33,635 bases of DNA. It comes from Candidatus Puniceispirillum sp. (GTDB lineage Bacteria; Pseudomonadota; Alphaproteobacteria; Puniceispirillales; Puniceispirillaceae). The translations under genes were made by a program, and so were the position numbers. Below the pieces are notes generated by a model, which worked only from the letters and a program-made list of their open reading frames with translations, was not told the DNA's origin and searched no databases. The stretch is from NCBI GenBank assembly GCA_016778895.1, contig JADHOR010000005.1:1-33635 (forward strand), in the 5' to 3' direction. How positions within the stretch are numbered: position 1 is the first letter of the stretch; every line of letters starts with the position of its first letter. Below are positions 1-33,635 of the stretch, piece by piece.

Positions 1-50
1 GGCAGACAAATGGCCTGTTCTGGTTAATCTATTGATAACACGAAGTAAAA

Positions 51-127
<77 letters not shown>

Positions 128-322
128 ATCTTTTTTGCTGTTGGCGTCATTACCGCGGGTAAAACACGTCGAGCCTCCCAAGACTAATTCGCCAGGGTAA
201 TTTGGCCGGAACAAACGGGCCGCAATTAATCCACCAAAGTCTGAATGGATCTCTTCTATACTGACTTTGTTCCGCTGCCAAGGGGGTAATGCTATTTGAC
301 CCTAAACATCACGCAGCGTGAC
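128..322. other. Intergenic region between tRNA-Arg and the ABC ATPase gene
   Basis: No coding sequence is supported here. It must hold the tRNA-Arg promoter and the 3' end of the ABC ATPase transcript. A short perfect palindrome (TCACGC-A-GCGTGA, 309-321) sits directly after the ATPase stop codon. It lacks a T-tract on the minus strand, so it is at best a weak terminator. The motif GGCGTCA at 143-149 abuts a possible -10 box for the tRNA. Confidence 0.5.
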
Positions 323-1303
323 CTATTTGGTCAGGCTCAGGAACACATCTTCAAGGTCGGGCTCGGCGGTGCTGATATCGCTTACCACGCAGCCGGTAGC
401 CTGTACCGCCTGTAAAATATCAATTGCATTAATGGTTGCTGGATCAAAGCTAATCGATAGTTGCTCCTCACGCTGGGGGTGCAAGTGCGCGCCAAGGGCT
501 TTTAGTGTTGCTGGCAGGACCTGGGGTGGCGGCGATGTCAGGGATAGATGAAGTGTTTTCTGACCCGCTGATGCTAATAAATCATCCTTTGTTTTTGCGG
601 CGATAACCTGGCCCTTATTGATGATGGCGATGCGGTCGCACAGCGTCTCTGCCTCTTCCAGATAATGCGTCGTCAGCAGCACTGTAACACCGGCCTGGTT
701 AAGTATTTTGATACTATCCCACAGCCGTTGGCGAAGCGCGACATCAACGCTGGCGGTGGGCTCGTCCAGTACCAGAATTGGCGGGCGATGAACCATTGCC
801 TTGCCAACCAGCAGCCGTCGGCGCATTCCGCCGGACAGTCGACGCGAATAGAAATTTGCCTGTTCTGTCAGGCCAACCATTTCCAGAATTTCATCGGTGT
901 GACGTTCGGATTTTGGCACTCCAAAAAGGCCTGCCATCATGTCCAGCGTTTCGCGTGGCGTGAAAAAAGCGTCGATATTCAATTCCTGCGGGACGATGCC
1001 GATATTGGCTCTTGACTGGCGCGGGTTATCATCAATATTCGTTCCCCAAATTGAAATACTGCCGCTGGTTTTTACCACAGTTCCGGCCATAATATTGATA
1101 AAGGTCGATTTACCAGCACCATTTGGCCCTAATAGCCCAAAAATGCAGCCAACTGGCACCTCGATATCAATCGATTTAAGGGCGTGCAGCGCCCGCCCGG
1201 CGGCATCATAGGTTTTACTGACCCCGCGTGCCTCAATTGCCAGGCCAGATTCGGGGGTATGGGTGAAAGCGGTATAATGAATGCCAGCATCTTGTGCGGT
1301 CAT
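323..1303 (-). CDS. ABC transporter ATP-binding protein (YadG / ABC-2 export type)
   Basis: This is a cytoplasmic ATPase subunit that would energise an ABC-2 type exporter. The 326-residue protein has Walker A GPNGAGKS (about 59-66), a Q-loop region (IVPQELN), the signature LSGGM (about 156-160), Walker B ILVLDEP with the following D-loop (ASVD), and the H-loop TTHYLEEAE (about 214). The run NIGIVPQELNIDAFFTP closely resembles E. coli YadG as I recall it, so this subfamily is preferred over NodI/DrrA. The start at 1303 has AAGGGG eight bases upstream; the open frame continues to 1378 but the extension looks non-native. The family normally pairs with an ABC-2 permease (YadH-like). None follows: the gene is trailed by about 195 bp and a tRNA. 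The substrate cannot be inferred. Confidence 0.88.
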   Translation of the reverse strand: MTAQDAGIHYTAFTHTPESGLAIEARGVSKTYDAAGRALHALKSIDIEVPVGCIFGLLGPNGAGKSTFINIMAGTVVKTSGSISIWGTNIDDNPRQSRANIGIVPQELNIDAFFTPRETLDMMAGLFGVPKSERHTDEILEMVGLTEQANFYSRRLSGGMRRRLLVGKAMVHRPPILVLDEPTASVDVALRQRLWDSIKILNQAGVTVLLTTHYLEEAETLCDRIAIINKGQVIAAKTKDDLLASAGQKTLHLSLTSPPPQVLPATLKALGAHLHPQREEQLSISFDPATINAIDILQAVQATGCVVSDISTAEPDLEDVFLSLTK

Positions 1304-1606
1304 GATGGCGGCCCCTTGAGGATGGAGATCAGGCGTTTGTGCTTGCCAAGATATAGGCCGATGCGTGAGGGGCGGCAAGGGGCAATGTCCCTAAACGGCC
1401 GGCTGCTGCTGCGGAGATTTGCTGAGGCCACGTCTTGCATCGCCAATTGCCGCCGAAATCTCTCCGACATACGGGAAGATTCTTCGCCAGCCCACGCCGG
1501 TTACAATTGCATCGATTGGCAAGCCACTATAGGTTAGGGGTGGAAAAATAATTTTGTGGTCGTCGCGCCAGCAGATGCCAGTTTATTCTATACCAGTGAG
1601 GATATC
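1304..1606. other. Divergent intergenic region, ABC ATPase / zinc-finger gene
   Basis: About 300 bp separate the divergent starts of the ABC ATPase and the zf-CHCC gene. I see no credible gene; open frames crossing it are shadows without family resemblance. It must carry promoters for both genes. The best plus-strand candidate is TTGCAT (1507-1512) with TATAGG (1528-1533), but the 15-nt spacer is short. A 7-bp inverted repeat (GAGATTT...AAATCTC, roughly 1410-1465) is too distant and short to interpret. Confidence 0.4.
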
Positions 1607-1807
1607 ATGAACCCAGACCAAGCCGGAAATGCTGCTGATCAATCAACCGCTTCATCATTACCAAATGTGATCGTGACAAAGCAGTCACGTGTTTCCTGTA
1701 ATGGTGGCGGCGGTGCGCTTGGTCATCCGCAAGTCTGGTTGACGCTTGGCATGGATGGCAAGGTTACCTGCCCTTATTGTTCATGCGCGTTTGTTGCGGA
1801 GAAATAA
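1607..1807 (+). CDS. zf-CHCC zinc-finger protein (NDUFS6-like)
   Basis: A 66-residue protein of the zf-CHCC family (PF10276). This is the same fold as mitochondrial NDUFS6, a zinc-binding accessory subunit of respiratory complex I. The ligand pattern is visible: C31, H40, C55 and C58, in the context CNGGGGALGH and CPYC. An additional C60 is present. The N-terminal 20 residues are polar and probably disordered. ATG at 1607 is preferred because GTGAGGAT lies just upstream and the residues encoded before it do not resemble the family; an upstream in-frame start at 1556 is less likely. It is a stand-alone gene ahead of polA and not in a nuo operon. A role in complex I assembly is inferred from the family only. 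Confidence 0.88.
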   Translation: MNPDQAGNAADQSTASSLPNVIVTKQSRVSCNGGGGALGHPQVWLTLGMDGKVTCPYCSCAFVAEK

Positions 1808-1934
1808 CCAAAAGCCTGGTGATGGCCAGCTGTGGCTTGAAGTTCAGAGGCAAGTCTGGGCGCGTCATGTCGGTTGTGGGGTGCGATAGCCCTTAACAGA
1901 TGTAATAACGCCAACAAGATGAATGTGGGGATTT

Positions 1935-4823
1935 ATGGCTGAGAAGGGCAGATTGGTATTAGTAGACGGTTCAGGATATATTTTCCGGGCCTTTCACGCT
2001 CTGCCACCCATGACCCGCAGTGACGGAACGCCGGTCAACGCCGTTTATGGCTTTACCGCAATGTTAATGAAACTTGTTGATGATCTGGCGCCCGATCATG
2101 TGGCGGTAGTGTTTGACGTTGCCCGCAAGACCTTTCGCTCGGACATATATTCGGAATATAAAGCTAACCGGTCAGAGCCGCCCGAAGATCTGGTGCCACA
2201 ATTTGCCCTCGTGCGCGCCGCCACTGCGGCGTTGAGCCTGCCGTCACTTGAGGCGCCGGGTTTTGAGGCTGATGATCTTATTGCAACCTATGCGCGGGTT
2301 GCCGAGGATGCTGGCCTTTCGACGCTGATTGTGTCGTCAGACAAGGATCTGATGCAGTTGGTTCGCGGTAATGTCACGATGCTGGACCCGATGAAACAGC
2401 GCCGCATTGGCGTGGAAGAAGTATTTGACCGGTTTGGCGTGCCGCCGGAAAAAGTGGTTGACGTGCAGGCCCTGGCTGGGGACTCGACCGATAATGTGCC
2501 CGGGGTGCCGGGTATCGGGGTGAAAACTGCAGCTGAATTAATTCAGACTTTCGGCGATCTGGATAATCTGTTGGCAAGCGCGGAGACAATCAAACAGCCA
2601 AAGCGCCGCCAAAATCTGATTGAATTTGCCGAGCAGGCACGTGTTTCGCGCCAGCTTGTCAGGCTTCGTGATGATGTGCCGATGCCGCTCGAGCTTGCCG
2701 CATTATCGACCCCTCCGCGTGATATCGATCGCCTGACTCTGTTTTTACGGGAACAGGAATTCAAACGCTTGCTGGTTAGTATCGGCGCTGATCAAGGGGA
2801 TAATGGTTCGGGCAGCGAGCGTAATGACAGCATTGGTGGTGCCGTGCGGTCGATGATGGCAAGCCCATCACCCTCATCATCAGATGTTGCGGGCAGTGCT
2901 GGATCACCGGCCATAAGCCCCGCTGTCGCGCGTGATCAGTTAACGCGCCATTATCAGCTTATCAACGATGTTGATGCGCTGGCGGCATTTCTTGGCGCGG
3001 CGACGGCGCAAGGGTTTCTTGCGGTCGATACTGAAACCAGCGGGCTGAACGCTGCAGCTGCTGATCTGGTTGGCATTTCAATGGCCTTGGCACCGGGCAA
3101 GGCCTGTTATGTGCCACTGCGCCATGGTGCTAGCGCCAAGCGTGGTGATAAGCAGGGTGGGCTTGATTTTTCGACCGAGGCCCCGGTTTCGTATCGGCAA
3201 ATTCCGTTTGATACGGCACTGGCGATGTTAAAGCCGGTGCTGGAAGATCCGGCGGTTTTAAAAATTGGGCATAATCTGAAATATGATTCGCACATCCTGC
3301 TATGGCCGCGTAATGGCGGGGTAAAGCTTGCGCCGGTCGATGACACGATGTGCCTGTCTTATGTTTTGGATGGCGGCCGTATTGGCGGTCATTCAATGGA
3401 TCATCTGGCAAAACACTGGCTGAATTATGACACGATCAAATATTCTGATGTTTGCGGCAAGGGCGCCAAGCAAGTTGCATTTGGTACGCTGGCACCAGAG
3501 GCTGCGCTAGATTACGCGGCCGAGGACGCTGATATCACACTGCGTCTTTGGCATCTGTTTAAGCCGCGTCTCAGTGTCGAGCGGCTGGCATCGGTTTATG
3601 AGAGGTTGGAGCGCCCGCTTATCCCGGTGCTTGCCGAAATGGAGGCAAATGGCATTACCGTTGATCGTGGGATTTTAGCGCGGATGTCGAATGATTTTGC
3701 AAGTCGTATGGTGGTGTTGCAGACTGAGATTCATCAAATTGCTGGCGAGAATTTCAACATTGCCTCGCCAAAACAGCTTGGTGAAATCCTGTTTGATAAA
3801 ATGGGGTTGCAAGGTGGAAAAAAAGCAAAGACCGGGGCCTATTCCACCTCCGCTGATGTGCTTGAAGATCTGGCAGCATCGGGTGTTGAGATTGCTGCTA
3901 AGGTTCTTGATTGGCGGCAATTGGCAAAATTGAAGTCAACCTATGCAGATGCGCTGGTCGACTCGATCCTGCCGGCAACGGGGCGGGTCCACACATCATT
4001 TTCGATGGTCGGTGCCAGTACTGGCCGCCTGTCATCATCAGATCCGAATGTACAGAACATTCCCATTCGTACCGCCGAGGGTCGGCAGATTCGTACTGCC
4101 TTTATTGCTGCGCCCGGGCATAAGCTGATTTCTGCTGATTACTCGCAGATCGAGTTACGCCTTATCGCCCATGTTGCCGCTGAAAGCACGATGATTGAGG
4201 CATTTCATGCCGGGTTGGATATTCACGCGCGCACGGCGTCCGAGGTGTTTGGCGTGCCGCTTGATCAAATGGACAGTGAAACCAGACGCCGCGCAAAGGC
4301 AATTAATTTTGGCATTATCTATGGCATCTCGGCCTTTGGTCTGGCGCGCCAGCTAGGAATTTCACGCGGAGAAGCTAGCGATTTCATCACTGCCTATTTC
4401 CAGAATTTCCCTGGCATTAGGGATTTCATGGAGCGTATCAAGCTAGCGGCACGCGAGGATGGCTATGTCGAAACGCTATTTGGTCGCCGCATTCATATCA
4501 CCGGCTTTGATAGTGGTAATCAGGCAATGCGCGGTTTTGCCGAACGCCAAGCGATCAACGCGCCAATCCAAGGCAGTGCTGCCGATATTATCAAGCGCGC
4601 GATGATCCGCATTCCACCAGCCCTCCGCGCGGCGAGGCTGAACGCGACGATGCTGCTGCAGGTGCATGATGAATTGATCTTTGAAGCGCCCGAAGCCGAA
4701 GCCGAAGCCGCAACCCGGCTTATCACGGCGGTTATGGAAAATGCTGCGGCGCCGTTACTGTCGCTGGCTGTACCGATTGTTGCCGAGGCTGGAATTGCTG
4801 ATAGCTGGGCCGAAGCCCATTAG
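1935..4823 (+). CDS. polA: DNA polymerase I
   Basis: This enzyme performs gap filling, RNA primer removal and nick translation. The 962-residue protein has the complete three-domain layout. An N-terminal 5'-3' exonuclease (about 1-290) opens with LVLVDGSGYIFRAFHALPP. A low-complexity Ser/Gly/Ala linker (about 290-330) follows. The 3'-5' proofreading domain keeps its acidic motifs (DTET near 364, HNLKYD, and YAAEDAD). The polymerase domain has motif A DYSQIELRLIAHV (about 734), motif B RRAKAINFGIIYG, and motif C QVHDELIFEAP. Proofreading is therefore predicted to be active, unlike in Taq-like enzymes. Start choice: ATG 1935 has GGGGA close upstream, and an in-frame ATG at 1923 adds four residues. 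The stop is followed by about 175 bp before chvI, so the genes are probably separate units. Confidence 0.97.
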   Translation: MAEKGRLVLVDGSGYIFRAFHALPPMTRSDGTPVNAVYGFTAMLMKLVDDLAPDHVAVVFDVARKTFRSDIYSEYKANRSEPPEDLVPQFALVRAATAALSLPSLEAPGFEADDLIATYARVAEDAGLSTLIVSSDKDLMQLVRGNVTMLDPMKQRRIGVEEVFDRFGVPPEKVVDVQALAGDSTDNVPGVPGIGVKTAAELIQTFGDLDNLLASAETIKQPKRRQNLIEFAEQARVSRQLVRLRDDVPMPLELAALSTPPRDIDRLTLFLREQEFKRLLVSIGADQGDNGSGSERNDSIGGAVRSMMASPSPSSSDVAGSAGSPAISPAVARDQLTRHYQLINDVDALAAFLGAATAQGFLAVDTETSGLNAAAADLVGISMALAPGKACYVPLRHGASAKRGDKQGGLDFSTEAPVSYRQIPFDTALAMLKPVLEDPAVLKIGHNLKYDSHILLWPRNGGVKLAPVDDTMCLSYVLDGGRIGGHSMDHLAKHWLNYDTIKYSDVCGKGAKQVAFGTLAPEAALDYAAEDADITLRLWHLFKPRLSVERLASVYERLERPLIPVLAEMEANGITVDRGILARMSNDFASRMVVLQTEIHQIAGENFNIASPKQLGEILFDKMGLQGGKKAKTGAYSTSADVLEDLAASGVEIAAKVLDWRQLAKLKSTYADALVDSILPATGRVHTSFSMVGASTGRLSSSDPNVQNIPIRTAEGRQIRTAFIAAPGHKLISADYSQIELRLIAHVAAESTMIEAFHAGLDIHARTASEVFGVPLDQMDSETRRRAKAINFGIIYGISAFGLARQLGISRGEASDFITAYFQNFPGIRDFMERIKLAAREDGYVETLFGRRIHITGFDSGNQAMRGFAERQAINAPIQGSAADIIKRAMIRIPPALRAARLNATMLLQVHDELIFEAPEAEAEAATRLITAVMENAAAPLLSLAVPIVAEAGIADSWAEAH

Positions 4824-5000
4824 GGCTATGCTGGCTCCGTTATACTGGCCCGATTATGTCGATTTTCTGCCCTATATTGGCCTTGTTTCATTTGCAAATT
4901 AAAGGCTAATGGTGAGAGCCAGCAGCCAGGCTTATGAGCAATAGGCCGATGGGCTTGGCAGGTTTGTTGCGGGTTGAATGATGGGAAGTGGGAGACCAAA

Positions 5001-5693
5001 ATGGCAGACCGAATTGCGCTTGTTGATGATGATCAGAATATTCTGACCTCGGTATCGTTAACACTTGAGTCTGAGGGCTTTGAGGTTGATTGCTATCATG
5101 ATGGCGAGGCGGCGCTTGTGGGGCTTGCCAGACGGCCGGCCAATCTTGGTGTGTTTGATATTAAGATGCCGCGCATGGACGGAATGGAATTGCTGCAAAA
5201 AATACGCAGCCAGTCACAGATGCCAGTTATCTTCCTGACCAGTAAAGATGATGAGCTAGACGAGGCGCTTGGTCTTGGGATGGGCGCAGATGATTATATC
5301 ACCAAACCGTTCTCGCAGCGATTATTGCTGGCCCGTATTCGTGCTGTGCTGCGCCGTGCCAGCGGCGGGGCAATGAAAGCAACGGGGCCAAATGTCATCC
5401 GCCTTGGTGAATTACTGATGGATCCTGACCGCCATTTATGCAGCTGGCGCGGTCAGGAGGTAAAGCTGACGGTGACCGAATTTCTAATTCTGCAGGCGCT
5501 CGCATCGCGTCCAGGCATGGTGAAAAATCGTGACCAGTTAATGGATGCTGCATATGGCGAGAGCATTTTCCTCGATGATCGCACCATCGACAGCCATATC
5601 AAGCGGCTCCGTCGCAAATTACGCGTGCATGACGCGGATTTTGACCAGATAGAAACGCTTTATGGCATCGGCTATAAATACAAGACATCATAA
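5001..5693 (+). CDS. chvI: Response regulator ChvI (OmpR family)
   Basis: This is the DNA-binding partner of the ChvG sensor in the alphaproteobacterial envelope/acid-stress two-component system. The 230-residue protein has a receiver domain with the acidic pocket DDD (9-11), phospho-acceptor Asp53 in [11 protein letters not shown], Thr80 in FLTSKDD, and Lys102 in TKPF. A C-terminal OmpR-type winged helix follows (about 130-230; [15 protein letters not shown] and YGIGYKY). ATG 5001 is chosen because GGGAG sits seven bases upstream. The frame could start earlier, at TTG 4974, but that adds residues not typical of the family. chvG follows in the same direction. In many relatives pckA lies next to chvI; here polA does. 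Confidence 0.93.
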
Positions 5694-5835
5694 ATGTCGC
5701 GCTGCGATGCCGAACGCGGCATAATGGCGGTGGTATGTTTCTGGTATTTATGGTGATCTCCGAGGGAGCGGGACTATCGAGACTTCGCGTTGGCGTCGAT
5801 TATCTAACAGGATCCGTGGCAGGCTGCAAAGACTT

Positions 5836-7413
5836 GTGACGCCGTTTCGCATGAGCCGGCTGACTGCGCGGATCATGGCAATTATGCTGTTTCCGCTGGC
5901 TATTTTTCTGGTTGGGCTGCTGTCGCTCGACCAATATCGCACCACCTTAATCCAGTCAGAATTTGTTGCGCTTGAACGGCAGGGTTTTACCCTCGCACGG
6001 TCACTGGCGCTGGCCGAGGCGGATCGTGACCGGCGCGCTGCCCGCCGCCAGCTTTCGCCTGAAACCATGACCCATCTGTTGCCACTTGTTGGCCTTGGCA
6101 GCTCGTTGCGGGCGAGGGTGTTTCAGCCGAATGGCGTGCTGCTTGCTGATACGGCACGGCGTAGCGGCTTTCAGCCAAATGTTGATATCCGGCGGCATCA
6201 AGGCAAAAGCTGGCATCGGCAAACCCGTAACTTTCTGAATAATATGGTGACGGCGGCATCAGGCTGGTTTAGCCCGTATGATGAATTGCCCGAATATGTT
6301 GAGCGACGACGTCAACGCGCCAGCCATTATGCCGAGGTAATCGCGGCGCTGTCCGGTGAGCCACGCCGTGCATTGCGCATTGACCGAGATGGTAACCTGT
6401 TGCTGTCAGTTGCAGTGCCAGTGCAGAATTTACGCCTTGTCCGGGGTGCTTTGATGGTTTCAATTGGCGGCGGCAAGATTGAAAAAGAGTTGGCGAATGT
6501 GAATATCGTATTTCTGCAGCTATTTGCTGTGGTGCTGTTGGTCACGCTTGGCCTCAGCCTTTATCTGGCGCGATCCATCACAAGGCCGATTTCACGATTG
6601 GCAGCGGCGGCCGATAAATTGCGGCAAAGCGCGGATATGTCCAGCCGTCTACAGCGCCTGCCGCATCGCAATGATGAAATTGGTCGATTATCGGACTCGC
6701 TGATTGAACTGACCGATGAATTGCAAAAGCGTATTCAGGCCACCGCGGCTTTTGCCGCTGATGTGGCGCATGAAATTAAAAACCCGCTATCATCTTTGCG
6801 GAGTGCCACCGAAACCTTTAGCCGGGCAAAAACTGCGGCGCAGAAAAAAAAGCTGCTGGCGGTTATTCTTCAGGATGTGCAGCGTCTGGATCGTTTGATT
6901 AGTGATATTTCCCAAGCCAGCCGTGTTGATACTGAGATTATCGAGCAAGGCCGTGATCTGGTCGATTTTTCCAGCTTGATAGACAATTTCCTTCAGATGC
7001 GTGCGCAAACCTATAGCGAGCATAAATTGCTGTTTGAAAAACCGACAATGCAGATAATGCTGCGGATAAATGAGAGCCGGATCGTTCAGGTCATTGATAA
7101 TGTGCTTAGCAATGCGATTTCCTTTAGCCCAAAACAGGGGGCGGTAAAGTTTGTCCTCAGCCATGAAGTTGCTGAAAAAAAGGCAGTCTTGGATATATTG
7201 GATGACGGTCCCGGGATACCCGAGAGCAAGCTTGATACCGTGTTTAAGCGGTTTTATAGCGAACGGCCGCACGGCGAGAATTTTGGTGAACATTCTGGCC
7301 TTGGCCTGTCGATTGCGCGGCAGATTGTCGAAGCGCATAATGGTAACTTAACCGCCTCAAACAGGCTTGGTGGCGGTACCCGCTTCCGGCTGGTTTTGCC
7401 AACGGAAAGCTAA
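5836..7413 (+). CDS. chvG: Sensor histidine kinase ChvG (5' end uncertain)
   Basis: This is the membrane sensor kinase that would phosphorylate ChvI. From GTG 5836 it encodes 525 residues. TM1 is about residues 12-28 (IMLFPLAIFLVGLL), followed by a periplasmic domain of about 190 residues and TM2 at about 222-243. Then come a HAMP segment, a HisKA dimerisation helix with His312 in DVAHEIKNP, and an ATPase domain with the N-box NVLSNAISFSP, G1 DDGPGIP and G2 SGLGLSIARQIVEAH. The 5' end is unclear. The frame is open back to 5725 and the extra codons encode a basic cytoplasmic segment (SRWRRLSNRIRGRLQRL) typical of ChvG N-termini. A strong ribosome-binding-like GAGGGAG (5762-5768) precedes an in-frame ATC at 5776, but there is no ATG, GTG or TTG. 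GTG 5836 has a poor ribosome binding site. Confidence 0.92.
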   Translation: MTPFRMSRLTARIMAIMLFPLAIFLVGLLSLDQYRTTLIQSEFVALERQGFTLARSLALAEADRDRRAARRQLSPETMTHLLPLVGLGSSLRARVFQPNGVLLADTARRSGFQPNVDIRRHQGKSWHRQTRNFLNNMVTAASGWFSPYDELPEYVERRRQRASHYAEVIAALSGEPRRALRIDRDGNLLLSVAVPVQNLRLVRGALMVSIGGGKIEKELANVNIVFLQLFAVVLLVTLGLSLYLARSITRPISRLAAAADKLRQSADMSSRLQRLPHRNDEIGRLSDSLIELTDELQKRIQATAAFAADVAHEIKNPLSSLRSATETFSRAKTAAQKKKLLAVILQDVQRLDRLISDISQASRVDTEIIEQGRDLVDFSSLIDNFLQMRAQTYSEHKLLFEKPTMQIMLRINESRIVQVIDNVLSNAISFSPKQGAVKFVLSHEVAEKKAVLDILDDGPGIPESKLDTVFKRFYSERPHGENFGEHSGLGLSIARQIVEAHNGNLTASNRLGGGTRFRLVLPTES

Positions 7414-7434
7414 AGCTGTTTTTTCCTGACAGCT
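7414..7434 (+). other. Small hairpin in the chvG-rapZ gap
   Basis: The repeat AGCTGT (7414-7419) and ACAGCT (7429-7434) forms a 6-bp stem with a 9-nt T-rich loop. It lies directly after the chvG stop and about 16 bases before the rapZ start. The T-tract is inside the loop and not after the stem, so this is not a classic terminator. It could modulate rapZ translation or act as an mRNA processing site, but it may also be chance. Confidence 0.3.
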
Positions 7435-7450
7435 GTAGTAAAGTAAGGTC

Positions 7451-8323
7451 ATGTCAAATCCTATTTCTGCATTAAAGCTTGTGCTGGTGACAGGTGTTTC
7501 AGGTGCCGGTCATTCGACTGCGTTGAAAATTCTGGAGGATTATGGTTTCGCCGCAGTCGATAATCTGCCGTTAGCGTTGGTCGATCCCTTGATCGCGCTT
7601 GAGGTTGAAACTTCCGGCCGGTCGATTGCCATCGGACTTGATGTCCGCACCACAGGATTTGGAGCTGATGCAATCGCACGCCTGGTGAAAAATCTGGCGA
7701 AGCGGCTCGGCGATTGCTTTAAGATGGTCTTTATCAGTGCCGGCCATGCCGATTTAATGCGTCGATATAGCGCCACAAGACGCCAGCATCCGCTTGGTTG
7801 TCAGATGGATCTTGATGCGGCGGTCAGGGCTGACATGGAACGGATGACCGATGTTGAGGCTCTTGCCGATATTGTGATTGATAGCAGCGGGCTCGCCCCT
7901 ACGGATCTTCGTCGCAGCCTGCTGGAAGCGCTGCATCTCGATAAGGTGCCGCCAATGCCGGTTCATATTTTGTCATTCTCTTATCGGCAAGGTCTTCCTG
8001 AAACTGCCGATCAAATCATTGATATGCGGTTTGCGAAAAATCCGCATTGGGATGACGGGTTGCGCAATTTGACCGGGCTTGATGCCAAGGTGGCGGCGTT
8101 TCTGGAAAAGGACGATGCGGCACGAGAAGTTCTCGATCAATTCAAAGCGATGTTATCGGTTATGTTTGCGCGAATGAAGATTGATGGGCGGCCATATTTG
8201 ACGCTCGCCTTTGGCTGTACTGGTGGCAAGCATCGTTCGGTCTGGGCCGCTGCCCATATCGCAAAATGGGTCGAGGCTGAGGGGTATAGGGTGCGCCTTG
8301 AACATCGTGAATTGGCAAAATAG
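7451..8323 (+). CDS. rapZ: RapZ / YvcJ-family RNA-binding nucleotidase with variant Walker A
   Basis: In E. coli RapZ binds the small RNAs GlmY and GlmZ to control glucosamine-6-phosphate synthase; in most other bacteria its role is open. The 290-residue length is typical. The N-terminal P-loop reads GVSGAGHST (15-23): the usual Walker A Lys is His21, encoded by CAT. The family Walker B-like segment (GLDVRTTGF) and the C-terminal conserved block FGCTGGKHRSV, part of the RNA/metabolite-binding domain, are intact. Other alphaproteobacterial RapZ proteins, as I recall, often carry Arg at this position, so relaxed ATP binding may be lineage-wide. The gene follows chvG by 37 bp, probably in the same transcript. 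The hprK gene and PTS genes usually found here are missing. Confidence 0.93.
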   Translation: MSNPISALKLVLVTGVSGAGHSTALKILEDYGFAAVDNLPLALVDPLIALEVETSGRSIAIGLDVRTTGFGADAIARLVKNLAKRLGDCFKMVFISAGHADLMRRYSATRRQHPLGCQMDLDAAVRADMERMTDVEALADIVIDSSGLAPTDLRRSLLEALHLDKVPPMPVHILSFSYRQGLPETADQIIDMRFAKNPHWDDGLRNLTGLDAKVAAFLEKDDAAREVLDQFKAMLSVMFARMKIDGRPYLTLAFGCTGGKHRSVWAAAHIAKWVEAEGYRVRLEHRELAK

Positions 8324-8354
8324 CTGAATAGGCCGTTACCTTGGCGCCTCACGC

Positions 8355-8376
8355 TCGCCCGGCTGTGGGGCGATTT
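8355..8376 (+). terminator. Possible weak terminator after rapZ
   Basis: TCGCCC (8355-8360) and GGGCGA (8368-8373) form a 6-bp GC-rich stem with a 7-nt loop, followed by only TTT. It lies 31 bp after the rapZ stop and about 85 bp before ahcY. If functional, it would separate ahcY from the chv-rapZ transcript. The short T-run makes this tentative. Confidence 0.3.
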
Positions 8377-8462
8377 GCCGCAGTTATATCTAGTTCTTTC
8401 AAAGAAGCCATTTATTTGCTAAAGATGCGAAACTGTCACCGACATAGCGATAGGATAGAACG

Positions 8463-9857
8463 ATGACGTCTGATTATACGATTGCCGATATTGGTCTCGC
8501 TGAGTGGGGACGCAAGGAATTATCAATCGCTGAAACCGAAATGCCCGGTCTCATGGCGCTACGCGATGAGTTTGGTTCAACCAAGCCATTGGCTGGTGCA
8601 CGGATCGCTGGTTGTCTTCATATGACGGTGCAAACTGCGGTCTTGATCGAGACGCTGGTCGAGCTTGGTGCTGATGTGCGCTGGTCGAGCTGCAATATCT
8701 TTTCAACCCAAGATCACGCTGCCGCAGCGATTGCCCAATCCGGTGTTCCGGTGTTTGCAATTAAGGGCGAGACCTTGGCCGATTACTGGGAATATGTTGA
8801 CCGTATTTTCGACTGGCCGAATGACCTGACTGCCAATCTAATTCTCGATGATGGCGGCGATGCAACCATGTATATCCTGCTTGGCGCACGGGCCGAGGCT
8901 GGTGAGGATGTGTTGGCGAACCCGGAAACCGAAGAAGAGGAATATCTAAAGGCGCAACTCAAGCGCCGTCTGGCCAGCAGCCCGGGCTGGTTCACCCGTC
9001 AGCGTGACGCGCTAAAGGGCGTTTCCGAAGAGACAACCACCGGTGTTTTACGCCTCTATCAGCTTGCTGAAATGGGCGGGTTGCCGTTCCCTGCGATCAA
9101 TGTGAATGACTCTGTTACCAAGTCAAAATTTGACAATTTATATGGGTGCCGCGAGTCACTGGTTGACGGTATTCGCCGTGCAACCGACGTAATGCTGGCC
9201 GGCAAGGTTGCTGTGGTTGCGGGCTATGGTGATGTGGGTAAAGGGTCGGCAGCATCGCTTCGTCAGGGCGGGGCACGGGTGATGGTTACTGAGGTTGACC
9301 CGATCTGTGCGCTGCAAGCAGCAATGGAAGGTTATGAAGTCGTGACCATGGAACAGGCAGCACCAAAGGCTGATATCTTTGTTACTGCGACCGGCAATCG
9401 GCATGTGATCACCATCGACCATATGCGTGATATGAAAGACCGTGCGATTGTCTGTAATATCGGCCATTTTGACAATGAGATTGATGTTGCGTCGCTGAAT
9501 AATATGACATGGTCAGAAGTAAAGCCGCAGGTTGATGAGATCGAATTTCCTGACGGCAAGCGGATGATCCTGCTTGCGAAGGGGCGTCTGGTAAATCTTG
9601 GTTGCGGTACTGGCCACCCGTCATTTGTGATGTCAGCATCCTTTACAAATCAGGTTCTGGCACAGGTTGAGCTTTGGTCGCGTGGTGATCAATATGAAAA
9701 CAAGGTCTATACCTTGCCGCGCCACCTCGATGAAAAAGTTGCCGCTCTGCATCTGGCCAAGGTTGGCGCAAGCCTCAGCACTCTTCGCCCTGATCAGGCC
9801 GATTATATCGGGGTGAAACAGCAAGGCCCGTTCAAGAGCGAGCAATATCGCTATTAA
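8463..9857 (+). CDS. ahcY: Adenosylhomocysteinase
   Basis: This NAD-dependent enzyme hydrolyses S-adenosylhomocysteine to adenosine and homocysteine, removing the inhibitor produced by methyltransferases. The 464-residue protein has the substrate-domain motifs [13 protein letters not shown] and [13 protein letters not shown], the catalytic Lys/Asp region [11 protein letters not shown], and the NAD-binding Rossmann motif [10 protein letters not shown]. It ends in the usual aromatic tail (EQYRY). It also has the insertion of about 40 residues after [10 protein letters not shown] that is typical of bacterial long forms. ATG 8463 follows the purine-rich ATAGGATAG. The 139-bp leader shows no SAH riboswitch that I can recognise. 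The gene normally closes the chv-PTS cluster in alphaproteobacteria, and does so here without the PTS genes. Confidence 0.97.
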
Positions 9858-9879
9858 GCGAAAGCCAAGGCCCGCCAAA

Positions 9880-10386
9880 ATGCCAGTTCTACAGTTGGAA
9901 TTACCAGATTTGTCAGCAACTGCTCGGCTTGGGGCGTTGCTGGCGGATGGGTTGGTGGCGGGCGATGTGATCTCGTTAAGCGGCCCGCTTGGCGCAGGAA
10001 AATCAGCCTTGGCGCGGGCAATTATTCAGGCAGCCAACCCCGATGAAACCGATGTGCCAAGCCCGACTTTTACGCTTGTGCAGACCTATGCGCTTGGTGA
10101 TGGAACCCCGCTTTGGCATCTTGATCTGTACCGCGTTGAGAGCCCTGAAGACGCTATGCAGCTTGGGCTTGATGACGCCTTTGTTGATGCAGTCTGTTTA
10201 ATTGAATGGCCTGATCGGCTGAAAAAACTGCTGCCCAAAACCAATCTTTCAATTCACTTATATATGCCCGATACCGGTGCCGATAATGTGGCGCCATCAT
10301 CGAACATACGGTTTGCCGACATCGCCGCACCGCCGCATTGGGCTGATCGAATTAGTCTGCTGCGGCGCCGAATCAGTGCGCGCTGA
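9880..10386 (+). CDS. tsaE: tRNA threonylcarbamoyladenosine ATPase TsaE
   Basis: TsaE is the ATPase that works with TsaB and TsaD to make t6A at position 37 of ANN-reading tRNAs. The 168-residue length fits the family. Visible are Walker A GPLGAGKS (35-42), the SPTFTLVQTY segment, HLDLYRVE, and the WPDRL motif (LIEWPDRL) near the C-terminal end of the core. The C-terminal tail of about 40 residues is poorly conserved. It starts 22 bp after ahcY, so co-transcription is likely. Downstream, addB begins after only 127 bp; in many alphaproteobacteria amgK and murU occupy this place. Confidence 0.94.
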   Translation: MPVLQLELPDLSATARLGALLADGLVAGDVISLSGPLGAGKSALARAIIQAANPDETDVPSPTFTLVQTYALGDGTPLWHLDLYRVESPEDAMQLGLDDAFVDAVCLIEWPDRLKKLLPKTNLSIHLYMPDTGADNVAPSSNIRFADIAAPPHWADRISLLRRRISAR

Positions 10387-10513
10387 TCAGGGTTCATGCA
10401 ATGCTTGCCTGAGGATTTGTCGGGCTATTTTGGGCGATCACTTTGATGGCAGTTTTGATTGATTGCGGTAAAGGGGTCTCGCCTTTAAATCTTCTTGCTT
10501 CTATAGTTGTCGG

Positions 10514-13500
10514 ATGACACCCCCTTCTGTTTACAGCATTGATGCCGGATTGCCCTTTGCCCGTGACTTGGCGGCTGGCGTTATAAAGCTTGCAGGCAGT
10601 CCGGAACGACTGGCGCGGGGCTTGGTTTTGGTGCCGTCACGGCGTGCGGCCCGGGCTTTGCAGGCTGCGTTTCTGGATAGTGCTGATGGCGCCCCGATGC
10701 TGTTGCCGCGGCTATTGCCAATTGGTGATTTTGGCAGTGATGATGATGGTAGGTTAACCGCGTTTCTGGGCGATGACGATAGCCCTGATTTGCCTCCGCC
10801 CATCTCAAAGATAAGACGCCAGATTTGTCTTGCTAAACCGCTACGCCATTTTCCGCTTGGCGGACATTACCCAAACCAGGCACAGGCCATGCAACTTGCT
10901 AACTCGCTTGGTGAATTGCTGGATCAGCTATACAACGCCGATGCCACGCCTGATCAGCTTCGCTTGTTATTGCCCGAGCGGTTCTCGGCACATTGGCAGG
11001 ATGTCCTGACCCTTCTCGGAATATTGATTGAGCGCTGGCCGGATATTCTGGCGCAAGAAGGTTTTCTAGATGTGGTTGACCGACGTAACCGGCTTTTACG
11101 CCGCCGGGCCCAGCTCTGGCGTGATCAGCCGCCAGATCAACTTGTGGTGATTGCTGGCTCGACCGGCTCGATTGCGGCGACACGTGAATTGATCGGAGTG
11201 GTGGCGCAGCTGCCCGATGGTCATGTCGTGCTTCCCGGGCTAGACCGTCATGCTGGCGATCAATGGTTAACAATTTCACAAGATAGTGGTCATCCACAAC
11301 ACCAGCTGGCGCAGCTGTTGACTGCACTTGAAATGACACCGGATCAGGTGCTTGACTGGGTTGTCACATCGTCTACGGTGCCACCCGAGCTGGCCGCGCG
11401 CCGGCAACTGATGCAAGAGGTGTTTCGTCCAGCCGCGCTGAGTGCAAATTGGCAGCGCCTTGGCGATGCCGGCCCGCTGATTGACCGCACTGCGCTTGCT
11501 GGTCTTAAAATCATCACGGCGCGGGACCGGCGTGAAGAGGCGAATATAATTGCCCTATCCCTCCGTCAGGCGCTGGAAATACCGGATCAGACAGCCGCTG
11601 TTGTGACGCCTGATCGCCAGCTTGCCGAGTTGATCATTGCAGATCTGCTGCGCTGGGATATCACCGTTGAGGATTCAGCCGGCAAACGGCTATCGCTGTG
11701 CCCGCCCGGCCGGTTTTTGTTGCTTCTCTGTGATGCGGTAGATGCAGATTTTGCGTCAATACGATTATTGTCATTGTTAAAGCACCCCTATTGCGCCGGC
11801 GGAATGAATCCGGTTCAGTTTCGGCATTATGTTGACCGGATTGAGTTGGCGGCGTTGCGGGGGCCGCGTCCGGATGGGGGGCTGGCTGGGCTTTTGGCAA
11901 CGCTTGATGATGCGGATCTGCGCGCCTTTCTAGAAACCCATATCATTGCCAATCTGACCCCGATGATTGAGTGCTGGCAGGCGCCAAACCCGACCTTGGC
12001 TAGCCTTGCGGAGGGTCTTTGCGAAGCGGCTGAACGGCTATGCGCAACTGTGATGGATAGCGACGGCAAGGCTGTTGATCGCGGTGTTGGTGCGATGGAA
12101 TTATGGAAAGGCGCCGACGGTATGGTGGCAAGTGATCTGTTCCGCAACCTTGCCAGTGACGGCCGGGATAGTGCCATTGATGCCCGCGAGATGCCGCAGA
12201 TTATGCGCCAGCTGCTTGATGCGGAAACGGTTCACCCGCATGTTACGCCGCATCCAAGGATTGCCATTTTAGGGGCGGTTGAGGCCCGAATGCACCCATT
12301 TCAGGTAGTTGGCAAGAACCGCTTGATCATAGCCGGTTTCAATGAGGGGAACTGGCCGCCGCGGCCGGATGTTGACCCGTGGATGAACGGCGCAATGCGA
12401 GCAGCGGTTGGCTTGCCGCCTCGGAACTGGCGCAGTGGCCTTAGTGCGCATGACGTCTATATGGCGATTTGCAGCAATGATATAATTATAACCCGCGCCG
12501 GCAAGGAAGCTGGAACACCCACAATCAAAAGTCGTTGGCTGCAGCGCATGGAAGCGGTGCTGAGTGCGCTTGGGCTTAGTGACGTGATCGACAATGGCGA
12601 TTTGGAAAAATCCTGGCTGGCAAAATGCGAGCCAACTGTGGTTCCGCAACCGGCAACGCGGCCCGCTCCATGTCCACCATTGGCCAGCCGTCCACGCCAG
12701 TTCTCGGCGACTGAAATTGATATTTGGGTTACTGATCCCTATGCAATTTATGCGAAAAAAATCCTCCGGTTAAAGCCGCTGGATGATGTTGACCGGCCTG
12801 CCGATGCGGCGCTTCGCGGTACTCTAATTCATAATGTGCTTGCTGACTTCATCACCGTCAATCAAACGGGTGAATTAACCAGCGACGCTCTGACTGAATT
12901 ACTGGAATTGGGCAGGCAGCATTTTGCCAGTCAAATTGATCACCCATCGATCCGCCATTTCTGGTGGCCCCGCTTTGAAGCGATGGCCGCATGGTTTATT
13001 GAGACTGAACGCCGCCGCCGCGCTGGTCTTGCAAATGTTTATGCTGAAAAAGATGGCTCGGTGTTCCTGCAAGCCCCGCTTGGCCCGGTCAAACTGACTG
13101 CGCGTGCTGACCGGCTGGAATATAATCAGGATCATAGCTGGACGATTGTCGATTATAAAACTGGCACTGCGCCAAGTGCGAAGTTAATCGAGATAGGCGC
13201 ACGCAACCAGCTTGCGGTTGAAGGGTTGATAGCGTTTGAGGGTGGCTTTGAAAATTTGTCAGCAGGCCCGATTGCAGCGTTGGAATATTGGCAGTTGAGC
13301 GGTAAAAAATCGGCACCAGGCGAGATTAAGGCCCCGTTAAGGGGCTTGTTTGATGCTGCCGAAATCCGGCATCGCCTAGAAGCGCTTGCGGCCCGCTTTG
13401 ATCAGGCAGAGACGCCGTATGCAAGTGCGCCAAATCCGAATATTGTGCCGCCATTCAAACCCTATCAGCACCTGAGCCGAAGCCGCGAATGGCTGTACGG

Positions 13501-13519
13501 AGAGACCGCTGATGAATGA
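10514..13519 (+). CDS. addB: Double-strand break repair protein AddB
   Basis: This is the nuclease/scaffold subunit of the AddAB helicase-nuclease, which resects double-strand DNA ends for RecA loading. The 1001-residue protein fits the alphaproteobacterial AddB class. The N-terminal helicase-like part starts VLVPSRRAARALQ and has no Walker A, as expected for this class. The C-terminal PD-(D/E)XK nuclease is readable: RGTLIHNVLADF, then IVDYKTG with Asp880 and Lys882, and a QLAVEG motif. I do not see a clear four-cysteine iron-sulfur arrangement. ATG 10514 has no strong ribosome binding site. The 3' end overlaps addA by 8 bp, indicating translational coupling. Confidence 0.94.
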   Translation: MTPPSVYSIDAGLPFARDLAAGVIKLAGSPERLARGLVLVPSRRAARALQAAFLDSADGAPMLLPRLLPIGDFGSDDDGRLTAFLGDDDSPDLPPPISKIRRQICLAKPLRHFPLGGHYPNQAQAMQLANSLGELLDQLYNADATPDQLRLLLPERFSAHWQDVLTLLGILIERWPDILAQEGFLDVVDRRNRLLRRRAQLWRDQPPDQLVVIAGSTGSIAATRELIGVVAQLPDGHVVLPGLDRHAGDQWLTISQDSGHPQHQLAQLLTALEMTPDQVLDWVVTSSTVPPELAARRQLMQEVFRPAALSANWQRLGDAGPLIDRTALAGLKIITARDRREEANIIALSLRQALEIPDQTAAVVTPDRQLAELIIADLLRWDITVEDSAGKRLSLCPPGRFLLLLCDAVDADFASIRLLSLLKHPYCAGGMNPVQFRHYVDRIELAALRGPRPDGGLAGLLATLDDADLRAFLETHIIANLTPMIECWQAPNPTLASLAEGLCEAAERLCATVMDSDGKAVDRGVGAMELWKGADGMVASDLFRNLASDGRDSAIDAREMPQIMRQLLDAETVHPHVTPHPRIAILGAVEARMHPFQVVGKNRLIIAGFNEGNWPPRPDVDPWMNGAMRAAVGLPPRNWRSGLSAHDVYMAICSNDIIITRAGKEAGTPTIKSRWLQRMEAVLSALGLSDVIDNGDLEKSWLAKCEPTVVPQPATRPAPCPPLASRPRQFSATEIDIWVTDPYAIYAKKILRLKPLDDVDRPADAALRGTLIHNVLADFITVNQTGELTSDALTELLELGRQHFASQIDHPSIRHFWWPRFEAMAAWFIETERRRRAGLANVYAEKDGSVFLQAPLGPVKLTARADRLEYNQDHSWTIVDYKTGTAPSAKLIEIGARNQLAVEGLIAFEGGFENLSAGPIAALEYWQLSGKKSAPGEIKAPLRGLFDAAEIRHRLEALAARFDQAETPYASAPNPNIVPPFKPYQHLSRSREWLYGETADE

Positions 13520-16500
13520 GATGATTGCCCGCGCGAGTACGGCCCAGGCGGCTGCGTCTGATCCATCTGCATCGGTATTTGTGTCGGCTAATGCAGGCAC
13601 TGGCAAAACCAAATTGTTGACTGACCGCGTGCTTCGCCTGCTGTTATCGGGTGCGCCACCGGATGGCATTTTATGCGTAACCTACACCCGCACCGCCGCG
13701 GCAGAAATACGCAACCGGATTTTCAAACGCCTTGCCAATTGGGCAATTACCTCGGCCAAGGAGCTTGATGATGATCTGGCAAGTATGGGCATTGCAACGC
13801 CAAGTCAGGAGACTCGCCAACGCGCCCGCATCCTGTTTGCCCAAATTCTTGACAATGACGACGGGCCGCGCGTCGAGACGGTGCATTCGTTCTGCCAGTC
13901 GATCTTGCGCCGCTTTCCGATTGAGGCAGGCGTTGCCCCGCATGTTCAGCTGGCCGATGATGATGAGCAGAATCGGTTAAAGGCTTTGGCGCGGGTGACT
14001 GTTCTGAGACAGCCAGCTCCTGAATTTGCCGCGGCGGTATTGCTAATGGCCGAGACAATCGGTGAGGCTCGTGCTGAAGAAATTGTGAATGATCTGCTCA
14101 ACCGCAGTGAGGGGCTGGATGCGCCGGACTGTCTTGCCCGTATCGAGGCGCATTTCTGTGATGAGCTTGGTGTAGCTGACGCCGCTACCAGCCGGGTGAG
14201 GCTGGCAGATGAGCTGGCGCAAATTGATGATGAGAGACTGCGGGCAGTTTCGGCGGTGTTGCAGGCTTCAGGGGTAAAAAGTCAGCAGGATCGCGGTGCC
14301 AAAATGGATGTCTGGCTGGCACAGGATGCAGCAGGCCGTATTGATAAATGGCCATTTCTTATCGATGCGTTATTCAGCAATGGCCGCCAACGCAAGCATT
14401 TTTCCAATCCGGCTATTCGCAAGATTATGCCAGATATAGACGCGATCCAACAAAAGCTCGCTGACCGGCTGCAGCCGCTCTTGCTTGATCAGGCCGCGCA
14501 GATTTGCCGTGACCGCACGGTGGCACTATACCAGTTTGGTACAGCCTTTCATAAAGAATATAGCCGCCTGAAGGCGCAGCGGGGCCTGCTCGATTACAAT
14601 GATTTGATTACCCGTACCAATGATCTGCTCGCGATGAGCGAGGTAGCGCAATGGGTAGCGTGGAAACTTGATAACGGCATAGATCATCTGTTGATTGACG
14701 AAGCACAGGATACCAGCCCGGCACAATGGAAATTACTGCGGCGGCTGGTTGATGAGTTTTTTGATGCTGAGGGAGCTTCGCGCCACCGCCAAGATGTCCG
14801 GGATCTTGACCGAACCATGTTTGTTGTTGGCGATTTTAAACAGTCGATCTATTCATTTCAGGGGGCTGATCCGGCGGTGATGAATGAAAACCGGGTTGAC
14901 CTTGCGCGTCGTGCCAAAGTTGTTAATGCAATTTTTCGTGATGTGCCGCTGTCGGTGTCATTCCGTTCGGCAAGCCCGATTTTAAATCTGGTGAATGACA
15001 CGATCCCCGATCTTGCTGGTATTAACGATTTCACCAAGCATGATATGGCCCGCAGTGGGGCTGGTGGTTTTGTCGAATTATGGCCGATAGTGACGGGGGA
15101 TGATGATGTTGCCCCCGAGGTGCGCGCGGCTACCGTGCTGGCGCGGCGTGTCAAAAGCTGGATTGGAAGCCGCCAGTTGCCGTCCGGTAAACTCGTGGAT
15201 GCTGGTGATATTCTAATCCTGCTTCGCAAACGTAAGCAGTTTTTTGAATTGCTGTTATCGGCATTGCAAAGCATGAATGTACCGGTTGCCGGCGCCGACC
15301 GGATGAGGCTTTCAGAGCAGATTGAGATCCAGGATTTGCTGGCGCTTGGTGACGTGATGCATCTTGGTGACGATGATCTGCAATTAGCGGCGGTGTTAAA
15401 ATCGCCATTATTTAGCATGAGCGAGGATCAGCTTTATGAGCTTGCTTATGACCGTGGTAAGTCGAGCTTGATTTCGCGGCTGATGGTGCATCGCGGCGCT
15501 GATAGTCCAGTGGGCAAGATGGCTGACCAGCTTGCTAGATGGCAAAATCGGGCTGAATACGAGTCCGTATTTGGCTTTTTCAGCTATGTCCTTGTTGATG
15601 GTGGGCGGCAGAAATTCAGGGATAGGCTTGGTCGCGTGGTTGATGAATCGCTCGATCATTTTCTAAATCTGGCGCAAAATTTTGCCCTCGGTGGCGGTGT
15701 GTCGTTGCTTGAGTTCCTGACTATGATCCGCACTAGTGGCGGCGAGGTTAAGCGCGATATGGACGCATCTGGCAGTGACGAGGTGCGCGTCATGACGATC
15801 CATGGGGCAAAAGGGTTAGAAGCGCCAATTGTAATCCTGCCTGACCTTCTGACTGGTAAAAGCCGGCACGAGCCAGTTCTCCGGTCGGGCGATGGGCGGG
15901 TCTATTACTGGCTACCGCCATCGAGCCTGCCGCGGCCTGATTTCCTCGAATCTGTACGTGAAGCCGCAGCAGCGCTTCGGGCCGAGGAAAGCAATCGGCT
16001 GCTCTATGTGGCGTTAACGCGTGCCCGTGACGGGCTGATCATTGGTGGCTGGGAAAAGGCCAGTGGCGTGCGCACATTAGAAGGCAGTGATTACGAGCTA
16101 TTGAGCGATAAGATCAGGTCATCAGACAAGGCTGAAATCATGAGTGACGGTACCGTTCTGATCATGGCTGAGCAGACTGCGAAGGACGATCAGGAAACCC
16201 GAACAAAGCCCGACTTGCCGCCAAAAAAGCCGATTGGTGATGCGGCTGATTGGCTGTTGTGCCCGGCACCGAAAGACGATCGCACGGGGCGGCCAATTCG
16301 GCCGTCACAGCCCGGTCTTGACCATAATCCTCAATCGCTTGGAGACGATACTGGTCTAGAGGCCGCGCAAAGTCGGCATATTACCTTTGCTTATGGTCAG
16401 CTTGCGCACCGTTTGCTGGAACGTCTGCCAGCCCTTAATCCGGCAGGACGGCGAGATCGTGCAGTTCAGCTTGCGGCGCAGGCCCGAATGATTCCAGATG

Positions 16501-16886
16501 CGCTGGCGACCAGCCTGATTGATAAGGTACTTGGGCTAATTGAAATGCCCGCATTCGCTCCGCTATTCGGTTCGGATGCGCTGGTCGAGGTGCCGATTAA
16601 TGGGCGGTTGAATGGCGTCGGGATCGCCGGACAAATTGACCGGCTCTATGTCGATGCTGAACGCATTATTCTGGCTGATTTTAAAACAGGTCAACCGGGC
16701 AATGGGGGCGTGCCCCGCAGCTATCTTCAGCAAATGGCGCTTTATGACGGATTGCTTCGTGAGATTTATCCGGGGCGGGACATTGAGTGCTGGCTCGTAT
16801 GGGTCGATACGCTTGACTATCAGCTGATCGAGCCTGCGGCGCGTGATCAGGCATTAACCGAAATTTTTGCTGCCTACCATCGCTGA
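13512..16886 (+). CDS. addA: Double-strand break repair helicase-nuclease AddA
   Basis: This is the UvrD/Rep-type 3'-5' helicase and nuclease subunit of AddAB. The 1124-residue protein shows superfamily 1 motifs in order: motif I ANAGTGKT (26-33), motif Ia (VTYTRTAAAEIRNRI), motif II DEAQD (396-400), motif III VGDFKQSIYSFQGADP, motif IV VSFRSASPIL, motif V MTIHGAKGLEAPIVILPD, and motif VI LLYVALTRARDGLIIGG. The C-terminal nuclease has GQIDRLYVDAE followed by LADFKTG (Asp1056, Lys1058) and YLQQMALYDGLL. GGAGAG precedes ATG 13512. The gene overlaps addB, and trxA follows after 114 bp with its own promoter. Confidence 0.96.
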   Translation: MNEMIARASTAQAAASDPSASVFVSANAGTGKTKLLTDRVLRLLLSGAPPDGILCVTYTRTAAAEIRNRIFKRLANWAITSAKELDDDLASMGIATPSQETRQRARILFAQILDNDDGPRVETVHSFCQSILRRFPIEAGVAPHVQLADDDEQNRLKALARVTVLRQPAPEFAAAVLLMAETIGEARAEEIVNDLLNRSEGLDAPDCLARIEAHFCDELGVADAATSRVRLADELAQIDDERLRAVSAVLQASGVKSQQDRGAKMDVWLAQDAAGRIDKWPFLIDALFSNGRQRKHFSNPAIRKIMPDIDAIQQKLADRLQPLLLDQAAQICRDRTVALYQFGTAFHKEYSRLKAQRGLLDYNDLITRTNDLLAMSEVAQWVAWKLDNGIDHLLIDEAQDTSPAQWKLLRRLVDEFFDAEGASRHRQDVRDLDRTMFVVGDFKQSIYSFQGADPAVMNENRVDLARRAKVVNAIFRDVPLSVSFRSASPILNLVNDTIPDLAGINDFTKHDMARSGAGGFVELWPIVTGDDDVAPEVRAATVLARRVKSWIGSRQLPSGKLVDAGDILILLRKRKQFFELLLSALQSMNVPVAGADRMRLSEQIEIQDLLALGDVMHLGDDDLQLAAVLKSPLFSMSEDQLYELAYDRGKSSLISRLMVHRGADSPVGKMADQLARWQNRAEYESVFGFFSYVLVDGGRQKFRDRLGRVVDESLDHFLNLAQNFALGGGVSLLEFLTMIRTSGGEVKRDMDASGSDEVRVMTIHGAKGLEAPIVILPDLLTGKSRHEPVLRSGDGRVYYWLPPSSLPRPDFLESVREAAAALRAEESNRLLYVALTRARDGLIIGGWEKASGVRTLEGSDYELLSDKIRSSDKAEIMSDGTVLIMAEQTAKDDQETRTKPDLPPKKPIGDAADWLLCPAPKDDRTGRPIRPSQPGLDHNPQSLGDDTGLEAAQSRHITFAYGQLAHRLLERLPALNPAGRRDRAVQLAAQARMIPDALATSLIDKVLGLIEMPAFAPLFGSDALVEVPINGRLNGVGIAGQIDRLYVDAERIILADFKTGQPGNGGVPRSYLQQMALYDGLLREIYPGRDIECWLVWVDTLDYQLIEPAARDQALTEIFAAYHR

Positions 16887-16913
16887 TCATCGTTAAATAT
16901 TAATGAACCGTGC

Positions 16914-16942
16914 TTGACGCGGTGCCGCCCAGTCCATAAATT
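16914..16942 (+). promoter_or_regulatory. Sigma70-type promoter for trxA
   Basis: TTGACG (16914-16919) and TAAATT (16937-16942) are separated by exactly 17 nt. Transcription would start near 16950, leaving a leader of about 50 nt before trxA. The element lies wholly between addA and trxA, so trxA can be expressed independently of addAB. Experimental start-site data are absent. Confidence 0.55.
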
Positions 16943-17000
16943 CGAACGGTCAAGACGGCGGTGCAAATACCGCGGATTTTTACAATGAAATGGAATCACA

Positions 17001-17321
17001 ATGGCAACCTCAAAAACCACAGATAGCAATTTTACGGCAGATGTTCTGCAATCGGACAAACCTGTGTTGGTTGATTTCTGGGCTGAATGGTGCGGTCCGT
17101 GCAAGGCAATTGGTCCTGCGCTCGAAGAAATTGCTGGCGAAAAGCAGGATAGCCTATCAATCGTTAAGTTGAATATTGACGAGAATCCGCTGACACCGCA
17201 AAAATATAATGTCCGTGGAATTCCAACATTGCTGATTTTCAAAAATGGTGAAGTTGTCGCCGAAAAAATGGGCGCTCTGCCAAAATCGCAGCTAGAAAGC
17301 TGGATTGAGCAATCAGTCTGA
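17001..17321 (+). CDS. trxA: Thioredoxin 1
   Basis: A small cytoplasmic dithiol-disulfide oxidoreductase that supplies electrons to ribonucleotide reductase, peroxiredoxins and other targets. It has 106 residues, the standard length. The active site WCGPCK carries Cys31 and Cys34, the buried Asp is in LVDFWAEW, and the cis-proline is in GIPTLLIF. No fusion or signal peptide is present. ATG 17001 is preceded by ATGGAATCAC, a modest ribosome binding site. It sits downstream of addA, an order common in alphaproteobacteria, and it faces folC convergently across a terminator. Confidence 0.97.
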
Positions 17322-17346
17322 CGCTGGAAAGAACGAGGTAGAGTTG

Positions 17347-17379
17347 AAACGCTGTCCTAGTCGGGCAGCGTTTTGTTTT
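17347..17379 (+). terminator. Rho-independent terminator of trxA, overlapping the folC 3' end
   Basis: AAACGCTG (17347-17354) pairs with CAGCGTTT (17366-17373). The inner bases TCC/GGG extend the stem to 11 bp, with a 5-nt loop. It is followed by TTTTGTTTT on the plus strand. The right half lies inside the last codons of folC, whose stop is 17357-17359, so coding sequence and terminator share bases. On the minus strand the stem is trailed by TTTCAAC, so weaker bidirectional activity is possible. Confidence 0.8.
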
Positions 17380-18697
17380 GCACCAATATGTGTCCGGCAA
17401 GGTAAAGCGAGCCACAAATGATCACCGGACAGGTTAAGTCGAGATTGTCAAAAGCCGACATGATACCACTAACTGGCATCGCATTCAGCCCTTCTGCAGT
17501 TGCGGCATTGGCCATTTGACCTGCGCTTAGACTGGCATCCTGACCTGGAATGGCAAGACAGCGCACCGGCCCCGCCAGATCGGCAAGTGGCGCAAGGAAT
17601 TCTCCAGGGTTGCGCGTGTTGAGGGCGGCACAAATAATGTTCCATTTCTTGTCATAGATTTGCCCCAGCGCCACCGCCAGCGCCTTGGCGCCATGTGCAT
17701 TATGCGCCCCATCAAGCCAGATTGCCTGATGAGGCCAATGCGCGGCCAATACGCCGGTTGCCAAATGCTGCACACGGCCCGGCCAGATGGCTGATACGGC
17801 GCCGCTGGCGAGGGTTTTGTCGTCAATTTTCTGCGGCCATGATGCCAACAGGCCCTTATTGGCAAGATCACGGAGACAGGCCGCTGCCAAACTGGCATTG
17901 TCGAGCTGGTGTGGCCCGCGTAAGCTGGGGCTAGGTAGCAAGATGCAAATGTTATCAACGGTAATTTCAATGCCACCACCTTCCAGTCTGTTGATGCTAA
18001 AATCGCGCCCGGCGACAATCAACGACGTACCTATTTTTGCTGCATAATCATCCAGAACTTGCAGGGCTTCGGGGTCTTGCCGGGCACTATAACACGGGGT
18101 TTTGGGTCGCATGATGCCGGCCTTTTGGCTGGCGATCTGGGTAAGGTTCGTGCCAAGAAAATGCTCATGATCTCGGGCAATCGGAGTGATAATCGTTGCC
18201 AGCGGTTGGGTCAGGACATTGGTCGAGTCGAGGGCGCCGCCAAGGCCGGTTTCAAGCAGCAGCAGATCGGCTGGATGTCTCGAGAATGCCAGCATTGCGG
18301 CTGCCGTTGTGACCTCAAAAAACGTGACCGCCATGTCGCCATTTGCGGTTTCAACCTCTTCCAACAGATCGGCCAGCGCGTCATCATCAATCAGCTGGCC
18401 GGCAAGCCTGATACGCTCATTGAACCGGCAAAGATGCGGCGAGCTGTAGACGTGAACCGTCAGGCCGGCAGCTTCAGCCATGGCCCTTAGAAAAGCGATG
18501 ACTGAGCCTTTGCCGTTGGTTCCGGCGACATGGATTGCTGGCGGCAATTGGTGATGTGGGTTCCCTAGCTTGTCAAGCAAGGCAAAGCTGCGATCAAGGC
18601 CAAGATCAATCAGTTTTGGATGGAGCTGCGCCAACCGTTCAAGCACAGTATCCGCGCGGTAAGCGGCGATACCCGGCGACGATGATGATGGTGGCAT
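17357..18697 (-). CDS. folC: Bifunctional dihydrofolate synthase / folylpolyglutamate synthase
   Basis: This enzyme adds glutamate to dihydropteroate and then to folates. The 446-residue protein has the Mur-ligase-like P-loop HVAGTNGKGSV, the folate/Mg segment YSSPHLCRFNERI, the LLLETGLGGALDSTN loop, the Mur-ligase-type His block IARDHEHFLG, and WLDGAHNAHG in the C-terminal domain. The segment around the probable carbamylated lysine reads ASQKAGI, where most relatives have EKAGI. This is a conservative oddity and does not look inactivating. Its ATG overlaps the accD stop by one base (TGATG), so it is translationally coupled to accD. Its 3' end overlaps the trxA terminator. Confidence 0.94.
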   Translation of the reverse strand: MPPSSSSPGIAAYRADTVLERLAQLHPKLIDLGLDRSFALLDKLGNPHHQLPPAIHVAGTNGKGSVIAFLRAMAEAAGLTVHVYSSPHLCRFNERIRLAGQLIDDDALADLLEEVETANGDMAVTFFEVTTAAAMLAFSRHPADLLLLETGLGGALDSTNVLTQPLATIITPIARDHEHFLGTNLTQIASQKAGIMRPKTPCYSARQDPEALQVLDDYAAKIGTSLIVAGRDFSINRLEGGGIEITVDNICILLPSPSLRGPHQLDNASLAAACLRDLANKGLLASWPQKIDDKTLASGAVSAIWPGRVQHLATGVLAAHWPHQAIWLDGAHNAHGAKALAVALGQIYDKKWNIICAALNTRNPGEFLAPLADLAGPVRCLAIPGQDASLSAGQMANAATAEGLNAMPVSGIMSAFDNLDLTCPVIICGSLYLAGHILVQNKTLPD

Positions 18698-19566
18698 CAG
18701 GCGTGCTTTCTGCTGTCTTTCGATCCCATCATGAAATCAAGAAGGCGGCCGATATAAACAGGCTGTTCGGCGCGCGGCACAACCGCGTCTACCATGCCAT
18801 GATCCATCAAATATTCGGCCGTCTGGAAGTCATCAGGCAGGTTTTCGCGGACGGTTTCTTCGATCACACGGCGACCGGCAAAACCGATGATGGCACCTGG
18901 CTCGGCGATCTGGATATCACCAAGCATCGCAAATGACGCAGTGACACCGCCGGTGGTGGGGTGCGCCAGTAAAACAAAATAGGGCAGGCCGGCATCACGA
19001 ACCATTTCAACTGCAGCGATGGTCCGTGGCAATTGCATCAGTGATAACACCCCTTCCTGCATTCGTGCGCCGCCAGTTGACGGCACGGTGATCAGCGCCG
19101 CCTTGCGGTTAACCGCCTCTTGTGCGGCGCGAACAATGCCATTACCAACCATGCGGCCCATCGAGCCACCCATGAAGCGGAAATCAAACGCTGCGATTAC
19201 AACTGGATAGCCATTAATTTCGCCAGCGCTGACAGCAATAGCGTCGTTCAGGCCGGTCTTGTTACGGGTATCGCGGAGTCGGTCAGTATATTTTTTACTG
19301 TCACGGAATTTTAATGGATCATCTTCAACCGGGCTTAACGCGATTTTCTCAAACTTTGCGGAATCGAACAGCATGGAAAACCGGGCTTCTGGCGGTAAGA
19401 TCGCGTGATGGCCGCAAGTTGCACAGCAATTATGGGCCTGTTCATATTCGCGGTGAAAGATCATCTGGCTACAGGCGCTGCATTTCACCCAAAGATTATC
19501 TGGCACGTCGTCAGATTTAACCCATGCCTTGATTTTTGGAAGGACAGAATTTGTAATCCAATTCAT
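18697..19566 (-). CDS. accD: Acetyl-CoA carboxylase carboxyltransferase subunit beta
   Basis: AccD is the beta half of the carboxyltransferase that transfers CO2 from biotin to acetyl-CoA, the first committed step of fatty acid synthesis. The 289-residue protein has the N-terminal zinc ribbon with ligands Cys29, Cys32, Cys48 and Cys51 (CSAC and CATC, with an extra Cys47). The crotonase-like core includes FDFRFMGGSMG, STGGARMQEG and HPTTGGVTASFAMLGD. ATG 19566 is chosen because GGGAG lies six bases upstream and MNWITN begins the family homology; the open frame extends to 19689, but those codons overlap the end of trpA. Only 10 bp separate it from trpA, and folC is coupled downstream. Confidence 0.97.
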   Translation of the reverse strand: MNWITNSVLPKIKAWVKSDDVPDNLWVKCSACSQMIFHREYEQAHNCCATCGHHAILPPEARFSMLFDSAKFEKIALSPVEDDPLKFRDSKKYTDRLRDTRNKTGLNDAIAVSAGEINGYPVVIAAFDFRFMGGSMGRMVGNGIVRAAQEAVNRKAALITVPSTGGARMQEGVLSLMQLPRTIAAVEMVRDAGLPYFVLLAHPTTGGVTASFAMLGDIQIAEPGAIIGFAGRRVIEETVRENLPDDFQTAEYLMDHGMVDAVVPRAEQPVYIGRLLDFMMGSKDSRKHA

Positions 19567-19576
19567 AGCAATCTCC

Positions 19577-20410
19577 CTATGCGCGAATAGCTGCGCTAAG
19601 ATCACCGACAAATGCGGCAACTTTACGGACGATGGCGGTGCGGTTTTCTGCCTCATCCGGACTTGCCGGATTGGCAACAGCATCTGCAATCAGATCGACC
19701 ACTGCTGATCCGACAACCGCGCCATCGCTAAGTCGCGCCGACTCGGCTGCCTGCTCGGGGGTGCGGATACCAAATCCGGTAACGATCGGCAGTTCAGTCT
19801 GCTTGCGAATGCGCTGATAGGCCTGATCAATGCTGGTGGCAGCCGCGCTTGCCATGCCGGTAATGCCGGTCACTGAAACATAGTAAACAAAGCCGCTGGC
19901 CTCGGCCAGGATGGCCGGCAAACGCTGGTCATCGCTGGTTGGGGTGATTAGCCGAACAACGTTCAAACCTGCTTTGCGCGCCGGAATACACAGCTCGCTA
20001 TCTTCTTCGGGTGGCAAATCAACAATGATCAACCCGTCAACGCCAGCCGCCACGGCATCATCAATAAACCGATCATTACCATAGATATAGATCGGGTTGT
20101 AATAGCCCATCAGAACCAGCGGCATATTAGGGTGGCGTTGGCGAAAATTACGCGCGATTTCGATCGTTCCGGCCAGCGTCATGCCGCCTTTCAAGGCGCG
20201 AAGCGAGGCTGCCTGGATTGCCGGGCCATCCGCCATCGGATCTGAAAAAGGCATGCCGAGCTCGATAAAATCGACGCCAGCCCCAACCAGCCCATCCAAT
20301 ATCGCATCAGTGGTGGCAGCATCAGGATCACCTGCGGTGATAAACACCCCTAAACTGCCGCGGTTTTCGGCTTTGGCCTTAGCAAATGCGGTGTTGATGC
20401 GACCTGCCAT
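19577..20410 (-). CDS. trpA: Tryptophan synthase alpha chain
   Basis: TrpA cleaves indole-3-glycerol phosphate to indole, which is channelled to TrpB. The 277-residue TIM barrel has catalytic Glu50 in [11 protein letters not shown] and Asp61 in PMADGP. The loop with VSVTGITG and the phosphate-binding [10 protein letters not shown] are present. ATG 20410 follows AGAAAAGAGAT. It is 35 bp downstream of trpB and 10 bp upstream of accD, so trpF-trpB-trpA-accD-folC probably form one transcript. Confidence 0.97.
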
Positions 20411-20445
20411 GATTATCTCTTTTCTAATTTCAACGGGCTTGCGGC

Positions 20446-21669
20446 TTACATTCGGCCAAGTTTTTCAAGAACTGGAAGCACCGCGCCCAGATCCTTGTCG
20501 CCACGACCGCACATATTCAATATGACGATCTCGTCAGGCTTCATATCGCCGATGACGGTGCTGACATAAGCCAGCGCGTGCGATGGCTCCAATGCTGGGA
20601 TGATGCCCTCAAGACGGGCGCACAGCTGAAACGCAACAAGCGCGTCATCATCGGTGGCGCTGACATAATTGACCCGGCCAATATCATGCAGCCATGAATG
20701 TTCTGGCCCGATGCCCGGATAATCCAGTCCAGCTGAAATCGAATGAGCATCAGTGATTTGCCCGTCATTATTCTGCAAAAGATAGGTGCGGTTACCATGC
20801 AGGATGCCAGGTGTTCCACCCGTCAGCGAGGCAGCGTGAAGGCCGCTACCAAGCCCCTTGCCAGCGGCCTCAACGCCATAGATGGCAACCTCGGCATCGT
20901 CCAGAAACGGGTAGAAAAGACCGATAGCGTTTGAGCCACCACCGATACACGCAACCAGGGTATCAGGAAGCCTGCCCTCAGCTTCAACTATTTGCGCACG
21001 CGCCTCGGTGCCGATCACCGACTGGAAATCACGCACCATCTGCGGATAGGGGTGCGGGCCTGCGGCAGTGCCGATAATGTAGAAATGCGTGTCGGCATTG
21101 GTGACCCAATAGCGTAAGGCCTCATTCATCGCATCTTTCAGGGTACCAGTTCCGGATGTAACCGGGTGGATTTTTGCCCCGAGAAGGCGCATCCGGTCGA
21201 CGTTTGGCTTTTGCCGTTCGACATCTTCGGCGCCCATAAAGACTTCGCATTCCATATCAAACAGGGCACAGGCGGTCGCCGTCGCAACACCATGCTGACC
21301 AGCACCGGTTTCGGCAATAATCTTGGTTTTCCCCATCCGTTTGGCAAGCAGCGCCTGACCCAGCACATTATTGATTTTATGCGCACCGGTATGGTTCAGC
21401 TCGTCACGTTTAAGATATAGCTTGGCACCGCCAAAATGCGCGGTCATGCGCTCGGCAAAATACAGCGGGCTAGGACGGCCAATGTAATGTTTCTGATAAT
21501 ATAGCATTTCGCGCTGAAATGATTTATCAGCGCGGGCTTCATTATAGGCCTTCTCGACATTCAAAATCAGCGGCATCAGTGTTTCAGCAACAAACCGCCC
21601 ACCATGAATGCCAAAGCGACCAGCCTCGTCAGGCTGGTTGCGGAACGTGTTTAGATTGGTTTTGCTCAT
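20446..21669 (-). CDS. trpB: Tryptophan synthase beta chain
   Basis: TrpB is the PLP enzyme that condenses indole with serine. The 407-residue protein has the PLP lysine Lys98 in [10 protein letters not shown], the indole-site motif [11 protein letters not shown], the phosphate loop GGGSNAIG, and the C-terminal MCGRGDKD region. The start at 21669 is preceded by AGGATGAGAG. It belongs to the catalytically complete TrpB1 type that pairs with TrpA, which is the next gene. No trpL-like leader or attenuator is seen in the 56-bp gap before it. Confidence 0.97.
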
Positions 21670-21725
21670 AAAAAGCTCTCATCCTGTCAATGTTGGTAAT
21701 ACCAACGCGGCTCCCACGCATTGTT

Positions 21726-22376
21726 TTAAACCATTTGGGCCGCCCGAATAAAGGCATGAATCTGTTCTGCGTCCTTTTTTCCGGGGGACGATTCAACGCC
21801 AGATGAAACGTCGACTGCCTTTGCGCCGCTGATTCTGATGGCAGTCGCCACAGTATGACGGTCAAGCCCGCCCGCCAGCATCCATGGCAGACGGCCGCGA
21901 TAGCCAGCTAAAACTGTCCAGTCAAACCGGTGTCCGGTGCCGCCGGGCTGAGACCCCGGTTGGACTTTGGCGTCAAACAGCAACCAGTCAGCAAGATCAT
22001 CCCATTTCGCGCATTGATCCAGATCCTGCGGCGTTTCAATGGCGATCGCCTTGATTACGGGCAAACTGGTGCGGGCCTTGATGTCGGCCACATCTTGCCG
22101 GGATTCGGTGCCATGAAGTTGCAGAATATCCGGGCGCGCCGCGTCAATCAGCTGCATTAGCAGATCGCCAGTAATGTTTACGCTCAACAATACCCGCAAA
22201 GGGTCATCTGGACCCGCGGTATCGGCCCAGGCGGCCAATTCGGCTAGTTTCGCCATGTCGAGGTGACGCGGCGAACCAGGATAATAGACCATGCCGACCC
22301 AGCGCGCACCAGCCTCGCGGCAGATCGCATAGTCATGTGCTGATGATATTCCGCAGATTTTAACCTGAGCGGCCAT
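21726..22376 (-). CDS. trpF: Phosphoribosylanthranilate isomerase
   Basis: TrpF converts phosphoribosylanthranilate to CdRP, the step before indole-glycerol phosphate synthase. The 216-residue barrel begins with KICGISS carrying the catalytic Cys8. It includes LQLHGTES and the phosphate-binding end with VDVSSGVESSPGKKD, whose first Asp is the general acid. The remaining early trp genes (trpE, G, D, C) are not in this window, as in the split trp arrangements of many alphaproteobacteria. It lies 37 bp downstream of the lapA-like gene. Confidence 0.95.
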   Translation of the reverse strand: MAAQVKICGISSAHDYAICREAGARWVGMVYYPGSPRHLDMAKLAELAAWADTAGPDDPLRVLLSVNITGDLLMQLIDAARPDILQLHGTESRQDVADIKARTSLPVIKAIAIETPQDLDQCAKWDDLADWLLFDAKVQPGSQPGGTGHRFDWTVLAGYRGRLPWMLAGGLDRHTVATAIRISGAKAVDVSSGVESSPGKKDAEQIHAFIRAAQMV

Positions 22377-22413
22377 GTCTATACTTTCGGGTAACGCCAG
22401 CTGAACTCAATGC

Positions 22414-22809
22414 CTAGCGCAAGCGCTGATCGGCGGTCAATTGATTAAAGGCGGCCGGTTGGTCGTCGGTTTCAGGTGATCTGGCTGGCGCTGTCAGAAA
22501 GGAATGCGGCGTTGCGGTAGGTTCAGCCCCCACTTTATCCGCCTTGGTCTGTAATTTGTTGAATTGCCCCTGTAGTCGCCACAGCTTTGCCCGAATCGCC
22601 AGCCACTGCCCCCACAGGACGATAGCGCCCATCAAACCACCGATGATAAAGCTGGATAGTATCAGCAACCATATTGGTGCGGTCAGCGTGCTCTCAAATG
22701 GCCAGAGACGCAGCGTGATCAGGGTTTCGTTTGACGTTGCGAATATGACCGCGAACACAACCAAAGCAATGGTGATGCCCAGCCACAAAAGCCGACCCAA
22801 TAGTCGCAT
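22414..22809 (-). CDS. LapA-domain (DUF1049) inner-membrane protein
   Basis: A 131-residue membrane protein with two hydrophobic helices: about residues 5-26 (LLWLGITIALVVFAVIFATSN) and about 46-66 (IWLLILSSFIIGGLMGAIVLW). A cytoplasmic helical segment (LAIRAKLWRLQGQFNKLQTKAD) and a disordered Pro/Thr-rich tail follow. The TSN motif after TM1 and the GG-rich TM2 match the LapA domain family. In gammaproteobacteria the homologue works with LapB in controlling lipopolysaccharide synthesis via LpxC degradation. That role is not established here. It begins 12 bp after ihfB, so the two are likely co-transcribed. Confidence 0.85.
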   Translation of the reverse strand: MRLLGRLLWLGITIALVVFAVIFATSNETLITLRLWPFESTLTAPIWLLILSSFIIGGLMGAIVLWGQWLAIRAKLWRLQGQFNKLQTKADKVGAEPTATPHSFLTAPARSPETDDQPAAFNQLTADQRLR

Positions 22810-22821
22810 GATTTGATCCGT

Positions 22822-23100
22822 CTAGCGGTTTAGCCGCTCGCGCATACCTTTTCCCATCTTGAAAAAAGGCACTTTTTTTTCAGATACTTCTACGCTTGTT
22901 CCAGTTCGAGGGTTCCGACCAATTCGTGCTTTTCGTTCACGAACTGAAAATGCGCCAAAGCCACGTAATTCAACGCGGTCCCCACGCTCAAGGGCGCTGC
23001 CAATTTCATCAATGATTGTTCCGACCAGCCGTTCAATATCACGATGGTATAGTTCTGAATTATTTGCCGCTAATTTCGCGATAAGTTCTGACCGTGTCAC
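22822..23100 (-). CDS. ihfB: Integration host factor subunit beta
   Basis: IhfB is a nucleoid-associated DNA-bending protein that acts as a heterodimer with IhfA. The 92-residue protein has the HU/IHF fold with the beta-arm motif GRNPRTG, preceded by [17 protein letters not shown]. It starts with GTG at 23100, supported by AAAGGGAG eight bases upstream, and begins MTRSELI as in other IhfB proteins. It lies downstream of rpsA but is separated by the strong rpsA terminator, so it should have its own promoter in 23101-23242. IhfB next to rpsA is conserved widely in proteobacteria. Confidence 0.95.
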
Positions 23101-23242
23101 AGAAGTCGCTCCCTTTTATTCGTTTTTATATTCCGCTAAGGATGCCTTTTTGCCAATCGTGGGTCAACTTAGAATTGGCTGAAGTTTGCAATCAGCATAT
23201 TGATGGACTGGGTGCCCCCCCGATATGGCCGAGACCGGCACT

Positions 23243-23276
23243 AAAAAAAGCCAGCCGATGTGGTGATCGGCTAGCT
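23243..23276 (-). terminator. Strong Rho-independent terminator of rpsA
   Basis: On the minus strand AGCTAGCCGAT (23266-23276) pairs with ATCGGCTGGCT (23249-23259): 11 bp with one G-U pair and a 6-nt loop. It is followed by seven T residues (23243-23249). It lies about 60 bp after the rpsA stop and isolates rpsA from ihfB. Confidence 0.9.
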
Positions 23277-23337
23277 TATTAATTAAGAGCTGTGATATCT
23301 GAAAGTTAAGGCCGTGGCCTTACGACAGGTGAGGGCT

Positions 23338-25050
23338 TTACTTATCGTCACTTTCTTTCTTGGCGAGTGCCGCACCAAGGATATCACCAAGGCTGGCACC
23401 GCTGTCTGATGAACCAAACTCCGCCATCGCCTGCTTCTCTTCGGCTGACTCGCGTGCTTTGATCGACAGTGACAATTTGCGGGTTTTCTTGTCAACACTG
23501 GTGACGATGGCGTCAACTTTTTCGCCGACGGCAAACCGGTCTGCCCGCTGTTCCGCACGATCACGGCTAAGATCAGTTCGGCGAATAAAGCCGGTCATAT
23601 TCTCGCCAATGGTTACATCGATGCCGTTTTCTGAGACCGCGCTAACGGTACAGGTGACAACTTCGCCTTTGCGATAAGCATCTGCCTGACCGGCGAACGG
23701 ATCGTCGGTAAGCTGTTTGATGCCGAGTGAAATACGCTCCTTATTAACATCAATATCAAGGACTTTCGCCTTAACCATATCGCCTTTAGTAAAGCCTTCA
23801 AGCGCCTCTTCACCAGCAGTTTCCCAGCTGATATCTGACAGGTGAACAAGACCGTCTATATCTTCATTCAGGCCAACAAACAGACCAAATTCGGTGATGC
23901 TCCGGATTTCGCCGTTAATCTCGGTGCCAACCGCATAGGTGGCGCTAAGATCTTCCCAAGGATTATTGGTGCATTGTTTCAGGCCGAGTGAGATACGGCG
24001 CTTTGACAAATCAACGTCAAGCACCATGACTTCAACTTGCTGGCTGGTTGAAACGATTTTGCCCGGGTGAACATTCTTCTTTGTCCAGCTCATTTCAGAG
24101 ACATGAACAAGCCCTTCAACACCGGCTTCAAGCTCAACAAATGCGCCATAGTCAGTGATGTTGGTGATGCGGCCTTCCATCTTGGCCCCGACTGGGAACT
24201 TGCCATCGACATTTTCCCAAGGGTCGGACAGAAGCTGCTTCATGCCAAGTGAGATACGCTGTGTCTCAGCATTAAAGCGGATCACCTGAACCTCGACAGT
24301 TTCGCCGATTTGCAGGGCTTCTGATGGATGGCTGATGCGCTGCCATGCAATGTCGGTCACGTGGAGTAGGCCGTCAACGCCGCCAAGATCGACGAACGCA
24401 CCGTAATCAGTTATGTTCTTTACCACACCCTGAAGAACTTGACCTTCCTGCAGGTTTGAGACAAGCTCTGACCTTGCTTCGGCGCGTGACTCTTCCAGAA
24501 CGGCGCGACGTGAAACAACTATGTTACCACGGCGACGGTCGATTTTCAGAATCTGGAACGGCTGTGGTGTACCCATGAGCGGGCCAAGATCGCGAACTGG
24601 GCGGATATCGACCTGGCTTCCAGGCAAAAACGCTGTTGCGCCTGACAGGTCAACCGTAAAGCCGCCTTTTACCTTGCCAAAGATAACACCAGTGACGCGC
24701 TCTTGCTTTTCGAATGACGTCTCCAGAACGCCCCAAGCTTCTTCGCGCCGGGCTTTGTCGCGGCTCAGTAAGGCCTGACCGTTACGGTCTTCCATACGCT
24801 CGACATAAACCTCAATTTCGTCACCGATTGAAATATCTGCCTTTTGTCCGGGTGCAGCAAGTTCCCTTAGCGGAACCCGGCCCTCAGATTTCAGGCCAAC
24901 ATCAATGATGACTGCGTCACCCTCGATGCCAATAACAAAGCCGCGGACAACGCTGCCCTCGACATTGGTGCCTTCCCCAAAGCTTTCGGCTAGAAGATCG
25001 GCAAAGTTTTCAGTGGCAGCATCGGCTGCCGAATTCGTTGTAGATGTCAA
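23338..25050 (-). CDS. rpsA: 30S ribosomal protein S1 (TTG start)
   Basis: S1 binds mRNA leaders and docks them on the 30S subunit. The 570-residue protein contains six S1 OB-fold repeats at roughly 30-95, 112-178, 199-267, 284-354, 371-441 and 457-527. The middle repeats carry the characteristic ITDYGAFV and GLVHVSEMSW strings, so this is the full-length proteobacterial form. The only reasonable start is TTG at 25050, with GGAG six bases upstream; no ATG or GTG occurs near the N-terminus. It is preceded by a 239-bp leader with an inverted repeat, which suggests independent transcription and translational control. It ends in a Lys/Asp-rich tail (AKKESDDK). Confidence 0.96.
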   Translation of the reverse strand: MTSTTNSAADAATENFADLLAESFGEGTNVEGSVVRGFVIGIEGDAVIIDVGLKSEGRVPLRELAAPGQKADISIGDEIEVYVERMEDRNGQALLSRDKARREEAWGVLETSFEKQERVTGVIFGKVKGGFTVDLSGATAFLPGSQVDIRPVRDLGPLMGTPQPFQILKIDRRRGNIVVSRRAVLEESRAEARSELVSNLQEGQVLQGVVKNITDYGAFVDLGGVDGLLHVTDIAWQRISHPSEALQIGETVEVQVIRFNAETQRISLGMKQLLSDPWENVDGKFPVGAKMEGRITNITDYGAFVELEAGVEGLVHVSEMSWTKKNVHPGKIVSTSQQVEVMVLDVDLSKRRISLGLKQCTNNPWEDLSATYAVGTEINGEIRSITEFGLFVGLNEDIDGLVHLSDISWETAGEEALEGFTKGDMVKAKVLDIDVNKERISLGIKQLTDDPFAGQADAYRKGEVVTCTVSAVSENGIDVTIGENMTGFIRRTDLSRDRAEQRADRFAVGEKVDAIVTSVDKKTRKLSLSIKARESAEEKQAMAEFGSSDSGASLGDILGAALAKKESDDK

Positions 25051-25071
25051 AAAAATCTCCGTTTTGTCGCT

Positions 25072-25114
25072 ATTCCGATGCTAACCACCAACCGGCCAGA
25101 AAAAGGATCGGAAT
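25072..25114 (-). promoter_or_regulatory. Inverted repeat in the rpsA leader
   Basis: ATTCCGAT (25107-25114 on the minus strand) and ATCGGAAT (25072-25079) form a perfect 8-bp stem closing a 27-nt loop. The stem ends about 12 bases before the GGAG ribosome binding site. This position suits translational control, and S1 represses its own mRNA in E. coli. Whether the same happens here is inference. Confidence 0.45.
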
Positions 25115-25289
25115 TTATCTTGCCTCAGCCGACATGAGGGCCGCATTGGACGAACAATAACCAAACTGTTGCCATTTCTGACCATATGGTTTGGTTCCAA
25201 GCGGGTTTTTTGGCGACCAGTTTGTTTCGCCGGCAGTCTGTTTAACGTTTAAATGAACCGGAAATGTTCGTAAGGTCTCCGGCTCGGGC

Positions 25290-25937
25290 TCATTGCTTTG
25301 GCGAAAAAGCACTATCAACATGTGACAGGGCCAGTGCCAAAACCTCCGCTTCATCCATACTGGATGTATCGATGGTGATTGCGTTGTCTGAGGCCTTTAA
25401 CGGGGCCACCGACCTGGTCCGGTCACGTTCATCACGCGCCTTCATTTCCGTCAGAACGTCGGAGAACATAACCGATTGTCCGGACTGAAGCAACTCTTTG
25501 GTGCGGCGCTCGGCTCGAATGTCAATATCGGCGTCAATAAAGAATTTCAAATCGGCATTTGGCAGCACAATTGTGCCGATATCGCGGCCATCGAGAACCG
25601 CACCGCCGCCTTGAGGCGGCGTTAAGGCAAAGGTGCGTTGCAGTTTCAGCAATTCGGCCCTTACCGGGCCAAGCGCGGCCACTTTTGACGCGAGGCTGGC
25701 AATCCGGTCATTACGGATTTCTGGCGATTGTGTTAATTCAAGGTCAAGCAATGCAGCTTCTTTAACTGCTTGTTTTTCATTAATATAATTAATATCAGCA
25801 CCAGCATTAAGCAGGCTGAGTGCAATGGCGCGATACAGCGCACCCGTATCTAGATAGTCGAACCCAAGATACGCGGCGAGGCCTCTGGCAAGTGTGCCTT
25901 TGCCGCTGGCGGCGGACCCATCAATGGCGATGATCAT
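25290..25937 (-). CDS. cmk: Cytidylate kinase
   Basis: Cmk phosphorylates CMP and dCMP. The 215-residue protein has the P-loop GSAASGKGT (7-15), YLDTGALYRA for substrate binding, VLDGRDIGTIVLPNADLKFFIDAD, and a Lid region RARDERDRTR-like (KARDERDRTRSVAPLK). Its ATG overlaps the aroA stop as ATGA, so it is translated by coupling to aroA. The aroA-cmk-rpsA order is standard in proteobacteria. A 239-bp gap to rpsA follows. Confidence 0.96.
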   Translation of the reverse strand: MIIAIDGSAASGKGTLARGLAAYLGFDYLDTGALYRAIALSLLNAGADINYINEKQAVKEAALLDLELTQSPEIRNDRIASLASKVAALGPVRAELLKLQRTFALTPPQGGGAVLDGRDIGTIVLPNADLKFFIDADIDIRAERRTKELLQSGQSVMFSDVLTEMKARDERDRTRSVAPLKASDNAITIDTSSMDEAEVLALALSHVDSAFSPKQ

Positions 25938-27277
25938 GCGGTTAGCCTGGGACGAATATAGGCGCCTAACTGGTTCAACCCGTTGGCAAATCCAGGAAAG
26001 CTAGTTTCGATGGTGGCACAGCCAGTAACGGTAATCGGCGCTTCGGCGATGAGGCCAAGCGTCAAGAACGACATGGCGATTCGGTGGTCATGCTGGGCTG
26101 ACAATGTCGCACCGCCGGTGATGAAGCTGCCTGAAACGCGCATCGAGTCATCATCATGATCAACTGTAACTCCACATTCGGCAAGACCGTCGGCCATCAC
26201 CTTTATCCGGTCAGTTTCCTTGACCCTTAATTCGGCTACGCCAAGCATTTCTGTCGTGCCATTTGCGGCTGCTGCGGCAATTGATAAAATCGGAAATTCA
26301 TCAATCATTGATGCAGCACGCGCGGCTGGAACGGTAATACCATGAAGCTGGCTGTAGCGGATGGTCAAATCGGCAACTGCTTCACCACCCTCGATCCGGT
26401 CGTTGCTTTTGACGATATCACCGCCCATTTCAACAAGCGTTGTAATAATGCCGGTGCGAAGCGGGTTCATGCCGATACCAACGAGAGTGATTTCGCTACC
26501 TGGTATAATCAAAGCCGCGACAATGGCAAATGCGGCAGATGAGGGGTCGCTTGGCACGATTATGTCGGCGGCCCGCAATGTTGCCTCGCCCAAAAGATGA
26601 ACATGATGCGTGCCATCGCTTTTGATTTGCTGTTCAACCGATGCGCCAAAATGCCGTAGCATCGATTCGCTGTGATCGCGCGACGCGTGCGGCTCGATCA
26701 CTGTCGTGGTGCCGCGGGCATTCAACCCAGCCAGTAAAATTGCTGACTTAATTTGCGCCGAGGCAACTTCGGAATGGTATTGGATTGCCATCGGGGTAAA
26801 CGCGCCGGTGATTGTCACCGGCAAAAGGCCGCCGCCACGGGAGGTAACAGATGCGCCCATCTCGGTAAGAGGGTCAGTAATTCGCGCCATAGGCCGCACG
26901 CTAAGCGATAAGTCACCGCAAAATGTCGCAGTAATGTTCTGTCCGGCAACCACGCCCATCAACAGCCGCGCGCCGGTCCCCGAATTACCAAGATTAAGCG
27001 GCGTCACCGGCGAGACCATGCCGTTTAGCCCAACGCCGGTAATGTGCCATATCCCGTCATTATCGCGGTGAATCTCGGCACCAAGCGCAATAAGCGCGTT
27101 CTTGGTCGAGATCACGTCAGCACCTTCCAGCAGACCTCTGACTTTGGTCGTACCAATGGCGAGGCTGCCGAGAATTAGTGAGCGGTGCGAAATTGATTTA
27201 TCGCCCGGAATTGGCATTGTGCCGCGAAGCGGACCAGCCTTATGCGAGACAAGTTGATCATGCGAATGTGATGACAT
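25934..27277 (-). CDS. aroA: 3-phosphoshikimate 1-carboxyvinyltransferase (EPSP synthase)
   Basis: AroA transfers enolpyruvyl from PEP to shikimate-3-phosphate, the sixth shikimate step. The 447-residue protein has PIPGDKSISHRS with Lys27, LGNSGTGARLLMG, the substrate-binding SAQIKSAILLAGL, the SDPSSAAF segment, and the catalytic RAASMIDEFPILSIAAA and RVKETDR motifs. Ala in the LGNSGTGA segment, where many EPSP synthases have Gly-Thr-Ala/Gly-Thr-Thr, hints at the class II type common in alphaproteobacteria. ATG 27277 has AAAGG about eight bases upstream; the frame is open to 27439, but the added residues do not match the family. It is divergent from the FYDLN-family gene and coupled to cmk. 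Confidence 0.96.
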   Translation of the reverse strand: MSSHSHDQLVSHKAGPLRGTMPIPGDKSISHRSLILGSLAIGTTKVRGLLEGADVISTKNALIALGAEIHRDNDGIWHITGVGLNGMVSPVTPLNLGNSGTGARLLMGVVAGQNITATFCGDLSLSVRPMARITDPLTEMGASVTSRGGGLLPVTITGAFTPMAIQYHSEVASAQIKSAILLAGLNARGTTTVIEPHASRDHSESMLRHFGASVEQQIKSDGTHHVHLLGEATLRAADIIVPSDPSSAAFAIVAALIIPGSEITLVGIGMNPLRTGIITTLVEMGGDIVKSNDRIEGGEAVADLTIRYSQLHGITVPAARAASMIDEFPILSIAAAAANGTTEMLGVAELRVKETDRIKVMADGLAECGVTVDHDDDSMRVSGSFITGGATLSAQHDHRIAMSFLTLGLIAEAPITVTGCATIETSFPGFANGLNQLGAYIRPRLTA

Positions 27278-27532
27278 CAAAAGACCTTTTTGCGGGTTTC
27301 TGGCGGGCGATTTTGCCGGCCGCTTCATAATTCGGCTGCTTGTAACATTTTTAATGCCCGCTAGGCAATCAGCGGCATGAAAGTCCAAAATCGTGGAAAC
27401 CGGCTTCGAGCTTGGTAATAAAAGTAAGCAAACCGGCAAAAATTGTTTTGACAGCTTGCAAAATTTGTTTCAAATCCCGTAATGATTATCAGTTGTTTCT
27501 TTATCATTGGTTAATGCAAGGGATTGTAGAGA
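27278..27532. other. Divergent promoter region aroA / FYDLN-family gene
   Basis: These 255 bp separate two divergent starts and contain no supportable gene. The plus side has a perfect TTGACA (27448-27453) and AT-rich sequence after it. On the minus side TTGCCT with AT-rich DNA downstream (around 27330-27380) is a possible aroA promoter, but spacing to a -10 is poor. Confidence 0.45.
27448..27476 (+). promoter_or_regulatory. Candidate promoter for the FYDLN-family gene
   Basis: TTGACA (27448-27453) is a perfect -35 hexamer. At 17-nt spacing the -10 would be CAAATC, only a partial match. Transcription would start near 27483, giving a leader of about 50 nt. The surrounding DNA is A/T-rich, unlike the coding flanks. 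Confidence 0.4.
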
Positions 27533-27958
27533 ATGGCAAAGGTAGAGCTCGGCGTTAAGCGGTCTTGCCTGTCATGTGACATGCGCTTTTATGACTTTAA
27601 ACGTAGTCCGATTATTTGTCCGGGCTGTGGCACAGAATTTGATCCAGAAAATTTGGTAAAGGCTCGTAAAGGTCGCGCGGCACCGAAGAGCGTTGCGAAA
27701 GCTCAGGTGTCCCGCGAAGGCGACGACGCGGACGATGTGTACAATAGCGATTTTGATCTCGATGATGATGTCGATGATGATGTCGATTCTGACATTACCG
27801 TTGAAGAGATAGATGATGATATCGATTTTAACGATGATGACGATGATGACGATGTTGACGATGTTGACGTTGATGATGCGGATGGGCCCGGCTTTATTCG
27901 TGATGATATCAGCGACGGCGATGAATTATTGCCTAACCTGGACAAGAAGGACGATTAA
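27533..27958 (+). CDS. TIGR02300 / FYDLN acid family protein, acidic zinc-ribbon
   Basis: The protein has unknown function and is largely confined to alphaproteobacteria. Its 141 residues have an N-terminal zinc-ribbon-like module with Cys12, Cys15, Cys29 and Cys32 (CLSC and CPGC). These bracket FYDFKRSPIICP, the slot where the family usually has FYDLN. A basic linker (VKARKGRAAPKSVAKAQ, about 43-60) leads into an extremely Asp-rich tail (about 63-141), encoded by GAT/GAC-rich near-repeats at about 27757-27880. The charge split suggests binding to a basic partner such as a nucleic-acid-binding protein, but this is inference. It starts with ATG after a weak GTAGAGA site and is divergent from aroA, with tRNA-Ala downstream. 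This is a conserved alphaproteobacterial neighbourhood. Confidence 0.88.
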   Translation: MAKVELGVKRSCLSCDMRFYDFKRSPIICPGCGTEFDPENLVKARKGRAAPKSVAKAQVSREGDDADDVYNSDFDLDDDVDDDVDSDITVEEIDDDIDFNDDDDDDDVDDVDVDDADGPGFIRDDISDGDELLPNLDKKDD

Positions 27959-28182
27959 CCGCGATCTTGCCTGCCGACACTTGGTTAATCGATCCGTACC
28001 TGGCGATAGCAATCGAATTACCTGTCACCGGATAAAAATTGCCGCTGCTGGGTAAAAATCGCTTGCGTCGGGCATCTCCCCTGCGATACACAATCCCCGC
28101 GGCTCTCAGGCGCCGCAAGAATTGGAACCGCATGATCTTAAAGAGCTTTAACGATTAACAAGCGTGGCATGAACGGTAACAA

Positions 28183-28258
<76 letters not shown>

Positions 28259-28390
28259 ATTTCCCACATATCCCGAAAAAAGATTTAGCTAACCAGAAAG
28301 TTGGCAGCAAATTAAAGCATGCGGCTGGCCGCGTTGGGCCATTGCCGCTTTTCGAACCGTTCCCGCTTCACCTGAAGTTCGCCTGACTAA

Positions 28391-28458
28391 AGCCTGACTG
28401 ACCTGCAGCTGCAAAAACCAATCGCTGCAATCGTTCTGATTGTGTGAAAAGTCAGGCT
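28391..28458. repeat. Long-range inverted repeat downstream of ptsN
   Basis: AGCCTGACT (28391-28399) is complementary to AGTCAGGCT (28450-28458), a perfect 9-bp stem enclosing 50 nt. A further direct copy, GCCTGACT, lies at 28381-28388. Inside are the palindrome TGCAGCTGCA and a short stem CAATC/GATTG. Read from the minus strand, the closing arm is followed by TTTAGTC. The structure sits just after the ptsN stop and may act as a terminator or processed 3' UTR. Confidence 0.4.
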
Positions 28459-28468
28459 AGGGCGCTAA

Positions 28469-28930
28469 CTAGGCGGCAACGTTACTGCGGTTTGCCAGGC
28501 ACCGCAGTAACGTCTCGGCAGTTTTGGCCTGGCGAAGCTGATTGCAAACAGCAACGTCACCAAGCGATCTTGCCACGATTGAAACGCATTTTAAATGATC
28601 GCTATCAGCGTCCTGTGGGCCGATCACAAGGCACACGATATCAACTGGCTTTTTGTCGGCCGCATCGAAATCAATCGGTTTGGCGAGAACAGCAATGATG
28701 CCAATTGTGCGTGTCAGTTCGCCATGCACGGCATGGGGAATCGCAATCCCGCCGCCAATCGCGGTGCTGCCAAGACGCTCACGGCGCATGATCATCTCGA
28801 AAAGGCAGCGTGGGGAAATGCCAGTAAGCGCCGCACCATGCTCGGCAAGCTGCTCAATCAGCTGCTTTTTACTGCTGCTGACAACGCCCACCATTATCTG
28901 GCCGGTGGCGATATAATCAATGATGGACAT
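28469..28930 (-). CDS. ptsN: PTS IIA-like nitrogen regulatory protein PtsN (EIIA-Ntr)
   Basis: EIIA-Ntr is the terminal phospho-acceptor of the nitrogen-related phosphotransferase chain (PtsP-NPr-PtsN), which regulates potassium, nitrogen and stress functions. It does not transport sugar. The 153-residue length is normal. The phosphorylatable His66 lies in GIAIPHAVHGEL, with the family Arg-Glu-Arg segment MRRERLGSTAIGGG just before it. ATG 28930 has AGGT upstream. In relatives the order is lptB-rpoN-hpf-ptsN; here it follows lptB directly after 125 bp, with its own promoter. The last codons contain a perfect 13-bp inverted repeat. Confidence 0.93.
   Translation of the reverse strand: MSIIDYIATGQIMVGVVSSSKKQLIEQLAEHGAALTGISPRCLFEMIMRRERLGSTAIGGGIAIPHAVHGELTRTIGIIAVLAKPIDFDAADKKPVDIVCLVIGPQDADSDHLKCVSIVARSLGDVAVCNQLRQAKTAETLLRCLANRSNVAA
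28479..28513 (-). repeat. Perfect 13-bp hairpin inside the 3' end of ptsN
   Basis: ACGTTACTGCGGT (28479-28491) and ACCGCAGTAACGT (28501-28513) are exact reverse complements with a 9-nt loop. The element encodes the final residues TLLRCLANRSNV of PtsN and ends 7 bases before the stop codon. No T-tract follows on the minus strand, so it is not a classic intrinsic terminator. Confidence 0.75.
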
Positions 28931-29009
28931 AAAAAGACCTGTAAAATGAATCCTGCCCTAACATTGCCAGCCCGCCAGTTGCGGCGGCCTTCAGTACCAA
29001 GGCGGCGGA

Positions 29010-29038
29010 GGTATAGGATGTGCACGATAGGCTGTCAA
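29010..29038 (-). promoter_or_regulatory. Sigma70-type promoter for ptsN
   Basis: On the minus strand a perfect TTGACA (29033-29038) is followed, after exactly 17 nt, by TATACC (29010-29015). It lies in the lptB-ptsN gap. Transcription would start near 29003, about 73 nt before the ptsN ATG. This suggests that ptsN is transcribed independently of the lpt genes. Confidence 0.7.
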
Positions 29039-29055
29039 GCGGTGATCGCCGGCTT

Positions 29056-29838
29056 TTAGATGCTAAAACGCTCACCAAGATAAACTTGGCGGACACCGCT
29101 ATGCTGAACCACCTCATCGGGGGTGCCCTCCATCAGCACAGTGCCATCATGGATGATATAGGCACGATCTACAATTTCGAGTGTTTCACGAACATTGTGA
29201 TCGGTAATCAAAACGCCAATTCCATGGGTTTTGAGATGGCTGATCAGATCACGGATTTCACCAAGTGCAATCGGGTCAATGCCTGCAAGTGGCTCGTCGA
29301 GCAGCAGGAATGTTGGGCGCGCGGCAAGGGCGCGTGCAATTTCAAGGCGGCGGCGTTCACCTCCTGAAAGGCTGACTGACGGGGTGTTACGAAGATGCGT
29401 GATACCAAATTCGGCCATGAGGTCATCTAAGGTGGCGTCGCGCTCATCTTCGTGATCTTCCAGCGTTTCAAGAACGGCGCGGATATTCTGCTCAACGGTT
29501 AAGCCGCGAAAAATGCTGGATTCCTGGGGAAGATAACCCGTGCCAAGGCGAGCGCGCTGGAAAATTGGCATGTCAGTAACGTCGCGCCCGTCAATAAAAA
29601 CCTGGCCTTCATCAGCGGGCAGCAACCCGGCAAGCATATAAAAAGTTGTGGTTTTGCCGGCGCCGTTGGGCCCAAGCAGGCCAACTGCTTCACCGCGTTG
29701 CAGCCCAAGCGATACATTGCGGACCACGCGCCGTTTGTTGAAGCTTTTACCAAGACCTTTGGCGCGCAGACCCTGACTCCCGGTCACCAAAACTGGCCGC
29801 GCCATTCCAAAATCTAATTCTATATTGTCAGACACCAT
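29056..29838 (-). CDS. lptB: LPS export ABC transporter ATP-binding protein LptB
   Basis: LptB is the cytoplasmic ATPase that drives LptFG to extract lipopolysaccharide from the inner membrane into the LptC-LptA bridge. The 260-residue protein has Walker A GPNGAGKT (56-63), the Q-loop YLPQESSIFRGLTVEQN, signature SLSGGERRRLEIARAL, Walker B FLLLDEPLAGIDP, and the switch His in LITDHNVRETL, all matching LptB closely. ATG 29838 has AAGGGC just upstream; the open frame runs to 29907, but the extra 23 residues are unlike the family. LptF and LptG are not in the window. A promoter lies in the 132-bp gap after lptA. Confidence 0.96.
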   Translation of the reverse strand: MVSDNIELDFGMARPVLVTGSQGLRAKGLGKSFNKRRVVRNVSLGLQRGEAVGLLGPNGAGKTTTFYMLAGLLPADEGQVFIDGRDVTDMPIFQRARLGTGYLPQESSIFRGLTVEQNIRAVLETLEDHEDERDATLDDLMAEFGITHLRNTPSVSLSGGERRRLEIARALAARPTFLLLDEPLAGIDPIALGEIRDLISHLKTHGIGVLITDHNVRETLEIVDRAYIIHDGTVLMEGTPDEVVQHSGVRQVYLGERFSI

Positions 29839-29887
29839 GATGCCCTTTTTTATAGCGATCAGGCTTTGACACCCCCATTCACGCTTC

Positions 29888-29917
29888 TTTATCGGCCGAT
29901 TAATCACTAATTGTCAA
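29888..29917 (-). promoter_or_regulatory. Candidate promoter for lptB
   Basis: On the minus strand a perfect TTGACA (29912-29917) is followed after 18 nt by GATAAA (29888-29893), a four-of-six match. It lies in the lptA-lptB gap and would start transcription near 29880, about 42 nt before the lptB ATG. LptB could then be made beyond read-through from lptCA. Confidence 0.5.
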
Positions 29918-29970
29918 TGAGTTGTCGGCGTAATACCGGAAATGCCTAAAGGAAAGTCCGGCCGCAAGCG

Positions 29971-30795
29971 TTACGGCGTCAGGATGCCAGTGACGCGCTG
30001 GCCTGTCGGACTCGACAGTATCCTGCTGATTTCTTTGTCAAAATCAATCTCTGCACGATCGCCGCGCAAGATATTCCTCTGGTCGTTGATTTCAACATTC
30101 CCATGAAGATTTGCAAGGGATGTGCTGGCAACATAATTCAATTTATCCGCAGTTGCGGTGGTGCCTTCGGTGGTTTTAACTTTGGTATTGTCATAGGCGT
30201 CAATGGTTTTCAGGCTGCCATCTGCACCGATATAGGCAATCAATTTATCGCCGAATATGCTGCGTCCATCGCTGTTTTTATAATGAGCTTTACCAATTGC
30301 GGTGACCTTGCGGTTGTCATTATTGGTCGTATCATATGTGATTGATTGGGTTGCCGTCATCGCACCACGCGGCCCGACGACCGACGCCTTTTTACCGGTC
30401 AATACATAAAGGCTGGAGGTCAGATCATAATCCAGCTTGTCTCCCTTGGCAGTGTTTTCACCCTCGACATAGGTGACGGCACCGGTGGCGATCAAGCGGG
30501 TAATGTCACGGGTCTCTCCTTTGGTTTCATAATTTGCGATAATATGATTAGCCGCAATGTTCGAACTGCCCTGTTGGACATAGGCATTGCCCTTGGCAAC
30601 ATATCTGCCGTTATTTTGATCCCATTCCAGGAATTCGCTGGCCTCAATGGTAATTGGTAACGGCTCAGTATCGACCGGTTTTGCCACAGTCTGCGCCCAA
30701 GATAAAGGGGCCAGGCCGCTGATCATGACTAGACCAATTACACCGGCGGCAATAATGCGCGACACATATGACAAGGGTGGAGATGATTGGCGCAT
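29971..30795 (-). CDS. lptA: LPS export periplasmic protein LptA (OstA-like)
   Basis: LptA forms the periplasmic beta-jellyroll bridge carrying lipopolysaccharide to LptD. The 274-residue protein has a signal peptide (basic MRQSSPPLSYVSR, hydrophobic IIAAGVIGLVMISGLAPLSWAQ, likely cleavage after the Ala of SWA). An OstA/LptA repeat fold follows (ITIEASEFLEWDQNNGRYVAKGNAYV and further strands ending LRGDRAEIDFDKEISRI). It is longer than E. coli LptA (about 185 residues), as is usual in alphaproteobacteria. ATG 30795 has only a weak ribosome binding site. It lies between lptC and lptB in the expected order. Confidence 0.92.
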   Translation of the reverse strand: MRQSSPPLSYVSRIIAAGVIGLVMISGLAPLSWAQTVAKPVDTEPLPITIEASEFLEWDQNNGRYVAKGNAYVQQGSSNIAANHIIANYETKGETRDITRLIATGAVTYVEGENTAKGDKLDYDLTSSLYVLTGKKASVVGPRGAMTATQSITYDTTNNDNRKVTAIGKAHYKNSDGRSIFGDKLIAYIGADGSLKTIDAYDNTKVKTTEGTTATADKLNYVASTSLANLHGNVEINDQRNILRGDRAEIDFDKEISRILSSPTGQRVTGILTP

Positions 30796-30911
30796 AATAT
30801 CGGTTACTTTCTATCCGTTTGCCTGTCTGTTTGGCTGTCCATTTGGCTATCCATCCGAATTGTAATTTATCTTGCGAGTTTGGTGCTCTGCCAGTTTTTT
30901 TGGGTCAATAA

Positions 30912-31628
30912 TCAGGTTTTAGTTTTGGTTTTCAGCAGTTCTTTATCGGCGTCCGGTACGGGTGAAGGTGCGGGTGCCGGCGCGATCGCGTTACTGTTTT
31001 TAATCACCATTTTTGCCGCCCCGCCAAAAATAATACGTGCGCCATTATCATAGACTTTCATGCTATCGGCATTGATGCGCCTGTCAATGTCTTGCACCTC
31101 GACGGGCACATCACTATGCATCTCACCAGCTCGCAAATTTGCCTCTAACGCTTCGGTGTCGAGGCGAAGATTTCGCGCGGGCTGGGTGACAACAACCTCC
31201 CCTGTCATGATCACGATATCGGTTTGTTTGTTGAAAATACCGGCATTTGATTCAAGGTTGACCAAGCCTCCGTTGCTTAATGTCACAATGGCCGTTGGCT
31301 GATCCATGTCGACCCGCCCGGATCCGTCAGGCGCTTCGTTGGCCTTGGCCGCAGTAATCTGATAGGGCCTGCCAGCCGGGGTTAGGCCGCGATAGCGCGC
31401 GCCGGTTAGTTGCACCTCGCCCGTGTTGGAGAGTTTCACCTCTTTGATCTCCAGCGATACATCCTTGCCGTTTGCCAACAGGCCAAGCCAGCTGGCAACC
31501 GCAAGGGTCAAGACCGCGCCAATGCCAAGAAACAGGAATGATAATGGGTATCGCCGCGGGCTTGGAGCTGCTGCGGTTTGGGCTCGTGGGGTAAAGCGGC
31601 TTTGTCTTTGTCTTTTTGTTTCGGCCAT
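30912..31628 (-). CDS. lptC: LPS export protein LptC
   Basis: LptC is the single-pass inner-membrane protein that receives lipopolysaccharide from LptBFG and hands it to LptA. From ATG 31628 it has 238 residues. A basic cytoplasmic N-terminus (MAETKRQRQSRF) and one transmembrane helix at about 28-50 precede the LptC (DUF1239) jellyroll. The C-terminus is a Pro/Ala-rich low-complexity tail (APAPAPSPVPDADKE). The frame could start at TTG 31700, but MAETK is a more natural start; neither has a strong ribosome binding site. The gene follows rnd and precedes lptA by about 116 bp. Confidence 0.87.
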   Translation of the reverse strand: MAETKRQRQSRFTPRAQTAAAPSPRRYPLSFLFLGIGAVLTLAVASWLGLLANGKDVSLEIKEVKLSNTGEVQLTGARYRGLTPAGRPYQITAAKANEAPDGSGRVDMDQPTAIVTLSNGGLVNLESNAGIFNKQTDIVIMTGEVVVTQPARNLRLDTEALEANLRAGEMHSDVPVEVQDIDRRINADSMKVYDNGARIIFGGAAKMVIKNSNAIAPAPAPSPVPDADKELLKTKTKT

Positions 31629-31715
31629 TTGAAAAGTCAGTTCCTGAACGATCGTTGGAAGTTCCGCCCAAAGCGGCGGATGCGATGTTTCTGCCGACAA
31701 CCGGCTGGCCGCACT

Positions 31716-32327
31716 CTAATGATGGAAAATATCCACATCGGCAAAGCCGTCAAGGTCAAGCTTGGCACGCGTTGCCAGAAATGCAAAGCATTGTGCGGCA
31801 ACATCGCTGCGCCCCTCACGTGCCAGCATCATGTCGAGCAGCTCGCGAATACGGTGCAAAAACAAAACGTCTCCCGCTGCATATTCGGCCTGTTCGGGCG
31901 TCAACACTGCAGCACCCCAATCTGATGATTGCTGCTGTTTTGAGATGTCGATTTGTAGCAATTCGCGGCAAAGCTCTTTCAAGCCGTGCCGGTCGGTATA
32001 GGTGCGGGCAAGCTTTGAGGCAATCTTAGTGCAGTATATTGGGCCAGCGACCGGGCCAATGCCGTGACTAAGGCTGGCAATATCAAAGCGGGCAAAATGA
32101 AAAAGTTTGGTAACGGCAGGGTTCTTTAGCAAGGCAGTAAGGTTTGGGCTTGGCTTTTTCGGATTTCCGATCTGCACAAGATGCGCATCACCATTACCGC
32201 TAGATAGCTGCACGACGCATAGCCGGTCACGCTGGGGGTTGAGGCCCATTGTTTCGGTATCAATCGCCACAACATCGCCTAGATCAATGTCGGCTGGCAG
32301 ATCGTCTGGATGGATGTGAATTGTCAT
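31716..32327 (-). CDS. rnd: Ribonuclease D-like 3'-5' exonuclease (short form)
   Basis: A DEDDy-family 3'-5' exonuclease expected to trim tRNA or other structured RNA ends. The 203-residue protein has Exo I IDTETMGL (Asp23, Glu25), Exo II LFHFARFDIASL, and Exo III YAAGDVLFLH with the DEDDy Tyr-x3-Asp. It lacks the HRDC domains of E. coli RNase D (about 375 residues); this short form is common in alphaproteobacteria. ATG 32327 has GCGAGG seven bases upstream; the open frame to 32486 runs into tRNA-Leu and is not real. It heads the rnd-lptC-lptA-lptB block. Confidence 0.92.
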   Translation of the reverse strand: MTIHIHPDDLPADIDLGDVVAIDTETMGLNPQRDRLCVVQLSSGNGDAHLVQIGNPKKPSPNLTALLKNPAVTKLFHFARFDIASLSHGIGPVAGPIYCTKIASKLARTYTDRHGLKELCRELLQIDISKQQQSSDWGAAVLTPEQAEYAAGDVLFLHRIRELLDMMLAREGRSDVAAQCFAFLATRAKLDLDGFADVDIFHH

Positions 32328-32436
32328 TTTTGCCTCGCTTCTTGGACCATTGCATCTCGCCGGGCCTCGATAAACGGGTGCAGGCTGCGGTACCTTTACA
32401 CCGGCTATGGTACTTAGCTTCTGTTTATAAAGGCAA

Positions 32437-32523
<87 letters not shown>

Positions 32524-32556
32524 TTGCCATTGGACTTGCGGCATACCGCTACCCTA

Positions 32557-32569
32557 CTGACGGCGTCAG
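32557..32569. repeat. Palindrome over the tRNA-Leu start region
   Basis: CTGACG-G-CGTCAG is a perfect 6-bp inverted repeat around one central base. It begins inside the -10 box of the tRNA-Leu promoter and covers the discriminator and probable start site. It could be a protein-binding operator, or simply the G/C-rich discriminator typical of stable-RNA promoters. Confidence 0.45.
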
Positions 32570-32595
32570 AATAGTCGCTAACGCTGGCGTGTCAA
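32568..32595 (-). promoter_or_regulatory. Sigma70-type promoter for tRNA-Leu
   Basis: On the minus strand a perfect TTGACA (32590-32595) is followed after 16 nt by TATTCT (32568-32573). The bases after the -10 read GACGCCGTC, a G/C-rich discriminator as in stringently controlled tRNA promoters. Initiation near 32561 would leave a leader of about 38 nt before the tRNA. Confidence 0.72.
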
Positions 32596-32851
32596 ACCTT
32601 TTTACAACGGCCCTGTAACAGCGATCATAACGCAGAAATACGGTGCCCCATCGCTGTCTGATAGAACCGCAAAACTCTAATTTATTGCAAATCTGCACGG
32701 CTGGGATTGTAAAGCTGTCGGGCTTGACCTAATTTGCCGTAATCAGAAAAGTACAGCCAGATTTTATCCGGCTGCCTTGTTGCCGATAACCCGATTGCGC
32801 TGTTCTGGGCTGGGCGGTCAAACAGGGGATAATCCAACTAGGGGTGTGGTG

Positions 32852-33635
32852 ATGATCAACACGGTAGCAGTAATTGGTGGTTCTGGATTTGTTGGGCGGG
32901 CAACTGTCGAGCGGCTGGCGCGTGCCGGCAAGCAAATTATTGTTCTATGCCGCAATAGTGAACGCGCAAAATACCTGAAACCCTTGGGCAATGTTGGCCA
33001 GATCACCCTATTGGCAGGAAACGCAACGGATCAAACCGTGCTGGAGACTGTCATCAAATCGGCCGATGCAGTGGTAAATCTTGTGGGTATTCTGGCCGAA
33101 GGTGGTGGTCAGAAATTTGCCACATTGCAGGCCGATCTGCCCGGGCGCATTGGGGCATTGGCAAAAGCCAATGGTGTTGGCTCGGTCGTCCATGTGTCGG
33201 CGATTGGTGCTGACCCCAACTCGCTAAGCCACTATGCGCAAAGCAAAGCTGCTGGTGAAGCTAATCTTTTATCGGCGTTTCCAGCGGCGGTGGTGCTGCG
33301 GCCGTCAATTATTTTTGGCCCGCGTGATGATTTCTTCAACCGCTTTGCCGCAATGGCCATGATGGCACCGGCGCTACCCTTGCCGGGTGGCGGCAAGATG
33401 CAGATGCAGCCGGTTTACGTAGAGGATGTTGTTGGTGCAATCATCGGAAGTCTTGGGCTGGCCGACAAACTGGCCAAGCCTGCTGAGGGCAAGATCTATG
33501 AACTTGGCGGGCCGGAGACATATAGTTTCCGGCGATTGATGGAGATTACATTGCGGCAGATTGGACGCCGGCGTCTACTTGTGCCAGTGCCATTTTTGGC
33601 ATTGTCATGCGGTGCGGTTTTAGCCGGACTATTGC
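32852..33635 (+). CDS. NDUFA9-like NAD(P)-binding protein (complex I accessory), 3' end cut by window
   Basis: A short-chain dehydrogenase/epimerase-fold protein of the group related to mitochondrial NDUFA9, an accessory subunit of complex I. 261 codons are visible before the window ends, so the C-terminus is missing. The Rossmann motif is GGSGFVG (9-15). VVNLVGILAEGG, VHVSAIGADP, the YAQSK active-site-type Tyr-x3-Lys, the LRPSIIFGPRDDFFNRFA block and QPVYVEDV follow, all typical of NDUFA9-type proteins. The extant C-terminal stretch becomes hydrophobic (VPVPFLALSCGAVLAG). ATG 32852 has AGGGG seven bases upstream; GTG codons at 32846 and 32849 are possible but less likely. Other atypical SDRs are the main alternative. 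Confidence 0.87.
   Translation, partial: MINTVAVIGGSGFVGRATVERLARAGKQIIVLCRNSERAKYLKPLGNVGQITLLAGNATDQTVLETVIKSADAVVNLVGILAEGGGQKFATLQADLPGRIGALAKANGVGSVVHVSAIGADPNSLSHYAQSKAAGEANLLSAFPAAVVLRPSIIFGPRDDFFNRFAAMAMMAPALPLPGGGKMQMQPVYVEDVVGAIIGSLGLADKLAKPAEGKIYELGGPETYSFRRLMEITLRQIGRRRLLVPVPFLALSCGAVLAGLL

Follow-up and report, generated by a model that had tools for sequence, protein, structure and literature searches.

A RapZ protein with histidine at the Walker A lysine position in a SAR116 bacterium, and the variation of this residue across Alphaproteobacteria

RapZ is a regulator of cell wall metabolism, encountered here in a marine SAR116 (Puniceispirillum-like) bacterium. Its gene lies in a stretch of 33,635 nucleotides, which we refer to as the window, and it raises a simple question: what does the P-loop of the RapZ N-terminal domain do when the lysine of its Walker A motif has been replaced, in this case by histidine? 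The features of the locus to which we refer are the following.

7451..8323, plus strand: rapZ (RapZ/YvcJ family, 290 aa), an open reading frame with PF03668 and PF22740 above cut-off and with E. coli RapZ and the Rv1421 N-terminal domain as best solved structures
7475..7936, plus strand: N-terminal kinase-like domain (RapZ-like_N domain match)
7493..7519, plus strand: P-loop (Walker A position) GVSGAGHST, residues 15-23, from the sequence
7511..7513, plus strand: His21 codon CAT at the Walker A lysine site, from the sequence; His in 12/12 non-identical genus members
8213..8242, plus strand: GCTGGKHRSV block of the C-terminal domain, residues 255-264 (sulphate/malonate, putative GlcN6P pocket)
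8264..8320, plus strand: 19-residue C-terminal tail, divergent from the RNA-binding tail of enterobacterial RapZ, from alignment
4992..7413, plus strand: response regulator and sensor kinase upstream of rapZ, from Pfam; we take this pair to be ChvI/ChvG-like
8463..9857, plus strand: ahcY (S-adenosylhomocysteine hydrolase) downstream of rapZ, PF05221

The gene encodes a RapZ with both domains, as judged from matches to PF03668 (N-terminal RapZ-like_N; E 2.3e-33, 115.6 bits against a curated cut-off of 25.4) and PF22740 (C-terminal RapZ domain; E 5.7e-39, 133.5 bits against a curated cut-off of 27). The whole N-domain frame is present (G15, G18, G20, D37-N38, R105, R110-R111 and H113-P114), and the family motif GCTGG[KR]HRSV is found in the intact form that the first-pass annotation had described. 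The canonical NTPase signature GxxxxGK[ST], on the other hand, is broken by His21, which precedes the Ser/Thr. An AF2 model, built from 16 sequences and used for fold (pLDDT 88, pTM 0.61), places a strand (residues 10-15), a loop and a helix (residues 21-30) at the P-loop. A structure search with this model returned, after RapZ itself, shikimate- and adenylate-kinase-type kinases as the closest folds to the N-domain (Z up to 13.2), the shikimate kinases with 14-21% identity; these P-loop kinases are enzymes with the canonical lysine.

Among characterised relatives, E. coli RapZ (5o5o, 5o5q, 8b0i, 8b0j) shares both domains, the P-loop frame and the GCTGGKHRSV block with the window protein (259 residues aligned to 5o5o_B, 36% of them identical) but has lysine where the window protein has histidine. 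The YvcJ proteins of B. subtilis and E. faecalis belong to the same family and bind UDP-GlcNAc, for which they need a lysine that in the window protein is histidine. The N-domain of M. tuberculosis Rv1421 (9m1q, 9m1v) resembles the window protein in that its Walker lysine is naturally replaced, reading GRG against GHS, and superimposes on the window model with Z 20.7 and an rmsd of 2.1 (9m1v; 154 aligned residues, 36% identity). The first-pass statement that characterised RapZ proteins have lysine at this site thus holds for E. coli RapZ and YvcJ but not for Rv1421, for which an arginine form is already published, according to the excerpted report (PMC11229554). The genomic context of Rv1421 is actinobacterial, and the GlmR homologue Rv1422 adjoins it (PMC11229554).

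The change to His is real and particular to RapZ. The sequence agrees with the first-pass reading of GVSGAGHST at 7493-7519, with His21 (CAT, 7511-7513) at the Walker A lysine position, and a shifted register offers no lysine next to it: the loop aligns to both E. coli RapZ (GRSGSGKS) and Rv1421 (GLSGAGRG) with no gap. All 12 non-identical RapZ proteins of the genus have His21, encoded by CAT in ten and CAC in two, even though their identity falls to 62% and the genus has invariant residues in only 142 of 281 columns. Histidine was also found in 11 of 11 named relatives (L031-L041; 64-90% identity to the window protein), recorded as SAR116, Candidatus Puniceispirillum or less precisely named alphaproteobacteria, a count that overlaps with that of the genus since at least three of them are probably the same records as genus genomes. 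Four other P-loop proteins in the window have a normal GK[GST] sequence; TsaE was identified by Pfam, as was the ABC fold in LptB, and the other two are presumably an ABC ATPase and Cmk. The TsaE lysine is kept in 49 of 49 genomes read, out of 101 of the window's order, and 41 of the 47 genomes read for both proteins have a RapZ without lysine. An assembly or sequencing error was ruled out by the constancy of His in the genus, the synonymous CAT/CAC codons and the TsaE control. A shift in alignment register was ruled out because the P-loop glycines G15, G18 and G20 are conserved in 267 of 267 RapZ sequences, which fixes the register of position 21.

The check proposed in the first-pass annotation, a tabulation of RapZ orthologues across Alphaproteobacteria, revealed variation wider than Lys and Arg alone. 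We found 287 RapZ rows. Removal of L001 (identical to the window), L111 (a fragment) and duplicate proteins reduced these to 267 non-identical sequences with 126 Lys, 65 Arg, 31 His, 23 Leu, 9 Ile, 5 Tyr, 4 Met and single Asn, Gln, Thr and Cys at position 21. Lysine is therefore no defining feature of the sampled family, 141 of the 267 being without it. In the window's order (61 rows from its own genome, genus, family and order) the residue is His in 24, Leu in 17, Lys in 9, Tyr in 5, Ile in 4, and Asn and Met in one each, so that 52 of 61 have neither Lys nor Arg. Elsewhere in the class, 134 rows hold 59 Arg, 58 Lys, 6 His, 5 Leu, 3 Met and one each of Gln, Thr and Ile; RapZ was detected in 168 of 289 class genomes, of which 165 belong to families other than that of the window, and the 31 RapZ of these that were left unread were partly chosen out and partly the weakest matches. 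Other classes of the phylum contributed 65 rows, read out of 104 genomes with RapZ, 29 of them as best-scoring loci, which favours the consensus; these rows comprise 58 Lys, 4 Ile, 2 Arg and one Cys. Seven further named rows complete the set, with 4 Arg, one His, one Leu and one Lys, the last (L046) from a Lachnospiraceae metagenome-assembled genome outside the phylum.

Within the order the residue follows the genus: His in genera g1, g3, g5 and g10, Leu in g2, g4 and g8, Lys in g7, Asn in g6 and Met in g11, with Tyr, Ile or Leu in family f2. Outside the class, the four Ile rows (L267, L282, L283 and L284) come from one genus (g263, family f174), with the P-loops GCSGAGISS or GYSGAGISS, apparently an independent loss of the lysine. 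On a FastTree tree calculated with the column masked, position 21 requires at least 55 residue changes, of which at least 16 run between Lys/Arg and other residues. We did not find Gly, Ala, Ser, Pro, Asp or Glu at this position among the 267 sequences, a pattern shared by 5 of the 46 columns that change about as often, which weakly suggests that side-chain length may matter at this site and charge may not. As the first-pass annotation had stated, other alphaproteobacteria do have Arg here (59 of 134), and CAT is one base away from the Arg codon CGT. What we describe is a clade-wide variant of a known protein. Among the literature matches listed, judged by their titles and abstract starts, none dealt with the His, Leu, Ile or Tyr forms or with how the residue varies among Alphaproteobacteria.

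A RapZ match was obtained for 62 of the 101 genomes, none of them from f3 or f4, two sister families of the order; RapZ therefore seems dispensable there.

The residues around position 21 behave very differently from it. G15, G18, G20, D37, H113 and P114 are present in 267 of 267 sequences, D30, N38 and R105 in 266, P40 in 265, R110 in 264 and R111 in 262, whilst G255, C256, G258, G259, H261, R262 and S263 of the C-domain block are each found in 266. By the measure that gave at least 55 changes for position 21, G15, G18, G20, D37, R105, H113 and P114 show none. Within the genus, the median dN/dS of the N-domain is 0.077 (39 of 66 pairs, those with dS between 0.05 and 2) and that of the C-domain 0.133 (35 pairs); the N-domain is under purifying selection. 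Decay of the whole domain was ruled out by this low dN/dS and by the lack of stops inside the RapZ matches listed. Variation in the P-loop and pocket thus lies at the lysine, and constraint is relaxed on this one side chain and not on the pocket. The earlier idea that the lysine is under relaxed constraint across the clade is consequently borne out in that the site is labile class-wide, but has to be narrowed to a single side chain, and His itself is fixed in the genus, where it does not drift (12/12).

On balance, and with modest confidence, we favour the interpretation that this RapZ is functional and that its N-domain is a ligand-binding regulatory switch rather than an NTPase in need of the Walker lysine. 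The switch would probably be non-hydrolysing. In such a mechanism the P-loop backbone and the invariant arginines would still grip a diphosphate ligand, for which UDP or UDP-GlcNAc is the likeliest candidate; hydrolysis would be weak or absent, and binding of the ligand would alter the tetramer and through it the C-domain, whose putative GlcN6P pocket may report amino-sugar status to a protein partner other than GlmZ. The literature on RapZ and Rv1421, taken together with the conservation pattern, supports such lysine-independent binding of a diphosphate ligand by loop backbone and arginines. In E. coli RapZ, the excerpted structural report describes a sulfate at Walker A held mainly via backbone amides and a Walker B motif that is apparently disordered (PMC5737377), and the excerpt of a later study has the path of GlmZ missing Walker A and B and proposes the N-domain as an allosteric switch whose ligand is not known, with preliminary UDP-GlcNAc data (PMC9841335). 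Rv1421, with Arg instead of the Walker lysine, was stabilised in thermal shift assays of its N-domain by UDP (+9.3 degrees, at 5 mM ligand), UDP-GlcNAc (3.5), ADP (3.0) and ATP (+1.3) (PMC11229554), and 9m1v is a crystal complex of Rv1421 whose listed title breaks off at 'in complex with u'. The weakened or absent NTP hydrolysis predicted for the His form by the first-pass annotation is plausible.

More broadly, although here we would put our confidence somewhat below even, the N-domains of Alphaproteobacteria RapZ may be lysine-independent P-loop sensors, in which the pocket is otherwise kept, the lysine was lost or exchanged on many separate branches and a UDP-sugar or other diphosphate is read without hydrolysis. 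If true, binding would be naturally split from catalysis in a P-loop within one orthologous family. The excerpted papers assign different roles to the domain, the E. coli RapZ authors an allosteric switch and the Bacillus authors NTPase activity and lysine-dependent UDP-GlcNAc binding (PMC9841335, PMC7525490). The natural series of Arg, His, Leu, Ile, Tyr and Lys forms with the pocket kept offers variants for parting binding, hydrolysis and regulation, and caution is warranted when RapZ is annotated as an ATPase.

The mutants of YvcJ give weight to an alternative possibility, which is that the N-domain is purely structural, building the domain-swapped tetramer and binding no ligand, with the C-domain as the sensor and an empty pocket freeing the lysine to vary. 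In the excerpted reports, UDP-GlcNAc binding was lost in B. subtilis YvcJ K22A, for which loss of ATP binding and hydrolysis is also described (PMC7525490), and in E. faecalis YvcJ K18A, which lost function as well; these Lys-to-Ala forms without ligand binding mean that the Leu, Ile or Tyr forms could be ligand-free, and the K18A protein was as stable as the wild type (PMC10986989). Activity of E. coli RapZ, moreover, needs the quaternary structure (PMC9841335). Alanine, the residue of the YvcJ mutants, is itself absent from position 21 among the 267 sequences. Nevertheless, an empty pocket is difficult to reconcile with the conservation of G15, G18, G20, D37, N38, R105, R110, R111, H113 and P114 (262-267 of 267) in a set of which 141 sequences lack the lysine, or with an N-domain dN/dS that lies below that of the C-domain in a genus with the His form, and we consider a purely structural role unlikely, at about one chance in five. 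A little more doubtful still is that the N-domain continues to hydrolyse nucleotides or to transfer phosphate, with an invariant LID-type arginine, or His21 or Arg21 itself, taking over the role of the lysine. R66, R105, R110 and R111 are indeed nearly invariant (260-266 of 267), Arg is about as frequent as Lys in other alphaproteobacteria (59 versus 58 of 134) and the fold is nearest, RapZ aside, to kinases of the shikimate and adenylate kinase types; however, the Leu, Ile, Tyr, Met and Asn forms (23, 9, 5, 4 and 1, or 42 of 267) bring no charge to position 21, and no compensating column was found, as 0 of 4324 column tests passed Bonferroni correction (best p 0.00044; 134 class rows, 117 with Lys/Arg and 17 with other residues). 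When the SAR116 order was added to such a column scan, the p values became very small, but one clade confounds them and they were set aside.

A very improbable explanation, in our estimate, is that selection on the RapZ lysine was lifted by loss of the HPr/HPr kinase phosphorelay. It draws on the near absence of this system from the 101 genus, family and order genomes, with HPr kinase over cut-off in one, HPr in one and Enzyme I in none, and on gene order, hprK being the immediate upstream neighbour of rapZ in 84 of 114 loci of the class and in 0 of 66 of the order (the latter with 1.2 kb or more of upstream sequence, and with some genomes counted twice). Yet the order is one clade and makes one count, and across the class we rejected a tie between lysine variation and HPr kinase loss, since HPr kinase accompanies 90 of 117 Lys/Arg forms and 14 of 17 other forms (Fisher p 0.76), while a tree-aware test had four supported pairs, too few for significance.

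Returning to the regulatory switch, a further matter is what the C-domain would sense. The first-pass annotation had taken the GCTGGKHRSV block as a sign of retained RNA or metabolite sensing, and for RNA we found no support, given a divergent tail and a genome in which GlmZ went undetected. According to the excerpted reports, the RapZ RNA-binding domain is confined to Enterobacteriaceae (PMC7073468), and the pocket residues of E. coli RapZ matter also for GlmZ binding (PMC9841335), so the GCTGGKHRSV block alone is compatible with an RNA ligand. The basic C-terminal RNA-binding tail of GlmZ-binding enterobacterial RapZ was not found in the window protein, which agrees with E. coli RapZ at 6 of 19 tail positions and ends three residues earlier. 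A search for GlmZ (RF00083) gave no hit in the window's genome (0/1; 99.6% complete, 61 contigs) and detected the E. coli control; GlmS is present. Metabolite sensing would thus appear likelier than RNA sensing as the retained function, and the window RapZ may still have an RNA role.

Some observations on the phosphotransfer genes of this group stand apart from the question of the lysine. In the window, no hprK lies between the response regulator/sensor kinase pair and rapZ. Ten more of the 101 genomes had HPr kinase matches, all below cut-off. The single HPr and the single over-cut-off HPr kinase share one contig (G056:C19; L218 and L221), beside a frame that we take to be EIIA-like; as this SAR116 assembly has 7% contamination, both may be foreign and the contig is possibly a foreign one. 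Neither Enzyme I nor HPr was found in the window's genome despite the presence of ptsN (EIIA-Ntr-like, PF00359; 28469-28930, minus strand), leaving an EIIA-Ntr without known phosphate donors. This ptsN keeps an IPH motif, presumably the site of the phosphorylated histidine. The usual gene order in this region is lptB-rpoN-hpf-ptsN; in the window (28469-29907, minus strand) rpoN is missing from it, and sigma-54 is encoded elsewhere in the genome (G000:C57).
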